DNA of 64,000 bases. Source: a virus. Both the position numbers and the translations under genes were made by a program. The DNA lies in the IMG/VR virus record IMGVR_UViG_3300015264_000002, positions 1 through 64,000 of that record; one strand, given 5' to 3'. Of this stretch, positions 1-64,000 are shown in pieces. Each line of letters begins with the position of its first letter. Positions within the stretch are counted from its first letter, which is position 1. Under the pieces are notes generated by a model. It saw nothing but the letters and a program-made list of their open reading frames with translations. It made no database searches and was not told where the DNA came from.

Positions 1-1785
1 ATCGAGCAGCTGATCCTGACGGTCAACGTGGCGCTGCGGCGCGAGCTCGCGCAGCTCGAGTGGTTCACCGCCGGCACCGTCCCCGACGCGATCGTGTCGA
101 CGCCGAAGGAGTGGGGCGACGAGGCCACGCGGCGTTTCGACGAGTGGTGGCAGATCGCCATGGGGTCGACCGAAGACCGGCGCCGCATGCGGTTCATCCC
201 CGAGGGCCAGGTGACGGTCCTCAAGCCGCCGCCCCTCAAGGACGAGTTCGACGAGTGGCTGGCGCGGGTAATCAGCTGGCTGTTTGACCTGCCCCCGACC
301 TGGGCGGTCAAGATGACCAACCGGAACAGCGGCCAGGTGCAGGCAGAGACGGCGACCGACGAGGGCACGATCCCGTACATGCTCTGGTTCGCGGACTTCA
401 TGGACCAGGTGCTCGAGATCGGCTGGGACGCCGCCGACCTGATGTTCGTGTGGCAGGACGTCCGCGACCAGGATCCGGTCAAGCAGGCCACGATCCACCA
501 GACGTACATCAACTGCGGCGCGATGCTGCGGAACGAGGCGCGCGAGGACCTGGGCCTCGAGCCGATCGAGGGCGGCGACGTGCCCACGATCACCGCGGGC
601 CACTCGGTGATCCGCCTGCAGGACGTCGTCGACCCGCCCGCGCCGGTGGTGGTGGCGCCCGGTGAGCCGGCCGCCAGCGCCCGGGGTACGGGGGCTGCGG
701 GCGCGCCGGCCGCCGGCGCCGCTGCGGCGGCGGGGAAGGACAAGGGCAAGGGGAGCAAGGAGGGTAGCGGGACGCGCGAGCCGACCGTGGCCGCGATCGC
801 CACCGCCCCCGTCGGCTTCCTGCTGACCACACCCGCCGGCGACCCGGTCGCCGCGGCTGCCCCGCGGCTCGGGCTCGCCAAGGTGACGGCTGCCGACCTG
901 ACGCGCACGCAGCGCCAGCGCCTGGCGGGCCGCAGTCGCAACGCGCCCGCGACCCGGAAGCTCCGCCGCCAGCTGCGCGACCACGTGCAGGCGGCCTTTG
1001 CGGTTGTGCTGCCCCAGGTCGTCGACCAGGTCCTGGGGCACGTGGCCAAGGCGGTGCTGGCGCACGCGCTGCGCCCCACCCTCACCAAAGCCGAGGAGGA
1101 CGACGCGGCACGGATCGCCCGCCAGGTCGACGCGGTGCTGGAGGCCCTGGACCTGACCGGCTTCACCGTCCTCATGGATCCCGCCGCGGCCCTGCTGATC
1201 GAGGTGGCGCTGCGCGGCGCAGTGCAGGGCATGCTCACCGTGCAGGCACTCGCGCCCGACGCCGACCAGGTCGCCGTGCCGGCCGACGACGTGCGGACCT
1301 GGGCCGCGGCGCGCGCGGCCGAGCTGGTCGGCAAGCGCGTGTTGCCCGACGGGTCGGTGATCGACAACCCCGACGCCGAGTATGCGATCACCGACACCAC
1401 GCGCGACATGCTGCGCGCCGCGATCGCCGGCGTGTTCCAGGATGGCACCGACAAGGCCACGTTCACCGCCGAGCTCGAGGCCAGCTACGCATTCAGCGAG
1501 GACCGCGCGGACCTGATCGCGCGGACGGAGATCAGCAACGCGCTGGTGGGCGGCAATATGGCCGGCTGGCGCGCCAGCGGCGTGGTGACGGGCAAGGAAT
1601 GGGTGCTGTCCGACCTGCACGCGGTGGCGGACGAGTGCGACGACAACGCGGCAGCGGGCGTGATCGGCATTGACGAGGTGTTCCCCAGCGGCGACGACCA
1701 GCCGGGGGCGCACCCAAAATGTGAGTGCGACCTGATCCCCCACGTGGGGGACGATACGGCCGCCACGGGCGGCGAGGAGGGGTAG
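1..1785 (+). CDS. portal protein fused to MuF-like head morphogenesis domain (5' truncated)
   Basis: The frame is open from the first base, so the N-terminus lies outside the window and the GTG at 28 is internal. The first ~200 residues resemble the C-terminal half of phage portal proteins, the dodecameric ring through which DNA enters the head. A Gly/Ala/Lys linker follows at about residues 215-250. The last ~130 residues carry a MuF minor-head signature: RTEISNAL, a GW..SGV segment, ADECDDN, FPSGDDQPGAHPKCECD. Portal and MuF are often adjacent genes and here are one polypeptide. The protease and capsid genes downstream support a head-assembly role. Family assignment is by motif recognition only. 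Confidence 0.85.
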   Translation: MEQLILTVNVALRRELAQLEWFTAGTVPDAIVSTPKEWGDEATRRFDEWWQIAMGSTEDRRRMRFIPEGQVTVLKPPPLKDEFDEWLARVISWLFDLPPTWAVKMTNRNSGQVQAETATDEGTIPYMLWFADFMDQVLEIGWDAADLMFVWQDVRDQDPVKQATIHQTYINCGAMLRNEAREDLGLEPIEGGDVPTITAGHSVIRLQDVVDPPAPVVVAPGEPAASARGTGAAGAPAAGAAAAAGKDKGKGSKEGSGTREPTVAAIATAPVGFLLTTPAGDPVAAAAPRLGLAKVTAADLTRTQRQRLAGRSRNAPATRKLRRQLRDHVQAAFAVVLPQVVDQVLGHVAKAVLAHALRPTLTKAEEDDAARIARQVDAVLEALDLTGFTVLMDPAAALLIEVALRGAVQGMLTVQALAPDADQVAVPADDVRTWAAARAAELVGKRVLPDGSVIDNPDAEYAITDTTRDMLRAAIAGVFQDGTDKATFTAELEASYAFSEDRADLIARTEISNALVGGNMAGWRASGVVTGKEWVLSDLHAVADECDDNAAAGVIGIDEVFPSGDDQPGAHPKCECDLIPHVGDDTAATGGEEG

Positions 1786-1790
1786 CAACC

Positions 1791-2159
1791 ATGGCGAAGC
1801 GCAGGGGCAGCAGGTGGGGGCGGGTGCTGGTGCTCGACCTGGCGCTGGTGCTGGGCGGTGCGGCGATCGCGTCCGCGTGGCCGCTCGTGTCGGCCGGCCA
1901 CGGGTCGGTCAGCCAGCGGCCGTCGTGCACGGTGGCGATCCGCGGGCTGTCCTACAGCGCGCGCGACTGCAAGGCCGTCGACTGCAGCAAGGGCCACGGC
2001 ACCTGGCAGTGCGACCAGGTGTGCACGGCGACCGGCTGGGTGTCGGGGCTCTGCGTGTCGAGCGCGGGCGTGGTGAGTCTCAATCCGACCACAACCACGA
2101 CGACCGCGGCGCCGACGACCACGGTGACCACGACCTCGTCGACGACGACCACGACCTAG
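1791..2159 (+). CDS. putative secreted Cys-rich protein with Thr-rich tail
   Basis: 122 residues, starting 5 bases after the portal stop behind a GGCGAGGAGGGG ribosome site. A basic start is followed by a hydrophobic segment (about residues 12-33) that looks like a signal peptide or membrane anchor. The middle holds eight or so cysteines (CKAVDCSKGHGTWQCDQVC). The last ~30 residues are almost only Thr with Pro, Ala, Val and Ser, a composition typical of extracellular stalks in bacteria. I do not recognise the family. It is the first of three consecutive export-type genes placed between portal and prohead protease. Confidence 0.7.
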   Translation: MAKRRGSRWGRVLVLDLALVLGGAAIASAWPLVSAGHGSVSQRPSCTVAIRGLSYSARDCKAVDCSKGHGTWQCDQVCTATGWVSGLCVSSAGVVSLNPTTTTTTAAPTTTVTTTSSTTTTT

Positions 2160-2247
2160 CCGCAGGCGGGTCTGCGGGCGCTCGCAGGGGGCGCGTGATA
2201 GGGGAGACACCGGAGCAGCAGCCGCGGGGAGCGGGGAGGGTGTGACG

Positions 2248-2685
2248 ATGGGGTGGATGCGGACAGCGCGACGGGCGGCAGTGCTGGCGCTCGGCGCACT
2301 CGGGCTCAGCGCCGGCATGGTGCGTGCCGGCGCCTTCCCGGTGATCACGCAGCCGCCGGCCAACGGCGCGGCCGGGGATTACGAGATCATCAACGGCAGC
2401 TGTGCCGTGCCGCCGTGCGAGGGCGGATCGTTCTCGCTCATGGCCAGCGACAGCCCGGTGCTGCTAACCGATTGCACCGGTACGTGCCGGGTCACGCTGG
2501 TATGTCGGCCGCCCCACTTCCAGCACGATATCCTCGTGGCCGACTCGGGCACGCTCACCGACGCCGTCGGGGCGCCGGTGCCGATCCTGACGGCCTGCCC
2601 TTACTTGTTCCGGCGGATCACCATCTGCACGGCGGGCACCTGCAAGGTGCGCGCGCGCGTGCTCGAGATCCGGGGGAACTGGTAG
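2248..2685 (+). CDS. putative secreted protein of unknown function
   Basis: 145 residues from ATG 2248, with GGGGAGGG just upstream; GTG 2242 is an in-frame alternative. Residues ~1-28 form a classical signal peptide (basic start, Leu/Ala core, A-G-A cleavage region). The mature part contains several cysteines in CxxxxC-type spacings and beta-strand-like stretches. Its stop is followed two bases later by the collagen/NHL gene start, so the two are probably cotranslated. No family recognised. Confidence 0.7.
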
Positions 2686-2687
2686 CC

Positions 2688-4517
2688 ATGCGGCCGCGCA
2701 CGACGCTCGCTCTGGCGCTGGTCCTCGGGCTCGGGCTGTTCGCGCTACGGCTGGCGACGGATCTGGGCCAGTCGGACAGCGAGGCGCAGTACAATCGCAA
2801 CGCGGGGGGCAGCGGGGGCAATGGTCCGACCGGGCCGACGGGGCCGACCGGCGCCACCGGCGCGACGGGACCTACTGGCGCGACCGGGGGCGCGGGCGCC
2901 ACGGGCCCAACCGGACCCACCGGCCCGACGGGGAGCACGGGGGCGACGGGACCGACAGGCCCCGGATTGCTAACGACCCCATTCGCGACCCCCTTCGGGC
3001 CGGCACAGGTGGCGACCTCCGCGATGGTGGGCGGCGAACTCTGCGTCTGCCAGTTGGGGGTAACGCCGCCGCACGCCGGGATCGACAGGGTTGGGCTGGC
3101 CATGTCTCAGGTGGGGGGCGGCACCGTCAGCGAGGTTGGCGTGTTCTCCCTCAGCGGCGCGACGCGCTATGTGCGGGCCTCGCTGCGGCCCGTCCCGATC
3201 GGCGACGGCGGCCCCGCGGTGCTTGCAGCGATGGCCCCGGTAGGCGTCGGGACGGACGGGAGCGGCAACCTCTACATCGCGGACGTTGCGCTGAACGGCA
3301 TCCGTCGCGTGGATCACGCAACCCAGACCATCACGAGCATCGCGGGACAGCCACCCACCTCGGGCTTTGCCGGGGATGGCGGCGTGGCGACGAGCGCCTT
3401 GCTGAGGACCCCGACGGACATTGACCACGATGGCAGCGATTTTTACCTGGTCGATCAGCAGAAGCTCGTCCGGAAGATCGATGGGGGCACGGGCATCATC
3501 ACGACGGTGGCGGGCGACCTCGCGGCGAGCGACTGCACAGGCGTCGGCGGCCCGGCAACGAGTGCTGGTCTCGAACTGATCGAGGACGTGGCTCGCGATA
3601 ATACGACGGGCGACCTCTACATCGGCGGCCAGGGGTGCCACGTCGTCTATCGAGTGGACGGCACGACCGGCACGTTGACCACGGTCGCGGGGACGGGGAC
3701 GGGCGGCTGTACCGGCGATGGGGGACTCGCCACGGCGGCGCAACTGAGCACGCCCTGGGGGGTGATGTTCGCGGCCAACGGGGATATCTATGTGGTCGAT
3801 CCGGGCTGCCACGGTGTCCGGCGGATCGACCACACGACCGGCATCATTGCGGCCTTTGCGGGCACGGGGACGGCGGGGAACAGCGGCGACGGCGGGCTGG
3901 CAACACTGGCGCAGCTGGACGTCCCGTATGCGATCGGTCGGAACAGCGTGGGGGATATCGGGATTATCGACGCAGCCGCCGCGGTCCTCCGTCTCGTCGA
4001 CCACACGACGGGCATCATCACCACCCTTGCAGGCACGGGCACGGCCGGATTCTCCGGTGATGGCGGAGCCGCCACGGCGGCGCAACTGACGAGCCCGCAG
4101 TATGTGACCTTCGACAGCGCGGACAACGTGTTCATCGCGGACTTCGGCAACCACCGCGTCCGGCGGATCGACCAGGGAACGGGCATCATCACCACGGTGG
4201 CCGGGAGCGGGCTCAGCGATCCCTTCGGGAGCGGGCTGACGGTCGCCAACCTCGACGCCTCGGCCCCCGTGCCCGGGGGCCCGATCTGGTGGTGCGAAGG
4301 CGGCGACGCGCCCGGCGGGACGCTGGCGAGTCCGCAAGGCGACCAAATCGGCCGCGCGTCGCCGCAGCTAGGGCCGCCGACGGCCTACTTCACGGCGAGC
4401 TGCCCTGGCGGCACGATGCCGGCGACGATCACGCCCCCGAGTCCACTCACGCTGAGCAATATCGACGCGCTGTCCCAGGTGCTTCCCCCTGCGATCAGCT
4501 TCATCCGCGTGCCCTGA
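2688..4517 (+). CDS. secreted collagen-like / NHL beta-propeller protein
   Basis: 609 residues. A signal peptide or membrane anchor occupies residues ~5-25. About 16 Gly-X-Y triplets (GPT, GAT, GST) follow at residues 44-93, the collagen-like pattern that forms trimeric stalks. From about residue 170 to 530 there are five or so NHL-type blades, each with a signature such as [29 protein letters not shown] and IYVVDPG, giving a predicted beta-propeller. NHL propellers usually bind protein or glycan partners. Its place between portal and protease suggests a head-attached fibre or a lysogenic-conversion style gene; both are inference. The last ~90 residues are unlike the blades and contain cysteines. 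Confidence 0.85.
2817..2966 (+). repeat. collagen-like Gly-X-Y coding repeat
   Basis: About 16 imperfect tandem 9-base units (GGN-CCG/GCC-ACN) encode GPT/GAT triplets. The array is in frame throughout and has no spacer/repeat architecture, so it is a coding repeat. Such arrays vary in copy number by slippage. Confidence 0.9.
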
Positions 4518-4563
4518 CGAGAGCCGCTGACCCACGCCGACGCGCCCCCACGACGAGCAGGAT

Positions 4564-4791
4564 ATGAGGGTAAGCCAAGGGCCGTGCGAGACTACGCTGA
4601 CCGAGAGGTTTGCTAATCCCGACTGCCGATGTGCGACGTACCCCGGAAATCTCGGACCCTGCGCGGCGTACGAGCGCGGGGGCAGCGGGCGTTGTGTCTA
4701 CTGCGACCACGATGCTGACTGTCACGAGCAGCTTGGGCGGATGACCCCCACTACACAGACTCCCCGCACGGGGTTCCGGCCACCGGGGTGA
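4564..4791 (+). CDS. small Cys-rich hypothetical protein
   Basis: 75 residues from ATG 4564. Seven cysteines include CRC, CVYC and C..HDADC, consistent with a small metal-binding or disulfide-rich fold. The ribosome site is weak (GAGCAGG) and the composition is slightly less GC-rich than its neighbours. Family unknown; it may be the last gene of the accessory island. Confidence 0.5.
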   Translation: MRVSQGPCETTLTERFANPDCRCATYPGNLGPCAAYERGGSGRCVYCDHDADCHEQLGRMTPTTQTPRTGFRPPG

Positions 4792-4795
4792 TCCC

Positions 4796-5233
4796 GTGCC
4801 GGACGGGACCCTACCGGCCAGCCTGACCAAGCACTGCCCGGGCTGCGCACAGCGTGGTCGCGTCGCTGACGTCCCCCTGTCCGCCTTCGGCGCCGACAAG
4901 CGCAGCCGCGACGGCCTGCAGGTCCGGTGCCGCCGCTGCCGGAACGAGTCCCATGCCACCCGTCAGCGCGGCGCGCGCGAGGACCAGGTGCTGGCCCGCC
5001 TCCCGCCGGAGGAACGCCTGCGCGTCGCGCGGCTGCGCGAGCAGCGCGACGAGCTGCTGCTGGCGCTCCTCGGGCTCGAGCACCGGGTGAGCCAGCTGGA
5101 GGCCGCGCGCGGCCCCAGCCCCTTCGCCGGCGGCGTGTCTGACGTTCCCCTGGACCCGCACCTGCGCCGGGTCGAGCGCGCGCGGCGCGCCGAGGCCGAC
5201 ACCGGGGGCGAGCCGGCGCTGTTGAAGGGCTGA
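4796..5233 (+). CDS. zinc-finger / coiled-coil hypothetical protein
   Basis: 145 residues from GTG 4796. The N-terminal 50 residues contain CPGC (about residue 14) and CRRC (about residue 45) around a segment resembling the zinc-binding half of endonuclease VII/HNH-associated proteins (LSAFGADKRSRDGLQ). Residues ~65-100 are Leu/Glu/Arg-rich and predicted to form a coiled coil. No HNH catalytic residues are visible, so this is probably a DNA-binding or adaptor protein. Confidence 0.65.
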   Translation: MPDGTLPASLTKHCPGCAQRGRVADVPLSAFGADKRSRDGLQVRCRRCRNESHATRQRGAREDQVLARLPPEERLRVARLREQRDELLLALLGLEHRVSQLEAARGPSPFAGGVSDVPLDPHLRRVERARRAEADTGGEPALLKG

Positions 5234-5238
5234 CCGGG

Positions 5239-5487
5239 GTGCCGATCCCCCCGGGCGTCTATCCCTGCCAGCTGGCCGCCGCCCAGCTGGGGGCAGCGCC
5301 GGCAGCGCCGGCCACCCCGCCACCGGCCCGCGGGCACTTGATCACCAGCCGCCCGCTGCGCCCCGGCGACGCGTCCGCCCACCTGGTGGCCGTCCTGCGG
5401 CGCTTCTCGCCCGCCGATCAGCAGGCGATCGTCCACGACGTGCTGGCCGCGCTGCGCCCGGGCTGGGTGCAGGACCGCCGCGGCTAG
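5239..5487 (+). CDS. small hypothetical protein
   Basis: 82 residues from GTG 5239, five bases after the preceding stop. Ala/Pro-rich N-terminus, then an amphipathic C-terminal half (VAVLRRFSPADQQAIVHDVLAAL) predicted helical. It lies just before the prohead protease; function unknown. Confidence 0.55.
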   Translation: MPIPPGVYPCQLAAAQLGAAPAAPATPPPARGHLITSRPLRPGDASAHLVAVLRRFSPADQQAIVHDVLAALRPGWVQDRRG

Positions 5488-5503
5488 CCGCGCCCGCGGC
5501 CCG

Positions 5504-7717
5504 GTGCGTCGTCCGTGCCGGTTTGCGGCACTGCCACGCATCACAGCAAGGCACGTGGCCAGAGTGTCCACCGCTGTCAGCGCCGATACCGTCCTGGCTG
5601 ACGCCGCGGCGGCCGCACGCGCGGCCCTGGCCGCCGCGGCACCGCCCCTGCGCCTCTTCATCCCGCTCACCAAGGTCGACCTGGTCAAGCGGGAGGTGTG
5701 GGGGATCGCGGCCGAGGAGCGGACGGACAAGTCGAAGCGCGAGAAGATGGACTATGCGTCGAGCAAGCCCTTCTTCCAGGCGTGGTCGGACGGTCTCGCC
5801 GCCGTCACGGGCGGCATGTCGCTCGGCAACGTGCGGGCCATGCACCAGCCGATCGCCGCCGGCCGCCTGATCAGCCTGCTCTTCGACGACGCCAACAAGC
5901 AGGTCCACGTCGGGGCGCATATCGTCGACGACGCCGAGTGGAACAAGTGCGCGCAGTGGGTCTACACCGGCTTTTCCGTCGGCGGCTCGTACGCCGCGCG
6001 CTGGGCCGACCCCGACGAGCTCGGGGTGGTCTGCTACACCGCCAACCCCTGCGAAATCTCGCTCGTCGACAACCCACAGATGTGGGGCGCCAACTTCACC
6101 GTGGTCAAAGCGGACGGTGCCACCGAGCTGCGCAAGTTTGCGAGCGCGCCGGCCGAGCGGCTGGCCGAGCTGATCAAGGGGTACGCCGACGGCATCCCCA
6201 CCAGCCAGCTGGCACAGTCGATCGCGCACCATATCGACACGGCCAAGTACAACGCGACGCACGCGGCGTCGCATGCCGAGGCGGCGGTCACGACCGTGAC
6301 GGAGCTCGAGGACCTGGCGCGCGCCGCGATCCCCGCGGTCAGCGCGCACCTGGCGGCGCTCGACGCCGCCCGCACGGCCGGGGCAACCGCCGTGGGGAAG
6401 GGGGCGGGCAGCATGCGCACCGCAGCGACCGCGACCGACCTGTACAAGGGCGGCGACGGCAGCGGCGACTACGGCACGGCCGACGAGGCGGGCTATGCCG
6501 ACCCGGGGTACCAGGACGACAAAAAGCCGCGGTACCCGCTGAAGGAGGGGGGTAAGCTCTCCCCGAAGCGGATCCGGGCGGCGTTCAGCTACATCAACAA
6601 GCCGACCAACGCCGCCAAGTACTCGACCAAGCAGGCGGCCGCGATCAAGGGCAAGATCGTGCGGGCCTGGAAGGCCGCGATCGACGCGGACGGGCCGCCG
6701 AGCGCGCAGAAGCTGGCGGCGGTGTACCCGCACAACGCCGCGGTACTCGCCAAGGTCGCGCACACGGGCGGCCTGATCAAGACCCTGTGGGACGTCGGCC
6801 GGCTGGCCGAGATCCTGCAATCGCTCGACTGGATGTGCGAGTCCCTGGAGGCCGAGGCGGACAGGGAGAAGGACGACAGCCCCGTGCCCGGCGCGCTCGC
6901 CGCGATCATCCAGGCCCTCGGCAACGTGCTGGTGGTGATGACGGCCGAGGAGGTGAGCGAGCTCGACGCCTTCGACGACGACGAGGTGGCCGAGGGTGTC
7001 GCCACGGCCGCCGGGCTGTTCGGCACGCTGCGCAAGGTCGACGCGTACAAGGGCATGCGGAAGCGCGTGCAGAAGGTCCACGACATGAGCATCGAGATGG
7101 GCGCGGCGTGCGCGTCCATGGACAAGGTCGCAACTGCCGCGGCGGGTGCCGCCGCGCCTACACGGTTGGAGGTGGAGGACATGGACGAGGCGGGCCTGGC
7201 GAAGGCAATGGGCGCGCTGCTGGGTGGCCCCGACGGGCTGCTGACCAAGGCCGTCAATGACGGTCTGACGGCAGTGGTCAAGCCGCAGCTGGATGCGCTG
7301 ACCAAGGCGCAGACGGATCAGGCGGCGGTCGTGACGGCGCTGGCAGCGACGGTGACGGCGCAGGGGACGCTGCTCGAGAAGGTCGCGGGCAGGCCGGCCG
7401 ATCCGGGCGCGGCACCGCACACCGGCGCGGCGCCGGTGGTCACGGTCGACAAGCCGGCCGAGGTGGCGGCCAATGCGGGCGCCGCGGCGGCGGCCGCGCT
7501 GACGGTGGTACCGACGCGCAAGTCGGCGCGCGAGCTGGCCAAGATGAGCGCGCAGGAGCGCGACGACTACGGCATGGACCTGCTCAAGGGCAAGTTCACC
7601 GGCTGCGACGGGCCCGGCATGCCCGGCCGCGGCGCGATGAAGCACGAGGGGCCGCTACCGCTGATGGGCCGCCAGGGCCCGGGCGGGATCGCCACCCCGG
7701 GCGTGGGGGCCATCTAG
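5504..7717 (+). CDS. prohead protease (XkdF-like) with DUF6582-like and scaffold-like regions
   Basis: 737 residues if GTG 5504 is used; GTG 5564 is an alternative start. Residues ~45-200 match the XkdF-type caudoviral protease layout: IPLTKVDLVKREVWGIA, then GNVRAMHQPIAAGRL, WVYTGFSVGG and EISLVDNP, where the His and Ser are the likely catalytic residues. Residues ~325-400 (YADPGYQ, KKPRYPLKE, AFSYINKP, AAAIKGKIVRAWKAA) resemble the DUF6582 domain. The remaining C-terminal ~300 residues are helical, Ala-rich and charged, as expected of an internal scaffold. Protease-scaffold fusions directly upstream of the capsid gene are common in siphoviruses. Confidence 0.8.
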   Translation: MRRPCRFAALPRITARHVARVSTAVSADTVLADAAAAARAALAAAAPPLRLFIPLTKVDLVKREVWGIAAEERTDKSKREKMDYASSKPFFQAWSDGLAAVTGGMSLGNVRAMHQPIAAGRLISLLFDDANKQVHVGAHIVDDAEWNKCAQWVYTGFSVGGSYAARWADPDELGVVCYTANPCEISLVDNPQMWGANFTVVKADGATELRKFASAPAERLAELIKGYADGIPTSQLAQSIAHHIDTAKYNATHAASHAEAAVTTVTELEDLARAAIPAVSAHLAALDAARTAGATAVGKGAGSMRTAATATDLYKGGDGSGDYGTADEAGYADPGYQDDKKPRYPLKEGGKLSPKRIRAAFSYINKPTNAAKYSTKQAAAIKGKIVRAWKAAIDADGPPSAQKLAAVYPHNAAVLAKVAHTGGLIKTLWDVGRLAEILQSLDWMCESLEAEADREKDDSPVPGALAAIIQALGNVLVVMTAEEVSELDAFDDDEVAEGVATAAGLFGTLRKVDAYKGMRKRVQKVHDMSIEMGAACASMDKVATAAAGAAAPTRLEVEDMDEAGLAKAMGALLGGPDGLLTKAVNDGLTAVVKPQLDALTKAQTDQAAVVTALAATVTAQGTLLEKVAGRPADPGAAPHTGAAPVVTVDKPAEVAANAGAAAAAALTVVPTRKSARELAKMSAQERDDYGMDLLKGKFTGCDGPGMPGRGAMKHEGPLPLMGRQGPGGIATPGVGAI

Positions 7718-7739
7718 GGGCACAGGAACCTAGGATCTA

Positions 7740-7760
7740 GGTCGCTAGGCGCTAGCGACC
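7740..7760. terminator. 9-bp perfect stem-loop between protease and capsid genes
   Basis: GGTCGCTAG and CTAGCGACC pair perfectly around a 3-base GCG loop. It lies in the 117-base gap before the capsid start. No T-tract follows, so it may be a processing site or partial terminator tuning capsid expression. Confidence 0.5.
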
Positions 7761-7834
7761 GCGGCAGCATCGACACACGCGACACGACAGCGCCGCTGCA
7801 TTGGGCAGGGGCGGAGGAGGAGGAGGCGGGGACC

Positions 7835-9370
7835 ATGGCAATGCAACCGGCGCTGGATCCACAGATCCGCCAGCTACAGGCACTGCTGGCGACGCTGCCG
7901 CCCGACGTACTGGCCAAGGCCACGTACGGGCTGAGCGGGAGCCCTGTCACGGGGCTGACGTACTACGACCTGGAGGAAGAGGCCAAGGTGTTCGTGCCCG
8001 AGATCACGCCGCTGGTCGGCCTGATCCCGCGCGTCAAGGGCAAGGGCGGCACGGCCACCAACTGGCAGGTGATCACGGCCCTCAATAGCGACCGTCTGCC
8101 CATGGGCGTCGCGGAGGGGGCACGCGGCGGGGTCATGGACATCCAGACCAGCCGGCAAACGGCGCCGTACGCCACCATCGGGATCGAGTCCAGCCTGACG
8201 TTCGAGCAGGACCTGGCCGCGATGGGATTCGAGGACATGAAGGCCCTCTCGACCCGCAACCTGCTGCAGGTCGCGCGGATCGGGGAGGAGGCCCTCGACG
8301 TCGGCGGCAACCTCGACGTGGTGCTCGGCACCACGCCCACGGTCGCGGGCACGCCCAGCAACACCGGCGGCACGCTGACCAACGCCCACGGCGCCTACCA
8401 CGTGCGCTGCGTCGCCCTGACGCTGCAGGCGTGGCGGCGCGCGACCATGGTGAAGGGCGTCCCCGTCCAGCACACCTACACGCTCGGCAACGGGGTGTCG
8501 CAGACGGTCAACGGCGGCGCCGCCAAGGTATCCGCCGATGCCACGGTCACGATCGCGGCCGGCACCACCGGCAGCGCCGACCTGATCGTCACCGCCGTGC
8601 CGGGTGCCGTCGCCTATGCATGGTTCGCCGGCGACAACGCGACCACGACCTGCCTCCTGTTCGCCATCACGACGGTCAACGAGGTGCTGCTGACCGATCC
8701 CCCCGGCGCGATCATCGCCGCGTCCGGCTTCGCCACCGCGGTCGGGACCAACTTCGACACCGACCGGTCGACCAATGACCTGGTCTACAACGGCCTGATC
8801 AGCATTATCAGCAAGGCCGGCAGCGGCAGCTACGTGAAGTCCCTCGACAACACGAAGCTGACGAGCGACGGCGCCGCGGGGTGCGTCGAGGTGAACACGC
8901 TGCTGCGCACCATGTGGGACACCGTCAAGGTGACGCCGACCATCATGCTCATGAACGCCCAGGAACTGGTCGATCTGAGCGACCTGGTCGTCAAGAACGG
9001 CGGCGCCCCGATCATCCGCATGCAGATGGACGCCAACTCGAGCACGCCCGGCATGGCCACGATCACCGCCGGAACCGTGGTCGGGTTCTACCTCAACAAG
9101 ACGGCCCAGGGCGGCGGGCAGATCCTCAAGGTGATCCTGCACCCCGACATTCCGCCCGGCATGATCCTCTTCTACAGCGAGCGGATCAGCTACCCGGTCC
9201 CCGGCGTGGTCAACATCATCCAGGTGAAGACGCAGGAGGAGTGGCGGCAGATCGAGTGGCCGCTGGTGACCCGTGAGCACCAGTACGGCGTCTACGCCCG
9301 GCAGGTGCTGCAGTGCTACTACCCGCCGGCGTTCGCCATGCTCTACAACATCGCCCCGCAGGCATCGTAA
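7835..9370 (+). CDS. major capsid protein (HK97-type) with an inserted beta domain
   Basis: 511 residues with a strong GGAGGAGGAGGCGGGG ribosome site. Position after the protease, length, and segments such as PEITPLVGLIPRVKGKGG, TIGIESSLTFEQDLAAMGF and the C-terminal LVTREHQYGVYARQVL fit the HK97-fold capsid proteins of siphoviruses. About residues 209-298 break the pattern: a Val/Thr/Ala-rich segment with Ig/Fn3-like strands (VAYAWFAGDN, VNEVLLTDPPG) seems to be an insertion exposed on the capsomer. A 15-bp hairpin follows the stop. Confidence 0.85.
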   Translation: MAMQPALDPQIRQLQALLATLPPDVLAKATYGLSGSPVTGLTYYDLEEEAKVFVPEITPLVGLIPRVKGKGGTATNWQVITALNSDRLPMGVAEGARGGVMDIQTSRQTAPYATIGIESSLTFEQDLAAMGFEDMKALSTRNLLQVARIGEEALDVGGNLDVVLGTTPTVAGTPSNTGGTLTNAHGAYHVRCVALTLQAWRRATMVKGVPVQHTYTLGNGVSQTVNGGAAKVSADATVTIAAGTTGSADLIVTAVPGAVAYAWFAGDNATTTCLLFAITTVNEVLLTDPPGAIIAASGFATAVGTNFDTDRSTNDLVYNGLISIISKAGSGSYVKSLDNTKLTSDGAAGCVEVNTLLRTMWDTVKVTPTIMLMNAQELVDLSDLVVKNGGAPIIRMQMDANSSTPGMATITAGTVVGFYLNKTAQGGGQILKVILHPDIPPGMILFYSERISYPVPGVVNIIQVKTQEEWRQIEWPLVTREHQYGVYARQVLQCYYPPAFAMLYNIAPQAS

Positions 9371-9386
9371 CGGGGCAAGCAAGCTA

Positions 9387-9423
9387 GCCGGCCCGCGCCG
9401 CGCCCACGGCGGCGCGGGCCGGC
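9387..9423. terminator. 15-bp perfect stem-loop after the capsid gene
   Basis: GCCGGCCCGCGCCGC pairs perfectly with GCGGCGCGGGCCGGC around a 7-base loop, starting 17 bases after the capsid stop. No U-tract follows. It probably acts as a partial terminator or protects the capsid message 3' end. Confidence 0.6.
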
Positions 9424-9447
9424 GGTAGCAGGAAGGACACCCCCACC

Positions 9448-9858
9448 ATGGGCCGTTTCCGTCTCCCCCGCGGTATCACCCACCTGGTCGCCGGCGGCGT
9501 CGAGTACCTGCCGGACGACTACGGCGAGCTGGACCTGCCCGAACATCTGCACGCGATCGCCAAGCGGCTGCGGCTGCTGCCGGTCGGCGCCCGCGTGACC
9601 CCGGCCCCGGCACCCCCGGCGCCCGACGGCGACCAGGGCGGGGACGGTGGGGCACCGGCGGGTACGGACGGCGACGCGGCTGCGGGCGGGGTGGCCACCG
9701 AGGGCGCGGGCGGCGCACCTGACGACGCGACTGCGGGCGACGCGGCGACAGAGGGCGCCGGCGCGGCACCTGACGACGCGACTGCGAGCGACGTGGCCAC
9801 CGAGGGCGCGGGCGGGGAGGCCCCCGCCGCAAAGGGTAAGGGGAGCAAGCGGAAGTAG
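9448..9858 (+). CDS. small head-region protein with 17-residue tandem repeats
   Basis: 136 residues from ATG 9448 with an AGGAAGGA ribosome site. The first ~50 residues (FRLPRGITHLVAGGVEYLPDDY) form a compact domain often seen in short phage proteins next to connector genes. The rest is acidic, Gly/Ala-rich and repetitive, with a Lys-rich end. It may be a head decoration or connector accessory protein; the assignment is positional only. Confidence 0.65.
   Translation: MGRFRLPRGITHLVAGGVEYLPDDYGELDLPEHLHAIAKRLRLLPVGARVTPAPAPPAPDGDQGGDGGAPAGTDGDAAAGGVATEGAGGAPDDATAGDAATEGAGAAPDDATASDVATEGAGGEAPAAKGKGSKRK
9694..9825 (+). repeat. 51-bp in-frame tandem repeat
   Basis: Two full units (9694-9744, 9745-9795) and a partial third encode ATEGAG(G/A)APDDATA. 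A 21-base core, starting at 9715 and 9766, is identical in the two full units. This is a coding repeat likely to vary by slippage. Confidence 0.85.
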
Positions 9859-9860
9859 GC

Positions 9861-10502
9861 ATGCCCGGGGCAGGCGACACCTTCTGCACGCCCGAGGCGG
9901 TGCAGGCGTACCTGGCGGCGGGCGGGCTGGTCACCAGCGACCTGGTCGAGCTCGGCAACCTCGTGCGCCGCTGCACCGGCATGGGGTGCGACGCCATGGG
10001 GCTGCCGCCCCGGCAGGACGGCAAGCCGCGCACGCCGTACCTGGACACGTACGTCGAGCGGTACAACGGCGGCGGGGGCTACAAGCTGCTGCTGCAGCAG
10101 TACCCGGTCGCCAGTGTCGAGCAGCTGATCGTCGACGGCAAGGTGATCCCGGGGGCACCCGACACCGCGCCGCTGTCCGCCGGCTTCGTCGTCGACGGTG
10201 CCCTCGGCGTCGTCGGCCTCCGCGGCGCCGCGAGCTTCGGGTTCGGCTACCCGTGGCGCTTCACCAAGGGCCTGCAGAACGTCGAGGTGCACTACACGGC
10301 CGGGCTGCCAGAGGGCGACCCGATCGTCGACGGGCTCGAGGCGGCGTGCGTCGAGCACGCGGCGCTCGCCTGGAAGCGCATCCCCCGCACCGGGCTCAAG
10401 TCCGAATCCTTCGACAAGGCCACCACGGCCTACATCACCGCCGCCATGCCCGACACCGCGGCGGCCTTCTACCGGTCCCGCCGCCGCCGGGTGTTCATAT
10501 GA
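9861..10502 (+). CDS. head-tail connector (adaptor) protein
   Basis: 213 residues. The pattern TPEAVQAYL, a D-L-V-E-L helix, YLDTYVERYNGGG, then a beta segment with YPVASVEQLIVDG and a C-terminal helix resembles gp6/gp15-type adaptor proteins that sit on the portal. Its position between capsid and tail-completion genes supports this. The stop overlaps the next start (ATGA). Confidence 0.7.
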   Translation: MPGAGDTFCTPEAVQAYLAAGGLVTSDLVELGNLVRRCTGMGCDAMGLPPRQDGKPRTPYLDTYVERYNGGGGYKLLLQQYPVASVEQLIVDGKVIPGAPDTAPLSAGFVVDGALGVVGLRGAASFGFGYPWRFTKGLQNVEVHYTAGLPEGDPIVDGLEAACVEHAALAWKRIPRTGLKSESFDKATTAYITAAMPDTAAAFYRSRRRRVFI

Positions 10503-11056
10503 GCGACCAGGTGACGGGCGTTGTCGTCGGCACCCAGGCCGTCGTCGAGCGATTCGACGCGACCGCCCCGCGCGTCTACGGCCGCGTGGTGCGCACCATG
10601 CGGCAGTTCATGATCCGCCTGCAGGGGTACGTGAAGGGCGCCAAGCTGTCGGGCCAGGTGCTGCACGTGCGCACCGGGCACCTGCGCGCGTCGATCGCCC
10701 AGCGCGTCGACCTGCAGGGCGACACGATCATCGGCGCCGTCGGGATCTTCGAGGGCCCGACGCTGCCCTACGGGCGCGCGCACGAGTACGGCTTCGACGG
10801 CGTCGTGTGGGTGCGGGAGCACCTGCGGAAGATCGCCGCCAAGCGGCGCAGCGGGACGTTCCTGCGATACGGGGATTTCGAGCTCGCGCAGCTGGAGTCG
10901 GAGGGCGGCCGGTCGCTGGTGCGCGGGCACACCATGCACATGCACGTCAGCGAGCGGTCCTTCCTGCGCAGCGCCTTCGGGGAGATGAAGGACGCGATCC
11001 TGGCGCTCTTGCGGGACGACATTGCCGGCGCGGTCGAGAGGTATCAGGGTGCATGA
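10499..11056 (+). CDS. HK97 gp10-like tail-completion / neck protein
   Basis: 185 residues from ATG 10499 in an ATGA overlap. It has the usual gp10 family layout: helical start, VRTGHLRASI motif (residues ~60-70), beta strands, YGRAHEYGFDG, and SERSFLRSAFGEMKD near the end. Such proteins seal the head-tail joint. Confidence 0.8.
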   Translation: MSDQVTGVVVGTQAVVERFDATAPRVYGRVVRTMRQFMIRLQGYVKGAKLSGQVLHVRTGHLRASIAQRVDLQGDTIIGAVGIFEGPTLPYGRAHEYGFDGVVWVREHLRKIAAKRRSGTFLRYGDFELAQLESEGGRSLVRGHTMHMHVSERSFLRSAFGEMKDAILALLRDDIAGAVERYQGA

Positions 11057-11511
11057 GCCGCGCGGCGGTGTATGGGGCCTGGCAGACGCTGCTGGCGCAG
11101 GCGGCCGACTTCAAGGTGGTCGAGCCGCGCGTCCGGCCGTGGACCAAGGTGGACGCGGTCGCGGAGATGCCGTACCTGGGCGCCACGATCGGGCTCGAGC
11201 GTCCGCAGTACCTCGGGCGCAACAACCTGCCGGTGGCCTGGTCGCTGCAGCCGGTGGCGACCATCTACGTGGCGGTGCTCGACCCGCGGGCGGGCACAGC
11301 GCGCGACGCGCTGTGCGCCGTGCTCGACAAGCTCGAGCTGGTGCTGCGCCAGGGCGTCGGCGCCGGCAAGCAGCAGGACCTGGGGCTGGCCACGGTGCAG
11401 TGGGTCAAGATCGACGGGGACATTATTACCGACGAGGGCAGTCTCAAGGACGGCCAGCTGGCTGCGGCCAGCGTGCCGTTTGAAATCAAGGTCTCGGGGA
11501 ACGCGATCTAG
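11053..11511 (+). CDS. tail terminator-like protein
   Basis: 152 residues from ATG 11053 in an ATGA overlap. Size, position between gp10-like and tail-tube genes, and the beta-rich middle (WSLQPVATIYVAVLD) with a C-terminal PFEIKVSGN fit minor tail/terminator proteins that cap the tail tube. Sequence signature is weak. Confidence 0.65.
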   Translation: MSRAAVYGAWQTLLAQAADFKVVEPRVRPWTKVDAVAEMPYLGATIGLERPQYLGRNNLPVAWSLQPVATIYVAVLDPRAGTARDALCAVLDKLELVLRQGVGAGKQQDLGLATVQWVKIDGDIITDEGSLKDGQLAAASVPFEIKVSGNAI

Positions 11512-11589
11512 CAACTAAGCTCGGGCATTGCCGGGGCGTCATGGGGGCGCCCGGTTTAGCACACACAGCGGTGGGGAGGAGGCGGGAGG

Positions 11590-12354
11590 ATGCAACACTT
11601 TTTCGGGTCGGGCGCCATGATCGTGACGCCCACGCAGGTGGCCAACGCGACGCCGATCCGGCTCGCGGTCATGCAGGAGATCAGCACGGACTTCTCCTTC
11701 AACGTGAAGGAGCTGCACGGCCAGAAGTCGTTTGCGGTGGCGATCGGCCGCGGCTTCGGCAAGATCACGGGCACGGCCAAGTCGGCCAACCTGTCGGCGC
11801 GCGCGCTGGCGGGCATGATGTTCAACCCGACCACGGCGCCCAGCACCACGCAGGTGCGGCTGGCCGAGGACGAGACGGCGACGCCCGTCGGCGCCAGCTA
11901 CACGGTGATCCACACCACCGGCATGAAGGACCTGGGCGTGGTCAACAATGTCACCGGCATCCAGATGGACAAGGTGACCGTCACGCCGACCGCCGACACG
12001 CAGTACGAGGTCAACGAGGGGACCGGCACCTACACCTTCAATGCCGGGTTCGTCGACCAGGTGCAGGTGTCCTACACCTACACGTCGGTCATCGCGAGCG
12101 CGTCCACCTTCTCCATCGACAACCAGGTCATGGGGAGCGCGCCGTTCTTCAAGGCGGTGCTGGGCGGCCTGTACAACCAGGACCAGTCGGACGGCACGAC
12201 GGCGCCGAAGCACTGGGCGCTGATCCTCAACCGGTGCCTGGGCAGCAAGTGGAATTTCCAGACCAAGCAGGAGGACTTCGTGGTGCCGCAGTTCGACTTC
12301 TCCTGCTTCGCGGACGTGTCGGGGATCATCGGCACGATCAGCTTCGAGGAGTAG
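11590..12354 (+). CDS. major tail (tube) protein
   Basis: 254 residues with a GGGAGGAGGCGGGAGG ribosome site, implying high expression. The pattern of short beta stretches with repeated TG, and segments such as FSFNVKELHGQKSFAVAIGRG and TYTFNAGFVDQVQVSYTYT, fits tail-tube subunits. It precedes the chaperone pair and tape measure as in other siphoviruses. Confidence 0.75.
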   Translation: MQHFFGSGAMIVTPTQVANATPIRLAVMQEISTDFSFNVKELHGQKSFAVAIGRGFGKITGTAKSANLSARALAGMMFNPTTAPSTTQVRLAEDETATPVGASYTVIHTTGMKDLGVVNNVTGIQMDKVTVTPTADTQYEVNEGTGTYTFNAGFVDQVQVSYTYTSVIASASTFSIDNQVMGSAPFFKAVLGGLYNQDQSDGTTAPKHWALILNRCLGSKWNFQTKQEDFVVPQFDFSCFADVSGIIGTISFEE

Positions 12355-12454
12355 TAGCGCGGCCGCGCAGGCTTAGCGCCGAGCGACACACAGGGACGCT
12401 GCACGAGCCGCAGCCCGGGGCGGAGGGAACGCCGGGCGGGGAGGAGCACACACC

Positions 12455-12808
12455 ATGCCCGCAACCGCAGCTGTCAAGATCACCGCCACCGTCACGGGGC
12501 TCCGCGACGGCGGCCAGCTCACCATCGGGCCGCTCACGCCGGCCGCCACGCCGGTGCTGTCGCGCACCGATCCGCTCGACCTGGCGAGCGGCAGCAACGC
12601 GATCACCCCGCCAGTGGGGGCCAAGGTCTGCATCTTCGTGCCGCCATCGGCCAACACGCAGACCATCACGCTCAAGGGCGTCACCGGCGACACCGGCGTG
12701 CCGCTCTCCAAGACGCAGCCGCAGTGCATCGCCCTCGACGGCAGCGGGGCGGCGTTCGATCTGACGACCGGCGGCACGATCGCGGGCTGCTGCATCCAGT
12801 TCCTCTAG
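12455..12808 (+). CDS. small tail-region beta protein
   Basis: 117 residues from ATG 12455 with a strong GGGGAGGAG ribosome site. The sequence is beta-rich (VKITATVTGLRDGGQLTIGPL) with C-terminal cysteines (CCIQFL). It sits between tail tube and tail chaperones; it could be a tail decoration protein. No family recognised. Confidence 0.6.
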   Translation: MPATAAVKITATVTGLRDGGQLTIGPLTPAATPVLSRTDPLDLASGSNAITPPVGAKVCIFVPPSANTQTITLKGVTGDTGVPLSKTQPQCIALDGSGAAFDLTTGGTIAGCCIQFL

Positions 12809-12823
12809 GCCGTTCAACCCCGG

Positions 12824-12858
12824 CACGCCGCGGCGGCCCCAGCACCCGCCGCGGCGTG
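12824..12858. terminator. 13-bp perfect stem-loop in the tail operon
   Basis: CACGCCGCGGCGG pairs with CCGCCGCGGCGTG around a 9-base loop, 15 bases after the preceding stop. It lacks a U-tract. It is the third such hairpin in the structural operon. Confidence 0.55.
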
Positions 12859-12892
12859 ACCGCGTACCCGATCCACAGCAGAGGAGACCCCC

Positions 12893-13477
12893 ATGGACGC
12901 GATCCCATCCCCCGCGCCCACCGCGGCCCCGACCGCGACGCCGCCGGCTGTCAGCACGGCCGACGACGTCGCGGCCGCGGCGGCCGCCCAAGCGCCCGAC
13001 GCCTGCCCGGCGTGCGAGGGCTGCCGGCGCAAGCTGGTCCGCCCCCGCTACGAGGGCCAGCGGATCCGCATGCGTGACGGCCTGACGTACACCTGCCCGC
13101 CGCTCACCATGCGGGAGGTCCGGCAGAACCGCGAGCTGCTGCACAAGCTGACGGTGACCGAGCAGATGGTCAGCAAGACGCTGGCCGACCGCGGCGTGCA
13201 GGCGAGCGACATTAGCGCGGCCGCCATGGACGACGAGTACGCGCAGGGCGTGTGCCAACTCGCCTGGGTGGCCTTCCGCCACAACTACCCCGACCTGACG
13301 TACGCGATCGTCGATCCGGCTACCGGCGCCGTCGAGGAGGTCCTGCGCGGCGTCGACGCGCTGCTGGGACTGGTCGACGCGCGCACGATCCGCCAGCTGG
13401 CCCACGCGATATGGGCGCAGAGCGGGTACGGTGAGAACGGGGCGCCGCGGGGGGAAGCGGGGCGGGTCGGCGGGTGA
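12893..13477 (+). CDS. tail assembly chaperone, upstream frame (gpG-like)
   Basis: 194 residues with an AGAGGAGA ribosome site. An Ala/Pro-rich start is followed by CPACEGC and an alpha-helical body (LTMREVRQNRELLHKLTVTEQMV). Position, size and the 3' overlap with a second frame before the tape measure match the lambda gpG / gpGT arrangement. The 3' end contains a G-run suited to frameshifting. Confidence 0.7.
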   Translation: MDAIPSPAPTAAPTATPPAVSTADDVAAAAAAQAPDACPACEGCRRKLVRPRYEGQRIRMRDGLTYTCPPLTMREVRQNRELLHKLTVTEQMVSKTLADRGVQASDISAAAMDDEYAQGVCQLAWVAFRHNYPDLTYAIVDPATGAVEEVLRGVDALLGLVDARTIRQLAHAIWAQSGYGENGAPRGEAGRVGG

Positions 13478-13796
13478 GGCGCTGACGTGGGACGACGTCT
13501 ACGCAATCCTGTGCATCAACACCGGCTGGCCGCCGTCGGTTGTCGACGGGCTACGCTGGCCGGCGGTGCGCGCGCTCTTGAAGCAGTGGCGGCTGGCGCC
13601 GCCGCCGCATGTCAGCCTGGCCGCGCTCACCAACTACAAGCCGCCCCCCGACCCGCAGCAGGCCGCCGTCCCGACGCTCCGCCGGTCCGACATTCTCGCC
13701 ATGTTCGGTGGCACCAGCAGCGGCAAGGAGTTCCAGGTGACCACCCGCTGGGCCGACGACCCGGTGATCAAGGCGGCGTTTGCGCCGCCCGACTAA
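13431..13796 (+). CDS. tail assembly chaperone, downstream frame (gpT-like)
   Basis: 121 codons if started at GTG 13431, overlapping the gpG-like gene by 47 bases. More probably it is expressed as a fusion by frameshifting in the overlap, as in gpGT. It contains WDDVYAILCINTGWPP and SGKEFQ. The shift required is +1 or -2, as in phage Mu rather than lambda. Confidence 0.65.
   Translation: MRTGRRGGKRGGSAGEALTWDDVYAILCINTGWPPSVVDGLRWPAVRALLKQWRLAPPPHVSLAALTNYKPPPDPQQAAVPTLRRSDILAMFGGTSSGKEFQVTTRWADDPVIKAAFAPPD
13449..13454 (+). promoter_or_regulatory. candidate ribosomal slippery site (six G)
   Basis: In the upstream frame the run is read C-GG GGG G-AA and in the downstream frame GGG GGG AAG. 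Slippage of -2 or +1 on GGG would join the two tail-chaperone frames. It is the only homopolymer run of that length in the overlap. Confidence 0.45.
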
Positions 13797-13835
13797 CTAA
13801 CCAGCGCGCGGATAACTAGCCCCTAGGCACTACTT

Positions 13836-16800
13836 ATGGCCACCGGTGACGTTGCCGAGCTGAAAGTCCTGATCAGCGCCGAGCTCGGCCAGCTGCGGGC
13901 GATCATGCAGCAGGGCCGGTCGGAGGTGTCGGGCGCCAGCCAGGAGATGGCCCACGCGCTGCGCGGGCTGCAGTCCGAGTCGGCCGCCAGCATGCGCGGG
14001 CTGCAGGACGAAGTGCGCGGGGGCGTCGCCGGCGTCACCGGCATCATGCGCACCCTGTACGGGTCGATCGGCGGCCTGTTCGCCGGCCTGGGGATCCGGG
14101 AGGCGCTGTCCGAGATCACCAGCGGCACGCAGGCGTTTGCCTTCGACGTCGAGGAGCTGGCGCGCCGGCTCGGCGTCACGACGGAGGAGGCCAGCGCCTG
14201 GATCGCGGCCGAGCGGCTGGCGGGCGTCGAGTCGGGCGCCATGGACCGCGTGCTGCAGGGCCTGCTGCGCACGATCGACACGAACAGCGCGGCGCTGACG
14301 CGCAACCAGGTGGCGTTCAAGGACGCCGCCGGCGCCGTCCTGCCCCTCGACCAGGTGCTGCTCAACGCCGTGACCCGCTACAACCAGCTGTCGGCCGGCG
14401 CGCAGCAGGGGCTCTTTGCCGTCGAGGTGTTCCACCGCGGCCTGGCGGGCATGACCGAGGTGCAGCGGCTGGCCGAGAACCTGGCGGCCGGCAAGCAGGC
14501 GGTCGAGGACCTGGGGCTGTCGTTGACGGGCGACGGCGTCGTGTCGGCCCGTGCGTTCGAGTCCGAGATCGCGCTCGGGCGGCTCGCGCTCCTGGGCGCG
14601 GCCGAGGCCGCGTCGGCCGGGCTCAAGCCGGCGATCGCGGACCTGGTGGCCGACGTCGTCCGGCTCGCCAAAGAGGGCAAGCTGCGCGAGTGGGGCGAGG
14701 AGGCCGGGGTTGCGCTCCGCAACCTGGTCAATGCGATCGGCCAGCTGACGGCCTGGCTGACGACGCACGAGCATGCCGTCGGCCTGGTCGTGCAGGCGTA
14801 TATCGCCTACCGCGCGGCGCTGGTCGGCGTCGCGGCCGCCACCGCCAGCGTCGCGGCGTACACGGTGGTGAGCGAGGGCCTGGCGATCGTCGCCCGGTTG
14901 GCGCAGGCCGCCACGGCGGGGCTGTACGGCACGGTCAGCAGCGTGGAGGCGCTGACGTGGGCGCTGGGTGGCCTCGGCGCGGCCGAGGCGGTGGTCACGG
15001 GCGGCCTGTCGATCCTGCTGGGGATCCTGACGGGCGGCGCGGCGCTCTGGCTGACGCACAAGGCCGGCGCCGACCTGTTCCGGTCGGCACTCTCCCAGCT
15101 GGCGACGCAGGCGCAGCAGACGAGCGATCGGCTGCGCGACATTTACGTGCGCGCGGCCGACGCGGCGGTCGAGGCCGCGCGGGTGCACGGCACGTCCAGC
15201 CAGGAGTATGTCGACGCGCTCGAGCGGCAGACGGCGGCGCACGCCAAGCTGGACGCCGCGCTCCGCGCACAGGTCGACGTCGCCAAGACCGAGTACGAGC
15301 GCGACAGCGCGGCCTTCGCGCTCGAGACGGCCAAGAAGGCCAGGGACCAGGCGTGGCTCGACGCCGGGATCAACGCCTTTTACGCGCTGCTGGGGATCGG
15401 CGCCCGGGAATACGCGGCCGACAGCGACGCGTACGTGGCCGCCCGCACGCGCATGGTGGCGGCGCAGAAGGCGCTGCAGGACGCCGAGGACGACGTCAAG
15501 CGGAAGAAGACGGCGGCCGAGCTGGTGGGCACGACCGGCACGGGCAGCGCCGTGCCCGATCCGACCAAGGCGGCACAGAAGGCGTACGACGAGCTGAAGG
15601 CGCTCGAGGAAAAGGACCTCGCCAACTTCCAGCACAACGAGGAGAAGCGGCTCGAGATCGTCCAGCTGTACACGGCGCAGATCATGGCCATCCGCGGCCT
15701 CGATCCCAAGGCGGCCAACGAGCAGTACAAGCTGCTGGCGGCGACGACGGAGCAGGCGGAGACGCAGCGCACGGCGCTGATCACTGCCGGCAGCCAGGCG
15801 ACGCTGCGCGCGCGCACGGCCGAGATCGACGCCGAGATGGACCTGGTGAAGGAGCAGGCCAAGCACGACGAGATCGACCGCACGGACGAGCTGACGCAGC
15901 TGCAGACGCTGCTGGCCGAGAAATACACGCTGCGCCAGGCGGAGCTCGAGCGCGAGCTGGTCCTGCAGGCGGGCGGCGCGGAGCGGCTGGCGGCGCTGCG
16001 GGCCGCCCTCGCCCAGGTGACGCCGGGATCGGCCGAGGAAGCGCAGGTGATCCTCGACCTCAACGTGCGGAACCCCGACGCCTTCCAGAAGGTCCTGCAA
16101 CAGCTACGCGACCTGGGGCCGGAGGCGGCCAAGGCGGCCGCGGCGCTCGAGCGCGAGATCGACCCCGTGGGCCACCACATGGAGCAGCAGGCCCAGGAGA
16201 TCCGCGGCGCCTTCGACGCCGTGTTCGGCAGCCTCGACAGCGGCTTTAAGGGGGTCGTCCAGGGCATCCTGCAGGGCACGCAGACGGTCAGCGAGGCCAT
16301 GCGGAAGCTGGAAAGCGACGTTGCTAGCCAGGGCATCAGCATGGCCGCGTCGTTCCTGCTGAAGGTGCTCGAGATGCAGGCGCTGCGCGTCGCCGCCGAG
16401 GTGACAGGCAACGCGGCGATCCTGGCGAGCGACAAGCTGACGGCCACCGACCGGATCGCCCTCGCCGTCGGTGACCAGGTGCTCGAGCTGACCGGGCTCA
16501 AGGCCACGCAGGCGGCGAAGGACGCGCTGCGCTTCCCCGAGCTCGCCAAGGACGCCGCGCTGTACAACGCCAAGGCCGCGGCCGCGGTGGCCGGCGAGGC
16601 GCGCGAGGTGGCGGCGACGACCGCCGGCGAGCACACCAAAACGGCGGTCACCACGGCGGGCGAGACGCTGCGATCGCGGGTCGCGCAGCAGGGCGTGCTC
16701 GGTGCCCTCGCCAGCTACGTGCTGGAGGAGCTGGGGTTCGTCAAGAAAGAGACGACCAAGACGGTGGTCAAGGCCACCAGCGACCAGCTGCAGGTCGCGT

Positions 16801-19800
16801 CGACGCAGGTCGCCGCCACGGAGAAGGGCGCGATCGAGGCGGCGGAGACGGAAAAGAGCCTGCTCCGCTCCGCGATCGACGCGGCGGGCAAGGCGTACAG
16901 CGCCCTGGCCGGCGTCTACATCATTGGCCCGATCCTGGGCGCGGCTGCCGCCGCGGCCACGTTCGCGGCCGTCCTCGCCCTCGGTGCCGGGATCGCCGCC
17001 GAGGGCGGCGCGACGAGTGTCGGCACCGCCGGCACGATCGGCGCCGGCGCCGGGCCGCAGGCCACCACGCTGGCGACGCCCGTGGCCGACATGATCCGCG
17101 GGCTGGACGACGGCAGCCCCGCGGCGCCGTCGCTGGCCGCCGCGGGCGCGATCATGGAGGTGGGGCCGCAGGCCGGCGTGCACACCTTGCCGATTGGCGC
17201 CATGGTCGTGCCGGCCGCCCTGACAGGGCCCGTGCGCGCCCTGGCCCGCGGCGCTGCCGGCAGCACGCAGCGGGGACTGGCGGCCGGGGCGGGCGTCGCG
17301 GCGCTGCTGCACCCGGGCGAGATCGTGGTGGCGCCGGGGCCGGCGGCGATCCTGCGCGCGATCGCCAGCGGGGCCACGGGTGGTGCGACCCGCGCGGGCA
17401 TGGCCGGCGCGCTCCGCGGTGCGCCGTCCTACGCGGCCGCGGGCGGCCTGACGGAGGTAGGGGGCCCCGGCACCGTCCGCGACGCCGGTGGCCGCCTGGC
17501 CGCCCTGGGGACGCCTGGGAGCCGCGCGCGCGCCGTGGCAGCACCTGGTCCCCTGGGTACGTCGCCGCGCACGGCCCTGGCCCCTGACGTGCCGATCACC
17601 GGTGCCGACGCCACGGACGAGGCAAGTGCCTTGGCCCTTGGAATAGTCCAGCGGCAACCACCGGCCGCAGCAGGGGAATCGCCGGTCAGTGGACGACGCC
17701 CCGCGGGCGCGGGTGAAAGTAGGCCGGGCACGCCGGGCGCACGAGAGCTCGCACTCGCGACAACGCCAGGCGCGACGGACACCGCCGGGCCAGCCGCACT
17801 CGCCGCGGCAGGCGGCCTGACCGAGGTGGAGGCTGCCGGTGCACCGGCAGGTACGACGGCACCAACGCCTCGGCCGGCGGCGACGCTGGTCATACCGGCC
17901 GCGCAGGAGGCTGTTCGTGCGCCTGATTCGGTAACAGGGGCGGGGTCTCCGGTCACCGCCCGTCGACAGGCTGCGCCGGCCCTGGTCGTGCCGGCCGCCG
18001 CGATCCCCGGTGCTGGTGGCGGGCAGCGGGGGCTAGCTGCCGGTGCACCTGATGAGGGACTGGCAGCGCCGACGTCGACGACCCTGGCGACCCCCGTGGG
18101 TCGCGGCGTGCCGGGATACGCCGCGGCGGCCGGCCTGACGGACGCCGGCGGCAGCGACGCACTACCTGGGGGACGTTTGCCGGAGCGCCCGGGACTTTCA
18201 CCCAATCTTGCCCAGGCGCCGGTGACGGGGGGCCGGCCTGGCAGCCGACAAGGTGGCGACCACGCAGGGGAAATGGCGGCCAGACAGGACGCCGGTATTT
18301 CGCCCATCATATCCCTAGATGCCGGGTCGACCGCTGCACAGGCGGGCGCCGCGATCGCGGCGACGGCCGGTATAGACGACGTGGGGGCGGCCGGGGTGCC
18401 CGAGGGGACGGCCGCGCCGACGTCGTCGACGCTAGCAACGCCGGTCGCGGACACGCGTCAGCCGGCCGCGTCGGGCATTGTGGTGCCAGCCGCCCTGGCC
18501 CGCAGGGCTATTGGCAGCAGGCGGGACGTCGTGAACCGCGCGCGTGAGGGTACGCCTGGGGGTGCCCCCGACAGCGGGGCGACGACCACGGCGCCGGGCG
18601 GCGCTGCGATCGCGGCCGCTGCCGGTACGACCGACGTGGGGGAGGCCGGTGCGCCTCGCAGGGCGGTTACGACGACGCCGGCCACGACGCTGGCAGCCCC
18701 GGTCGCGGACGCGGATCGTCAGCCTGCGCCTGGCCTAGTCGTGCCGGTAGCCCCGGCCCACGGCGCGACCGGCGGCGCCAGGCAGGGCGGCGCGGACACT
18801 GCCGGCGCCGCGATCGCGGCCGCTGCGGGCATGACCGAGGTCGAGGAGGCCGGTGCGCCCGCAGGCACGGCGGCACCGACGCGGACCACGTTGGCGGTGC
18901 CGGTGGCCGACACGATCCGACAGTGGGCCGCGTCGGGCATGGTGGTGCCGGCCCTGGCCGCCCCCGGCGCCGTGCGCGCCGTCGGGCCGCGGCCGCTGAT
19001 CACGACCCTGGCGCCGGGCCAGATGGTCGTCCCCGCGGCGCTGGCACCGCTGGTCCACGTCCTGGCAACCGGCGCGACGGGCGGCAGCCGGCCGGCGGCG
19101 ATCGCCACGGTGCCCGGGGCGGCCACGGCCGCCCCGCCGGCACCGGGTGGCCCCGGCCTGGTCGCAGCGGCGTCGCCTGCACCTCGCCAGGCTGCTGCGG
19201 GGGGCCTCACCGCAACCGGTGCCGGCGTGCCGGCCCTGGTGCACCCGGGCGAGGTGATCGTCGACACGACCCCGGCCGAGGTGCTGCGGCAGGCAGCGAC
19301 CGGTGCGACAGGCGGTGCGACCCGACGCGGCATGGTCGGGCTGGTGACAGGTGCGGGCGTTGGTACGGAGCCGCCCCCCGAGGCTGTGCTGGTGGGGGAT
19401 GGGAGGAGTGGGGGCGGCTCCCTACGAGCGCCTGCGGGGCCGCAGGTCAGCGCGTTCAGCGGCGCGGCGGCGATCACGGGCGAGATGATGATGCTGTCGG
19501 CGGCCGGCGGCCTGACCAGCGCGCCGGGCAGCATGACGGCGTCGACGGCCGGCGCAGCGCGCGTGTCGGCGGCCGGCGGCCTGACCACCGCTGCGGCCGG
19601 CGCCCTGCCGGCGCAGCGCCGGGATGCCCCGGCATCTACCAGCGGCGAGGCGCCGACGGTCGATGGCACAATCGGGCCCGCTGCTCAGTATGAGAAGACC
19701 ACCACGCCGGCGGTGTCGGCCGCCGGCGGCCTGACGGCAGCCGCCGGTCCCATGACCGGCGGCATGGTGAGCGCGGCCGAGGGGCTGACCACCGCAGCGA

Positions 19801-20690
19801 TCGTGCGCGGCGGCGGCCCTGGCAGTGGCACCGCGCCGGTCACCGGCGGCCCGACGGGTGCCGACCTGGGCGCCGCAGGTGGGGGCACGACGCCCGGCGG
19901 CAGTGCGGCGCTCGGCGGCGGCGGTCACCCGGGGCGCGACGCCGCAACGGTCGAGCACAAGGGTGCGGTCAAGCACGAGGTGGAGCATAAGGCGTCGGGC
20001 CTGACGCCGCCCAATATGTCGGTGACCGGCTTCGCCGGCGGTGGGGGCGGCAGCAAGGTCCAGCCGGTGAGCGTCGTCTCCGCCCCGGCCGTGGTGGGCA
20101 CCACGGTACGCGGCGGCACGGTCACGGCCAATATCACCACGCCCGTGCAGACGACGCCGGCCGGCAACGAGCCGTTGCCGGTGACCGACCAGGGCGGCGT
20201 CAAGCAGGTGCTGGTGCAGAACATCCCCCTGCGCGTTGCCTTCACCGCCACCCAGGTCATGGCCAGCGTCGCCACGTCGATCGCGCCCTTCGGGATCGGC
20301 GTCGTGATCGGCGCCGGCTTCGGCATGATCAACGCCGCGCGCGGCGGCGCCGACGTGCCCGCGGACATGCTGGCCCAGCTGCACGGCGGCGAGCTCGTGC
20401 TGCCCGCCGACCTGTCGACCGGCTTCCGCGACCTGGTCCGCCACCCCGACGCGCGGCCCGCGGTCGTGCGGATCGAGGAGTCGCCGGCGACGACCGTCGC
20501 CCGGGCCGCCGCGGCGGCGCGCGCGCGCGAGGACGGGAGCGCCGGCGGCGACAAGTATTACGTGCAGGTCGACTACCGCACACACAGCGTGCCCGAGGAG
20601 GAGGCGTTCCTCGAGCGTCACAGCCGCTTCATGGGCAAGCTGCTTGCGCGCGAGCTGCGCCTGACCCAGGGCGGAACGCGGCGGGCGTAG
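13836..20690 (+). CDS. tape measure protein
   Basis: 2284 residues, the largest protein here. The N-terminal half is helical with tape-measure features (LKVLISAELGQLRAIMQQ; helices to ~1030) and hydrophobic segments near residues 315-350, 375-405 and 1027-1057. A Gly/Ala/Thr/Pro-rich stretch of about 950 residues follows, built from degenerate modules (AAGGLTEVEEAG, TTLAxPVAD, MVVPAxLA). A motif usually found once near tape-measure ends, (H/A)(P/G)GE(I/V/L)V, recurs near residues 1155, 1725, 1801 and 2182. The C-terminal ~150 residues form a compact domain. If fully helical, the length would imply a tail of about 340 nm, but the repeat part is unlikely to be helical. Starts 39 bases after the chaperone frame. 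Confidence 0.9.
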   Translation: MATGDVAELKVLISAELGQLRAIMQQGRSEVSGASQEMAHALRGLQSESAASMRGLQDEVRGGVAGVTGIMRTLYGSIGGLFAGLGIREALSEITSGTQAFAFDVEELARRLGVTTEEASAWIAAERLAGVESGAMDRVLQGLLRTIDTNSAALTRNQVAFKDAAGAVLPLDQVLLNAVTRYNQLSAGAQQGLFAVEVFHRGLAGMTEVQRLAENLAAGKQAVEDLGLSLTGDGVVSARAFESEIALGRLALLGAAEAASAGLKPAIADLVADVVRLAKEGKLREWGEEAGVALRNLVNAIGQLTAWLTTHEHAVGLVVQAYIAYRAALVGVAAATASVAAYTVVSEGLAIVARLAQAATAGLYGTVSSVEALTWALGGLGAAEAVVTGGLSILLGILTGGAALWLTHKAGADLFRSALSQLATQAQQTSDRLRDIYVRAADAAVEAARVHGTSSQEYVDALERQTAAHAKLDAALRAQVDVAKTEYERDSAAFALETAKKARDQAWLDAGINAFYALLGIGAREYAADSDAYVAARTRMVAAQKALQDAEDDVKRKKTAAELVGTTGTGSAVPDPTKAAQKAYDELKALEEKDLANFQHNEEKRLEIVQLYTAQIMAIRGLDPKAANEQYKLLAATTEQAETQRTALITAGSQATLRARTAEIDAEMDLVKEQAKHDEIDRTDELTQLQTLLAEKYTLRQAELERELVLQAGGAERLAALRAALAQVTPGSAEEAQVILDLNVRNPDAFQKVLQQLRDLGPEAAKAAAALEREIDPVGHHMEQQAQEIRGAFDAVFGSLDSGFKGVVQGILQGTQTVSEAMRKLESDVASQGISMAASFLLKVLEMQALRVAAEVTGNAAILASDKLTATDRIALAVGDQVLELTGLKATQAAKDALRFPELAKDAALYNAKAAAAVAGEAREVAATTAGEHTKTAVTTAGETLRSRVAQQGVLGALASYVLEELGFVKKETTKTVVKATSDQLQVASTQVAATEKGAIEAAETEKSLLRSAIDAAGKAYSALAGVYIIGPILGAAAAAATFAAVLALGAGIAAEGGATSVGTAGTIGAGAGPQATTLATPVADMIRGLDDGSPAAPSLAAAGAIMEVGPQAGVHTLPIGAMVVPAALTGPVRALARGAAGSTQRGLAAGAGVAALLHPGEIVVAPGPAAILRAIASGATGGATRAGMAGALRGAPSYAAAGGLTEVGGPGTVRDAGGRLAALGTPGSRARAVAAPGPLGTSPRTALAPDVPITGADATDEASALALGIVQRQPPAAAGESPVSGRRPAGAGESRPGTPGARELALATTPGATDTAGPAALAAAGGLTEVEAAGAPAGTTAPTPRPAATLVIPAAQEAVRAPDSVTGAGSPVTARRQAAPALVVPAAAIPGAGGGQRGLAAGAPDEGLAAPTSTTLATPVGRGVPGYAAAAGLTDAGGSDALPGGRLPERPGLSPNLAQAPVTGGRPGSRQGGDHAGEMAARQDAGISPIISLDAGSTAAQAGAAIAATAGIDDVGAAGVPEGTAAPTSSTLATPVADTRQPAASGIVVPAALARRAIGSRRDVVNRAREGTPGGAPDSGATTTAPGGAAIAAAAGTTDVGEAGAPRRAVTTTPATTLAAPVADADRQPAPGLVVPVAPAHGATGGARQGGADTAGAAIAAAAGMTEVEEAGAPAGTAAPTRTTLAVPVADTIRQWAASGMVVPALAAPGAVRAVGPRPLITTLAPGQMVVPAALAPLVHVLATGATGGSRPAAIATVPGAATAAPPAPGGPGLVAAASPAPRQAAAGGLTATGAGVPALVHPGEVIVDTTPAEVLRQAATGATGGATRRGMVGLVTGAGVGTEPPPEAVLVGDGRSGGGSLRAPAGPQVSAFSGAAAITGEMMMLSAAGGLTSAPGSMTASTAGAARVSAAGGLTTAAAGALPAQRRDAPASTSGEAPTVDGTIGPAAQYEKTTTPAVSAAGGLTAAAGPMTGGMVSAAEGLTTAAIVRGGGPGSGTAPVTGGPTGADLGAAGGGTTPGGSAALGGGGHPGRDAATVEHKGAVKHEVEHKASGLTPPNMSVTGFAGGGGGSKVQPVSVVSAPAVVGTTVRGGTVTANITTPVQTTPAGNEPLPVTDQGGVKQVLVQNIPLRVAFTATQVMASVATSIAPFGIGVVIGAGFGMINAARGGADVPADMLAQLHGGELVLPADLSTGFRDLVRHPDARPAVVRIEESPATTVARAAAAARAREDGSAGGDKYYVQVDYRTHSVPEEEAFLERHSRFMGKLLARELRLTQGGTRRA
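17000..19900 (+). repeat. degenerate modular repeats in the tape measure gene
   Basis: The encoded modules share AAGGLT / AAAGMTEVEEAG, APAGTAAPTxTTLAxPVAD, PAASGMVVPAALAP and GATGG(A/S)R. They recur many times with substitutions and variable spacing, pointing to repeated internal duplication followed by drift. Boundaries are approximate. Confidence 0.7.
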
Positions 20691-20692
20691 CC

Positions 20693-21367
20693 ATGGCGAT
20701 CAGCACCACCCCCGTGTTCCCGATCACGGACGCCACGAGCCCCTGGCTGTGGCGCGGGATCGACTGGCAAATCGTCATGACGCCCGAGCACATGACGGAG
20801 CGGCAGCGCACAGTGACGTCGCGCGAGGCGCGGACGGCCCGGTGGCCACACCCGCTGTGGCACTACAAGCTCAAGTGGACGGTCCTCGAGGACGACCCCA
20901 GCCAGCCGCGGAACGCGGCGCTGGCGTACCCGGCGGACGAGCTGCAGACGCTGGTCGATTTCATCCTGCTGGTGCGCGGCGGCTTCCGCCCCTTCTTCTT
21001 GAACGTGCCACACGACCAGGCCGTACTGGCGCAGGTGATCATGTCCGCCACGCCGGCGGGCAACACCGACTACGAGATGCTGCGGGCGTTCAAGCCGGGC
21101 GGCGTCCCGACGCCCGTCGGCGGCGTCAACGAGGATGCGCCGTTTGCCGTCCGCGTCAACGGGGCGACGGTGATCGCGCAGCTGAACACGCCGCTCGACG
21201 GCTGGATCCGGCTCGACCTGCCCCCGCCCGAGGGGAGCGTGCTCGACGCCGACTTCGGCTACTACCACAAGGTCACGCTGGCCAAGGACGTCGCGGACTT
21301 CGAGGCGATCCAATACAACCTGTGGCAGCTGGCGACGGCCCTCGAGTTCGTCACCGCCCCGCCCTGA
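20693..21367 (+). CDS. distal tail protein, DUF2460 family
   Basis: 224 residues starting 2 bases after the tape measure stop. The sequence pattern (FPITDATSPWLWRG, HPLWHYKLKWTVLEDD, LVDFILLVRGGFRPFFL, DFGYYHKV) matches DUF2460, the distal tail protein of gene-transfer agents and related siphoviruses. It forms the ring joining tail tube and tip. Confidence 0.8.
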   Translation: MAISTTPVFPITDATSPWLWRGIDWQIVMTPEHMTERQRTVTSREARTARWPHPLWHYKLKWTVLEDDPSQPRNAALAYPADELQTLVDFILLVRGGFRPFFLNVPHDQAVLAQVIMSATPAGNTDYEMLRAFKPGGVPTPVGGVNEDAPFAVRVNGATVIAQLNTPLDGWIRLDLPPPEGSVLDADFGYYHKVTLAKDVADFEAIQYNLWQLATALEFVTAPP

Positions 21368-21371
21368 TCGC

Positions 21372-22469
21372 ATGCGGGCCGCGCGCAACGGGGTGCTCGA
21401 CACCACGGCCGCGCTCGACGCCTTCCTGCAGGCGGCGACGACGACCGAGTGGGTCATGGTCGACCTGTACCGGGTCGAGCTGGTCAACCTCGGCGCCGGG
21501 CTGTTCCCGGTCACCGACAGCGCGCGCGGTCTGGTGCTGCTGTGGGCCGACTATCCGTACGCCGTCCCGTTCGAGGGGCTGACCTACCTGGGCGGCCTGC
21601 CGATCGCCGGGCAGCCCGCCAGCTTCGTCACCGACAGCCATGGCCGGATCGCCGGGGGTCCGCGGATCACGCGCGGCGATCGCAAGGAGGGGATCGGCGT
21701 CGACGTCGCCACGCTTGAGCTCACGATCCACCTGGACGGCACCGAGGAGCTGCCGCCTGCTGACGGGCTCGACGCCACCCCGCGGATCGGGCTGGCCGAG
21801 GCGATCGCCATGGGGCTGTTTGAGGGCGCCTACGTCAGCGTGCGGCGGTTGCACATGCCCGACCACCCGGTATGGCCGCTGACGCCCGACTCGTTCGACC
21901 TCCACCTGGGCGCTGTCGATCTGTTCACTGGCCAGGTGATCGACAGCAAGGTGTCGCAGACGGTCGCCACGCTGGCGGTGCACAGCCACACGGAGCGGCA
22001 CAGCCTCGGGCTGCCGCGCAACCTGGTGCAGCCACAGTGCCCCAACACGCTGTACGACCCCATGTGCGGCGCGTCGCGTACCGGCGTGCAGCCCGTGTTC
22101 CTGATCCCGTTCCAGGCCGTTGGCACGATCGCCGCCGTGACCGACCTCGCCAACATCGTCGTGGACATTACGGGGGCCTTCGGACCGCCGCCCGATACCT
22201 GGTTTACCCTGGGCACGGCGCAGCTCACCGCCGGCGTGCTCGCCGGCTACGCCAGCACGATCCGCGCCCACCTCGACACGTACCCGACTGCCACGCTGCA
22301 GCTGCTGGGGCGGCTGCCGCGGTCGCCTGCGGTGGGCGACGCGATCGTGCTGCAGGCGGGGTGCAAGAAGGACGTGCCCGACTGCTTCCAGAAGTTCGGC
22401 CGCTTCCAGTCGGCCGTGCAGGGGTTCCGCGGCTTCGTAGACGTCCCCGCTCCGGACTCCGCGATATGA
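21372..22469 (+). CDS. tail hub protein, DUF2163/phage BR0599 family
   Basis: 365 residues. The C-terminal half carries the family cysteine signature PQCPNTLYDPMCG ... GCKKDVPDCFQKFG ... GFRGF. In the related lambda gpL and GTA hub protein these cysteines hold an iron-sulfur cluster (established knowledge); all four expected Cys are present here. It lies in the standard order DUF2460, DUF2163, NlpC/P60, gpJ-like. ATGA overlap with the next gene. Confidence 0.85.
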   Translation: MRAARNGVLDTTAALDAFLQAATTTEWVMVDLYRVELVNLGAGLFPVTDSARGLVLLWADYPYAVPFEGLTYLGGLPIAGQPASFVTDSHGRIAGGPRITRGDRKEGIGVDVATLELTIHLDGTEELPPADGLDATPRIGLAEAIAMGLFEGAYVSVRRLHMPDHPVWPLTPDSFDLHLGAVDLFTGQVIDSKVSQTVATLAVHSHTERHSLGLPRNLVQPQCPNTLYDPMCGASRTGVQPVFLIPFQAVGTIAAVTDLANIVVDITGAFGPPPDTWFTLGTAQLTAGVLAGYASTIRAHLDTYPTATLQLLGRLPRSPAVGDAIVLQAGCKKDVPDCFQKFGRFQSAVQGFRGFVDVPAPDSAI

Positions 22470-22996
22470 CGACGCTGCTGCCTGTGCCCCTGGCGCTGCA
22501 GGTGCGGGCGTTGGCCGCGGGCGCCACGCCCGCGCAGCTCCGGGTGATCGCAGAGGCCGCGACGTGGCTCGGCACGCCGTTCGTCCCCGAAGCAGCGAAG
22601 CGCGGCGTCGGCGTCGATTGCCTCATGCTGCCGATCCGTGTGTACGCGGCGACGGGCAACGGACCCGAGCTTGACCCGAGGCCGTACGGGAAGGGCTGGT
22701 ACAGAGGTGCGGCCCGCTATCGCCGCACGCTGCGCCGCCATGCCACGCTCTGGACCGCGGACGCGCCGCCACCGCCGGCGGCGCTCGTCCTGTTCAAGCT
22801 GACGACCGCGACCGCCACGGACGGCGCGCACGGCGGGATCGTCGTCGCCTGGCCGGTGATCATCCATGCCCACCCCGGCTTCGGCGTGATCGTCAGCCGC
22901 GCCGACGACGACGACCTGCGCGGGGACTTCCGCGAGGCGTGGGTGCCGCACGGGCTCGCGCCGGCGGCGACTATAGTAGGCGGGGAGGCCCACTAA
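22466..22996 (+). CDS. NlpC/P60-like tail-tip peptidase
   Basis: 176 residues from ATG 22466. It resembles tail-associated NlpC/P60 endopeptidases that cleave peptidoglycan peptides during DNA entry. The probable catalytic Cys is residue 52 (GVGVDCLML) and the probable His is residue 122 (GAHGGIVV), with IIHAHP following. Size and gene order agree with GTA gp14-like proteins. Confidence 0.8.
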   Translation: MTTLLPVPLALQVRALAAGATPAQLRVIAEAATWLGTPFVPEAAKRGVGVDCLMLPIRVYAATGNGPELDPRPYGKGWYRGAARYRRTLRRHATLWTADAPPPPAALVLFKLTTATATDGAHGGIVVAWPVIIHAHPGFGVIVSRADDDDLRGDFREAWVPHGLAPAATIVGGEAH

Positions 22997-22997
22997 C

Positions 22998-25238
22998 GTG
23001 GGCATGAAGGGCGGGAAGCCGCCGTCGGCGGCGCAGCCCCAGGCGATCAAGTCGCTGCGCCTGCAGTCGTCCAGCTGGGGGCAGGCGATCCCGCTGGCGT
23101 ACGGCGAGAACCGCCTGGCCGGCAACATCATCTTTACCGGCTACTTCCTGGCGATCGCGCAGCCGTCGGGGTTGCCGTCGGGTGGCAAGATCGGTGGCCG
23201 CCAGGCGTTCGTCACCTACGTGTACACGGTCAGCTGGATCATGGTGCTGAGCGAGGGGCCGCTGGACGCCGGGACGTTCCCCGCCGACATTGGTGGCCCG
23301 CTGGTCCCGGCGTCGGGGGTCGAGCGGTTCAACATCGGGCTTGCCCGTCCCGGGAACCAGGTGATCTCCGTTGACGGCAGCGGGGCGCAGCACAAGCAGC
23401 CCGTCGCGGGCGTCGACCCGGGGGCGTGGAAGGCCAAGCGGGTGCGGCCGGTCGGCAAGGCCGTCCACGGCTTCGCCAACCCCGTGAAGCTCCACGACTG
23501 GACCGGCACGCGCGTCTATATCCGCCCCGCGGGAACGGCCGTCACGCCGTACGCCATGGCCGACGCCTTCAAAAACCACGTCAACCACGGCGTCCCGCAG
23601 CCGCAGCACACCACGTACGTGTCCGACCACGGGGAGAATTACGAAGGGTACGCCACGATCACGGAGCAGAACGAGGACCTGGGCAGCAACGCGTCGATCC
23701 CCAACTGGAACTGGCCCGAGCGGTCGCTGTGCCAGTACCGCGACGTGTACGGGGCCGCGGCCGACGGGATCGGCAGCGACGGCGCGGGCAACATTTACGA
23801 TGCCGACCCGGCGTGTATCAGCCGCGACCTGCACGCCAACTTGAAACACGGCGGCGGCTGGGAGCGGCCGCAGCTGCGCGCGTACCTGCCGGGCTGGCCC
23901 TATACGTGGGGGGCGGGCCTGGCGGCCGACGTGGTGCCGCCCGAGTCATGGTCGGCCTGGTGCCGTGCCGCCGACATTCTGATCAGCCCCATTTACGACG
24001 CCCAGCGCAAGCACGCGGACATCCTGACCGACCTGTGCGCGATCACCACCTGCGCGCCGGTGTGGACGCCCACCGGCTTGAAGGTGATCCCATACGCGCA
24101 GGACGCGATCACGTCGACGCGGACGGGCGTGACCTACACGCCCAGCACCGACCGCCTGTACACCGGCCCCGGGGCATGCGTCGCCGTCCGGTACCACTTG
24201 AAGCCCGGCGACTTCCTGCCCGGCAAGGACCGCGACCCGGTGCAGGTCGAGCGGAAATCGGCGGTGCCCGATCACGGCACGGTCGGCCGCTACAACGACC
24301 TGCGGATCGAGTACGTGGACCGCCTCAACGCCTACGCGACGACCATCGCGCAGGTCAAGGACGAGGCGAGCATCGGCCAGGTCGGGCTGCTCAGCAAGGA
24401 CCCCGACACGTACCACGAGATTTGCGACGGCGCGCTGGCGACCGGCGTGGCGACACGCAACCTGGCGCGCCTGGTCACCGACCGCAACGTCTACCACTTC
24501 AGCCTGGGCTGGCGCTTCCACATGGCCGAGTGCATGGACGTGCTCGGGATCCCCGGCAGCGTGCTCGGCCTGGCCATCGACGAAATCCTGGTGCGCGTCA
24601 CCAACATTGCCGAGGACAAGTCGGGCAAACTCGACTTCGACGCCGAGGAGTATGCGGTGATCGGGGCGGGGCCGCCGCCGACCGTGGTACCGCCGGCGGT
24701 CACGGCGGTGGGCGACGAGGGGCCGCACGTGATCTGTGGGGCGACGTCGCCCGGGACCATCCAGGACCCCGACAGCATCAACAATACGACGAAGAACTAC
24801 GACCTGCACGGGCTCAACACGGATGACGACCTGTCAGCGGGCGGCATCGCTATTAACGCATTCAGTCCCGGCGTGCCGGGCGCCGTCCCGCTAGTCGCCC
24901 CCACGGGGGTGCTGATCACCCGCTGGCGTATCCGTTTCATGGTGTCCGAGTTCGTGGCCGCTGGCTACATCCCCGGTGAGAACGCCCAATACAGTCTCCA
25001 CCGCTTCCGCTTCACGGTGAACGGCGAATCGCGGCCAGAGTTTGAGGTGTTTTTCAACGACCGGCTGGGCGGTGCGATCAAGACTGTGGACGCGATCCTC
25101 TTCGTGCCGGCAGGTGCGCGCGTGGGGATTGAGGTCCGGTATTTTTACGAGAACGGCACCGCGATCCCGGATTTTACGGAGAATGCAAACATGATGGGGA
25201 CCATCGCCACATGGCAGATCGTCTGTGAGGCGGCCTAA
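22998..25238 (+). CDS. tail tip / host specificity protein (gpJ-like)
   Basis: 746 residues from GTG 22998. The start (SSSWGQAIPLAYGENRLAGN) is typical of gpJ/GTA megatron-type tail-tip proteins. A central region (LTDLCAITTCAPVWTPTGLKVIPY, EICDGALATGVATRNLA, WRFHMAECMDVLGIPG) belongs to the putative phage tail protein domain. The C-terminal ~170 residues are less GC-rich and beta-sandwich-like, probably the adsorption domain. Confidence 0.8.
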   Translation: MGMKGGKPPSAAQPQAIKSLRLQSSSWGQAIPLAYGENRLAGNIIFTGYFLAIAQPSGLPSGGKIGGRQAFVTYVYTVSWIMVLSEGPLDAGTFPADIGGPLVPASGVERFNIGLARPGNQVISVDGSGAQHKQPVAGVDPGAWKAKRVRPVGKAVHGFANPVKLHDWTGTRVYIRPAGTAVTPYAMADAFKNHVNHGVPQPQHTTYVSDHGENYEGYATITEQNEDLGSNASIPNWNWPERSLCQYRDVYGAAADGIGSDGAGNIYDADPACISRDLHANLKHGGGWERPQLRAYLPGWPYTWGAGLAADVVPPESWSAWCRAADILISPIYDAQRKHADILTDLCAITTCAPVWTPTGLKVIPYAQDAITSTRTGVTYTPSTDRLYTGPGACVAVRYHLKPGDFLPGKDRDPVQVERKSAVPDHGTVGRYNDLRIEYVDRLNAYATTIAQVKDEASIGQVGLLSKDPDTYHEICDGALATGVATRNLARLVTDRNVYHFSLGWRFHMAECMDVLGIPGSVLGLAIDEILVRVTNIAEDKSGKLDFDAEEYAVIGAGPPPTVVPPAVTAVGDEGPHVICGATSPGTIQDPDSINNTTKNYDLHGLNTDDDLSAGGIAINAFSPGVPGAVPLVAPTGVLITRWRIRFMVSEFVAAGYIPGENAQYSLHRFRFTVNGESRPEFEVFFNDRLGGAIKTVDAILFVPAGARVGIEVRYFYENGTAIPDFTENANMMGTIATWQIVCEAA

Positions 25239-25241
25239 CGG

Positions 25242-26207
25242 GTGCTGCTCTTCCGCCCAGGCTTCGACCGTGTCGCCCCGCCCGGATACTATGGCGGCGC
25301 CGGCTTTGCGGACGACTTCGCTGCCATGATCGCAGGGGTGTACGCGGGCCATTTCCCCTTCGACGTCCTGATCAACGGGTACAGCGGGTATTACTATCCG
25401 CAGTTCGGCTCAGCGTCCACGTTCAACCTCCGGGTGGGTGGGATCGACGTGCCCGACTCTAGCCTGATCCTTGGGACGTCTGCGGGTAGTGGCGGCCTGG
25501 TCAGGCTCGCCAATCCCGCCCCGCTCCCTGGCGTCACGCCGGCGAACGTTGACGGCGCCTCGCTTATTGCCATCGTCACAACGGACCCCGGCAGCGGCAT
25601 TTGCAACGCCGTCCTGGATTACACGGCCGCCAGTGCGGCGGACCTGGGTAAACAGGTCATGGGCATCGGACACAAGATCCTCGCTGACACCGGCAGCGTT
25701 GGGGCCTTCTCGGGCTTCTTCAGCGCCATCAGCAACTCGCAGCTGGTGTCGTCGATCGTGCAGGGCACTACCGGGAGCCCTATCAACACCCGGTCCATCT
25801 ACTTCGGGCTCTCCTACGAGGACGTGTTTGGCGACCGCTCCCCGGGGACGCTTGAGGACGTGCGCGTGCTGGCAGCACAGTATTGGCCCCTCGCCGGCAC
25901 CTTCTCCGACTTCCTGCTCGTGATCCATAGCGTGGGGGGGGCTGACGGGCATTACCGCTTCGGGTTCCGGAAAAACGGCGTGACCGTGCTCACGCTCGAG
26001 TGCACTGCGAACGGGGATCGCGTTATCAGCCCCGTCGGCGCGACCACCGTGGACGTCAACGAGGGCGACCGCGTGTGCTGGCTGTGCGAGGCCGTCGACG
26101 GCGGCGCCGTCCAGCTAGATGCCGAACTCATCTGGGCGTTCCGGGCAGGCGAACAGTCGGTCGGGCCGGCCTTTGGTGATGCCGGCGTAGGGGGAGGGGG
26201 ACTATGA
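25242..26207 (+). CDS. putative tail fibre / receptor-binding protein
   Basis: 321 residues from GTG 25242. Rich in Gly, Ser, aromatic residues and short beta segments. The C-terminal ~90 residues (YRFGFRKNGVTVLTLEC, VDVNEGDRVCWLCEA, ELIWAF) resemble in layout the C-terminus of the preceding tail-tip protein, suggesting a shared beta-sandwich module. It is AT-richer than neighbours. Function inferred from position. Confidence 0.65.
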   Translation: MLLFRPGFDRVAPPGYYGGAGFADDFAAMIAGVYAGHFPFDVLINGYSGYYYPQFGSASTFNLRVGGIDVPDSSLILGTSAGSGGLVRLANPAPLPGVTPANVDGASLIAIVTTDPGSGICNAVLDYTAASAADLGKQVMGIGHKILADTGSVGAFSGFFSAISNSQLVSSIVQGTTGSPINTRSIYFGLSYEDVFGDRSPGTLEDVRVLAAQYWPLAGTFSDFLLVIHSVGGADGHYRFGFRKNGVTVLTLECTANGDRVISPVGATTVDVNEGDRVCWLCEAVDGGAVQLDAELIWAFRAGEQSVGPAFGDAGVGGGGL

Positions 26208-26767
26208 GACGACTCTTGATGGTGGTGGTGTTGCTGGCGTGCACCGCGCTTGCGCGGGCGCAGTGCGACCCGTTCGTGAGCCCGGGCACGACGCTCGGCT
26301 GCGGGCTCTATCTCGCCAACTGCAACGAGTGTGCGTGCACGCAGATGCAGGGGAACATCAATCTCCTCTGCACGAGCATGGCGAAGTGGAACGCGAAACA
26401 CGTCCACCGGCTCACGTGGTTCTTCTCGGGGACGCCCACAGCTGGCGTACAGGCCACCCGCGAGATCGTCCCCGACGGGCTCACCAACTGCGCGATCACC
26501 GCGAGCGAGATCACCGCGAACACGACCGCCTCCAGCTCCTCGACGTGGAATATCCAGCGTTGTACGGCCAACTTCCCGAATCAATGCACGTCCACGGCCA
26601 ACGTGGCGGGCAGTAACAATACGCTCGGGTCCAGCACGCAGACAGCCTTTGGCACGGTTACCACGAGCACGATCACGGCGGACGACATTTTCAAGATCAA
26701 CCTCGTCACGGTCGGCACCTCGCTGGCCAACGTGACCGTTGCCCTGACCTTTGCGTGCGACAACTGA
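26204..26767 (+). CDS. secreted Cys-rich protein in the tail-fibre region
   Basis: 187 residues from ATG 26204 in an ATGA overlap. Residues 1-19 are a clear signal peptide (MRRLLMVVVLLACTALARA). The mature protein has paired cysteines (CNECACTQ) and a Ser/Thr/Asn-rich beta-like C-terminus (SSSSTWNIQRC, DDIFKINLVTVG). A Sec signal on a virion fibre would be odd, so this may instead alter the host envelope. Confidence 0.65.
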   Translation: MRRLLMVVVLLACTALARAQCDPFVSPGTTLGCGLYLANCNECACTQMQGNINLLCTSMAKWNAKHVHRLTWFFSGTPTAGVQATREIVPDGLTNCAITASEITANTTASSSSTWNIQRCTANFPNQCTSTANVAGSNNTLGSSTQTAFGTVTTSTITADDIFKINLVTVGTSLANVTVALTFACDN

Positions 26768-26771
26768 CCGC

Positions 26772-27047
26772 ATGCCACGCCCCGCGCCGTACGGCCCGCC
26801 CCTCGTCTATCCCCTGGCCCAGGCCGTGGCCGACGGTCATGCGCAGCCGTTCCCTACCTGGCAGGCCGCCCACCAGGGCCCGGGCCACGCGATCACCGCG
26901 ACGGCCATGGACGTGACACCGGCGGTGTACCGTGGCGCTATGCTGCACGACTGTACCTGTGGCGCCCGCTATGCCGTGCTGGGGCCGCTGGTGGGGCTGC
27001 TGCGGGAGCGTCGGGCGGCGGCTCCGGGGCGTCGGGGCCCGTCGTGA
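26772..27047 (+). CDS. small hypothetical tail-region protein
   Basis: 91 residues from ATG 26772; the stop overlaps the next GTG start. It contains HDCTCGARYAVLG near the C-terminus, a possible single metal-binding pair. Family unknown. Confidence 0.5.
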   Translation: MPRPAPYGPPLVYPLAQAVADGHAQPFPTWQAAHQGPGHAITATAMDVTPAVYRGAMLHDCTCGARYAVLGPLVGLLRERRAAAPGRRGPS

Positions 27048-27775
27048 TCGTCGGCGGCGGCTGCCAGGTCACCGACACGCCCGCGGGCGCGTGCCGGCCC
27101 CCGGTGATCTTCGAGCCGGCCGCGGGCCTGGCGGACGCGCCCGAGCTGTGGGTGGCGACGTCGGGGCCGCCCCACAGCTGGGGCGGCGTCCACGTGTTCT
27201 TCGGCCGCACCGACGAGGACGACTACCAGCACGTGGGCACGATCGCGCGCGGGATCGTGCACGGCGTGCTGCTAGACCCGCTGCCGGGTCTCCGGGCCAG
27301 TGCCCGGCGCGAGCACGTGGGGATCACCGTGCAGGTCGCCGTGCACGACCGCGGGCAGCTGCTGTCGTGCACGCCGGCGCAGGCCCGCGGCGGCCGGTAC
27401 CTGCTCTACGTCGGCCGCGGGAACCAGTACGAGGTGCTGGCGTACACCGGCGCCGAGCTCGTCGATCTGAGCGGTGACGCGCACGTCTATGCCCTCAACG
27501 GGTACCTCTGGCGCGACGTGTACGGCACCTGGACGACGCCGGCCGGTGCCGTCCGGCCGCATGCCGCCGGCGCCGACGTCGTGCTGCTCGGCCCCCGCGT
27601 GCTGCACCTCGAGTACCCCCGGTGGCTGGTCGACCGGGTCGGCTATTTCAAGTTCGCCAACTTGAACCCGTTTGCCGAGGGCATGGCACCGCTGGCCGAC
27701 GTGCCCGCGATCCCCGTGCGGATCACGGGCCGGTACCTGCGCGACCGGCGCAGGTTTACGGGGCAAGTGGATTAG
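27044..27775 (+). CDS. minor tail protein (phage tail / megatron beta domain)
   Basis: 243 residues from GTG 27044 (coupled). The pattern ELWVATSGPPHSWGGVHVFF, DDYQHVGTIARGIVHGVLLDPL and EVLAYTGAELVDLSG corresponds to the beta-rich domain that in many GTA-like tail-tip proteins is part of the same polypeptide. Here it is a separate gene two genes downstream of the fibre candidate. Confidence 0.7.
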   Translation: MIVGGGCQVTDTPAGACRPPVIFEPAAGLADAPELWVATSGPPHSWGGVHVFFGRTDEDDYQHVGTIARGIVHGVLLDPLPGLRASARREHVGITVQVAVHDRGQLLSCTPAQARGGRYLLYVGRGNQYEVLAYTGAELVDLSGDAHVYALNGYLWRDVYGTWTTPAGAVRPHAAGADVVLLGPRVLHLEYPRWLVDRVGYFKFANLNPFAEGMAPLADVPAIPVRITGRYLRDRRRFTGQVD

Positions 27776-27807
27776 CGTACACCGGGGCGCGGAACAGGTA
27801 AGGGGAC

Positions 27808-27828
27808 ACCGCCGGGGCGCCCGGCGGT
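27808..27828. terminator. 8-bp stem-loop between tail and lysis genes
   Basis: ACCGCCGG pairs with CCGGCGGT around a GGCGC loop in the 67-base gap. No U-tract. It probably separates tail and lysis expression. Confidence 0.45.
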
Positions 27829-27842
27829 AGCTGGGGGGCGGT

Positions 27843-28079
27843 GTGGTGGGAGGACGGCGGCACCTGGTAGTAACCACGCGGCTGCTGCTCCTGGCCCTGA
27901 TCGTCAGTGGCCCCGCCCTGGTGTGCGAGAATCGGGATGGTGGCCCGATCCGCTGCTTCCGGCTGTCACCGCACGCTCGTTACGACCTGGATAGGCTGCC
28001 GGTCTGGCCCCGCGGGCCAGCCCCCGCAGCCGCGACCCCGGCGAGCGCGCCCGTCCCCGGCGCTGAGGCGGGCCGGTAG
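27843..28079 (+). CDS. small membrane-anchored protein in the lysis region
   Basis: 78 residues from GTG 27843. One hydrophobic N-terminal segment (LVVTTRLLLLALIVSGPALVC), then a short Pro/Ala-rich periplasmic-type tail. It shares a base with the next start, so the pair is coupled. It may be part of a spanin or holin system; evidence is position and topology only. Confidence 0.5.
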   Translation: MVGGRRHLVVTTRLLLLALIVSGPALVCENRDGGPIRCFRLSPHARYDLDRLPVWPRGPAPAAATPASAPVPGAEAGR

Positions 28080-28450
28080 TGGACGCCAGCACGATCGCCG
28101 GCCTGGTCGTCAGCGGCGTGCTGACGGCGCTCCTCGTCGCCGTCCTCCGCAGCGGCACCGTGCGGGGGGCTGAGCAACGGGCGCAGCATGCGGAAAACAG
28201 CGGCCGGCTGCAGGAGAATAGCCAGCAGCTGCAAGCGATCGTCGACGACATCCGGGCGATCAACGGCCGCGTGCGGGCGACCGAGACGTCGGGCGCGGCG
28301 GACGTGACCGATCTGCGGGCGCACATTGAACTCGACCGCGAGGTACGGCGCCTGACGGAAGCGGCCGCGGTGCAGCTGCGCCAGGACGTCAACGACCTGC
28401 GCGCCGACGTGAAGGCGTTGCTGACGCGCGTCCGGGGGCGGCAGCAATGA
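28079..28450 (+). CDS. membrane-anchored coiled-coil protein (inner-spanin-like)
   Basis: 123 residues from GTG 28079. One N-terminal membrane segment (STIAGLVVSGVLTALLVAVL) followed by a long heptad-like coiled coil to the end (LQENSQQLQAIVDDIRAINGRV). This topology is that of i-spanins, which fuse inner and outer membranes at lysis. A lipobox protein that could be the partner is encoded at 29374. Overlaps the transglycosylase by ATGA. Confidence 0.6.
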   Translation: MDASTIAGLVVSGVLTALLVAVLRSGTVRGAEQRAQHAENSGRLQENSQQLQAIVDDIRAINGRVRATETSGAADVTDLRAHIELDREVRRLTEAAAVQLRQDVNDLRADVKALLTRVRGRQQ

Positions 28451-28992
28451 CCCCCGCGGAGCAAGTCGTGTGCGATCGCGTGCTCGCCTGGCGTCCACTG
28501 GTCGCCGCCGTCGTGCCCAAGCTGGACGTGTGGCTGCTGCTCGGCCTGATCGCGCAGGAGTCGCAGGGCGATCCGTGGTGCTGGCGGTACGAGCCCGGCT
28601 TCTGGTCGATCCACAAGCGGGCGATCCTGGCCGAGATCACGCAGGCCGGGCACGCCGCGTGGCTGCCGCACGGGCGGCTGACGCCCGAGGACTTCGACGC
28701 CGCCTGCGATCGCCGCGCCGCCCTGCTGGCGGCCAGCTACGGACTGTGTCAGCTGCTGCTGTCGACGGCGCTCGAGCTGGGCGCGGCCGTCACGTACCCG
28801 GTGCAGCTGTGTGATCCGACGCTCAACCTGCAGCTGGGCGCGCGCAAGCTGACGGCGTGCTTCCGGCCGATCGGCACCGACACCGAGCCGATCGTGGCGG
28901 CGCTGCTGCGCTACAACGGCGGCGCCGACGCGACCTATCCGACGCACGTGCTCGCCTGGCGCGACCTACTGATCACGGCGGGGCGCACGTGA
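28447..28992 (+). CDS. lytic transglycosylase-type endolysin
   Basis: 181 residues. It matches the SLT/lysozyme-like fold: LIAQESQGDPWCW with the catalytic Glu at residue 38, ASYGLCQLLLSTALELG, LCDPTLNLQLGARKL and ALLRYNGG. No signal peptide is evident, so export would depend on a holin. It is the only peptidoglycan-degrading lysis enzyme seen outside the tail. Confidence 0.85.
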   Translation: MTPAEQVVCDRVLAWRPLVAAVVPKLDVWLLLGLIAQESQGDPWCWRYEPGFWSIHKRAILAEITQAGHAAWLPHGRLTPEDFDAACDRRAALLAASYGLCQLLLSTALELGAAVTYPVQLCDPTLNLQLGARKLTACFRPIGTDTEPIVAALLRYNGGADATYPTHVLAWRDLLITAGRT

Positions 28993-29231
28993 GCACCGAG
29001 GTGGGCGTGACGGAGACGGAGGAGGCGCTGGCCGTCAGCAATGAGTCGACGGACCTGCTCGCGCTCTTCACCTTCGTCAGCCACGCCGCTGCCCAGGTGG
29101 TGGCGGGCCACCGGCTGGCGGCCGACAGCGGGACGCCGTACGACACGGCGCCGGGCGACGACCTGCTGGCGGACCTGGACGCCTACCGGCGCGCGCGCGC
29201 AGCGGGTATCGCGCACCACGGGGCGGCCTGA
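28989..29231 (+). CDS. small hypothetical protein in the lysis cassette
   Basis: 80 residues from GTG 28989, whose GTGA overlaps the transglycosylase stop. Acidic N-terminus, then a helical AAQVVAGHRLAADSG segment. The stop overlaps the next ATG (TGATG). Function unknown. Confidence 0.55.
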   Translation: MSTEVGVTETEEALAVSNESTDLLALFTFVSHAAAQVVAGHRLAADSGTPYDTAPGDDLLADLDAYRRARAAGIAHHGAA

Positions 29232-29377
29232 TGCGTGCAGTGGCGGTCGCCCTGGCGGTGCGGCGCTGGTGGCTACGGCTAGTACAGGGACGACGGGATC
29301 AGGGCACGCGCAGCGGCCGTCGCTGCGCCCAGCCGCGCTGGCGAGGCTGCAGCGCGCGAAGGAGGGGAGCGACATGA
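29231..29377 (+). CDS. 48-residue basic peptide, coupled on both sides
   Basis: The start ATG shares a base with the preceding stop (TGATG) and its TGA overlaps the next ATG (ATGA). The frame between is open. The peptide starts with a short hydrophobic stretch (MRAVAVALAV) followed by RRWW and a very Arg-rich tail. The double coupling is the main evidence that it is translated; it may simply carry ribosomes to the lipoprotein start. Confidence 0.45.
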   Translation: MRAVAVALAVRRWWLRLVQGRRDQGTRSGRRCAQPRWRGCSARRRGAT

Positions 29378-29658
29378 GCAAGGCAGCAGTGGTGGCGGTG
29401 TTGGTAGGTGCGCTCGCGCTCGCCGGCTGCGGGGTCACGGGCCCCAAGGTCCGGTTCGCCCCGTCGGGTGACGGCATCGCCCAGGCGCAAGGGCCGGGGG
29501 TCGACGGCAACCTGTCGGACCCCGACGGCGTGGTGGTGGCCAGCGGGTCGTTCTATCTCAACCCCGCGGCCGCGGTGTCCCTGGTGCTGACCTACCTGGG
29601 CGACCTGCTCGACCTGGGGGGCGGCCGGAGTAACCCCGCGCCGACACCGGGCAAGTAG
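29374..29658 (+). CDS. phage lipoprotein (possible outer spanin)
   Basis: 94 residues from ATG 29374 behind GAAGGAGGGG. Residues 1-19 form a lipoprotein signal peptide ending in the lipobox L-A-G-C (Cys19). The mature part is short and ends with a Pro-rich tail. In a lysis cassette such a protein is a candidate o-spanin; a superinfection-exclusion lipoprotein is the alternative. Confidence 0.7.
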   Translation: MSKAAVVAVLVGALALAGCGVTGPKVRFAPSGDGIAQAQGPGVDGNLSDPDGVVVASGSFYLNPAAAVSLVLTYLGDLLDLGGGRSNPAPTPGK

Positions 29659-29664
29659 GGCCGG

Positions 29665-29952
29665 GTGGCCGATCAGGACGTACCGCCAGGGGCCGCCGTG
29701 CCCCTGGCGGTCGAGGATCCGCGGTGCGGGTGCGAGCTGCAGTTGCGGCGCGAGCGCGCGCTGTCCGTGGCGCTGTGGCTGGCTATCGTCTGCGTCGGCG
29801 CGGTCGCCGTCTCCGCCATCTGGTCGTACCCCAAGTGGGAGGGCGGGGTGGTGCAGGCCGTCACGATCCTAGGCGCCGTGATCAGCGGCATCATGACCGG
29901 CAAGTACGCGGTCATGTCGCCCACGGGGAACGGGAACGGCAAGCCGCACTAG
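29665..29952 (+). CDS. putative holin (two membrane segments)
   Basis: 95 residues from GTG 29665. Two hydrophobic segments (about residues 33-52, ALSVALWLAIVCVGAVAVSA, and 62-80, VVQAVTILGAVISGIMTG) separated by a short turn, with a polar C-terminal tail. Topology, length and location after the transglycosylase fit a class II holin. Confidence 0.65.
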   Translation: MADQDVPPGAAVPLAVEDPRCGCELQLRRERALSVALWLAIVCVGAVAVSAIWSYPKWEGGVVQAVTILGAVISGIMTGKYAVMSPTGNGNGKPH

Positions 29953-29965
29953 GCGGCCCACCACC

Positions 29966-30214
29966 ATGATCGTCGACCCGCCCGGCGCCCCGCGCCTGCC
30001 ACCACCGCGACCGTACGGGGCGACGGCGGCGGTGATCCGCGCGCTGCGCAAGGAGCTCGGGCTGACGCAGGAGCGGTTTGCCGGCGAGGCGGGCGTGACG
30101 GTGTCCACGATCAACCGCTGGGAGGGCGGCCTCGCGCGGCCGAGTCAAGCCTGCCGGCTGCTGATCGACCTGGCCGCGGGACGGCACCACCTCCGCGTCG
30201 TCTGGCCCGTATGA
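29966..30214 (+). CDS. XRE-type HTH regulator
   Basis: 82 residues from ATG 29966. Residues ~25-70 form a lambda-repressor-like HTH (VIRALRKELGLTQERFAGEA, TVSTINRWEGGLARPS). It is barely more than the DNA-binding domain. It overlaps the next gene (ATGA). A late-gene regulator is plausible. Confidence 0.8.
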   Translation: MIVDPPGAPRLPPPRPYGATAAVIRALRKELGLTQERFAGEAGVTVSTINRWEGGLARPSQACRLLIDLAAGRHHLRVVWPV

Positions 30215-30534
30215 GCTTCCTCGGCAGCCTGGTGGACGCGGTGGAGATCGGGGCGGCGCAGGCCCACGGGGTCGCCGCGGCCGTCGCGGCGCTGAAGGCC
30301 AGCGACGGCAATCCCCTGCTGGCGACCCGCGCCTACTGCACGGCGATCGGCCTGGGTGACGCGCCCGCGGCCGAGCTTGAGGCGGGGCTGCGGTGGGGGG
30401 TCGAGCGGCTGGCCACCGCCACGGCGATCGCCGCCGACGTCGTGCAGGTCGTCGGCAACCTCGGCTACCAGCTCGGCCACGTCAGGGCCGTGCTGCAGGG
30501 CTGGCTGGCCGAGGCGGCTAGTCCCCAGGCATAG
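30211..30534 (+). CDS. hypothetical helical protein
   Basis: 107 residues from ATG 30211, coupled to the HTH gene. Ala-rich and helical, without cysteine pairs or clear membrane segments. It is the last gene of the rightward structural/lysis operon. Family unknown. Confidence 0.55.
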   Translation: MSFLGSLVDAVEIGAAQAHGVAAAVAALKASDGNPLLATRAYCTAIGLGDAPAAELEAGLRWGVERLATATAIAADVVQVVGNLGYQLGHVRAVLQGWLAEAASPQA

Positions 30535-30540
30535 GACTGC

Positions 30541-30571
30541 TAATAAAATAAGCGCCGCCCGGCCACGGCGG
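30541..30571 (-). terminator. intrinsic terminator of the leftward operon
   Basis: Read on the minus strand, CCGCC and GGCGG pair around a 7-base loop. After CGC the strand runs TTATTTTATTA, the most T-rich stretch in the vicinity. It lies just past the last leftward gene, between convergent operons. Confidence 0.7.
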
Positions 30572-30578
30572 GACGTAA

Positions 30579-31142
30579 CTACCGGCGACGCCTCGGCTTC
30601 TGTGCTGCGCCCCGCCGCGGGCGTTTCCGTGACCCCCTGCGCGCCGCCGCGCGCCGGTCGCGCATGTACGCACGCGACCACTCGCGGTGGCAGCGCATGC
30701 ACCGCCGCCGCCCGTCGGCGTCCCGCCGGACGTTCTTGCCCCGCAGCAGGTGCCCGGCCTTGCACCGCAGCTTGCGGGCGTTGACCGCCCACGGGCTCTT
30801 GCCCTGTAGCGCCAGCGCCGCCCGACTGACGGGCACGTGGTGCCATGGGTTTACGCACGGCCGGTTGCGGCACGTCGGGCGCAGCAGCGGGCGATCGGCG
30901 GCGAGTACTCCCCGCAGCAGCCGGTACGCCAGCTGCGCGGCCGACACCTCACGGCCCTCGCCGCGCAGGTAAAAGAACCCGTAAGACCCGCGGCTGCGGG
31001 CGCGGCCGCCGAGCCACAGCCAGCAGGCGCGACGGATCCCTGGTGGCGACGTCGCGCCGCCGCGGCCGCCGGCGATCGCCACCTGGGACCAGAAGCGCGC
31101 GGCGTCGTCGGCACCGAGCAGCGGTGTCACGCGGGCGGACAT
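30579..31142 (-). CDS. HNH-type protein with degraded first His and a C-terminal zinc motif
   Basis: 187 residues from ATG 31142. RFWSQV, CWLWLG, YGFFYL and CRNRPCVNPWHH follow the AP2/HNH homing-endonuclease layout. The first catalytic His, normally in a (R/L)HTC context, is Pro here (RPTC), while Asn and the second His remain. A second metal site follows (KLRCKAGHLL, CMRCHREW), as in related free-standing HNH proteins. It may be catalytically weakened. Last gene of the leftward operon. Confidence 0.75.
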   Translation of the reverse strand: MSARVTPLLGADDAARFWSQVAIAGGRGGATSPPGIRRACWLWLGGRARSRGSYGFFYLRGEGREVSAAQLAYRLLRGVLAADRPLLRPTCRNRPCVNPWHHVPVSRAALALQGKSPWAVNARKLRCKAGHLLRGKNVRRDADGRRRCMRCHREWSRAYMRDRRAAARRGSRKRPRRGAAQKPRRRR

Positions 31143-31270
31143 GGACCTGGCCGGGCCAGCAGGCGGCGGCACGCCGCGCACCGGACGGGGGGGGTGCCGA
31201 TCGCGTACGGTGTCAGCGCGCCGCAATGGCAACGGACGAGCCGCCAGCCGTTGCCGAGCTCGAGGATCAC
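31127..31270 (-). CDS. 47-residue zinc-ribbon peptide
   Basis: Started at GTG 31270 because its GTGA overlaps the upstream stop. Contains CHC and CAAC pairs 17 residues apart, a minimal zinc ribbon. Its 3' end overlaps the HNH start by 16 bases. An upstream in-frame ATG at 31348 would give 73 residues but a large overlap. Confidence 0.5.
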   Translation of the reverse strand: MILELGNGWRLVRCHCGALTPYAIGTPPVRCAACRRLLARPGPCPPA

Positions 31271-31506
31271 CGCGCCGGCGGCAGGCACCGGTCCCCCGGG
31301 ATCGCGGGGTGCACGGTAGACGCGCGGGCCGTGGTCGCGGTGTCGCATGTGGCGTGGGCATGGCGGAGACGGGCACGCCAGTGTACCACCACCGCCCGCA
31401 GGTACCGTGTCGCCGCGCGTTGCCCCAGGGCGTGCGTCAGCGTCGCGCCGACGACTGCGCCCACCAGGACGCCGACCAGGAAGGGCCAGCTCTGCGGGCA
31501 TGTCAT
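31267..31506 (-). CDS. small single-pass membrane protein
   Basis: 79 residues from ATG 31506, in an ATGA overlap with the ParB-like stop. One membrane segment (FLVGVLVGAVVGATLTHAL) near the N-terminus and a basic/His-rich tail. Function unknown. Confidence 0.5.
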   Translation of the reverse strand: MTCPQSWPFLVGVLVGAVVGATLTHALGQRAATRYLRAVVVHWRARLRHAHATCDTATTARASTVHPAIPGDRCLPPAR

Positions 31507-33476
31507 GCCGCCGCCCCGGCCTTGCGCAGGTCGGCCACGCTGTCCGGCCCGGTGTACGGCCGCTTGTGCTTCTTCGCCAGCCGCGCGTCGCGCTGCCCGG
31601 CCGTCGTCACGCACCGCGCCGTCGTGCACACCGATCGGCCCAGGGCCTTGTAACGCGGGTCCCAGCTACAGCCGCCCGGGCAGGCGCGGGCCTCCGTGCA
31701 CCCGCAACACTCGCAGCCGTGCAGCTTGTGCACGACGGCGGCCGCCTTCGCCGCCGCACGCGCGCGGGCTGCCTTCCCCTTGCCCTTCTCCCGCGCCGCC
31801 CGGGCCTGCGTGGCGGCCTCCTTCCGCACCGCCGCGCGCACCTTGACCACGTCGACCCGGTACTGCTTGGCGACGGTCGCCAGGGTCAGCGCCCGCTCGA
31901 CGCTGTCGCCGCGCCCCTCCCCCTCGCGCGACAGCACTGCCTCGACCAGCAGCTGCGCCAGCGCGGGGCCGTCCATGCCGGTGATCCGCTTGCCGAGGAC
32001 GTCGCGCCACTCCGGCTGGCGCTCGCCCTTCTTCAGCGCCGGCGCCCACCCATGGCTGCGCACCAGGTCCTTGTGCCGGTCGTGCCACATCTCCCGCACC
32101 ATGCCGAGCGCCACCAGCCGCAGCGTCTTGACGTCCGCCAGGCTGTGCACCTTGGCGACGACCGTGCGCACGATCGCCGTGCGTGCCTGTGCCGCCAGCA
32201 GCGACTGCTGACGGGCCTGCCGCGCCTCGGCGGCCGCGTGGCCGCCGGCGCCCCGGGTTGCGCGCGCGTCGTGGACCTCGCACCGGCCCGGCCGCGTGCA
32301 CACGGTGATCGCGTCCCCGATCTTGTGCTCGCCCGCCCAGCCCGACACCACCACCCCGGGCCGTGTGTGCGCGCACCGCTTCGTCCCGGCGGGGCGCCAC
32401 GCCTTGGTCGTCAGCGGGTGCGGATCGCGCTGCCGGTCCTCCCGGTCCAGCTCGTAATTGGTCGTCAGGGCGACGGCGTCGGGCCCGGCGTCGGCCAACG
32501 CCCGCGCCACGTGGGCCTCCTGCTTGCCGCGGTAGCACGCGCGGTCGGTGCACACGTCCTTGGCGCGGACGTCGGGGAACAGGTCGGGCTGGTTGCCCGT
32601 GCGTTTGGGGCACGTCGTGCACGCGCCGGCCGCGGGCACCAGCCCTATCTCTTTGGGATCAAACGGCGCGCGGGCGAGCTCGAGGTGCATGGTCGCGTCC
32701 AGCCAATGCGTGAAGTCCCGCACGCTGCGCGACGTCGGGGCCGTCTTGCCCTCCTGCAGCCGACGGTCGAGCAAGTACTCCGCCAGCGCCGTCTCCTGGT
32801 CGGCTGCCTGCAGCCGAGCGAGCGGCAGGGCGTGCCCTAGGGTCAGCCGCCCTGCGACGTACGCCTTGCGCGCCGCCGGCGTCAGCTGCAGCAGCGACAG
32901 GCGCTGCCGCACGTAGGCGACCCGCTTGCCGATCCGCGCCGCCAGGCCGTCGACGTCGTACAGCTTGCGGTCGAGGAGCGCCTGCAGCCCGATCGCCTCG
33001 AGCAGCGGGTGCACGTCAGCCCGCTGCAGGTTCTCGGTCAACTGCGCCTCCGCCACCTGGTCGTCGGTCATGTCGCGCACGACGCACGGCACGGTCGCCA
33101 GGCCCGCGGCCTGTGCTGCTAGCCAGCGCCGCTCCCCGGCCACGATCTCGTACGTGCCCCCGCCGCGGAGCCGCACCAGCAGCGGCTGCAGCACCCCCTG
33201 CGTGCGCACGCTCTCGGTCAGGCCCGCCAGGTCCTCGGCGCTGTAGAGCGCGCGACGCTCGGCATTGAGCGCCGACGGCACGAGCCCGGTCAGCCCCACG
33301 TTGCAGACCTCCACTGGTCCGAGCTCGGCCGGCGCCACCGCCGGCTCCGCCGTCTGTCGCTTCGCCATGTCATCCCCCTCGTGCGGCGCGATCGCGTCGC
33401 GCCGCTGCTGTGTCTGCCACCGTGAGAGCCCGGCCAGTTGTTGCGCCAGGCCATCCCAATCCACACCATCGCTCAT
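31503..33476 (-). CDS. large ParB/Spo0J-like nuclease-domain protein
   Basis: 657 residues from ATG 33476. Residues ~55-130 are a ParB N-terminal domain (LTESVRTQGVLQPLLVR, GERRW at 114-118). The KorB-like HTH follows (DVDGLAARIGKRVAYVRQRLSLL). The next ~450 residues are unusual for chromosomal ParB. They contain cysteine groups (CTTCPKRTGNQPDLF, CTDRACY, CECCGCTEARACPGGC) and a Lys/Arg/Ala-rich helix. Phage ParB-like proteins with CTTCPKRTG segments are known and probably bind DNA, possibly as nucleases. It lies between a J-domain gene and small genes. Confidence 0.85.
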   Translation of the reverse strand: MSDGVDWDGLAQQLAGLSRWQTQQRRDAIAPHEGDDMAKRQTAEPAVAPAELGPVEVCNVGLTGLVPSALNAERRALYSAEDLAGLTESVRTQGVLQPLLVRLRGGGTYEIVAGERRWLAAQAAGLATVPCVVRDMTDDQVAEAQLTENLQRADVHPLLEAIGLQALLDRKLYDVDGLAARIGKRVAYVRQRLSLLQLTPAARKAYVAGRLTLGHALPLARLQAADQETALAEYLLDRRLQEGKTAPTSRSVRDFTHWLDATMHLELARAPFDPKEIGLVPAAGACTTCPKRTGNQPDLFPDVRAKDVCTDRACYRGKQEAHVARALADAGPDAVALTTNYELDREDRQRDPHPLTTKAWRPAGTKRCAHTRPGVVVSGWAGEHKIGDAITVCTRPGRCEVHDARATRGAGGHAAAEARQARQQSLLAAQARTAIVRTVVAKVHSLADVKTLRLVALGMVREMWHDRHKDLVRSHGWAPALKKGERQPEWRDVLGKRITGMDGPALAQLLVEAVLSREGEGRGDSVERALTLATVAKQYRVDVVKVRAAVRKEAATQARAAREKGKGKAARARAAAKAAAVVHKLHGCECCGCTEARACPGGCSWDPRYKALGRSVCTTARCVTTAGQRDARLAKKHKRPYTGPDSVADLRKAGAAA

Positions 33477-34114
33477 CGCTGCGGGTCCAGCTCAGCCAGC
33501 GCCGCCGCGCGCGCCCGGTTGAGCCGCACCATGGCCTCGTGGGTCCCCGCCGCCGCGTCGGGGTGCAGGCCCTTGGCCTGCTCCCGATACGCCTGCTCGA
33601 CGTCGGCCAGCGTGATCGCGCGCGGGAACACCGCGCGCCAGTCGACGTCGTCGGGCGCGGGCAGTGCCAGGTAGCCGGTAAATGCCTGCTCGACCGTACC
33701 GACGCCCCACCGCTCGATCCCGCGGAGCGCGGCGATGTGCGCGGCGATCGCCGCGACGTTGTCTGCCACGCGCCGCCAGCGATCGCAGGGCAGGCAGTAC
33801 GGCCGGCCGCGCAGCTGGAAGTAGACGGCGACACCGGGGTCGGCGGGCGCGCGCCCGTCGCTGTACGGCAGCCCGTCGCGGCGGGTGGGGACGTTGGTCG
33901 ACACGACCAGGCGCGTGGCGGCAAAGCGCCGCAGCTCCTCCTGCAGCCGCGTGATCGCGTCGGCCAGCGACAGCTCCTGCGTCCGGCGATAGGCCGTCCC
34001 GCCGGCCGTGATCGGGACGTGCACCTGCTTGCCGAAGGCCGCCACCTGGCGGTCGCCACGGTGCCGCGGCACCGTACGCGGCCACGTCAGCGGATAGGCG
34101 GCCGGGTCCGTCAC
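33473..34114 (-). CDS. J-domain-containing protein
   Basis: 213 residues from GTG 34114 (GTGA with the SbcC-like stop). The C-terminal ~60 residues form a DnaJ-like J domain with the HPD tripeptide at 184-186 (ITLADVEQAYREQAKGLHPD). The N-terminal part (GGTAYRRTQELSLADAITRL, YCLPCDRW) is specific to phage proteins of this kind. J domains stimulate host DnaK (established); this one may recruit it to the SbcCD/ParB machinery (inference). Confidence 0.8.
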   Translation of the reverse strand: MTDPAAYPLTWPRTVPRHRGDRQVAAFGKQVHVPITAGGTAYRRTQELSLADAITRLQEELRRFAATRLVVSTNVPTRRDGLPYSDGRAPADPGVAVYFQLRGRPYCLPCDRWRRVADNVAAIAAHIAALRGIERWGVGTVEQAFTGYLALPAPDDVDWRAVFPRAITLADVEQAYREQAKGLHPDAAAGTHEAMVRLNRARAAALAELDPQR

Positions 34115-36318
34115 TCGACCACTACCTGGCCGTCCTCGACCAGCAGGCGCACGTCCGCGCCCTCCCACACCGCCGGCGTGTGCGACACCAGCACGACCTG
34201 GTGGAAGTGCCCGCGCTCGCGCGCGCGCCGCAGCATGGCCAGGTACAGCTGCGCGTGCGACGGCGACAGCGCGCTCCCGGTTTCGTCTCGCCAGAGCGTT
34301 TGGAATGCGTACCCGCTGCGGCGCGCGTTATCTAGCCCGAAGCCGAGCCGTAGGGCCTCCTCGATGATCGTCTGCTCGCCGCCGCACCCCTGGCGCATCT
34401 CGCGCCCGTCGTCCGTCAGGATCCGGGCCTCGAATACCTCCATGACGCCCCCGCGGTCCTTCTCCACCTGCGTCTGCAGGTCGAGCGCAAAGCGGCCGCC
34501 GTAGCAGGTCGCCAGCAGGTCGTTGGCCAGCTCGCTGACGCTCGGGCCGGCCTGGTCGAGCTCGACCGCCTGCACGCCGTCCCGGCCGCAATCGCGCTCG
34601 AGCACGCGCCAATCAGACGCGGTGGCGATCAACGTCGCCTCCTGCCCGCGCAGCAGCGTCGCGGCCGTGCAGGCGTCGCCCAGGGCGGCGAGACGACCAC
34701 GCAGCGTATCGCGGGTGGACACGTGGCCCGCGTGCACCGCGCGCCCGTCGTCCACCGCGCGCCGCCACACCCGTAGGCTCTCGTCCGCCTGGTTCAGCGC
34801 GACGCGCCAGGTGCCGACGTCGGGCTCGACGAGTGGGGCCTCGGCCGCCGCTGCCTCCGCCGCGGCCAGCTGTGGCAGCAGCGCCGCCCGCGTCGCCTCG
34901 GCCGTCGCCAGGCCCGGCGCCCGCGCAACGTCCGCGGCCAGCCGTGTCCGCTGCCCCTCCGCCTGCCCGATCGCGTCGTCGACGGCGACCAGGTCGCCCT
35001 GTGCCTGATCCAGCGCCGTGCGCGCGGCCTGCGCGGCCACCCGGGCGTCCCGGCCCGCGGCAATGACCCGGGCCAGCTCGCCGTCGATCCGGTCGACGTC
35101 CTCCTGTCCCGTCGTGGTCGCCAGCGCGTCCTTGGTCAGCGGGCACCGCCGACACAGCGGGTTGGCGGGCTCCTCCAGCTGGTTGACCAGCTCGAGCCGC
35201 CGCACGGCCTCGGCCGCCACCCGCGCGCGCGTGCGCTCCAGGTCCGCCTTGACCCGCTCATGGTCCGCCCGCAGGGCATCCAGGCGCGCGTCCGCTGTGG
35301 CCCGTGCCGCCACCAAGGGGGCGACCCGCGCCTGCAGGTCGGTCGCGCGGCCCCGCAGGCCGGGCAACGCGTCGGCCAGCTGCGCGTCCTGGGCAATGGC
35401 CCCACGGATCCGATCGGCGCCGGCGCGCACCGCGTCCACCTGGTCAAGCTCCGCCTGCAGCCGGCCGCGGTCGACCTGTGCGGCCCGCACCCGGGTGACC
35501 ACCGCCCGGTTGCGCTCCTGTACCGCCGCCAGCTCGCGCTCCGCCTCCTGCAGGGCCGCCCGCGCCTGCGCCTGCAGCTGCTCGTGACTGGCGACCTGCG
35601 CCTGCGCGTCGGCCATGGCGCCCTCCGCCGTCGCCACGGCCTGCGTGGCCGCGTCCAGCCGCGCCTGCGTGTCGGTGACGTCCGCCGCCCGCCGCTCGGC
35701 CTCGACCAGCTGCCGTCGCACGTCCGCCAGCTCGCGCGCGAGCTGCTCCGCCTCCTTCCCCGACCTGACCGACCACGCCTGCCAGCGTTCGGCGCCCAGC
35801 ATGGCCATGACCATGTCCTTGCGCTCGCGCGGGGGCAGGCCGAAGAACGACAGCGGCGCAAAGCGGCTCTGCTGCGTCGCGTACACGCTGGCGTAGGCCA
35901 GGCGCGCAGGGGGCAGCAGGGCCGCGATCGCCGCGTGGTAGTCCTTGACCCCCGGCCCGGCCAGTGGCGTCAGCTGCTCCCCGTCGACCAGCGACAGGTA
36001 CGCCTCCGTTTTGCCGCGGCCGCCGCCGTACTGCGGGTCAGCCTGCCACAGGGCGCGGTAGGTGCGGCCGGCCAGCGTGAACGTCTGCGACAGCTGGGCG
36101 TCGCGCACGCCGGGGGCCACCATGCCGGCAAAGCTGTCGTTTCTCATCGGGAATTCCCCGTACGCCCAGCCCGGGAAGCTACATTCCAAGAGCGTCGTTT
36201 TCCCCGCGCGGTTGTCGCCGCGCACGGCGATAATCCCGGGGCCGAGTGCCGACCAGTCGACGGTCGTCCTGGTGCGGTAGACGCCTAGCCCTTGGATGAT
36301 GGTCTGACCGAGGATCAT
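34111..36318 (-). CDS. sbcC: SbcC/Rad50-like ATPase
   Basis: 735 residues from ATG 36318 (ATGA with the HNH gene). Walker A GDNRAGKTT is at residues 34-42. Long coiled-coil arms flank a zinc-hook-type CxxC (LCRRCPLTKD) in the middle. The C-terminal lobe has a signature-like MRQGCGGEQTIIEEAL, a Walker B-like LWRDETGS and the H-loop VVLVSHTP. This is the complete SMC-type layout. With SbcD it should form a DNA-end nuclease complex used in phage replication or recombination. Confidence 0.9.
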   Translation of the reverse strand: MILGQTIIQGLGVYRTRTTVDWSALGPGIIAVRGDNRAGKTTLLECSFPGWAYGEFPMRNDSFAGMVAPGVRDAQLSQTFTLAGRTYRALWQADPQYGGGRGKTEAYLSLVDGEQLTPLAGPGVKDYHAAIAALLPPARLAYASVYATQQSRFAPLSFFGLPPRERKDMVMAMLGAERWQAWSVRSGKEAEQLARELADVRRQLVEAERRAADVTDTQARLDAATQAVATAEGAMADAQAQVASHEQLQAQARAALQEAERELAAVQERNRAVVTRVRAAQVDRGRLQAELDQVDAVRAGADRIRGAIAQDAQLADALPGLRGRATDLQARVAPLVAARATADARLDALRADHERVKADLERTRARVAAEAVRRLELVNQLEEPANPLCRRCPLTKDALATTTGQEDVDRIDGELARVIAAGRDARVAAQAARTALDQAQGDLVAVDDAIGQAEGQRTRLAADVARAPGLATAEATRAALLPQLAAAEAAAAEAPLVEPDVGTWRVALNQADESLRVWRRAVDDGRAVHAGHVSTRDTLRGRLAALGDACTAATLLRGQEATLIATASDWRVLERDCGRDGVQAVELDQAGPSVSELANDLLATCYGGRFALDLQTQVEKDRGGVMEVFEARILTDDGREMRQGCGGEQTIIEEALRLGFGLDNARRSGYAFQTLWRDETGSALSPSHAQLYLAMLRRARERGHFHQVVLVSHTPAVWEGADVRLLVEDGQVVVE

Positions 36319-36803
36319 AGGTGCCTCCAGGTGCGCCCGTGTCGCAGATCGCAGATCGTCGCCGGGGTCACGTGATGCTGCCGCGCCAGAACGCTCGTCC
36401 GCTCGGTCGAAGCGCGGATCGCCAGCGCCCGTGCGGTCGTTAGGCGGGCCGCGCCCCCGTCCTCGCCGCGTGCGGTGCGGCGGCGACCCTTCCGGGCCAT
36501 GTCCTCGTTGTTGTCGGCCTTCGTCCCCGGGAACACGTGGTGTGGGTTGCAGCAGCCCGGGACGTCGCACGTGTGAAGTCCGCACATGCCCGCCGGCATC
36601 GGCAGACGGTGCCCCAGCTCCCAGGCAATCACGTGCGCGCGTGTGCACCAGCGCCGGCCATCCCGCGAGACGTAGAACAGCCCATAGCCGTCGCGGTCTG
36701 TCTGACCCATCCAGGGCCAGCAGTCGTCGGGGGTACCGACGGCGACCTTGTCCCACAACCGGGCGAGGAAGTCCTGCGACATGAACCGGCCGCTAGCGGA
36801 CAT
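36315..36803 (-). CDS. HNH homing-type endonuclease
   Basis: 162 residues from ATG 36803, or 155 from ATG 36782. CWPWMG, DGYGLFYV, AHVIAWELGHRLP, LHTCDVPGCCNPHHV and GTKADNNEDMARKGR form an intact AP2/HNH motif with all catalytic positions. The tail has a small HTH-like segment (ARQHHVTPATICDLRHGRTW). It lies between the sbcD- and sbcC-like genes, a typical site for a free-standing homing endonuclease. Confidence 0.85.
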   Translation of the reverse strand: MSASGRFMSQDFLARLWDKVAVGTPDDCWPWMGQTDRDGYGLFYVSRDGRRWCTRAHVIAWELGHRLPMPAGMCGLHTCDVPGCCNPHHVFPGTKADNNEDMARKGRRRTARGEDGGAARLTTARALAIRASTERTSVLARQHHVTPATICDLRHGRTWRHL

Positions 36804-36812
36804 ACGGGTGTC

Positions 36813-37016
36813 TTACGCGCGTTGGCGCCGGCGGGCAAGCAGGTACTCCCGACACGCCGCCGTGATCAGGGCCCCCACTCGCACGCTGTCGTGCGCGGCC
36901 TGCTCGCGGAGACGCTGGCGGAGGGCTGGTCGCACGCGGACCAGCAGCCACGCCCACCCGCCGTACTGGCGTCGGGGCGGGTGACGGAAGGGGAACGCGT
37001 AGCGACGCAGCGTCAC
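36813..37016 (-). CDS. small ribbon-helix-helix-like protein
   Basis: 67 residues from GTG 37016 (GTGA overlap). The basic beta-like start (LLVRVRPALRQRLREQAAHD) followed by two helices (SVRVGALITAACREYLL) matches the RHH/CopG-Arc layout. Probably a DNA-binding regulator of the operon. Confidence 0.6.
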   Translation of the reverse strand: MTLRRYAFPFRHPPRRQYGGWAWLLVRVRPALRQRLREQAAHDSVRVGALITAACREYLLARRRQRA

Positions 37017-37213
37017 CGGTGGCACTCGCGCGGATCGTGCCAGGTCGCCGGTGCTGCCCCGCACCGTACGCCGTGCACGAGCGCCGTCCCGTTGCCGAGG
37101 AACACCTGTAGATCCGCCGCGCCCGTCGTGTCCTCGCCCGCGACGCAGATGGCGGCAAAGCAGGCGCCGCTCGCATCGGCGTAGTGCACGATCCGACCGA
37201 CGGTGAGCTTCAT
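37013..37213 (-). CDS. small conserved phage protein (VGRIVHY family)
   Basis: 66 residues from ATG 37213 (ATGA with sbcD). The layout VGRIVHYADASGACFAAICV ... LQVFLGNGTALVHGV ... TWHDPREC resembles a widespread short phage protein with a conserved His-Tyr start and a TWH.P end. Its function is unknown. Confidence 0.65.
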   Translation of the reverse strand: MKLTVGRIVHYADASGACFAAICVAGEDTTGAADLQVFLGNGTALVHGVRCGAAPATWHDPRECHR

Positions 37214-38493
37214 GATCCCCCCGCCTGGAGCGTCTCGAGCTTCCGCAGGCACCGCGCCTGTTGCCCGGCGTCGGGCGCGCGCGCACCTAGCAGCTGCCAA
37301 AACAGCCGCAGCTTCTCCGCCGGGTCGCCGGCCGTCGACCAGGCCACGCTGGCGTCGACCGTCGCCGGCGGCGGGGTGCGCAAGGTGTCGTCACCCGCGC
37401 CCATCGCGGGTGGGGTATCCCCGTCGCCGGCGACGGCAACCTGCACGCCGGTCAGCCGGCTGCGCGTGCGCGGGATCGGCGTGCGCTCGACCACCACGGC
37501 GGCCGCGCCACAGCTGTCGATCGCCCAGCTTGTCAGCAGCGCCGTCGACGGCACACTGTCCGCCTCCTCCTCATGGTAGCGCGCGCGCACCCGCACCTCC
37601 GCCCCGGCGATCCCCTGCCAGCGATCGCCGCCGGCGTCCAGCTGCTCGATCAACGACGGCCCCGGGTGCAGGTCGACGTCGACGGTCAGCAGCCGCCGCG
37701 CCGGCGTCGGGCGAAAGGTCACGACGGGCGGCTGTCCGGCGACGACGTCGGCCAGCAGGTAGCCCTTGACGTCGGGCTCGCCGTGATTCTGCGCTGTCGG
37801 GCTGCCAGCAAACCAGCCGCGGACGCCGACCTGCTGGAACTTGTGGATGTGCGAGCAGAGCGCGACGTCAACGCCGAGCTCGTCCAGGTCGTGCGGCGCT
37901 AGTTCGATCTCCCGCCCCAGCATGACCTCCCCGCCGCCCGTCACGCTGCCGCCGACGTTGCCATGGAACAGCAGGACCGTGGGCACGCCGCGCGCGCGCC
38001 AGTCCGCGGCGTCCAGCCGCCACGCCGTCAGCAGCGTGCGCAGGTGCGTCTCCATCTCGACCTTTTGGTCGGCCACCGCGCCGCCACTGCCCGCCCCGAC
38101 CAACCACCGCTTGCTCGGATACGGCAGGCAGTAGACGCGCACGGGCCCGGCGGCCGTGTCGAGCTCGAGCACGTCGGGCTGGGTCACGGCGTGGATCGGA
38201 TAGCGGCCCGCCAGCCGCCCGTATATCTCCAGGTCGCCCGGGTACTCGTGGTTGCCCTCGATCACGACCACGGGCGCGTGGGCGGCCATCATCTGCAGCG
38301 TGCGCGCGTTCGCGTTCCGCTCGGCCGGCTCCGCCTTGTGCGGCACCGTCGTGCCCGCCAGGTCGCCCCCGACTGTCCACAGGTGCACGCCCTGGCGCAT
38401 GCCGTCGTCGGCAACGTAGCCAAGCACCAACAGCTGCGTCTCCCAGCGGGGGCCGACCGTCGTGTGCCAGTCGCCCGAGTGTCCAATCCTCAT
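37210..38493 (-). CDS. sbcD: SbcD/Mre11-like metallophosphoesterase
   Basis: 427 residues from ATG 38493. All calcineurin-like motifs are visible: GDWH (residues 7-10), GGD (42-44), GNHE (80-83), LLFHGNVGG and CSHIHKF. These bind two Mn ions in the nuclease site. The C-terminal part probably contacts the SbcC arms. sbcD and sbcC are separated by three small genes. ATGA overlaps on both sides. Confidence 0.9.
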   Translation of the reverse strand: MRIGHSGDWHTTVGPRWETQLLVLGYVADDGMRQGVHLWTVGGDLAGTTVPHKAEPAERNANARTLQMMAAHAPVVVIEGNHEYPGDLEIYGRLAGRYPIHAVTQPDVLELDTAAGPVRVYCLPYPSKRWLVGAGSGGAVADQKVEMETHLRTLLTAWRLDAADWRARGVPTVLLFHGNVGGSVTGGGEVMLGREIELAPHDLDELGVDVALCSHIHKFQQVGVRGWFAGSPTAQNHGEPDVKGYLLADVVAGQPPVVTFRPTPARRLLTVDVDLHPGPSLIEQLDAGGDRWQGIAGAEVRVRARYHEEEADSVPSTALLTSWAIDSCGAAAVVVERTPIPRTRSRLTGVQVAVAGDGDTPPAMGAGDDTLRTPPPATVDASVAWSTAGDPAEKLRLFWQLLGARAPDAGQQARCLRKLETLQAGGS

Positions 38494-38708
38494 GCCGTCC
38501 CCCTGCGCCCGCGCCGCTGCTTGGCGATCGCGCGGGTGGCATACTCGTAGAATACCCGGAGGAAGGTGCCAGGCGGCTGGTCGCGGCCGCGTTCCATGGC
38601 CTGATAGACCACCCGGCGACTGACACTGCACCACCGCGCGGCCGCGCTGACGCTGACGCCAGCCTCCAACTGCTCCAACAAGAGCGCCACTGTCGTCTCC
38701 GTCAGCAC
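38490..38708 (-). CDS. miniature HTH protein (paralogue of 40115-40465)
   Basis: 72 residues from GTG 38708. The HTH core SVSAAARWCSVSRRVVYQAM is followed by ERGRDQPPGTFLRVFYEYA. The second copy in this operon shares AAAR..GVSR..LY.AM.RGR.QPPG..LRV. Probably a DNA-binding protein. Confidence 0.7.
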   Translation of the reverse strand: MLTETTVALLLEQLEAGVSVSAAARWCSVSRRVVYQAMERGRDQPPGTFLRVFYEYATRAIAKQRRGRRGTA

Positions 38709-38715
38709 AACGGCG

Positions 38716-38943
38716 TCATGGGCGCGCCCCCAGCCAGCTCCGCAGCCGCCGCAGCGCCCGGTGGTAGACCGTGTGCACGCGGGCCTGGCTGACCCCCATG
38801 ACCGCGCCTACCTCGTGCTGGGCAAGCCCGACGACGACGACCAGCAGCAGCACCTTCCGCTCCCGCTCGGGCAACCGCGCCACGGCCGCCGCGACGTCGA
38901 CCACGCGCGGGTCCGTGGCGTCCGCGGTTGCCTGCCCTACCAT
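38716..38943 (-). CDS. sigma-70 region 4-like protein
   Basis: 75 residues from ATG 38943. ARLPERERKVLLLVVVVGLA, QHEVGAVMGVSQARVHTVYH and RALRRLRSWL reproduce sigma region 4 (the -35-binding HTH) without region 2. It could act as a transcription factor or anti-sigma-like decoy. Located just upstream of the HTH-sbcD genes. Confidence 0.7.
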   Translation of the reverse strand: MVGQATADATDPRVVDVAAAVARLPERERKVLLLVVVVGLAQHEVGAVMGVSQARVHTVYHRALRRLRSWLGARP

Positions 38944-39050
38944 CGCCGGTCGGCCGGGCGGCGCGTCAGCCGCGCACGCGCGCGTACCAGACGCCACCCG
39001 GCCATGAGGCACGCCAGGCCAGCGACGACCACCGTGTCCCGCAACGTCAT
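38937..39050 (-). CDS. 37-residue membrane peptide
   Basis: From ATG 39050 in an ATGA overlap. One short hydrophobic segment (TVVVAGLACLMAGW) followed by an Arg-rich tail. The stop overlaps the sigma-like start region. Supported by coupling only. Confidence 0.4.
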   Translation of the reverse strand: MTLRDTVVVAGLACLMAGWRLVRARARLTRRPADRRW

Positions 39051-39304
39051 GCCGTGGTGGTGCTGTCCGGCGTCGCGGCCGGGCCCTGTGCGGCGGCGCC
39101 GGCGCCCGGATAGGTCGGCCCGTCGACCAGCTGGTGGGCGCGGGGGTCCCAGCGCACCGCGGTGTATGGGCGGTCGCCGTCCACGTGTGCCCAGCACCGC
39201 AGCGCACCGTCCTGCCGATACCCGGCGGGCTGCCGGCACTGCCGCCCGCGCCGGCCGTTGCCCGTCGCCTGCCGCTCGCACGTCGGTCGTCCTGTCGTCG
39301 TCAT
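39047..39304 (-). CDS. small Cys-containing hypothetical protein
   Basis: 85 residues from ATG 39304 with a near-perfect AAAGGAGGGTGATC ribosome site. Contains CERQA...QCRQPAGY...LRCWAH, a pattern found in short phage proteins that probably bind a metal. Pro/Ala/Gly-rich C-terminus. Confidence 0.6.
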   Translation of the reverse strand: MTTTGRPTCERQATGNGRRGRQCRQPAGYRQDGALRCWAHVDGDRPYTAVRWDPRAHQLVDGPTYPGAGAAAQGPAATPDSTTTA

Positions 39305-39329
39305 GGGATCACCCTCCTTTGGTGGGGAA

Positions 39330-39665
39330 TTACGCCTTTGGCTCCCTTCGCCGGAGCACGTCGATGTAGCGCCAGCATTCCTCGAGCTCGGCGGCGAACC
39401 GAGCCGCCTGTTCCCGGAACACATTGACCTTTTGCCCAAGGTCGATGCCGCTATTGACGGCCTCGGAGCGCGTCCCGTCGGGCTCGTCGAACCAGCCCCA
39501 CAGGAGATCGCTGTGCATCCGAAGCACCTCGGTGGTCTCGTTCGGCAAAACGGGGGTCATGCTCTCCCGCCGCTTATAGCCAGCCCAAAGAGCCGTCACT
39601 TCGTCCATGCGCTTCTGGAGGTAGTTGCTGAGGGCTTCTTGGTCGGTTGGTTGTCGGTCAGACAT
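39330..39665 (-). CDS. hypothetical protein of lower GC content
   Basis: 111 residues if started at ATG 39665; ATG 39677 would lie inside the predicted -10 box and is less likely. Helical, acidic/basic mix (NYLQKRMDEVTALWAGYKRR, EECWRYIDVLRRR). It is visibly less GC-rich (about 60%) than its neighbours, a sign of recent acquisition. Family unknown. Confidence 0.65.
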   Translation of the reverse strand: MSDRQPTDQEALSNYLQKRMDEVTALWAGYKRRESMTPVLPNETTEVLRMHSDLLWGWFDEPDGTRSEAVNSGIDLGQKVNVFREQAARFAAELEECWRYIDVLRRREPKA

Positions 39666-39672
39666 GGTGTGT

Positions 39673-39703
39673 GTCATACACCTGGTACACGGCTCCCCGT
39701 CAA
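39673..39703 (-). promoter_or_regulatory. promoter, predicted leaderless
   Basis: On the minus strand: TTGACG (39703-39698), 19-base spacer, TATGAC (39678-39673). Only 7 bases separate the -10 from ATG 39665. Confidence 0.5.
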
Positions 39704-39709
39704 GTGGGC

Positions 39710-40027
39710 CTACCAGCGCCGCTCCCGGTCCTGGGTGCGCAGCATCCGTGACCGCTTGGCCTCGATCATGGCCATGACCACGGGCAGGTCCTCGGCCTCA
39801 AACGCCACCTGCATGCTGCGCTCGCCTTCCGTCTCCGTGAGGCGCAGCCACAGCAGCGGCGCCCCCGGGTCGCGCAGGTCCTCGATCAGGCACAACTCCA
39901 TGTGATCGGTGCGCAGCGCGATCGGTCGCGCGTGCGGCGCCTCGGCCTCCGGCGCCGTGGGGAAGCGCGCGCGCTGATTGGCATGCGTCTCCGCACGGGT
40001 CGGGGGCATCGGTCGGTCCTCAGCCAT
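39710..40027 (-). CDS. hypothetical protein
   Basis: 105 residues from ATG 40027 with a GGAAGGAGA ribosome site. Residues ~40-95 look like a small alpha/beta domain (HMELCLIEDLRDPGAPLLWLR, LPVVMAMIEAKRSRML). Family unknown. Confidence 0.65.
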   Translation of the reverse strand: MAEDRPMPPTRAETHANQRARFPTAPEAEAPHARPIALRTDHMELCLIEDLRDPGAPLLWLRLTETEGERSMQVAFEAEDLPVVMAMIEAKRSRMLRTQDRERRW

Positions 40028-40114
40028 CTCGTCTCCTTCCGTGGTGCGCCTCCTGTTTGGTTGAGGCGCGGTCGCTGTCCGCCCCGCGCTGTAGCACTCG
40101 GCGCGCGGCCCTGC

Positions 40115-40465
40115 CTAGCCCGGTCGCTCCCGCGTCTGCGCGCGCGCCCGCCCCGCGCGGGCGGCCAGGGCGACGCGATCGCCGCCGCGCCACGGTCCCA
40201 GGGTACGCGTCAGGGCCGCGGTCGCGGCGGCCCCCCACACGCGCAGGTAGCCGCCGGGGGGTTGCTGACGGCCGCGGGCCATGGCCAGGTACAGGGCCTG
40301 ACGGCTGACCCCGACGGCGCGCGCGGCCGCGCTGACCGTCCCCCCCGCCTCCAGCCGCCGCAGCACGGCGGCCAGGACGGTCGGCGTCAGCTTCTGCGCC
40401 TCCCGTGGCTGCGCATCACGCAGGCCCGCGGGGCGCCCGCGCCCGTTGCCGTTGCCCTGGGCCAC
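40115..40465 (-). CDS. HTH protein (paralogue of 38490-38708)
   Basis: 116 residues from GTG 40465. HTH core TVSAAARAVGVSRQALYLAM followed by ARGRQQPPGGYLRVWGAA. Arg/Ala-rich ends. The shared core with the smaller paralogue suggests duplication within the operon. Confidence 0.7.
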   Translation of the reverse strand: MAQGNGNGRGRPAGLRDAQPREAQKLTPTVLAAVLRRLEAGGTVSAAARAVGVSRQALYLAMARGRQQPPGGYLRVWGAAATAALTRTLGPWRGGDRVALAARAGRARAQTRERPG

Positions 40466-40476
40466 CTGGCGGCCCC

Positions 40477-41766
40477 CTACGAGCGGAACGGGTCGTCAGG
40501 ATCGGTGCTGCCGCCGGCCTCTGTGGTGGCTGGCGGTGGTGGGGCGGGGTGCCGATCGGTGTCGGCCCGCGGGCCGGCCAGGGCGCGCCGTGCGCCCGTC
40601 GCCCTGTCCGCGATCGCGCGGGCAAACTCCTGCTTCATCACGGGATCGTCGGTCGCGCCGGTGAACACAAGGGACGCGACAACGAACGGCTTTTGAATGT
40701 CGCCGCGGCCGTACAGGCCCTTGATGAAGCCGACACGGCGGGCGACGGCGTTCTGCGCCAGCGACTCGCACGTGCGGTGGATATGCACGCGCTGCTGGGT
40801 CAGCCGGGCCGTACTGCGGGCCCGCGCCTGTGGGGTGCCGTCGCGCAGGTCGAGCACTGCCGAGTCCTCGGCGCTGACGTCGCGGCCGTCGAGGGTCGGG
40901 AAGGTCCCGCGCTTGCGCACGTGGCAAAACAGCGGATCGTGCGCGTCGTCCAGCCGCTCCGTCTCCCACGACACGCCCGCGGCCGTGGTGATCTTCTCGA
41001 GCCCGATCTTCGACAGCCCGTACTGATCGGGCTTGCGGTCGTCGCGGTAGACGTCGGCCCCAATCGGGTCGCCCTGCGCATCCAGGCGCGCGTCGACGGC
41101 GACGGGGCGGAAGCTGACGGCGTAGCCGGGCGGGATGAAATCGACGTCGCGCACGGGGATACACAGGTTGTACTTGTCGCGGGCGCGGTCGAAGGCCGCC
41201 AGGGCTTTCAGCACGCTGGGCACGTCGGTGTACAGCTTGCGCTCGACCACCTCGGGCAGCTGCGGCGCCGCGGCCGCGGGCGGCAGGGGCGACATCGGTC
41301 GCTCGGCCGTTGTGGTCGGCGGCGCGGTCGTCGTCGCCGGGTCGGGCGTCGGGGCCTTGGTCGCCGCCTGCGGTCCCGGGGTGGCGGCCGCCGCGCCCAG
41401 CGGCAGCTGCGGGTCGGATCGCGTGGCTGCGGCGCCGTTGCCGAGGGCGGCGTCGAAGAGGGCGAGCAGCTGCGGGTGCGTCAGCCGGTCGTCGGCCTGC
41501 ACGAAGGTCAGGCCGTGCAGCCGCTGGGCCGCCGCCTGCAGGGCCTGGCCCGCAGCCGCGATCGTGGCCTCGCTGGCGCCGGTGGCGAGCAGCGCGCCGT
41601 AGGCCGAGCGGCGGGCAGCCGTCGGGCTGGTGGCGTCGCACTCCTCGCCCCGCGCGTCGACGGCGACGACGCCGTGGCACAGCTGGTCGGGGGTGCGGAT
41701 CAGCAGGCGCGCGGACGTCAGCGCCAGGCGCACCGCTTCGTTGGGGCCGTTGCGATCAGTCGTCAT
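40477..41766 (-). CDS. DUF6197-like N-terminal domain joined to a phage-conserved C-terminal domain
   Basis: 429 residues from ATG 41766. Residues ~8-108 (LTSARLLIRTPDQLCHGVVA, ATIAAAGQALQAAAQRLHG, THPQLLALFDAAL) resemble DUF6197. A low-complexity Ala/Pro/Thr linker spans ~115-170. The C-terminal domain (YNLCIPVRDVDFIPPGYAVS, LSKIGLEKITTAAGVSW, LDLRDGTPQ, QNAVARRVGFIKGLYGRGDI, PFVVASLVF) occurs in many phages next to recombination genes, without a proven role. A DNA recombination or ssDNA-binding function is a guess. Confidence 0.65.
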   Translation of the reverse strand: MTTDRNGPNEAVRLALTSARLLIRTPDQLCHGVVAVDARGEECDATSPTAARRSAYGALLATGASEATIAAAGQALQAAAQRLHGLTFVQADDRLTHPQLLALFDAALGNGAAATRSDPQLPLGAAAATPGPQAATKAPTPDPATTTAPPTTTAERPMSPLPPAAAAPQLPEVVERKLYTDVPSVLKALAAFDRARDKYNLCIPVRDVDFIPPGYAVSFRPVAVDARLDAQGDPIGADVYRDDRKPDQYGLSKIGLEKITTAAGVSWETERLDDAHDPLFCHVRKRGTFPTLDGRDVSAEDSAVLDLRDGTPQARARSTARLTQQRVHIHRTCESLAQNAVARRVGFIKGLYGRGDIQKPFVVASLVFTGATDDPVMKQEFARAIADRATGARRALAGPRADTDRHPAPPPPATTEAGGSTDPDDPFRS

Positions 41767-42022
41767 GGTGGGGTCGCTCCTCGTCTGCTTCTGCTAGGGG
41801 CCGGTGCGGGCGCACCTGCCGGTTGATAGCCATGTCGACCCGGGCGTCCACCAGGTCGATCAGCGCCTCGATCAGATCGCCGCGGGTGACGCCGACGGCG
41901 TCATTCATGCCCGGTCGCGGCCGCAGGCCGCGCTCGCGCTTGGCGTCCTGGTACTCCTCGGCCGCGTCAATCACGGCCGCGACCAGGCGGTATGTCTGCA
42001 AATCGCGCTCGAGATTAGCCAT
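41756..42022 (-). CDS. hypothetical helical protein
   Basis: 88 residues from ATG 42022. Two amphipathic helices (DLQTYRLVAAVIDAAEEYQD, GDLIEALIDLVDARVDMAIN) with an acidic/His-rich tail. Short overlaps on both sides place it in the operon. Family unknown. Confidence 0.6.
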   Translation of the reverse strand: MANLERDLQTYRLVAAVIDAAEEYQDAKRERGLRPRPGMNDAVGVTRGDLIEALIDLVDARVDMAINRQVRPHRPLAEADEERPHHDD

Positions 42023-42251
42023 GCGTCGTGTCCTCCGGGCCCCGTGCGGGGCGCCCGCGTCGCGTAAATGTCGCCAGGTACGTGCCTGGCGCGCCCCACC
42101 ACCCCACCGCCCACAGGTCCAGCACCGCGCCCGGATCAGTGGCGACCCGGCGGCTGGCCACCGCGGTCGCCGTCTCGCACCGTCGCCAGCCGCGGCCCCA
42201 TGATCGCCAGCCACGGGGCTGCTGGCCGGGCCTGCACAGGTGATACCGCAT
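42015..42251 (-). CDS. hypothetical protein, first gene of a leaderless transcript
   Basis: 78 residues from ATG 42251, ten bases downstream of a predicted -10 box and without a ribosome site. Trp/Arg/Gly-rich (GWRSWGRGWRRCE, LDLWAVGWWGAPGTYLATF). Family unknown. Confidence 0.55.
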   Translation of the reverse strand: MRYHLCRPGQQPRGWRSWGRGWRRCETATAVASRRVATDPGAVLDLWAVGWWGAPGTYLATFTRRGRPARGPEDTTHG

Positions 42252-42261
42252 GCGCACCCGT

Positions 42262-42290
42262 GTTACACACCCGCTGCCCGCTGCTGTCAA
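42262..42290 (-). promoter_or_regulatory. promoter, predicted leaderless
   Basis: On the minus strand: TTGACA (42290-42285), 17-base spacer, TGTAAC (42267-42262), then 10 bases to ATG 42251. The context TTGACAGCA..GGG(A/C)..CGGGTGT is shared with the promoter at 44139-44168. Confidence 0.65.
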
Positions 42291-42594
42291 GCAAAGTTCG
42301 GCCACCGGGTCACGCCTTATGGGTATAGCGGCAGCCGGTGGGGGGGAGTACACGGGCACGCTAAGGCGCGACCCGCCCATGACCACTCCCCTGTAACCCC
42401 CCGGGCGGTCGCCCGTGTCGGGCCGCATACGCGCGCGGACCCTGCCTTGCACGGCCAGCCGCCCGGGGGTAACCGCTGACCTTGTACGACTGCGACGGGC
42501 CTGGCAGGCGTCCACCTGCCAGGCCCGTCCTTGTGACCGGCTCACTGCCCCTGCTACCCGCCGACCCCTACCCACAGCCCTGCACCCCTGCCGG
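42291..42594. other. intergenic region between two leftward gene groups
   Basis: With the promoter it makes up a 343-base gap. I see the stem-loop at 42494-42529 and the promoter at its lower-coordinate end. The rest contains short C-runs and CCCGGGCGGTCGCCCG-like inverted pieces, but no convincing coding frame on either strand. Confidence 0.5.
42494..42529. terminator. 15-bp perfect stem-loop, probable terminator
   Basis: GACGGGCCTGGCAGG pairs with CCTGCCAGGCCCGTC around CGTCCA. It lies 65 bases past the last gene of the upstream leftward group. No T-tract follows on either strand, as often in GC-rich genomes. Confidence 0.6.
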
Positions 42595-42879
42595 TCAAGT
42601 CCATGCCCCGAGGCTGGCCACGAATCCCATCGCGTGCGTCAACGTCCGCCACGCCAGGCCGCGCTCGGGGTGCCCCTGCAGGGCGCCGGTGCGCACCATG
42701 GCCCCGCGCGGGTCGTACAGCGCCCATGGCCAGTTCGCGGTCGGGTGCCCACAGTGCTCCAGCCGCCAGCCGTCGACGTGCACCCAGCGCGCCCGCAGGC
42801 TGATCCACGGGCGCGGATCGACGCGGCGCCAGCCCAGGCGCGTTGCGGCCTTGTGCGTCATGCGCAGCCGCACGCTCAT
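42595..42879 (-). CDS. hypothetical protein
   Basis: 94 residues from ATG 42879 in an ATGA overlap. Trp-rich and basic (WISLRARWVHVDGWRLEHCG, NWPWALYDPRG). Last gene before the stem-loop at 42494. Family unknown. Confidence 0.55.
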   Translation of the reverse strand: MSVRLRMTHKAATRLGWRRVDPRPWISLRARWVHVDGWRLEHCGHPTANWPWALYDPRGAMVRTGALQGHPERGLAWRTLTHAMGFVASLGAWT

Positions 42880-43169
42880 GCGATCGCCGGCAGCCGCCGC
42901 GGGCGGATCCGCTGCGGCTCGTCGCCGGGGGGCGGGATGCAGCCGCGGTGGATATATACCGTCTCCGCGTTGCGCCAGCTGGTGCCGCGATCGCGCACCC
43001 GCACCACCAGGCCGGCCCGGTTGCCGTGGCTGCAGCCGGTGACACGGCCACCGCAGCGCAGGCAAGGCAGGTCGGCCACGCAGTCGTCGGCCATGCGGTG
43101 CACCTCGTACGCCTCGCGTGCCGTCGGGTCGGGCAGCAGCCAGGTGATCCGGGCCGCGGTCGTCGTCAT
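42876..43169 (-). CDS. putative zinc-binding hypothetical protein
   Basis: 97 residues from ATG 43169, ATGA-coupled. Contains CLRCGG, CSHG and HRGC, suggesting one zinc site. Its helical start includes YEVHRMADDCVADLPC. Family unknown. Confidence 0.55.
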   Translation of the reverse strand: MTTTAARITWLLPDPTAREAYEVHRMADDCVADLPCLRCGGRVTGCSHGNRAGLVVRVRDRGTSWRNAETVYIHRGCIPPPGDEPQRIRPRRLPAIA

Positions 43170-43402
43170 GGTGTGCTGCCTTTCCCGCGGGCGTTGACCG
43201 CGTCCACGATCAGGTGGGCGATCTTGCGCGCGCGCTCCGTCTCTCGCGCCTCCCGCTCGGGCCCCCCGGTGTGGAAGCGGACGAACACGCCCGCGATCGC
43301 GTCGGTGTCCTGCGGGTCCTCGGGGCGGATGATCACCATGCGGTCGTACACGTTGCTGACGACCCAGGGGGGCGGTGGGAGTGGCGCCCTGCCGGCCTTC
43401 AT
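43166..43402 (-). CDS. hypothetical protein
   Basis: 78 residues from ATG 43402, ATGA-coupled on both sides. A proline-rich start precedes VVSNVYDRMVIIRPED and a C-terminal amphipathic helix (ARKIAHLIVDAVNARG). Family unknown. Confidence 0.55.
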   Translation of the reverse strand: MKAGRAPLPPPPWVVSNVYDRMVIIRPEDPQDTDAIAGVFVRFHTGGPEREARETERARKIAHLIVDAVNARGKGSTP

Positions 43403-43587
43403 GTCCGCTCGCCCCCCTTGTCGGGCCCCGACTCGGGCCCGGTCGCGCCGCCGTCGGCCACGACGCGGAAGGCGATCCCCGGCCACGCCTGCGCGAACGT
43501 CGTGCGCATGCGGTCGGCCTCCCCCTGCGTCGGGTAGCGATCGACCAGGTGCCACCCCAGCGGCGCGTTGGCCTCGAGCCGGTACAT
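43399..43587 (-). CDS. 62-residue hypothetical protein
   Basis: From ATG 43587, which shares a base with the upstream stop (TGATG). Contains WHLVDRYPTQGEADRMRTTF and WPGIAFRVV, a small alpha/beta pattern. Coupling is the main support. Confidence 0.5.
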   Translation of the reverse strand: MYRLEANAPLGWHLVDRYPTQGEADRMRTTFAQAWPGIAFRVVADGGATGPESGPDKGGERT

Positions 43588-44129
43588 CAGCAGGTTGCCG
43601 TGGCCGTACACAGCACCACGTGCACGGCGTTGATCAGCCTGGCCGCGGTCACCGTCAGCTGCTGCGCGTAGCCGCTCGCCACCACGGCGACGGTGGTGGC
43701 GATCGACAGGCCGATCAGGACGGTCAGCACGCCGTGGCCGCCCTCGTCGTCGCGCAGCTGGCGACTGCAGCCGGGGCAGGCGTCGCCGTCCCGCGACGTC
43801 CGCTCCGGTGGTGTCGGCTCGCCGCACACCAGGCACGGCGCGTGCTCGGCCTCGTCCCCCAGGCGCAGCACCTCGGCGTCCACGTCCCCGCGATCGACGC
43901 CGCACGCGGTGCACAGTGCCGCCACCTCCGCGTCGGCCTGCCGGTCGTGCGCCGGCCCGCTGTACTCCCCGCCGTCGACATACTCGTCCACCGCGGCCGC
44001 CTGTACGTGCTCCGCGTAGATCGCCATGGCGCGCACCGCCACGTCGTGCACCCTGTTGGTCGTCGTCATTGCGTCACGCCTCCCGTCGCCCCCGGCGACA
44101 GCTGCGGGCACCGCTGTGTAGTCCGTCAT
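43587..44129 (-). CDS. zinc-ribbon membrane protein, first gene of the leftward operon
   Basis: 180 residues from ATG 44129. CTACG and CLVCGEP ... CPGCSRQL give a possible zinc ribbon; a membrane segment (GVLTVLIGLSIATTVAVVAS) and a short tail follow. The start lies nine bases after a predicted -10 box, so a leaderless message is likely. Family unknown. Confidence 0.6.
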   Translation of the reverse strand: MTDYTAVPAAVAGGDGRRDAMTTTNRVHDVAVRAMAIYAEHVQAAAVDEYVDGGEYSGPAHDRQADAEVAALCTACGVDRGDVDAEVLRLGDEAEHAPCLVCGEPTPPERTSRDGDACPGCSRQLRDDEGGHGVLTVLIGLSIATTVAVVASGYAQQLTVTAARLINAVHVVLCTATATC

Positions 44130-44138
44130 GGGACCCCG

Positions 44139-44168
44139 TTAGACACCCGTCCCCTGTGTGCTGTCAAG
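44139..44168 (-). promoter_or_regulatory. promoter, predicted leaderless
   Basis: On the minus strand: TTGACA (44168-44163), 18-base spacer, TCTAAC (44144-44139), then 9 bases to ATG 44129. It starts the leftward operon. Confidence 0.65.
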
Positions 44169-44222
44169 TGAAATAATCGCGCAGTGAAGTCACGGCCTTG
44201 GCCGTGGCTGACCCCCCACCCC

Positions 44223-44251
44223 TTGACGACACCTACGCGCCTCGCCTACAA
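44223..44251 (+). promoter_or_regulatory. divergent rightward promoter
   Basis: TTGACG (44223-44228), 17-base spacer, CTACAA (44246-44251), 14 bases before ATG 44266. Together with the leftward promoter it makes the 136-base region 44130-44265 a divergent control region next to an HTH gene. Confidence 0.5.
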
Positions 44252-44265
44252 GCGGCCGCTTCGTC

Positions 44266-44550
44266 ATGGGCACGCCGCCGCGCACCGGGACCGCCTTCCA
44301 GCAGTGGCTGCGGGTCGCACGGGCGCTGCGGCGGCTGACGGTGGCGGAGGCGGCGGCGAGCCTGGGGGTATGCGCGGCCAGCTGGGCGTTGTGGGAGCGC
44401 GGGCAGGTGCCGCACCTCGAGCAGCTGGATCGGCTGGCGCGCTGGGATGGTAGCACGACGCTGCTCGCGCTGCTGCGCATGACCCGACGGCCGGCGCGCG
44501 TGCCGCGGCGACCCACACAGCGACCGCAGGAGGTCGGCGCCAGGCGGTAG
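44266..44550 (+). CDS. XRE-like HTH regulator
   Basis: 94 residues from ATG 44266. FQQWLRVARALRRLTVAEAA, SLGVCAASWALWERGQVPHL and LDRLARW reproduce a lambda-repressor-type HTH. It lies at the divergent promoter region and is a good candidate for controlling both directions. Confidence 0.75.
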   Translation: MGTPPRTGTAFQQWLRVARALRRLTVAEAAASLGVCAASWALWERGQVPHLEQLDRLARWDGSTTLLALLRMTRRPARVPRRPTQRPQEVGARR

Positions 44551-44630
44551 CAGGTGGGGCAGGGGGGTGTGGCAGTGGCGGAGCCGAGCAGGGGCAGGGA
44601 TGGACAGGGCGACGCGCTCGGGCGCCGAGG

Positions 44631-45149
44631 GTGAGTCTCTCCGCGACGCGCTGGGCCTGGCACACGACGGTGGCGGCGACGGCCAAGCTGGTCCTGCTCT
44701 GCCTCGCTGAGCATGCGCGCAAGCCGGATGGCGTCGCGTGGCCGAGCGAGCGGCGGATCATGACCCTGACCGGCCTGAGCGAGCGGAGCGTGCGGCGCGC
44801 GTTGCGGGCGTGTGAGGTTGCCAGGGTCCTACACCGGATCAGCGGGGGCGCCCGGCGCGGTGACGTGCCCCGCTACCAGCTACACGTACCGGCGGGCGGT
44901 TATCCACAGGGCGCGCAGCGGGTGGCCGAAGGGGGCCAATTTGGCCAGGAAGGGGGCCACGTTGGCCGCAGGAAGGGGGCCACGCTGGCCCCCCGAACCA
45001 GAAGATCTTTGAACCGTAAGGAACCTGCAGCTACGCCAGAACAGCAGGAGCGGGCCGCGGCAGTGCTGCGGGCGATCGGGCAGAGCCTGACAGCGAAGGC
45101 CAGCAAGGGGGCCGCGTCCGTGGCATGCCCAGGCAAGGGGGGCGATTGA
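44631..45149 (+). CDS. replication initiator-like winged-helix protein
   Basis: 172 residues from GTG 44631. The N-terminal ~80 residues (SATRWAW, TAKLVLLCLAEHA, WPSERRIMTLTGLSERSVRR, RGDVPRYQLHV) match the HTH_36 winged-helix domain of replication initiators such as lambda-O-like proteins. The middle is encoded by a DnaA box and three iterons. The C-terminal part (EQQERAAAVLRAIGQSL) is a short helix, possibly for helicase or loader contact. Stop overlaps the next ATG (TGATG). Confidence 0.75.
   Translation: MSLSATRWAWHTTVAATAKLVLLCLAEHARKPDGVAWPSERRIMTLTGLSERSVRRALRACEVARVLHRISGGARRGDVPRYQLHVPAGGYPQGAQRVAEGGQFGQEGGHVGRRKGATLAPRTRRSLNRKEPAATPEQQERAAAVLRAIGQSLTAKASKGAASVACPGKGGD
44900..45022. 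other. ori: candidate replication origin inside the initiator gene
   Basis: A consensus DnaA box TTATCCACA is at 44900-44908. Three direct repeats with the shared form GAAGGGGGCCA...TGGCC start at 44928, 44949 and 44972 (19 bases each). A locally AT-richer stretch (45001-45022, about 59% AT) follows. The order iterons, then AT-rich DNA, within the initiator gene copies the lambda O/ori design. Confidence 0.6.
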
Positions 45150-45334
45150 TGGCAGACCAGACGACCCATGGCGGGTGCTTCGCCTGCGGCGACCCGCACA
45201 CGCCGGTGCTGTACAGCACCAGCAATCCGCGCAAGATCGCGCGCGCGCTCGCGGCTGCCGGCCGCCAGGGCGTCAAGCTAGGGGCGCCGAGCGTCGCCCT
45301 GTGCGCGCCGTGCTTCGGGCCCGAGGAGCGGTAG
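45149..45334 (+). CDS. 61-residue zinc-ribbon protein
   Basis: From ATG 45149 (TGATG with the initiator stop). CFACGD and CAPCFG are spaced 41 residues apart, typical of a small zinc ribbon. Family unknown. Confidence 0.6.
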   Translation: MADQTTHGGCFACGDPHTPVLYSTSNPRKIARALAAAGRQGVKLGAPSVALCAPCFGPEER

Positions 45335-45540
45335 CCATCTCCACTTCGTACAACCGACGACGCGGCGGCGCCGCGCGCGCGTCGCAGACGCAGGACGGCC
45401 ACCGCGGCCGTCCGCACCTCAAGGCGCACCGCCGCGCGCTGCTGCCGCTCGACCTGGTCAAGGACCGCCTGGACCTCGAGCGGTTCACGTGGCGGCGCGC
45501 GGGGTACCTGTGGGCGCAGCCGCCGCGTCGGCCCGGGTGA
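45301..45540 (+). CDS. small basic hypothetical protein, start uncertain
   Basis: No ATG is available; GTG 45301 or 45310 overlap the preceding gene by 34 or 25 bases. The C-terminal half (HRRALLPLDLVKDRLDLERF, TWRRAGYLWAQPP) looks protein-like. Low certainty on the start. Confidence 0.45.
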   Translation: MRAVLRARGAVAISTSYNRRRGGAARASQTQDGHRGRPHLKAHRRALLPLDLVKDRLDLERFTWRRAGYLWAQPPRRPG

Positions 45541-45544
45541 TCAC

Positions 45545-45790
45545 GTGCACTGTCGGATCATCGGCAACGCGATCGTGTGCACCAGCGGGCGCCGGCGTAC
45601 CGTGCCGTGCGCGATCGACGACTGCGGTGCGCCCAGCGGCTGGCAGTGCGATCGCGTGATCAGCGCCCCGGGCCAGCCCCGACGCACCTGCGATCGGCAC
45701 CTGTGCGCCCGGCACACGAAGCCGCGGCTCGGCCGCCGCCACTACTGCCCACCGTGCGCGCGCGCCGCCGACGAGCTCGGGGAGGAGTAG
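45545..45790 (+). CDS. Cys-rich conserved phage protein
   Basis: 81 residues from GTG 45545. HCRIIGNAIVCTSGRRRTVPC, followed by CGAPSGWQCD, CDRHLC and HYCPPC, matches a frequent short phage protein that probably binds two zinc ions. Exact role unknown. Confidence 0.65.
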   Translation: MHCRIIGNAIVCTSGRRRTVPCAIDDCGAPSGWQCDRVISAPGQPRRTCDRHLCARHTKPRLGRRHYCPPCARAADELGEE

Positions 45791-45988
45791 GTGAGCGGCG
45801 TGGAAATGGCGGTCAGCCGCGCGGCCTTGACCTTCTCGGCTGTGCTCTTCCTTGGCCTGTTCGTGATCATGTCGCGCGATACCAGCAAGTTCGTGTCCGA
45901 TCACAGCCACGCCCTCGTGGCGCTGGTGATGGGCGCAGCGCTGCTTGCTGTCGTGGTCGCCATGGGCGGGTGGCCCCATGGCGGCTAG
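45791..45988 (+). CDS. small two-pass membrane protein
   Basis: 65 residues from GTG 45791, directly after the preceding stop. Two hydrophobic segments (ALTFSAVLFLGLFVIMS and ALVALVMGAALLAVVVAMGG). Located among replication genes, so a holin role is less likely than for the gene at 29665. Confidence 0.55.
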   Translation: MSGVEMAVSRAALTFSAVLFLGLFVIMSRDTSKFVSDHSHALVALVMGAALLAVVVAMGGWPHGG

Positions 45989-46865
45989 GCGTCCGCGCCG
46001 TGGCTGGCGTGGTGGCGTGCGCACCGGACGGCGCGCGCTCGCGGGCAGCGGCTGGGTGGGCGACGAGCACGCAGAGGCCGTGGCGTTCACCGAGTGGAAG
46101 GCCGCGCAGCTGCTGACCCTGCCGACGTCGCCGCTGCGGCTGCTGCACGCGATCCCCATGGGCGGTTTCCGCGGCCGTCGCAGCGCCGGCCGGGTGTGGG
46201 CCGAGGGTGCGGTCGCTGGCGTCAGCGACTACGCCTGGCCCGTCGCGCGGCGCGACTACCACGGCCTGTACCTCGAGCTGAAATCCCTGCGCCTGGACAA
46301 GGCCGGGCACCTGGCCGCCGCGCTCGCCACGTCCCAGGCGCAGTGGCTGGCCGACGTGACGGCGGAGAGCTACTGCGCCAACGTGTGCTACGGCGCCGAC
46401 GCCGCGCGCGCGTGTGTGCGCTGGTACCTCGGCATGGCGCGCGACGACGTGGAGCGGGAGTACCACGTGCGGCAGACCGTGACGCTCGACGCGGCCGGCC
46501 GGCCCGTGTGGTTCGACTGGCGACCGACGGCAACGGGAGACGCCGCGACGGCGGCGGAAGGAGGGGACCATGGCGACGAAGAAGGACCGGGCGACGGAAG
46601 CGGGGCCGACGCGCCCCGCACGCGGCGCACCCGAGCGCATCTTCGCGCGCGAGACGCGCGAGCTGCCGGTCAAGCTGACGGCGGCCGAGCTGCAGGCACG
46701 CGGGGCGCTGATCGGGCAGAAGATGGGGATCCTGCTGCGGATCGAGCTGCAGGCGGCCGCGGCCAAGGACCATTACAAGGCCGAGGCGACGCGGACGCGC
46801 AAGGAGATCGAGCAGCTGGGCGAGGTGCTCGAGAAGGGCACGGAGGTGCGCGAGGTCGAGTGTGA
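45978..46865 (+). CDS. VRR-NUC-type nuclease
   Basis: 295 codons from ATG 45978. EAVAFTEWKAAQLL, LLHAIPMGGFRG, GVSDYAWPVARRDYHGLYLE and LKSLRLDK, then QAQWLADV and CYGADAARACVRWYL follow the VRR-NUC pattern with the catalytic E..D..ExK set. Such enzymes resolve branched DNA in phages. The recognisable protein ends near 46540; the frame then runs on through the next gene as a low-complexity Arg/Gly/Ala tail. Confidence 0.75.
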   Translation: MAARRPRRGWRGGVRTGRRALAGSGWVGDEHAEAVAFTEWKAAQLLTLPTSPLRLLHAIPMGGFRGRRSAGRVWAEGAVAGVSDYAWPVARRDYHGLYLELKSLRLDKAGHLAAALATSQAQWLADVTAESYCANVCYGADAARACVRWYLGMARDDVEREYHVRQTVTLDAAGRPVWFDWRPTATGDAATAAEGGDHGDEEGPGDGSGADAPRTRRTRAHLRARDARAAGQADGGRAAGTRGADRAEDGDPAADRAAGGRGQGPLQGRGDADAQGDRAAGRGAREGHGGARGRV

Positions 46866-47070
46866 AGTGGTGCTCAACTGGCACGACGCCACGCGCGACA
46901 CGCGCCGCACCGACACGGGCGACGTCGTCGACAGCCGCGCGCTGTCCCCGAAGGAGCGGCAACAAGAGCTGTTCCGGCAAGGACCCGGCGGCCGCAAGGG
47001 CAAGCGCGGGCAGACGCCGCCAGCCGACGCCGCACCGGCGGCCGCGGGCGACGACCGCCCTGCCACGTGA
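46570..47070 (+). CDS. hypothetical coiled-coil protein
   Basis: 166 residues from ATG 46570 with GAAGGAGGGG in front, so the start is firm. Residues ~35-110 (LPVKLTAAELQARGALIGQK, KAEATRTRKEIEQLGEVLEK) form helices. A C-terminal Gly/Pro/Ala tail follows. It overlaps the open frame of the nuclease gene by 296 bases. Function unknown. Confidence 0.7.
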   Translation: MATKKDRATEAGPTRPARGAPERIFARETRELPVKLTAAELQARGALIGQKMGILLRIELQAAAAKDHYKAEATRTRKEIEQLGEVLEKGTEVREVECEVVLNWHDATRDTRRTDTGDVVDSRALSPKERQQELFRQGPGGRKGKRGQTPPADAAPAAAGDDRPAT

Positions 47071-47963
47071 TCTTGGGAGCCGATCACGTGGCAGGGCGGG
47101 CTGGTAAGGGCAGTGGGGCCGACGGCGTCTCACCGGGCGCCGGCGGTCCCGAGGCGGGCAGTCCGCGTCAGGGGGCAGTAGAGCACATGCGCGGGCGTGC
47201 GGCTAGCCACGGACGTCGGCGGCGGGCGCCGGCGCTACGCGACCGGGTCGTGGCCTTCCGTCGCGTGCGGGCGGCCGACGTCCTGGTCAACCCCGCCAAC
47301 TACCGGCGGCACCCGGAGGAGCAGCGGGAGGCGCTGCGCGCGGTGCTGCGCGAGGTGGGGTTTGCGGGTGCCCTGCTGGTGCGCCGCGATCGCCGCGGGC
47401 GGCTGGTGCTGATCGACGGGCAGATGCGCCGCGACGACAACCCCGACGCGCTACTGCCTACGCTGGTCACGGACCTGACGGCGCGCGAGGCGGAGCTGCT
47501 GCTGGCAACGTACGACCCGCTGGGCGCCATGGCCCGGCGGGACGAGGGGCAGCTGCGGGCGCTGCTGGCCCGGGTGCGGACGGACGAGGCGGCGCTGCGC
47601 GTGCTGCTGGATCGCCTGGCGTCGGGCTCGAGCGCAACGCCGGCGGCTGCGATCCCGGCCGGCCCGTCGCTGGCCGACCGCTTCCTGGTCCCGCCCTTCA
47701 CCGTGCTGGACGCGCGCCAGGGATACTGGCAGGAGCGCAAGCGGCAATGGCTGGCCCTGGGGATCCGGTCGGAGATCGGGCGCGGGGGCGAGGCGGCGTC
47801 AGCGTTCAAGACCGCCGGGGATCAGCCGACGCGGCAGCTGATGCGTGGCCGGGGCGGCAAGCGGGCGGCGTTCCACGGGCCAGGCCGCCGCGATACGATC
47901 AGCCAGGAGATGGCCAAGCGCGGGGGCCGGCGTGGCGCCGATCAGCCGCTGGTGCCGTCGTGA
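47067..47963 (+). CDS. ParB-like N-terminal half of a split ParB-methyltransferase system
   Basis: 298 residues from GTG 47067 (overlap with the preceding TGA). Residues ~70-160 form a ParB/sulfiredoxin-like domain (NPANYRRHPEEQREALRAVL, RRGRLVLIDGQMRRD). Residues ~200-240 (SLADRFLVPPFTVLDARQGY, WQERKRQWLALGI) are a segment that in many phages continues straight into a DNA methyltransferase. Here the frame stops and the methyltransferase starts 225 bases later. Confidence 0.8.
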   Translation: MILGADHVAGRAGKGSGADGVSPGAGGPEAGSPRQGAVEHMRGRAASHGRRRRAPALRDRVVAFRRVRAADVLVNPANYRRHPEEQREALRAVLREVGFAGALLVRRDRRGRLVLIDGQMRRDDNPDALLPTLVTDLTAREAELLLATYDPLGAMARRDEGQLRALLARVRTDEAALRVLLDRLASGSSATPAAAIPAGPSLADRFLVPPFTVLDARQGYWQERKRQWLALGIRSEIGRGGEAASAFKTAGDQPTRQLMRGRGGKRAAFHGPGRRDTISQEMAKRGGRRGADQPLVPS

Positions 47964-48190
47964 CGGTAGCGGGCGCGCAGCGCGGCGATCCCCGCGGTGA
48001 CCGCCGCCAGGGGATCGCGGCCAACCTGGGCGTAGAAGCGCGGGTGCACCAGCGCCTCGTGCCCGCGCACGATCGCGTCGCGGTGCGGGCCGAGGCGCGG
48101 GAAGCGGGCGGCCAGGGCGAGCGCCCGCGGCCAGTCGCCGGCGGCCATGTAGGCGTGCAGCTGGTCGATCTTGCGGGGCGGGGTGGCCAT
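47942..48190 (-). CDS. antisense small helical protein inside the ParB/methyltransferase gap
   Basis: 82 residues from ATG 48190. KIDQLHAYMAAGDWPRALAL, AARFPRLGPHRDAIVRGHEA, HPRFYAQVGRDP and VTAGIAALRARY match a recurrent short phage protein usually found next to DNA-metabolism genes. It is the only leftward gene in the right third of the window. Its ATG is the reverse complement of CAT at 48188-48190, overlapping the methyltransferase ATG (48189-48191) on the other strand. Confidence 0.75.
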   Translation of the reverse strand: MATPPRKIDQLHAYMAAGDWPRALALAARFPRLGPHRDAIVRGHEALVHPRFYAQVGRDPLAAVTAGIAALRARYRHDGTSG

Positions 48191-49076
48191 GGCTGACAAG
48201 CTCCCTACCAAGTCTCGTGGGCGGGCGTCGAGGGGCAAACAGCGACCGCCCCGCGCGATCAGCGGCGGCGGCTACGGCAAGCGCAGCAGCTTCCTGTTCC
48301 GCACCGACGACGGCTACGCCGCTGGCGAGGACGCGCAGGTGGCCGGCACCGGTACCAGCATCTTCGACCCGGTCCTGTGCGAGCTCGTCTATCGCTGGTT
48401 CTGTCCGCCCGGGGGCCTGGTACTGGATCCCCTGGCGGGCGGTAGCGTGCGCGGGATCGTCGCGTCGCGCCTGGGCCGCCGGTACGTCGTGATCGAGCTG
48501 CGGGCCGAGCAGGTGCGGGCCAACGACGCACAGGCCAAGGCCATGTGCGGCGCGCCGCTGCCGCGCTGGCAGGTGGGCGACGCGCGCGACTTCCGTGCGG
48601 ACGGCCCCGGGGACCTCAGCGCCGTCGCCGCCGACCTGGTGTTTACCTGCCCGCCGTACGCGGACCTGGAGGTGTACAGCGACGACCCGCGCGACCTGTC
48701 GACCATGCCGTACGACGCCTTCCGCGCCGCCTGGGCGGGGATCGTGGCGCAGTCGGTGGCGGCGCTGCGCGCCGATCGCTTCGCTGTCGTCGTCGTGGGC
48801 GACGTCCGCGCGCCGGGCGGCCAGTATCGGGCGTTCCCCTGGCACACCGTGGCGGCATTCGAGGCCGCGGGCGCGGCGCTCTACAACGAGGCGGTGCTGG
48901 TCACGGCCGTGGGGTCGCTGCCCGTGCGCACGGCGAAGCCGTTTGTCGGGAGCCGCAAGCTGGGCAAGACGCACCAGAACTGCCTAGTGTTCATCAAGGG
49001 CAGCCCGACACGCGCGACGGAGGCCTGCGGGGCGGTCGACGTGGCCGACGTGCTCGCCGGCGTGGCGTCGCCATGA
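48189..49076 (+). CDS. DNA methyltransferase
   Basis: 295 residues from ATG 48189. The SAM-binding motif LDPLAGGS (residues 79-86) precedes the catalytic CPPY (154-157). SIFDPVLCELVYRWFCPP lies upstream and KTHQNCLVFIKG at the end. Motif order fits an N6-adenine or N4-cytosine amino-methyltransferase. It probably protects phage DNA from restriction. Stop overlaps a truncated reading frame (ATGA). Confidence 0.85.
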   Translation: MADKLPTKSRGRASRGKQRPPRAISGGGYGKRSSFLFRTDDGYAAGEDAQVAGTGTSIFDPVLCELVYRWFCPPGGLVLDPLAGGSVRGIVASRLGRRYVVIELRAEQVRANDAQAKAMCGAPLPRWQVGDARDFRADGPGDLSAVAADLVFTCPPYADLEVYSDDPRDLSTMPYDAFRAAWAGIVAQSVAALRADRFAVVVVGDVRAPGGQYRAFPWHTVAAFEAAGAALYNEAVLVTAVGSLPVRTAKPFVGSRKLGKTHQNCLVFIKGSPTRATEACGAVDVADVLAGVASP

Positions 49077-49105
49077 CGTCGACCGATCGCCAGCGCGACG
49101 CGCTG
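49061..49105 (+). repeat. direct repeat, left copy
   Basis: Matches 50451-50495 at about 39 of 45 positions, including CGTGGCGTCGCC and two identical 10-base blocks in a row (GACCGATCGC, CAGCGCGACG). The copies are 1390 bases apart and flank the LVIVD gene. Confidence 0.85.
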
Positions 49106-49165
49106 GGCGCGCAGGGCCGTGTGGGGTGTATAGAACCGGAAGGGGAGGGAACGACGCGATGCTGA
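49073..49165 (+). pseudogene. truncated copy of the gene at 50463
   Basis: A 30-codon frame from ATG 49073 encodes M-T-S-TDRQRDALGAQ and then unrelated residues. The TDRQRDAL segment matches the start of the protein encoded at 50463 (M-I-L-TDRQRDALHRL). It looks like the 5' end of that gene left behind when the propeller cassette was inserted. Confidence 0.6.
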
Positions 49166-50466
49166 CGACACCAGTGCTGGGTCCGATCACAAGCCATGGG
49201 CGCCCGACGCTCTTGTGGTCCGCCGCCCCGGGGGCGGCCGGCTACCTGATCGAGCGCGCATACGGCTGGGGTCCGTTCAAGGCGATCGCCTACGTGGCGG
49301 CGCCGCTGACGTCCTACATCGACAACCAGCAGGACGGCAGCAACGGGTTCGTCCGCGTCGGCCACAATCGGTACCGCCTCCGCGCGGTAGCGGCCGACGG
49401 CCAGGGCAACTCGCCACCGTCAAGCTGGGTGGACGCGGCCTACGGGACGACGACGCCGCTAGCGGCGCGCCGGCTGCTGGCCGCCACCGCCAACCGGCTG
49501 GTGATCGTCGATCCGGAGGCGGGGACTATCCTGGGCGCGACGCCGCCCGATGCGGTGTTCGCGGGCGCGGCGGCGATCGTCGTGGTCGGCACGCGGGCGT
49601 ACGTGCGGGCTAACGGGCGCCTCCTGGTCGTCAACGTCACCAACCCGGCTGCACCGGTGCTCACCGCGGTCCTGGTCGATGCGCGCCTGGCCGAGGTGGG
49701 GGACGGCCCGGGCGAGCGCGACGGCGGCCAGTCGCTGCTGGCCTGGTCGCCGTCCCGCCTCCTCGTGTCCTGCTTCCTCGCGGGCACGCTCCTGTCTATC
49801 GACGTGAGCGATCCGACGCGGCCGCGCGTCGCCGGCGAGATCGCGCCCGGCGGCGTGGTCAACTTCGTCTCGGGCCAGCCGCTATGTCTGGCGCGCCTCG
49901 ATGCGACGCGCGTGCTGTGGCCGGGGAACGCCAATCCGCACGTACCCGTGGTGGACGTGACGGACCCCGACGCGCCCGCCCTGACGAACGCCTGGGGGTC
50001 GTGCGTCCTGCACATGGGCGAGGGCCCGTGCGCCCTCGTGGTCGACGGGCGACGCGCGATCGTCGCCGTCGACGTCGGCGGCCTCTGCCTCTTCGACCTT
50101 GCGGACCCCGCGCAGCCGGTGTGCGTGGGCGCGTTGCCCGTGCCGGCGATGACCATCACGCCGACGCTTGCGTATGACCCGAGCTACGGCCAGGTGGTGG
50201 CCGTCTGCCCGGGACCGGACGCCGGTGCGGCCGCGCCCGCGCAGCTCGTTCTCCTTGACGTGACGGTGTCGGCTAGCCCGCGGCTCGTCAGGACGGTGCC
50301 GCTGGTTGCGCGCGCCGCCGCGGTCGTCCTCCTCGACCGGCGGGCGGTCGTCCTCGAGGAGGGCGCCGTGGTTGCGTTCGACCTCGACCAGCCCGACCAG
50401 CCACCGCGCACCGTGGCGGACGCACAGCTGGTCGGCGCCGGCGCGCTGGCCGTGGCGTCGCCGTGA
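49159..50466 (+). CDS. LVIVD-repeat beta-propeller protein with Fn3-like N-terminus
   Basis: 435 residues from ATG 49159 with a GGAAGGGGAGGG ribosome site. Residues ~10-95 resemble a fibronectin-III domain (PTLLWSAAPGAAGYLIERA, NRYRLRAVAADGQGN). Six or so repeats follow: LLVVNVTNPAAPVLT, LLSIDVSDPTRPRVA, VPVVDVTDPDAPALT, LCLFDLADPAQPVCV, LVLLDVTVSASPRLV and VVAFDLDQPDQPP. These are LVIVD-type propeller blades. No signal peptide is evident. A virion adhesin is possible, but it lies far from the tail genes. Confidence 0.8.
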   Translation: MLTTPVLGPITSHGRPTLLWSAAPGAAGYLIERAYGWGPFKAIAYVAAPLTSYIDNQQDGSNGFVRVGHNRYRLRAVAADGQGNSPPSSWVDAAYGTTTPLAARRLLAATANRLVIVDPEAGTILGATPPDAVFAGAAAIVVVGTRAYVRANGRLLVVNVTNPAAPVLTAVLVDARLAEVGDGPGERDGGQSLLAWSPSRLLVSCFLAGTLLSIDVSDPTRPRVAGEIAPGGVVNFVSGQPLCLARLDATRVLWPGNANPHVPVVDVTDPDAPALTNAWGSCVLHMGEGPCALVVDGRRAIVAVDVGGLCLFDLADPAQPVCVGALPVPAMTITPTLAYDPSYGQVVAVCPGPDAGAAAPAQLVLLDVTVSASPRLVRTVPLVARAAAVVLLDRRAVVLEEGAVVAFDLDQPDQPPRTVADAQLVGAGALAVASP

Positions 50467-50495
50467 TACTGACCGATCGCCAGCGCGACGCCCTG
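50451..50495 (+). repeat. direct repeat, right copy
   Basis: Second copy of the repeat at 49061-49105, spanning the stop of the LVIVD gene and the start of the next gene. Confidence 0.85.
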
Positions 50496-50699
50496 CACAG
50501 GCTGGCGCTAGCCGCGCACCTGGCCGTCAAGGTGTACGATCACCACGAGCCGGACCCGTACGAGGCCGCGGCCATGGCAGCAGCGGGCCCCGACGAGACG
50601 GACGGCATGTTGTCGACCTTGCTGGCGGATCCCATGGACGAGCTCGGCCTGGCGCTGGCGGAGCTGCGCGCCACCTTCGGGCCCCTCGTGGTGCCATGA
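50463..50699 (+). CDS. hypothetical protein (intact copy)
   Basis: 78 residues from GTG 50463 (GTGA overlap). TDRQRDALHRLALAAHLAVK and an acidic helical body. Its first ~10 codons are duplicated at 49073, showing that this gene followed the methyltransferase directly before the cassette arrived. Function unknown. Confidence 0.65.
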   Translation: MILTDRQRDALHRLALAAHLAVKVYDHHEPDPYEAAAMAAAGPDETDGMLSTLLADPMDELGLALAELRATFGPLVVP

Positions 50700-50959
50700 A
50701 TCCCCTGGCGGCGCCCACCTGCGCGTGCGGTACGCCGGAGTGCACGGCAGACGCGGTCACGCTGTGCGGGCAGCAGCGGGTGACCGGCAGCTGGTGTGGC
50801 CGCCCGGTGTGCCGGCAGCACGCGCGGGTGCTCGGGCGGCTGCTCGAGGAGCACACGGCGACGGACTACGGGGCCGTGCCGGTCGGGCGCTACCGCTTTG
50901 TGCACGACGGCGTGGCGTGCACGCGGTGCGCCGACGCGCGCACGCAGCAGGCGGCGTGA
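50696..50959 (+). CDS. small Cys/His zinc-binding protein
   Basis: 87 residues from ATG 50696 (ATGA). CACGTPEC, WCGRPVCRQHARVLG and CTRCADA suggest two zinc sites. Similar short Cys-pair proteins occur repeatedly in this arm. Confidence 0.6.
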   Translation: MNPLAAPTCACGTPECTADAVTLCGQQRVTGSWCGRPVCRQHARVLGRLLEEHTATDYGAVPVGRYRFVHDGVACTRCADARTQQAA

Positions 50960-51183
50960 ACACGGCGGCCGCCGACAGCCGCGGGCGGCGCTGGTACGTG
51001 CGCGTGCCGCTGCGCAGCTGGGATCGGCAGCGCGAGCTGATCCGGGCGCTGTGGCTGGCCGCCTGGTCGCCGGTGCCCGACCCGCAGGCGCTCCGCCGGA
51101 TCGCCAACGACCTGGACAAGGCGTACAGCGTCGACGGGCTCGCGCCCGGTGAGGCGATCATCCTGGACGACGGCCGTCCGTGA
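50956..51183 (+). CDS. hypothetical protein
   Basis: 75 residues from GTG 50956 (GTGA). Contains RRWYVRVPLRSWDRQRELIR and a helical IANDLDKAYSVDG. Family unknown. Confidence 0.55.
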   Translation: MNTAAADSRGRRWYVRVPLRSWDRQRELIRALWLAAWSPVPDPQALRRIANDLDKAYSVDGLAPGEAIILDDGRP

Positions 51184-51258
51184 CCGCCATGTCGGTGGCC
51201 GGCGGGAAGGTGTAAGTAGGCGCGCAGGTGGCAGGGGCGGCACGTGGGGTGTCGCGGG

Positions 51259-52302
51259 ATGGACGGGGTGGTGGTGGCTGGGATGGAGACGCTGTTTCGA
51301 CGCCCCGACCGGATCGACGCCAAGCTGAACGTCTGCACGGTCCTGTTTAACAGCGTGCGGTACCGGGCGCGGTGGAAGCTGACCGAGGACTTCATCCGGC
51401 AGGTCGAGCGCCACCACAACGCGCGCGTGTGTGTGGCCGAGGTCGCCTTCGGGGAACGGGAGTTCGTGATCGCCAGCGCCACCGACCCGTACCACCTGCG
51501 CCTGCGCACCTGTCACGAGCTGTTTTTCAAAGAGAACGCCCTCAACCTGCTGTTTGCCCGGGTCATGGCGGCGGACCCCGAGGCGGAGTACTTCGCCTGG
51601 GTCGACGCCGACACGCATCTTGCGCGCTACGATTGGGTGGACGAGGCAATCCACCAGCTGCAGCACCACCCGGTGGTGCAGCTGTGGTCGGAAATGCAGG
51701 ACCTGACGGACGAGCACGAGGTGCTGGCGACCGGACCGAGCTTCGTGCAGACCTGGCAGGAGGGTCGCAAGGGCGAGCCCGGGTGTCACGGGGCGCCGGG
51801 CCGTCAACACCTGGGGCCGACCGGCCTCGGCTGGGCCGCGATCCGCGCGTGGATCGAGGGCGTTGGTGGCCTGCTCGACGTGTGCGTGGTCGGCTCGTGC
51901 GACTGGTGGATGGGCTACGCGCTGATCGGCCGGCTCGAGGCCGCGCTCGCCGCGACCGGGAACCACCCCGGGCGCAAGGGGCGCGGTACCTACCACCCGG
52001 ACTATGTCAAGGCGATCTGCGAGTGGGAGCGCCGGACGCGGTTGACGCAGTGGAAGGAGCGGCCGCTACAAGGCAACATCGGCCTGGTCAAGGGCCTGGC
52101 GCTCCACTACTTCCACGGGCCCAAGGCCGACCGGCGCTACCAGGACCGCGAGCAAATTTTCATCCGCCACCAGTTCAACCCGCTGACCGACCTCAAGCGT
52201 GACGTCCAGGGGCTGTGGCAGCTGACGGCCGACAAACCGGAGATGCGCCGCGACCTGCAGCGGTACTATCGGGGACGCAACGAGGACGCGCCGACGCGCT
52301 GA
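51259..52302 (+). CDS. phage glycosyltransferase (GT-A type)
   Basis: 347 residues from ATG 51259; ATG 51283 is an alternative and neither has a strong ribosome site. LNVCTVLFNSVRYRARWKLT, FFKENALNLLFARV and YFAWVDADTHL contain the sugar-nucleotide/metal DxD-type motif (DAD). The C-terminus (LHYFHGPKADRRYQDREQIF, NPLTDLKRDVQGLWQL, RGRNEDA) is characteristic of a phage family often encoded beside terminase genes. The substrate could be modified DNA or a surface glycan; unknown. Confidence 0.75.
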   Translation: MDGVVVAGMETLFRRPDRIDAKLNVCTVLFNSVRYRARWKLTEDFIRQVERHHNARVCVAEVAFGEREFVIASATDPYHLRLRTCHELFFKENALNLLFARVMAADPEAEYFAWVDADTHLARYDWVDEAIHQLQHHPVVQLWSEMQDLTDEHEVLATGPSFVQTWQEGRKGEPGCHGAPGRQHLGPTGLGWAAIRAWIEGVGGLLDVCVVGSCDWWMGYALIGRLEAALAATGNHPGRKGRGTYHPDYVKAICEWERRTRLTQWKERPLQGNIGLVKGLALHYFHGPKADRRYQDREQIFIRHQFNPLTDLKRDVQGLWQLTADKPEMRRDLQRYYRGRNEDAPTR

Positions 52303-52955
52303 TGGCGGGCGCACCACGTAGCAGTGCACCACCGCGACGGCGCCGGCGACGTCGTCGGCCGCCACGACAGGCGGCGCCGGCGCAGCGCAATCGGCCCGTG
52401 GGCGAGCACGCGCGCAAGCTGCAACGCCGCGTGCAGGCGCTCGACCTGTACCTGCACGGCCTGTCGTTCACCGGCGTGCACGACGCCCTGGCGTTGCAGG
52501 GCGTGCGCGTCGATCGCTCGACCGTCGTCCGCGACATTACCGATGCCCTGGGCGAGCTGGCGGAGCTCGACGTGCGCTACCGTGAGCAGGTGCGACAGGA
52601 GCTGGTGGAGAAGGCGCGCCTGCTGTGGAAATGGCTCGAGCCGCGCGCGTCGGTGGGCGATCCGCGGGCGATCCTGGCGGGCGAGCGCGTGCTGGGGCGG
52701 CTGCAGAAGCTGACGGGGGCGTACCCGCCGGGCCTGCCCGACGTGCCGGGGCTCGCGGACGTGGCCGGCCCGGCGCGCGTGGTGTCGGGCGACGTCCTGG
52801 TGTACTTCGAGGCGGACCTGTCGCACTGGCCGACGGCGGCCGCGCAGCAGGTGATCGAGACGACGGCGGTGCCGGCGGCCCCGCGGCCGGCGGCGGGGGG
52901 AGGGGGCTATGCGGAAGCGGGATCAGGTGCGGCGGGCGCGGCGCAGTCGGCGTAG
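52302..52955 (+). CDS. terS: terminase small subunit
   Basis: 217 residues from ATG 52302 (TGATG). A very basic start (RRRRRRRRPPRQ) precedes an HTH region (LDLYLHGLSFTGVHDALALQ, VDRSTVVRDITDALGELAEL) and a helical oligomerisation part (VRQELVEKARLLWKWLEP, VLGRLQKLTGAYPP). It would recognise the packaging site and regulate the large subunit encoded next. Confidence 0.75.
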   Translation: MAGAPRSSAPPRRRRRRRRPPRQAAPAQRNRPVGEHARKLQRRVQALDLYLHGLSFTGVHDALALQGVRVDRSTVVRDITDALGELAELDVRYREQVRQELVEKARLLWKWLEPRASVGDPRAILAGERVLGRLQKLTGAYPPGLPDVPGLADVAGPARVVSGDVLVYFEADLSHWPTAAAQQVIETTAVPAAPRPAAGGGGYAEAGSGAAGAAQSA

Positions 52956-53124
52956 GCGGTCACCGGGCCCCTGGGGCGGCGTGCGGCTGGTGCTGCCCCG
53001 TACCCAGGACGCCGACGGCCGGGAGCTGGGGCCGGTGATCGTGGGCGACGGCGCCTGCGTCTACCTGCGCCAGGTGGTGGGGGAGGAGCTGGCCGCGCTG
53101 CTGGACGGGCTGGCCACCGGGTAG
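52909..53124 (+). CDS. 71-residue basic protein ending in an amber stop in frame with terL
   Basis: From ATG 52909 with GGGGGAGGGGG in front, overlapping terS by 47 bases. Very basic N-terminus (RKRDQVRRARRSRRRR), then VRLVLPRTQDADGRELGPV and a helical end (VVGEELAALLDGLATG). TAG at 53122-53124 is followed in the same frame by the terminase sequence. It may be a separate small protein or the N-terminal extension of a readthrough product. Confidence 0.6.
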   Translation: MRKRDQVRRARRSRRRRSPGPWGGVRLVLPRTQDADGRELGPVIVGDGACVYLRQVVGEELAALLDGLATG

Positions 53125-53127
53125 CAG

Positions 53128-54621
53128 CTGGCCACCGCCCCGGTCGACGCCGGCGCCGGGCAGCGCGTCGTCCGCTTCCGCTTCCTGCCCAAGCAACGCG
53201 AGTTCATTGAGGACGCGCACGCCGAGCTGCTGTACAGCGGGGCGTTCGGCGCCGGCAAGTCGTACAGCATCTGCGCCAAGGCGATCGCGCTCGCCACCGT
53301 CTACCCCGGCACCACGATTGGCCTGTGCCGCAAGCGCCTGACCCAGCTGCGCAGCACGACCATGCGCACGTTTTTCGAGGAGGTGTGTCAGCCCGAGCTG
53401 ATCCGGTGGTACCGCAAGAGCGAGCGCGTCGTCGCCCTCAAGTCCGGCCCGGCGCTGCGCCCCGGCGGCTGCGCGTGCCAGTCGCGGCTCGGCTGTCGCG
53501 CCTGCACGGCCTACGTGTTCTTTTTCGGCCTGACCAACGACCGCGGCCACTCGTTCAATATCCGCAGCCTCAACCTGGGCGCGTGCGGCGTGGACGAGGC
53601 AATCGAGCTGACGGAGAACGAGTGGCTGGAGATCCAGGGGCGGCTGCGGGAGCGGCACTGCGCGCTGCACCAGGTGTTTGGCGCGACCAACCCGGGCAGC
53701 CGCGGGCACTGGCTGTACCAGCGCATGTGGATCAACGCCGACCCGCAGGTGCAGCATGTCGTGCAGACCTCCACGCTCGACAATCCGCACCTGCCGCCCA
53801 GCTACGTCGCGCTGATCAGCCGGTACAAGGGCCGGTATTACGAGCGGTACGTGCAGGGCAAGTGGGTCGGCTTCGACGGCCTCGTGTACGACGTGTACGA
53901 CCCGCTGGTGCACGAGCTCACGTGGGAGCAGTTCGCAGCCCGCAAGGGCTGGGGCAACGGCTACCAGACGACCCCGGGCGTCTATGCGATCCCGCCCAAG
54001 TGGACGCGCCTCGGCGGCTGCGACTTCGGCTTTACCAACCCCTTCGTGTTCCAGTGGTGGGCCGAGTCGCCCGACGCGGAGTACTTCATGTACCGCGAGA
54101 TTTACCACACGCGGCGGCTGGTCGAAGATCACGCGCGCGACATTGTCCGGCTGTCGCGGGGCGAGCCGGCGCGGCTGAACAGCTGGGCGGATCACGATGC
54201 CGAGGACGCCGCGACGTTGCGCCGCTACGGCGTCAACACCATGCCCGCCAACAAGGACGTGGCCAACGGGATACAGACGGTCTACAACCTGCTGCGGCCC
54301 GACGACGCGACCGGCCGCCCGCGCGCGTACTTCCTGCGCGACGCCCTGGTGGAGGAGGACCCGGCGCTGGCGGGCGACCAGGAGCGCCGGCACCCGGTAC
54401 GCACCACGGAGGAGTACCAGGTGTACAAGTACCTGCCGGGGACGGAGACGCGCAGCGCGAAGGAGGAGCCGGCCAAGGTCGACGACCACGGCTGCGACAC
54501 CACCCGGTACGTGCTACACAGCCACCTGGTCGGCGGCGCTAACGCGGGGCTGCTGCGGTACATGGAGGCGGAGGCCAAGAAGCGGCTGGCCGAGCGCGCG
54601 CGGGCGCAGCGTGGCTACTGA
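53128..54621 (+). CDS. terL: terminase large subunit, non-standard start
   Basis: About 498 residues from CTG 53128. No ATG, GTG or TTG exists in frame between the amber stop at 53122 and ATG 53362, yet conserved sequence begins before that ATG. Walker A SGAFGAGKS is at about residues 37-45. Walker B-like LNLGACGVDEA and coupling GATNPGS follow. The nuclease acids sit in GGCDFGFTNPF, ADHDAED and DDHGCDTTRY. An inserted Cys cluster (CACQSRLGCRAC) lies between Walker A and B. Start by CTG or by readthrough of the preceding TAG. Confidence 0.85.
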   Translation: MATAPVDAGAGQRVVRFRFLPKQREFIEDAHAELLYSGAFGAGKSYSICAKAIALATVYPGTTIGLCRKRLTQLRSTTMRTFFEEVCQPELIRWYRKSERVVALKSGPALRPGGCACQSRLGCRACTAYVFFFGLTNDRGHSFNIRSLNLGACGVDEAIELTENEWLEIQGRLRERHCALHQVFGATNPGSRGHWLYQRMWINADPQVQHVVQTSTLDNPHLPPSYVALISRYKGRYYERYVQGKWVGFDGLVYDVYDPLVHELTWEQFAARKGWGNGYQTTPGVYAIPPKWTRLGGCDFGFTNPFVFQWWAESPDAEYFMYREIYHTRRLVEDHARDIVRLSRGEPARLNSWADHDAEDAATLRRYGVNTMPANKDVANGIQTVYNLLRPDDATGRPRAYFLRDALVEEDPALAGDQERRHPVRTTEEYQVYKYLPGTETRSAKEEPAKVDDHGCDTTRYVLHSHLVGGANAGLLRYMEAEAKKRLAERARAQRGY

Positions 54622-54934
54622 GTTCACGTTCCAGTGCACGATCTGCGGCCACGTGTACACCGTGGTGGCCAGCCACCTCGCGGCCTGCCCGCGGTGTGAT
54701 CCCGGGCACCAGGGCCCCGCGCGGCTGGCGCCGTTTTGGGGCGAGCTGCAGGTGGGGCTGCTGCGGGCGCTGCTGCACCTGCACGTCCCGTGCACGTACG
54801 CCGGTGTCCGCGGATCACCGCCGGCGGTGCCGTTCTTTGCCTTCGGGCTGTGCACGCTGCCGCAGGACGCGTCGCTGTCCGGGGCCGTGTGGACCAACCA
54901 GCTGCTGTGGCGCGGCGCCTGGTGGGCCGGGTGA
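54611..54934 (+). CDS. zinc-finger hypothetical protein
   Basis: 107 residues from GTG 54611, overlapping the terL end by 11 bases. CTICGHVY and CPRC give a zinc ribbon; the C-terminal part is Trp/Leu-rich. Coupled to the next gene by GTGA. Function unknown. Confidence 0.6.
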   Translation: MATEFTFQCTICGHVYTVVASHLAACPRCDPGHQGPARLAPFWGELQVGLLRALLHLHVPCTYAGVRGSPPAVPFFAFGLCTLPQDASLSGAVWTNQLLWRGAWWAG

Positions 54935-55260
54935 GCGCCGACGGCGACGCGCCGCTGGGCCTATGCAACGCGATGGTCACCCGCACGGTGGACGGCGCCC
55001 TCTTCGTGCGCACCTTGATCCCCGCCGCCGACGGGACGCCCGTCCGCTGTGAGCAGGCGTCGATCGGCAGCCGCAGCGTGCGCGTGTACCGGGCCGGCGA
55101 CGTGATCATGGCCGCCCTGACCGCGGGCGACACGGGTGCGTGGCGCACGACGACGTACTGCCGCGCGCACCTGGACCTGCTCGACCACGGCTATCCGGTG
55201 CACGCCTACGCGTACCTGCCGCCCGACCGCGGTTTGACACCTACCCCCAGGCAGGGCTAG
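54931..55260 (+). CDS. hypothetical protein
   Basis: 109 residues from GTG 54931. Contains NAMVTRTVDGALFVRTLIPA, RCEQASIG and TTTYCRAHLDLLDHGYPVHA, a possible Cys/His metal site. Its end carries the -35 of the next promoter. Confidence 0.55.
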   Translation: MSADGDAPLGLCNAMVTRTVDGALFVRTLIPAADGTPVRCEQASIGSRSVRVYRAGDVIMAALTAGDTGAWRTTTYCRAHLDLLDHGYPVHAYAYLPPDRGLTPTPRQG

Positions 55261-55262
55261 TC
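55234..55262 (+). promoter_or_regulatory. promoter, predicted leaderless
   Basis: TTGACA (55234-55239), 17-base spacer, CTAGTC (55257-55262), then 9 bases to ATG 55272. It coincides with the one place in this arm where start-stop coupling is broken. Confidence 0.5.
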
Positions 55263-55271
55263 ACGCGCCCC

Positions 55272-55499
55272 ATGCGGCTGGGTGGTGTGGGCGGCTTCGT
55301 CGGTGGCTTCCTCGACCGCCTGCTGTTCGGCCTCGGCCGGCGCGGTGCCAACCAGCGCCAGCGCACCTGGCGCAGCGGCGGGGCGGAGCACCGGTGGCGG
55401 GCGTGCGACGAGCGGCGCAAGAGCCGCCAGCGCGCGCAGCGGCGCGCGCACCGGGCCACCACGCGCGCCCTCAAGGCGCGCTGCGCGGGGTCGCGATGA
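55272..55499 (+). CDS. small basic hypothetical protein
   Basis: 75 residues from ATG 55272. A Gly/Phe-rich hydrophobic start (LGGVGGFVGGFLDRLLFGLG) precedes an extremely Arg-rich tail. It could be a membrane-associated or nucleic-acid-binding peptide. ATGA with the next gene. Confidence 0.5.
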   Translation: MRLGGVGGFVGGFLDRLLFGLGRRGANQRQRTWRSGGAEHRWRACDERRKSRQRAQRRAHRATTRALKARCAGSR

Positions 55500-55612
55500 G
55501 GGGGTGGAGCGTGACCGACCTCAAGATCATCTGGGGATACCTCGCTGGGTGTCTCTGTACCTACGTGCTCTGCGCGATCTTCCCACCGCCGTGGGGCCGC
55601 CGGCGCCCGTGA
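55496..55612 (+). CDS. 38-residue membrane peptide
   Basis: From ATG 55496 (ATGA) and ending in a GTGA overlap with the next start. One membrane segment (IIWGYLAGCLCTYVLCAIF). Double coupling supports translation. Confidence 0.5.
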   Translation: MRGWSVTDLKIIWGYLAGCLCTYVLCAIFPPPWGRRRP

Positions 55613-56118
55613 GCGAACCCGTGATTATCGGCCTGCCGGTCGTCGGTGCGCTCCGTGCCGTGCTGCGCGCGCCCGAGATGCAGGACGACGCGCCCCTGTA
55701 CGTGCTTGACGAGAACGCCGAGGCGCGGCCGGTCCTCGGGGCGCAGCTGGGCGTCCCCAGCGGCTGCGTGTACCTGTACGTGGGGCCGCCCGCGCCCGTC
55801 CAGGTCGACACAGCCGCGTGGCTGCACCAGCATAACGCCAACGTCGAGTACGTGGCGCGGGACGACACGCACGAGGGCCCCGCCGTAACGGTCACCGTGC
55901 GGGCCGGGCCGGCCGCACGGCGGTGCAGCGTCAAGGCGTCTGACCTGGACGCCGCGGTGCGGGTGCTGGCGCGCGAGGTGCGGGAGCAGGAGCGGGGGCA
56001 ACGCGTGCTGCTGGAGCTGCGCCAGCTGCTGCGCGCGGGCGACGTCCCGGCGGCGCTGAACTTCCTGACGCTGGCGCTCGGGGAGGCGGAGGCGCCGCCC
56101 GGAGAGGCGGCGACATGA
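55609..56118 (+). CDS. hypothetical protein
   Basis: 169 residues from GTG 55609. Beta-like first half (PVIIGLPVVGALRAVLRAPE, SGCVYLYVGPPAPVQVDTAA) and a helical end (VRVLAREVREQERGQRVLLE). Family unknown. Confidence 0.6.
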   Translation: MSEPVIIGLPVVGALRAVLRAPEMQDDAPLYVLDENAEARPVLGAQLGVPSGCVYLYVGPPAPVQVDTAAWLHQHNANVEYVARDDTHEGPAVTVTVRAGPAARRCSVKASDLDAAVRVLAREVREQERGQRVLLELRQLLRAGDVPAALNFLTLALGEAEAPPGEAAT

Positions 56119-56453
56119 GGCGGCGGGTGCATCCGCTGGCGACCGTGCCCTGCTACCGCTGCGGCGCGGCCATGCTGTGGGCGACGACCAAGGCGGGCAA
56201 GCTGATGCCGATCGACGCGGCGCCGTTTCGGCGCGACGACTTGGTGCCCACGGGGCGCTGGCGGCTCGAGCTCGTCGGCGGGGTGCTGTACGTGCACCAC
56301 GACGTCGCCGCGATCGACGCGCCCGACGTGTACACCTCGCACTTCGCCACCTGCCCCGGCTACCTGACGCCCGGGCAGATCACGCTGCTCGAGCCCGCCC
56401 TGCAGGCGCGCATTGCGGCGCACGCGGCGGCACAGCAGCAGGCCCGCGCATGA
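56115..56453 (+). CDS. conserved phage protein with a CxxCG motif
   Basis: 112 residues from ATG 56115 (ATGA). CYRCGAAMLWATTKAGKLMP is a recurrent start in short phage zinc proteins; HFATCPGY probably completes the site. Alpha-helical Ala/Gln-rich end. Role unknown. Confidence 0.65.
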   Translation: MRRRVHPLATVPCYRCGAAMLWATTKAGKLMPIDAAPFRRDDLVPTGRWRLELVGGVLYVHHDVAAIDAPDVYTSHFATCPGYLTPGQITLLEPALQARIAAHAAAQQQARA

Positions 56454-56683
56454 TCGTCAGCCCCGTGCTCGCCGCCGCGCTCGCCGCGCTGGTGCTCGCC
56501 GTGGCCGCCGCCGGGCTGCTGCGCCGCATGCTCATACAAGAACAGCGGATCGGCCGCCTACTCGGCATGCTCAAGACGGCCACCCAGGCACTGCATGCCC
56601 TCGGCTACCACGCGGACCCGTTCCCCACCTGCACCGTCGGCCTGTGCACGGCGACGCGCGAGGAGCTGATACGGCCGTCGTGA
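56450..56683 (+). CDS. small membrane protein
   Basis: 77 residues from ATG 56450 (ATGA). One N-terminal membrane segment (VLAAALAALVLAVAAAGLL), then a cytoplasmic helix and two cysteines. Function unknown. Confidence 0.55.
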   Translation: MIVSPVLAAALAALVLAVAAAGLLRRMLIQEQRIGRLLGMLKTATQALHALGYHADPFPTCTVGLCTATREELIRPS

Positions 56684-56967
56684 CGTCGCTGGCCGCCGTG
56701 CGCACCGAGCTGGCGCACTTCCTCGCCGCCGACGGGACGACCGACGCGCTGCTGCAGCAGGTCGCCGCCGGGGCGGTAGCCGATCGCGGGGCAGCGGCCG
56801 TGCACCTGACCGAGCGGGCCAAGGCGGCCGACGCGATCGCGGACGGCCTGCACGCCCAGGCTCCTGACGACACGACCGCGGCGGCCATGGGGCTGCTGGC
56901 GTCCGCGCTGGCGCTGGCCTACGGGACGCTGGCCGTGCTGCTGGTGGAGCGGGGGGCTGGGACATGA
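56680..56967 (+). CDS. hypothetical protein
   Basis: 95 residues from GTG 56680 (GTGA). Ala-rich helices with a hydrophobic C-terminal stretch (MGLLASALALAYGTLAVLLV) that may be a membrane segment. Coupled to the next gene (ATGA). Confidence 0.55.
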   Translation: MTSLAAVRTELAHFLAADGTTDALLQQVAAGAVADRGAAAVHLTERAKAADAIADGLHAQAPDDTTAAAMGLLASALALAYGTLAVLLVERGAGT

Positions 56968-57458
56968 GCCGCGAGGCGCCAATGCCGACGTGGAACCAGA
57001 CCCCGGGAGAGGCACCCGAGCAGCGGGCCAAGCGCCTGCTGTACGCGCGCGTCGATCCCGTGCACGCGCCGTGCGCGCAGCTGCTGGGCGAAACCCTGGC
57101 GACGCTCGACGGGGTGCAGGGTGAGCTGGCCGATCACCAGCGCGCCTGGAGCGAGAGCGCGGCCCGCTTGCAGACCGCGCTGGCCGTCGCCGGCGCGCCG
57201 GCGACCAAGGTGGTGCGCGACAGCTACGGCAGCCGTGACACCGTGCCGTGCAGCGATGCCGAGCGCGTCGCAGCCCTCGCAGCTGAGCGCGACGCCGCAC
57301 GTCAGGCCGCGCTCGCCGCTACGGCCGACGCGGACGGGGTGCGCAAGGAGCTCGAGCAGGAACGCGCGCGGTCGTGGGAGGGCTGGGAGCACCACTTCTA
57401 TGACGAGGAAGCGGCAGCGCGGAGTCTACTGCCGCGCCCGCCCCACCGGCGGCGCTGA
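56964..57458 (+). CDS. hypothetical coiled-coil protein
   Basis: 164 residues from ATG 56964. Long helical stretches (LGETLATLDGVQGELADHQR, AERVAALAAERDAARQAALA) suggest a coiled coil. Shares a base with the next start (TGATG). Function unknown. Confidence 0.6.
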   Translation: MSREAPMPTWNQTPGEAPEQRAKRLLYARVDPVHAPCAQLLGETLATLDGVQGELADHQRAWSESAARLQTALAVAGAPATKVVRDSYGSRDTVPCSDAERVAALAAERDAARQAALAATADADGVRKELEQERARSWEGWEHHFYDEEAAARSLLPRPPHRRR

Positions 57459-57712
57459 TGGCCTCGCGCCCTGCCTTCTGGTTCGCTGCGTGGGTCGCCG
57501 TCGGCCTGGCGGTCAACGCGATCTGCTACGCGGGCGCGCGCCGCTTCCGGGCCGAGCGGTGGGAGGCCCTGGTGGGCAGGCTGGCCGACATACCCCCGCC
57601 CGTCGCGGCGATCGCCTTGGCGGTGATCGTGCCCGCCATGGTGCTCAGCTGGCCGCTGTATCTGAGCGCGGCCCTGCACGCTGGTCTCGCCTTCCTGCGC
57701 CGGCGACGCTGA
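57458..57712 (+). CDS. two-pass membrane protein
   Basis: 84 residues from ATG 57458. Two hydrophobic segments (AFWFAAWVAVGLAVNAICYA and VAAIALAVIVPAMVLSWPLY) separated by a basic loop, with an Arg-rich C-terminus. Function unknown. Confidence 0.55.
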   Translation: MASRPAFWFAAWVAVGLAVNAICYAGARRFRAERWEALVGRLADIPPPVAAIALAVIVPAMVLSWPLYLSAALHAGLAFLRRRR

Positions 57713-58095
57713 TGCAGCGCGACCAACTGCACGGCCAGGCGCCCCCGCCCGTCCCCGGCGATCCGCCGCCGATCGCGGGCCGCGCCCGCGCGATCACCGC
57801 CGCGGCCGCACAGGGCCACGACATGGCGACCGCCTTTGGCGCCGACGGCTTGGCCGCCTGCGCGCAGTGTCGCCGCACCGTCGGCCTGGACGACGTCGAG
57901 CAGCCGGTGGGGCCGGCGCTGACGGGCCGCTGCCCGGGCCGCAACCACCCGCACCGTCTGCAGCGGCGCCGCGCACGGACAGGGGAGTACGGGCAGCCGC
58001 TGACGTGCGTCGAGCCCGGGTGCGGGTTCACGATCAGCAACGCGCAGGCGGCGCAGAACCTGGGGCTCGAGATCCTGCCGGAGCCCGATGCCTGA
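57712..58095 (+). CDS. zinc-binding hypothetical protein
   Basis: 127 residues from ATG 57712 (TGATG). CAQCRRTVGLDD, a CPGRNHPH segment and CVEPGCGF form a possible zinc fold. Overlaps the next gene by 8 bases. Confidence 0.6.
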   Translation: MQRDQLHGQAPPPVPGDPPPIAGRARAITAAAAQGHDMATAFGADGLAACAQCRRTVGLDDVEQPVGPALTGRCPGRNHPHRLQRRRARTGEYGQPLTCVEPGCGFTISNAQAAQNLGLEILPEPDA

Positions 58096-58438
58096 CGAGC
58101 AGCCGCCCGACACCGACGTCGTCGGCGCCGCGATCGCCGTCGTGCTGTCCGCGCGCATGTCCTTCCCGGGCATCGACGGCGTCATGGTCAACCTGACCGC
58201 CTGGCAGCGGCTCGTGGGGACGCTGGTCGCCTGCGGATACATCCTGGCGCCCGCACCGCCGGTCGAGCAGCCGCCGTCCGTCCCGTTCCCCCACCTGTCC
58301 ACGTGCCCCGCCTGCCGGCACGAGCGCCACCGCACCGCCTGCCCGGTGCCAACCTCGCGCTGGCGTCGGTGGCTGAGCGGGCTGCCGACGTGCTCATGCA
58401 CGTATTGGGATGCGCGCTGGTCGATCGGGCCCGCTTGA
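58088..58438 (+). CDS. hypothetical protein with C-terminal Cys pairs
   Basis: 116 residues from ATG 58088. A helical N-terminal part (VVGAAIAVVLSARMSFPGID, AWQRLVGTLVACGYIL), then CPACRHERHRTAC and CSC. Family unknown. A 54-base gap follows with no clear promoter. Confidence 0.55.
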   Translation: MPDEQPPDTDVVGAAIAVVLSARMSFPGIDGVMVNLTAWQRLVGTLVACGYILAPAPPVEQPPSVPFPHLSTCPACRHERHRTACPVPTSRWRRWLSGLPTCSCTYWDARWSIGPA

Positions 58439-58492
58439 CGTGCCACCCCTGCGGGAGGAGAGAGGGGGCTAGGCGCGCGCAACGCGGAGGGT

Positions 58493-58942
58493 GTGGGGGA
58501 CGTGGGGGCGGACGGCGGACGTGAGGCGACGACGTTGGCGGACACGCTGCCAGCTGACGGTCAGATCGTCCCCGTGCGGACACGTACCGGTGATGTGCGG
58601 CTGTACCAGGTGCTCAAGGGCAACCGCTTCCGGCTGACGCTCGTGCCGCTGACGGAGCGACAGGAGCTCGAGGCGCGGGCGGAGCAGGACCGGCGCCACG
58701 CGTACGCCAGGTTCCTCCTGGCGATCAGCGTCGCCGGCGCGTACGGCGTGGCCCGCGATCGCGAGGAATACCCCGACCTGGTCGCGTACGCCGACGCGAC
58801 GGTGGAGGCCAACCCGGTGACGCTGCGGTTGGACGAGGCCATGCAGCACCTGCGGCCGCGGATCGCCCCGCCCGACGTTACAGCGGTCAGCGGGCCCGTG
58901 GCGCGTGCGGTCGGCTGGCTGCTGGGAGAGCGGCGTGCCTGA
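58493..58942 (+). CDS. hypothetical protein
   Basis: 149 residues from GTG 58493 with GGAGGGTGTGGGGG in front. A beta hairpin-like start (GQIVPVRTRTGDVRLYQVLK) and helical body (RFLLAISVAGAYGVARDREE). Family unknown. Confidence 0.6.
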   Translation: MGDVGADGGREATTLADTLPADGQIVPVRTRTGDVRLYQVLKGNRFRLTLVPLTERQELEARAEQDRRHAYARFLLAISVAGAYGVARDREEYPDLVAYADATVEANPVTLRLDEAMQHLRPRIAPPDVTAVSGPVARAVGWLLGERRA

Positions 58943-59111
58943 GCCCGACGGCGATCGCGCGGCGGCCGACGACTACGGGCCGAGCCCCGTGGCCGCCGCG
59001 CTGGTGCTGCTGCGCGAGCACGACGCGCTCGATACCTGGGTCGATCAGTGGCGCGAGGCGCACCGGATTGGCTGGGCGCTCGGCCGCCGGCTAGGGCAAG
59101 GCCATGAGTAG
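58935..59111 (+). CDS. 58-residue hypothetical protein
   Basis: From GTG 58935, overlapping the preceding stop by 8 bases. Helical (ALVLLREHDALDTWVDQWRE). Its end overlaps ATG 59104. Family unknown. Confidence 0.5.
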   Translation: MPEPDGDRAAADDYGPSPVAAALVLLREHDALDTWVDQWREAHRIGWALGRRLGQGHE

Positions 59112-59170
59112 GGCGGAGATCAAGCTGGGCGGGCGGCCGGCTGCTGATCGACGGCGCCGAGGTCGGCCGC

Positions 59171-60445
59171 GTGCTCAGCGTCACCCTCGGGCACGACATG
59201 GCCGACGCCGTTGTCAAGTACAAGGCCCCCAGCGGTGCGGTGCACATCACCAGGTGCGCGGGGTTGCGGCCCCTCGACCTGGAAGCGGCGCAGTCGGACG
59301 GTATCCTGCCCCCGTGTGACCAGCCCGCGTGCAAGGGGCACGTGCGACATAGCGACGGCACGGTCAATCCGCTGTGCATCCACGATCCCGCGCGGCGGCG
59401 GTTCGACCCCGCGGAGCTCGCCGCTGACGTCGGCCGCGTGCTCTCCCAGGTCGTACCCCGTCCGTTCCTGGTGCCCACGCGTCGTGACCCCGTTGCGCGC
59501 GCCGCAGTCGACGGCATGCTCGGCGCCGGCGTAGCTCAGGCGGTAGAGCGCGTCACTCGTAATGACGAGGCCGCCGGTTCGAGTCCGGCCGCCGGCTCGC
59601 CGGTCGGGGAGGCGCTGCAGCTGCCGCGGCCGTTCCTGCCCAAGCTGCGACCCTGGGGCGGCCCGCGTCCTATTGGCCTCGACCCATGGCGAGCGGCCTC
59701 GTCCACCCCCTGGTACGTCATGGGCACCGGAGCGACGACGCACGCGGCGTGGGAGGACTCGTGGGAGGACTACTGCCGCAGGGCCCGCGGCTTCGTGCTC
59801 GAGCAGCTGGTCCAGTTCGTCAGCTGGGCGGGCCTGCCGGAGGTGTCCCCCCACACGCACCTCGTAATCACCCTGCGTCGTGGCGAGTGGACCCACGGGG
59901 TACAGCCGCACAGCTACCTCGCGCAGTACGACGTCGACGTGTGCACCGGATCGCGGCCCGACGGCCCCGACCGCGAGGTCTACAGCTACGGCGAAGCGGT
60001 CACCGCGTTGCACGGGGCGGCCTGGCAGGCCGTCGCCGCGGCAATCGACCGCGCGGGCCGGTCCATTGGGCCGGCCGTCGCCGTATGGTCCGAGCACCCC
60101 ATCGCGTTTGCTGACGAGGTGTGCAGCGAGCAGGGAATCACCTGGTCGCCTCCGTACGGTCGCTTCCGCTGCGTCACGTGCGACCACCTGCTGGACGAGC
60201 TCGAGCTGGCGTGCCACCCGCAGGGTAAGCCGCCGGCGCTGGACGGGACGCCGGCAGCGGCGGTCTCTGCGGCGGTCGACGTCAAGCTGACGATGGAGCA
60301 GCGGACGCGCGCCGAGGACGACGTCGCCACCGTGCTGCGCTGGCGCGACGAGCACCTGGCGCTGCTGTACCAGGCCCTGCGTCGGGGCAGCTGGACGGAC
60401 GACCACGCGCGCCTGGTGCTCAAAAAGGTGGGCTGGTTGCTGTGA
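59171..60445 (+). CDS. long hypothetical frame spanning a tRNA gene; 5' end probably frameshifted
   Basis: Open from 59108, first usable start GTG 59171. A coupled ATG at 59104 begins M-S-R-A-E-I-K-L-G-G-R in another frame; one base less near 59127-59140 would join it to LLIDGAEVGRVLSVTLGHDM in this frame. The N-terminal part has Cys/His groups (PPCDQPACKGHV, LCIHDP). The tRNA at 59525-59597 lies inside the frame, so translation may really end there and resume at ATG 59720. The 3' part (WEDSWEDYCRRARGFVLEQL, CVTCDHLLDELELACHP) looks like genuine protein. Family unknown. Confidence 0.5.
   Translation: MLSVTLGHDMADAVVKYKAPSGAVHITRCAGLRPLDLEAAQSDGILPPCDQPACKGHVRHSDGTVNPLCIHDPARRRFDPAELAADVGRVLSQVVPRPFLVPTRRDPVARAAVDGMLGAGVAQAVERVTRNDEAAGSSPAAGSPVGEALQLPRPFLPKLRPWGGPRPIGLDPWRAASSTPWYVMGTGATTHAAWEDSWEDYCRRARGFVLEQLVQFVSWAGLPEVSPHTHLVITLRRGEWTHGVQPHSYLAQYDVDVCTGSRPDGPDREVYSYGEAVTALHGAAWQAVAAAIDRAGRSIGPAVAVWSEHPIAFADEVCSEQGITWSPPYGRFRCVTCDHLLDELELACHPQGKPPALDGTPAAAVSAAVDVKLTMEQRTRAEDDVATVLRWRDEHLALLYQALRRGSWTDDHARLVLKKVGWLL
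59525..59597 (+). tRNA. tRNA-Thr (anticodon CGT)
   Basis: 73 bases fold as a full cloverleaf: acceptor GCCGGCG/CGCCGGC, D arm GCTC/GAGC, anticodon stem CGTCA/TGACG with loop CTCGTAA, 5-base variable region, T arm GCCGG-TTCGAGT-CCGGC, discriminator T. No CCA is encoded. The CGT anticodon reads ACG, a preferred Thr codon in GC-rich genes. Confidence 0.95.
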
Positions 60446-60678
60446 GCATGACCGCCGCCGAGCGCACCGCGGCCAAGGCGACGATGCGTACGCACGGCAT
60501 CGTCAAGATGGTGACCCACGACCAGGCCTGCGCCATCGTGGCGCGGGCCTGCACCTGTGCTCGACCACCCATAGAGATCGGCGGCGTCAGCTTCGGCAGT
60601 CACGCGCCCACGTGCGCCAAGCTGGCGTCAGCCGAGTGCACTTGCACGCCCGACGTGATCGTGGCCGACGACGCATGA
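60442..60678 (+). CDS. Cys-containing hypothetical protein
   Basis: 78 residues from GTG 60442 (GTGA); ATG 60448 is an alternative. CTCARPP, CAKLASAECTC suggest metal binding. ATGA with the next gene. Confidence 0.55.
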   Translation: MSMTAAERTAAKATMRTHGIVKMVTHDQACAIVARACTCARPPIEIGGVSFGSHAPTCAKLASAECTCTPDVIVADDA

Positions 60679-60941
60679 TCGCTGTGGGCGACACCGTCTC
60701 CGTCCTGGTCCGCCGGCGCTTCGCGCCGGGGCTCGAGCTGATCGTGTGCATGATCGCGGACGACGTGCGGCCCGGCTACTACGCCGTGGCGCACGCCGAG
60801 CCCGTCGACCTGCGGCAGTGGGTCGAGGACGGGCCGCACGCACACGTCGCGGACGCCGTGGCGGCGCTCGACCGCTTCACCGCCTGGCTGTACACGGGCA
60901 TCGGCGCCCCGGGGGGCACGTGGCAGTCGCCGCACGTGTGA
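60675..60941 (+). CDS. hypothetical protein
   Basis: 88 residues from ATG 60675. A beta-like start (IAVGDTVSVLVRRRFAPGLE) resembling small SH3-like phage proteins, then a helix (VADAVAALDRFTAWLY). Family unknown. Confidence 0.55.
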   Translation: MIAVGDTVSVLVRRRFAPGLELIVCMIADDVRPGYYAVAHAEPVDLRQWVEDGPHAHVADAVAALDRFTAWLYTGIGAPGGTWQSPHV

Positions 60942-61168
60942 CCGCCAAGGCCGTCGCCGGTGCGACGCCGCGCCGCACGCGGACGGGCAAAGCGCGCGAC
61001 GTCGTGCAGTGCAACGTGCAGCTGCCGGTCGGCGTCGACCGCGCGCTCCGCTGCTACCTGGAGCGCACGGGCGCGGCGCCGTCCGCGTGGGTCGCCAACT
61101 TGATCCGGCAGGCGCTGTGGTCGACGGGGGAGCCCGCGGTGCGCCAGCTGCTCGCGGGGCACGCCTAG
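60938..61168 (+). CDS. ribbon-helix-helix-like protein
   Basis: 76 residues from GTG 60938 (GTGA). VVQCNVQLPVGVDRALRCYL followed by APSAWVANLIRQALW matches the RHH/CopG layout (strand, helix, helix). Probably DNA-binding. Confidence 0.6.
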   Translation: MTAKAVAGATPRRTRTGKARDVVQCNVQLPVGVDRALRCYLERTGAAPSAWVANLIRQALWSTGEPAVRQLLAGHA

Positions 61169-61170
61169 CC

Positions 61171-61653
61171 GTGGCCGACCAGCCCACCACCCCGCCGCCG
61201 GCGGCGCTGCCGCGCATCCGTCAGGGCCAGCCGTGGCTGCTTGCCTGGTTCGCACACGCGACGTCGGCGCGTCTCGCGGGCGTGATCGCCGAGGGGACGG
61301 TGCTCTCGGGCCAGAAGCTGGTCGCCAGCATGTACGTGCGGGCCGCTGCCAACGGCCAGCGGCCGCTCGAACGCGAGGCCCCGCTGTGGGCACAGCTGGT
61401 GGGCGAGGTTGGCCCGTGGGAGACGGATCTGCCGACCGTCTACGTGACGCAACCGTGGGTGTTCGTCGTCTTCGCCCAGGTCCACAACATCATCGCTGCC
61501 CTCGCCTACCCGTCTGACATGCTGGCGCCGCAGCTGGCGCTGGTGGCGGAGATCTTCGCGCTGCGCGGCAAGCACGAGATGGAAGCGGAGTTCGCAAAGC
61601 CGGGCGACCGCGGCGCGGGCCTGTGGGTGCCGGGCGCCGTCACGGGACACTAA
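61171..61653 (+). CDS. hypothetical protein
   Basis: 160 residues from GTG 61171. Helical with several aromatic residues (QPWLLAWFAHATSARLAGVI, VYVTQPWVFVVFAQVHNIIA). Family unknown. Confidence 0.55.
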   Translation: MADQPTTPPPAALPRIRQGQPWLLAWFAHATSARLAGVIAEGTVLSGQKLVASMYVRAAANGQRPLEREAPLWAQLVGEVGPWETDLPTVYVTQPWVFVVFAQVHNIIAALAYPSDMLAPQLALVAEIFALRGKHEMEAEFAKPGDRGAGLWVPGAVTGH

Positions 61654-61666
61654 AGGGGGCACGCGG

Positions 61667-62050
61667 ATGCGCGTCTACGTGGGCGGCTTTACGGGCGACG
61701 GCCTCGGCGGCGTGAAGGAATGGGAGACGTTCCTGGCCGAGCACCGGCGCGCGCCTGAGCCGCCGGGCGCCGTGGTGCAGATCGTCGTGCACCCCGACGA
61801 CATGCCGGCGCTGCTGCGCGCGGTCGTCGGGTCCCGCAATGCGATCACTGGAGAGCGGTTTGAGGTGTCCCCGCCGGCCAGTGTACCCAGCGACGTGGGC
61901 CACTACATCGACCGGGTCAGCGGCCGGCTCATCCCGGTGGTCAAGTCCGCCACGGTGCCGCGGACGCACGCACCCGCGGCCTGGTTTGATCTCGGCACGG
62001 GCCACAGTCATGCAGGCCAGCAGGGAGGTGGTGCGCAGGCAGGTAGCTAG
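61667..62050 (+). CDS. hypothetical protein
   Basis: 127 residues from ATG 61667 with an AAAGGGGG ribosome site. Small alpha/beta pattern (MRVYVGGFTGDGLGGVKEWE, GAVVQIVVHPDDMPALLRAV). Family unknown. Confidence 0.6.
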   Translation: MRVYVGGFTGDGLGGVKEWETFLAEHRRAPEPPGAVVQIVVHPDDMPALLRAVVGSRNAITGERFEVSPPASVPSDVGHYIDRVSGRLIPVVKSATVPRTHAPAAWFDLGTGHSHAGQQGGGAQAGS

Positions 62051-62105
62051 TCGGGACGGGGCGCTGCCCGGTCGGAGGACACACCGGGCGGCGCACCCGC
62101 AAGGG

Positions 62106-62142
62106 GGCTGCTACTACTAAAAGCAGCCGACGCTAGTAGCAG
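62106..62142 (+). promoter_or_regulatory. two mutually exclusive stem-loops
   Basis: GGCTGCT (62106-62112) pairs with AGCAGCC (62122-62128). Alternatively CTGCTACTA (62108-62116) pairs with TAGTAGCAG (62134-62142). The arms overlap, so only one can form. They lie in the 104-base gap before GTG 62155. Confidence 0.4.
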
Positions 62143-62154
62143 GTTGGGAGTTGG

Positions 62155-62346
62155 GTGGCGGAGGACGGGGCGGCGGTGGCGACAATCCTGCAAGAGGTCC
62201 GGTGCACACGCTGTGGTCAGGTCCGCGCGCGCACCGAGCGGTACGCGCAGCGGATCGACGCCGACGGCGGCGCGTGGCGTGCCCTCACGCGGTGCGTCGC
62301 CCTGTTCTGCACCGTCTGGTCGCGCGCCCTGGCGTGGGGCACCTGA
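62155..62346 (+). CDS. 63-residue hypothetical protein
   Basis: From GTG 62155. CTRCGQVRARTERYAQRID suggests half of a zinc site, with further Cys near the end. Follows the alternating stem-loops. Family unknown. Confidence 0.5.
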   Translation: MAEDGAAVATILQEVRCTRCGQVRARTERYAQRIDADGGAWRALTRCVALFCTVWSRALAWGT

Positions 62347-62350
62347 TCCC

Positions 62351-62779
62351 GTGCCCTGGCGCCCCACCCACGACCGGCCGTGCGCGACCTGCGGCGCGCT
62401 GTTCACACCGACCGGCCCGCGCAGCACCCGCTGCCCGACGCACGCGCCACGTGCTGTGCGCGCGGACGTGGTGGCGGCCGAGCACGCGGACACGTGGGGG
62501 CGCGCCTGGGCCGGCGTGGCGGCCGGGATCCGACTCGCCCGTCAGCTGGCGCGCCCCGAGGAGTCGGCCATGATCGCGTACGCCGACGAGCTCTACGCCG
62601 CCCCGTGGCTGGCCGTGGCCATGCAGGCGTGGCCGGTCGACCGCCTGGTGGCGCGGCTCGAGAATCCCGCGCTGCCGTACACCGCCGTGGCGGCCTGCGC
62701 CGAGCTCGAGCGCCGCGGGCTGGGCACCTGCGGCGGCCACCGCTTCACCTTCCACGCCCGAGAGGAGACCGCCGCATGA
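62351..62779 (+). CDS. zinc-binding hypothetical protein
   Basis: 142 residues from GTG 62351. CATCGALFTPTGPRSTRCPT is a small zinc site; the rest is helical (WGRAWAGVAAGIRLARQLAR, AACAELERRGLG). ATGA with the next gene. Confidence 0.6.
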   Translation: MPWRPTHDRPCATCGALFTPTGPRSTRCPTHAPRAVRADVVAAEHADTWGRAWAGVAAGIRLARQLARPEESAMIAYADELYAAPWLAVAMQAWPVDRLVARLENPALPYTAVAACAELERRGLGTCGGHRFTFHAREETAA

Positions 62780-63402
62780 CGACGGCACGACGGACCCCAC
62801 CGACAGCACGCACGCGCGTCGGCGTCGCCTTGCCCGACGGCGCGACCGTCGAGGCGATCGGCAAGCTGCCGCCCGGCCCACTGCTGGTGCGCGTCCCCAC
62901 GTCCTGGCGCCCCGACCATATTGAGCAGCTGCTGGCCCACCTGGGCGCCCGCCTCGACCGCCAGCTGATCGCCATCCCCGCCGAGTTCGGGATCGTCGAG
63001 CGCAGCGCCGTCGCGCCGGGCGGCGGCCCCGAGAGCGCCGAGGTACCCACAGGCCCGCGCTGCACGCAGGGCGATACGACGGCCGACGCGCAGCACCGCT
63101 GGCAGGTCGACGCGGCCGCCGGCGGCTTCACGTGCCGCGGCTGCGGCTGGACGCTGACCGGCCCCGGGGCACCCGGGTTGCTCAACGATCGCGGCTGGAC
63201 GGTCGAGCCGGGTGCGGCGCTGTCGCCGGCCATGGAGGTGTGGAACGCGCTCGAATGGCTGGCCGAGCACGAAGGTGCGCTCAGCTACCGCGCCGGCCAT
63301 GGGTGGACGGCGCGCGTGGGGCGCAAGGACGCGACGGCCGGCGGCCTGGTCAAGGCGGTCGCCCTGTGCGGGCAGCTGATCGCGGGGGCGCCCAATGGGT
63401 GA
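62776..63402 (+). CDS. hypothetical protein with internal zinc pair
   Basis: 208 residues from ATG 62776. The first ~80 residues look like a small alpha/beta domain (TSWRPDHIEQLLAHLGARLD). FTCRGCGW lies in the middle and a helical domain (VWNALEWLAEHEGALSYRAG) at the end. Family unknown. Confidence 0.6.
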   Translation: MTTARRTPPTARTRVGVALPDGATVEAIGKLPPGPLLVRVPTSWRPDHIEQLLAHLGARLDRQLIAIPAEFGIVERSAVAPGGGPESAEVPTGPRCTQGDTTADAQHRWQVDAAAGGFTCRGCGWTLTGPGAPGLLNDRGWTVEPGAALSPAMEVWNALEWLAEHEGALSYRAGHGWTARVGRKDATAGGLVKAVALCGQLIAGAPNG

Positions 63403-63583
63403 GCACCGGCACGCGCTGCCCTACAAGGTGCGCCCGGGGCCGACGGCCCCACCGCACGGACGCGTGCAACCGGCCCGTGGCGCCGCGCGGGCGGCGCAGC
63501 GACGCGCGCAGTGGCCCGCACGTCGACGCCGCCGGCGGGACAATCGTCGCATGCTCCGCCAGCGGCGGGTGTCGGCCCTCTGA
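63395..63583 (+). CDS. 62-residue Arg-rich hypothetical protein
   Basis: From ATG 63395, overlapping the preceding gene by 8 bases. Very basic and Pro/Ala-rich. Its stop is followed closely by ATG 63585. It could be spurious in this GC-rich context. Confidence 0.4.
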   Translation: MGEHRHALPYKVRPGPTAPPHGRVQPARGAARAAQRRAQWPARRRRRRDNRRMLRQRRVSAL

Positions 63584-63584
63584 C

Positions 63585-64000
63585 ATGCGCTACCAGCTGG
63601 CCCGCGTCGCCCGCCGCTGCGCCTGGGCCGAGGTGGGCGCGGAGCTGTGGGTGCGCGACCTAACGGCCAACCGCCCCGTGTTGCGGTCGTGGCGGGCGGA
63701 CGGACTGCCGACCGGGCGCACCGCGATCGGCGTGTGCAGGAATACGACGGGGACCGAAGCGCACACCGTGGCCGTGCCGGCCTTCGGGTGGGACGGATAC
63801 CCGCTGTGGGTCACGCGCGGCGACGAGCTCGGCCTGGTCAGCCACCTGCTGGGCGAGGACGGCAAGCCGCTAATCTTCGACAGCCGGAACTTCGAGCTGC
63901 TGCCCGAGTGGGCCGACGCCGTGCCGCTGTCGGTGCTCGTGCCCCCGCTCCGTCGGCCGGCCGTCCCGTGGCCGCACTGGCGTGCCGGGGTCGCCGCCTG
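63585..64000 (+). CDS. hypothetical protein (3' truncated by window end)
   Basis: At least 138 residues from ATG 63585, open to the last base. Contains CAWAEVGAELWVRDLTANRP, TVAVPAFGWDGYPLWVTRGD and a mixed alpha/beta pattern. Family unknown. Confidence 0.6.
   Translation, partial: MRYQLARVARRCAWAEVGAELWVRDLTANRPVLRSWRADGLPTGRTAIGVCRNTTGTEAHTVAVPAFGWDGYPLWVTRGDELGLVSHLLGEDGKPLIFDSRNFELLPEWADAVPLSVLVPPLRRPAVPWPHWRAGVAA

Follow-up and report, generated by a model that had tools for sequence, protein, structure and literature searches.

A phage terminase gene that lacks a standard start codon and may begin at CUG just behind an amber stop

We analyzed a window of 64,000 nucleotides, part of a 65.6-kb virus record (IMG/VR IMGVR_UViG_3300015264_000002) with a G+C content of about 72%, and found that its gene for the terminase large subunit (terL) opens directly behind the in-frame amber stop of a 71-residue reading frame, ORF71, and contains no ATG, GTG or TTG codon ahead of its Walker A motif. 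The reading that we favor, with a probability of about one half, is that terL starts at CTG 53128 by termination-reinitiation. The features of this region, with positions counted from the first letter of the window, are as follows.

52215-52955, plus strand: probable terminase small subunit gene (coding call; weak PHROG_645 match, E 5e-5)
52909-53124, plus strand: ORF71, 71 aa, from ATG 52909 to TAG 53122-53124, in the frame of terL
53090-53134, plus strand: predicted RNA hairpin, -28.4 kcal/mol, with TAG and CTG both in its 3' arm
53122-53124, plus strand: amber stop of ORF71, read from the sequence
53125-54621, plus strand: terL open frame, 498 codons, ending with TGA 54619-54621
53128-53130, plus strand: CTG, proposed terL start codon, 37 residues before Walker A and 3 nt after the ORF71 stop
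53128-54621, plus strand: terminase large subunit as read from CTG, 497 residues (PHROG_2, PF04466, PF03237)
53239-53262, plus strand: Walker A motif GAFGAGKS, in which G39, G42 and K45 are invariant in the alignment
54611-54934, plus strand: next gene, GTG start (picked by eye), overlapping the terL stop by 11 nt

The terminase gene and its missing start codon

According to the sequence and the ORF lists, the terL frame begins immediately 3' of TAG 53122-53124 with CAG 53125, followed by CTG 53128, and its earliest in-frame ATG, GTG or TTG is ATG 53362, downstream of the Walker A codons. The initial annotation had reported this start-free interval between TAG 53122 and ATG 53362, with Walker A inside it, and had labeled the gene a large terminase; the sequence confirms the former, and the latter is borne out by profile matches to PHROG_2 (E 5e-35) and, above cut-off, to PF04466 and PF03237. 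In addition, the solved TerL structure 5oe8 is matched by the family profile, and the alignment contains both the Walker A motif GAFGAGKS and invariant aspartates in the C-terminal (nuclease) half, as expected of TerL. By these signatures, the terL product is a terminase large subunit. The ORF that begins at ATG 53362 is 419 aa long and excludes Walker A, and gene callers restricted to ATG, GTG and TTG would lose the motif here and report a truncated, 419-residue terminase.

In coding sequence of this phage, the chance that 79 successive codons lack ATG, GTG and TTG is about 1.2%, and for the 38 codons from the stop to Walker A it is about 12%. The start-free run itself is not very rare; the oddity is that a gene start has to fall within it. 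When inspected, two further genes that a crude caller had flagged as start-less (26768-27775 and 37210-38715) did not look comparable and seemed to reflect a confused frame or a close-by start in a different frame. Trained on the long ORFs of the window, a codon model assigned a coding posterior of about 1 to a single frame, running from about 52985 through the TAG into terL.

The genes around terL are tightly packed, and the 11-nt overlap of the next gene with the terL stop continues this order. Judging from its position, the gene at 52215-52955 probably encodes the terminase small subunit (TerS); a tblastn search with its product gave zero matches in phages. The start region of ORF71 overlaps the 3' end of this upstream gene, and its Shine-Dalgarno duplex, at -11.8 kcal/mol, is among the strongest in the window. 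No homologues of ORF71 were detected in phages, viral contigs, PHROGs, Pfam or the fetched loci.

Start positions in related terminases

The terL product matches 327 phage records with an identity of up to 36%, the best matches being haloarchaeal tailed viruses and Thermobifida phage P1312. Its identity is 40-47% to the terminase of a locus in a Chloroflexota MAG (L010) and at best about 46% to those of uncultivated viral contigs. Searches of the viral contigs by protein, by alignment and by DNA pattern gave no closer relatives of the window, and the 400 genomes sampled from the L010 phylum yielded more distant terminases only. The TerL proteins of the haloarchaeal Druskaviridae (HCTV-1, HVTV-1), HCTV-2, P1312 and L010 belong to the same family, with about 30-47% identity, and begin some 28-36 residues ahead of Walker A. 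Unlike the window, they have standard starts, annotated or read here (ATG; GTG in L010), and the GTG start of L010 overlaps the end of its upstream gene. A CxCx5CxxC-type cysteine cluster (window 53470-53505) is inserted in the ATPase domain of the window TerL; HCTV-2 TerL carries a CxxC...CxxC insertion at a similar place in the alignment, whereas L010 is devoid of any.

The comparison set comprised 86 loci with a located Walker A motif, including the window and some near-duplicates. Plausible starts of the relatives lie mostly 26-44 residues ahead of Walker A, and CTG 53128 lies 37 residues ahead of it. Moreover, CTG 53128 is aligned with the initiator methionine of HCTV-2 TerL (LATAPVDAG... 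versus MATSERDTG...). In an AlphaFold model of the frame read through the TAG, confident structure begins at about residue 89, that is, 15 residues past CTG. The starts of the relatives, their lack of an ORF71-like domain and this model all indicate that a terminase needs no ORF71 part to be complete if it begins at or near 53128. The initial annotation had offered two options, a start at CTG 53128 and a readthrough fusion, and the first is the better supported by its distance to Walker A, its alignment with the HCTV-2 methionine and its position 3 nt from the stop.

The same comparison bears on a sequence error or strain variant, in which the real start would be an ordinary one at or near 53128 with one base miscalled or mutated in the metagenomic record. 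Each of the 85 other loci has one or more standard starts ahead of Walker A and the window alone has none; a single substitution could hide such a codon, and the window is a single record whose near copy was not found. Against this stand the frame, which is otherwise intact and coding throughout, and two related lineages that seemingly lack a standard start here, one of them in five contigs. We regard an error or variant as less likely than a CUG start, but as its main rival. The initial annotation had also named the presence of an ordinary start here in relatives as evidence against an unusual one; most relatives do have such a start, whereas these two lineages seemingly do not.

Initiation further downstream, at CTG 53188 or ATT 53206, would also keep the frame, since both codons are in frame. 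CTG 53188 has no Shine-Dalgarno duplex, and either start would trim or delete the conserved PKQREF region ahead of Walker A. Grouped with these starts is ribosome bypassing over the TAG, which has been proposed for the terminase gene of Streptomyces phage Hau3 (PMC5009743). There is a GGG ahead of the TAG and a 9-nt direct repeat on either side of it (53110 and 53128), but bypassing is unneeded where the frame is identical on both sides of the stop. Equally close repeats start at 96 positions of this GC-rich window, and we rejected the repeat as a signal. Downstream starts and bypassing are together very improbable.

The amber stop and readthrough

Under amber readthrough, ribosomes that start at ATG 52909 would infrequently pass the TAG and produce a 570-residue fusion of ORF71 and the terminase. 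Such a fusion would accord with the shared frame and unbroken coding signal of ORF71 and terL, with the strong Shine-Dalgarno sequence of ORF71 and with the lack of a standard start of terL itself, and TerL is a protein required in few copies. However, an N-terminal extension like ORF71 occurs in none of the relatives found, the nearest of which share only about 46% identity. When the fusion was modelled, most of residues 1-88 (ORF71 and the linker) had a pLDDT below 50, which is weak evidence, as orphan sequences would score low anyway.

The sequence context of the stop does not favor readthrough either. The initial annotation had considered TAG-CAG-CTG to be close to the TAG-CAR-YYA readthrough signal, but CAG-CTG departs from CAR-YYA at its final base, with G in place of A as the sixth base, and thus is not a match. 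To our knowledge, this motif belongs to plant viruses rather than to bacterial systems. The predicted structure 3' of the TAG, tried as a possible readthrough signal, is weaker than the window average and was rejected. No suppressor tRNA was found within the 64-kb window, the only tRNA detected there being tRNA-Thr(CGT), which lies at 59525-59598 within a long open frame on the same strand (59108-60445).

TAG is an ordinary stop in this phage. By crude gene calling, 67 called genes end with 21 TAG, 41 TGA and 5 TAA codons, and no TAG was seen inside the confident genes that were checked. Reassignment of TAG to an amino acid was rejected, TAG being a common stop and a suppressor tRNA being absent from the window. 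With the extension missing from relatives, ORF71 an orphan, the motif imperfect, no suppressor tRNA and TAG an ordinary stop, the fusion suggested by the initial annotation is unsupported, and we consider readthrough improbable. A candidate for a similar in-frame junction, TAG 7715-7717, was also discarded: the open stretch behind it looks non-coding, and the gene that follows has a start of its own, ATG 7835, with a good Shine-Dalgarno sequence.

A possible termination-reinitiation mechanism

In the reading that we favor, ribosomes would load at the strong ORF71 site, and of those that terminate at TAG 53122 some would restart 3 nt downstream on the CUG, so that CTG 53128 would be decoded as fMet and serve as the non-standard start codon of terL. 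The Shine-Dalgarno duplex of CTG 53128 amounts to -3.9 kcal/mol, against -11.8 kcal/mol for ORF71. Free ribosomes would hardly initiate at a CUG held in the predicted hairpin (53090-53134), whereas ribosomes finishing ORF71 would open it. With almost no Shine-Dalgarno sequence of its own at the CUG and a predicted hairpin opened by ORF71 ribosomes, the output of TerL would be low and would follow translation of ORF71. From these features we infer that the CUG initiates, that it is coupled to ORF71 and that the hairpin plays a part.

Provided that CTG is the start, TAG 53122-53124 and CTG 53128 have the stop-start spacing of a coupled pair. Reinitiation across such short gaps is an established process: in E. 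coli, a stop-start distance of 2 nt costs 5-70% of it, and about 20-38 nt nearly abolishes it (PMC10666635). The hairpin, which was spotted after the fact, ranks within the top 2% of equally sized windows by stability, and its margin over shuffled sequences is marginal (z -1.78; 13 of 200 shuffles equally stable). A second gene pair in the window has a like same-frame junction of stop, one codon and start at 25236-25244 (TAA-CGG-GTG) and is likely translationally coupled.

CUG is a real yet very rare start codon and a poor initiator in E. coli. Among bacterial start codons it accounts for 0.024% (PMC11497404). This rarity counts against a CUG start, as do the absence of a strong Shine-Dalgarno sequence of its own and of a close relative that would show conservation of the junction.

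Related terminase genes with non-standard starts

Two related terL lineages seem, from their sequences, to use non-standard starts (ATC and ATA) at the junction. The first lineage (L032, L033, L035 and L037, with L100-L103; five contigs) has terL genes without a standard start before the Q motif, related to the terminases of haloarchaeal viruses. Here ATC lies 9 nt after GGAGG in GGAGGTGAT (L032:1998-2010). A small CxxC (zinc-ribbon-like) ORF upstream of terL is present in two alleles, between which the junction is unchanged. Frameshifting into terL was rejected for this lineage, as the candidate site differs between the two alleles and an ATC start is simpler. The second lineage is represented by a single contig, L042, in which a predicted ATA start overlaps the stop of the upstream gene, terS, by 4 nt (ATAG; L042:1927-1932), and the sole standard start ahead of Walker A is an ATG adjoining the motif.

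Although both starts are predictions, these lineages make an error at the window junction somewhat less likely, and they suggest that start codons at the terL junction are relaxed now and then. A broader scenario is that the junction in this family repeatedly loses its standard start (CUG, AUC, AUA) and that near-cognate initiation, coupled to the upstream gene, throttles the packaging motor, gated in the window by a hairpin that upstream ribosomes would have to open; we put this forward as speculative and doubtful.

Comparison with known systems

The proposed arrangement resembles coupling of the trpB-trpA type in that stop and start are a few nucleotides apart and the upstream gene carries a strong ribosome-binding site. 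It differs in that the start in the window would be CUG, not AUG, GUG or UUG, and would lie past the stop rather than in a -4/-1 overlap. CUG-initiated genes are known from bacteria and phages, one ORF of phage phiB124-14 being annotated with a CUG start (PMC3338817). The window terL is like them in having CTG at the start position and unlike them in being the gene of a conserved packaging motor, with a CUG assignment predicted from its position relative to the starts of relatives. Bypassing as proposed for Hau3 means that non-standard decoding for a terminase is not wholly unprecedented (PMC5009743): in both phages expression of the terminase seemingly requires it, although a UUA codon and bypassing figure in Hau3, whereas in the window the UAG is in frame and a near-cognate start is at hand.

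On present evidence, each component, coupling and a CUG start, is already known, and the junction is unusual in detail rather than a new mechanism. If the proposal is true, an essential phage gene would naturally start at CUG, and the junction would be a case in which translational coupling sets a low dose of the packaging motor. Upstream of the packaging genes, the window also encodes an LVIVD-repeat protein (49126-50466), whose gene adjoins that of a DNA methyltransferase.
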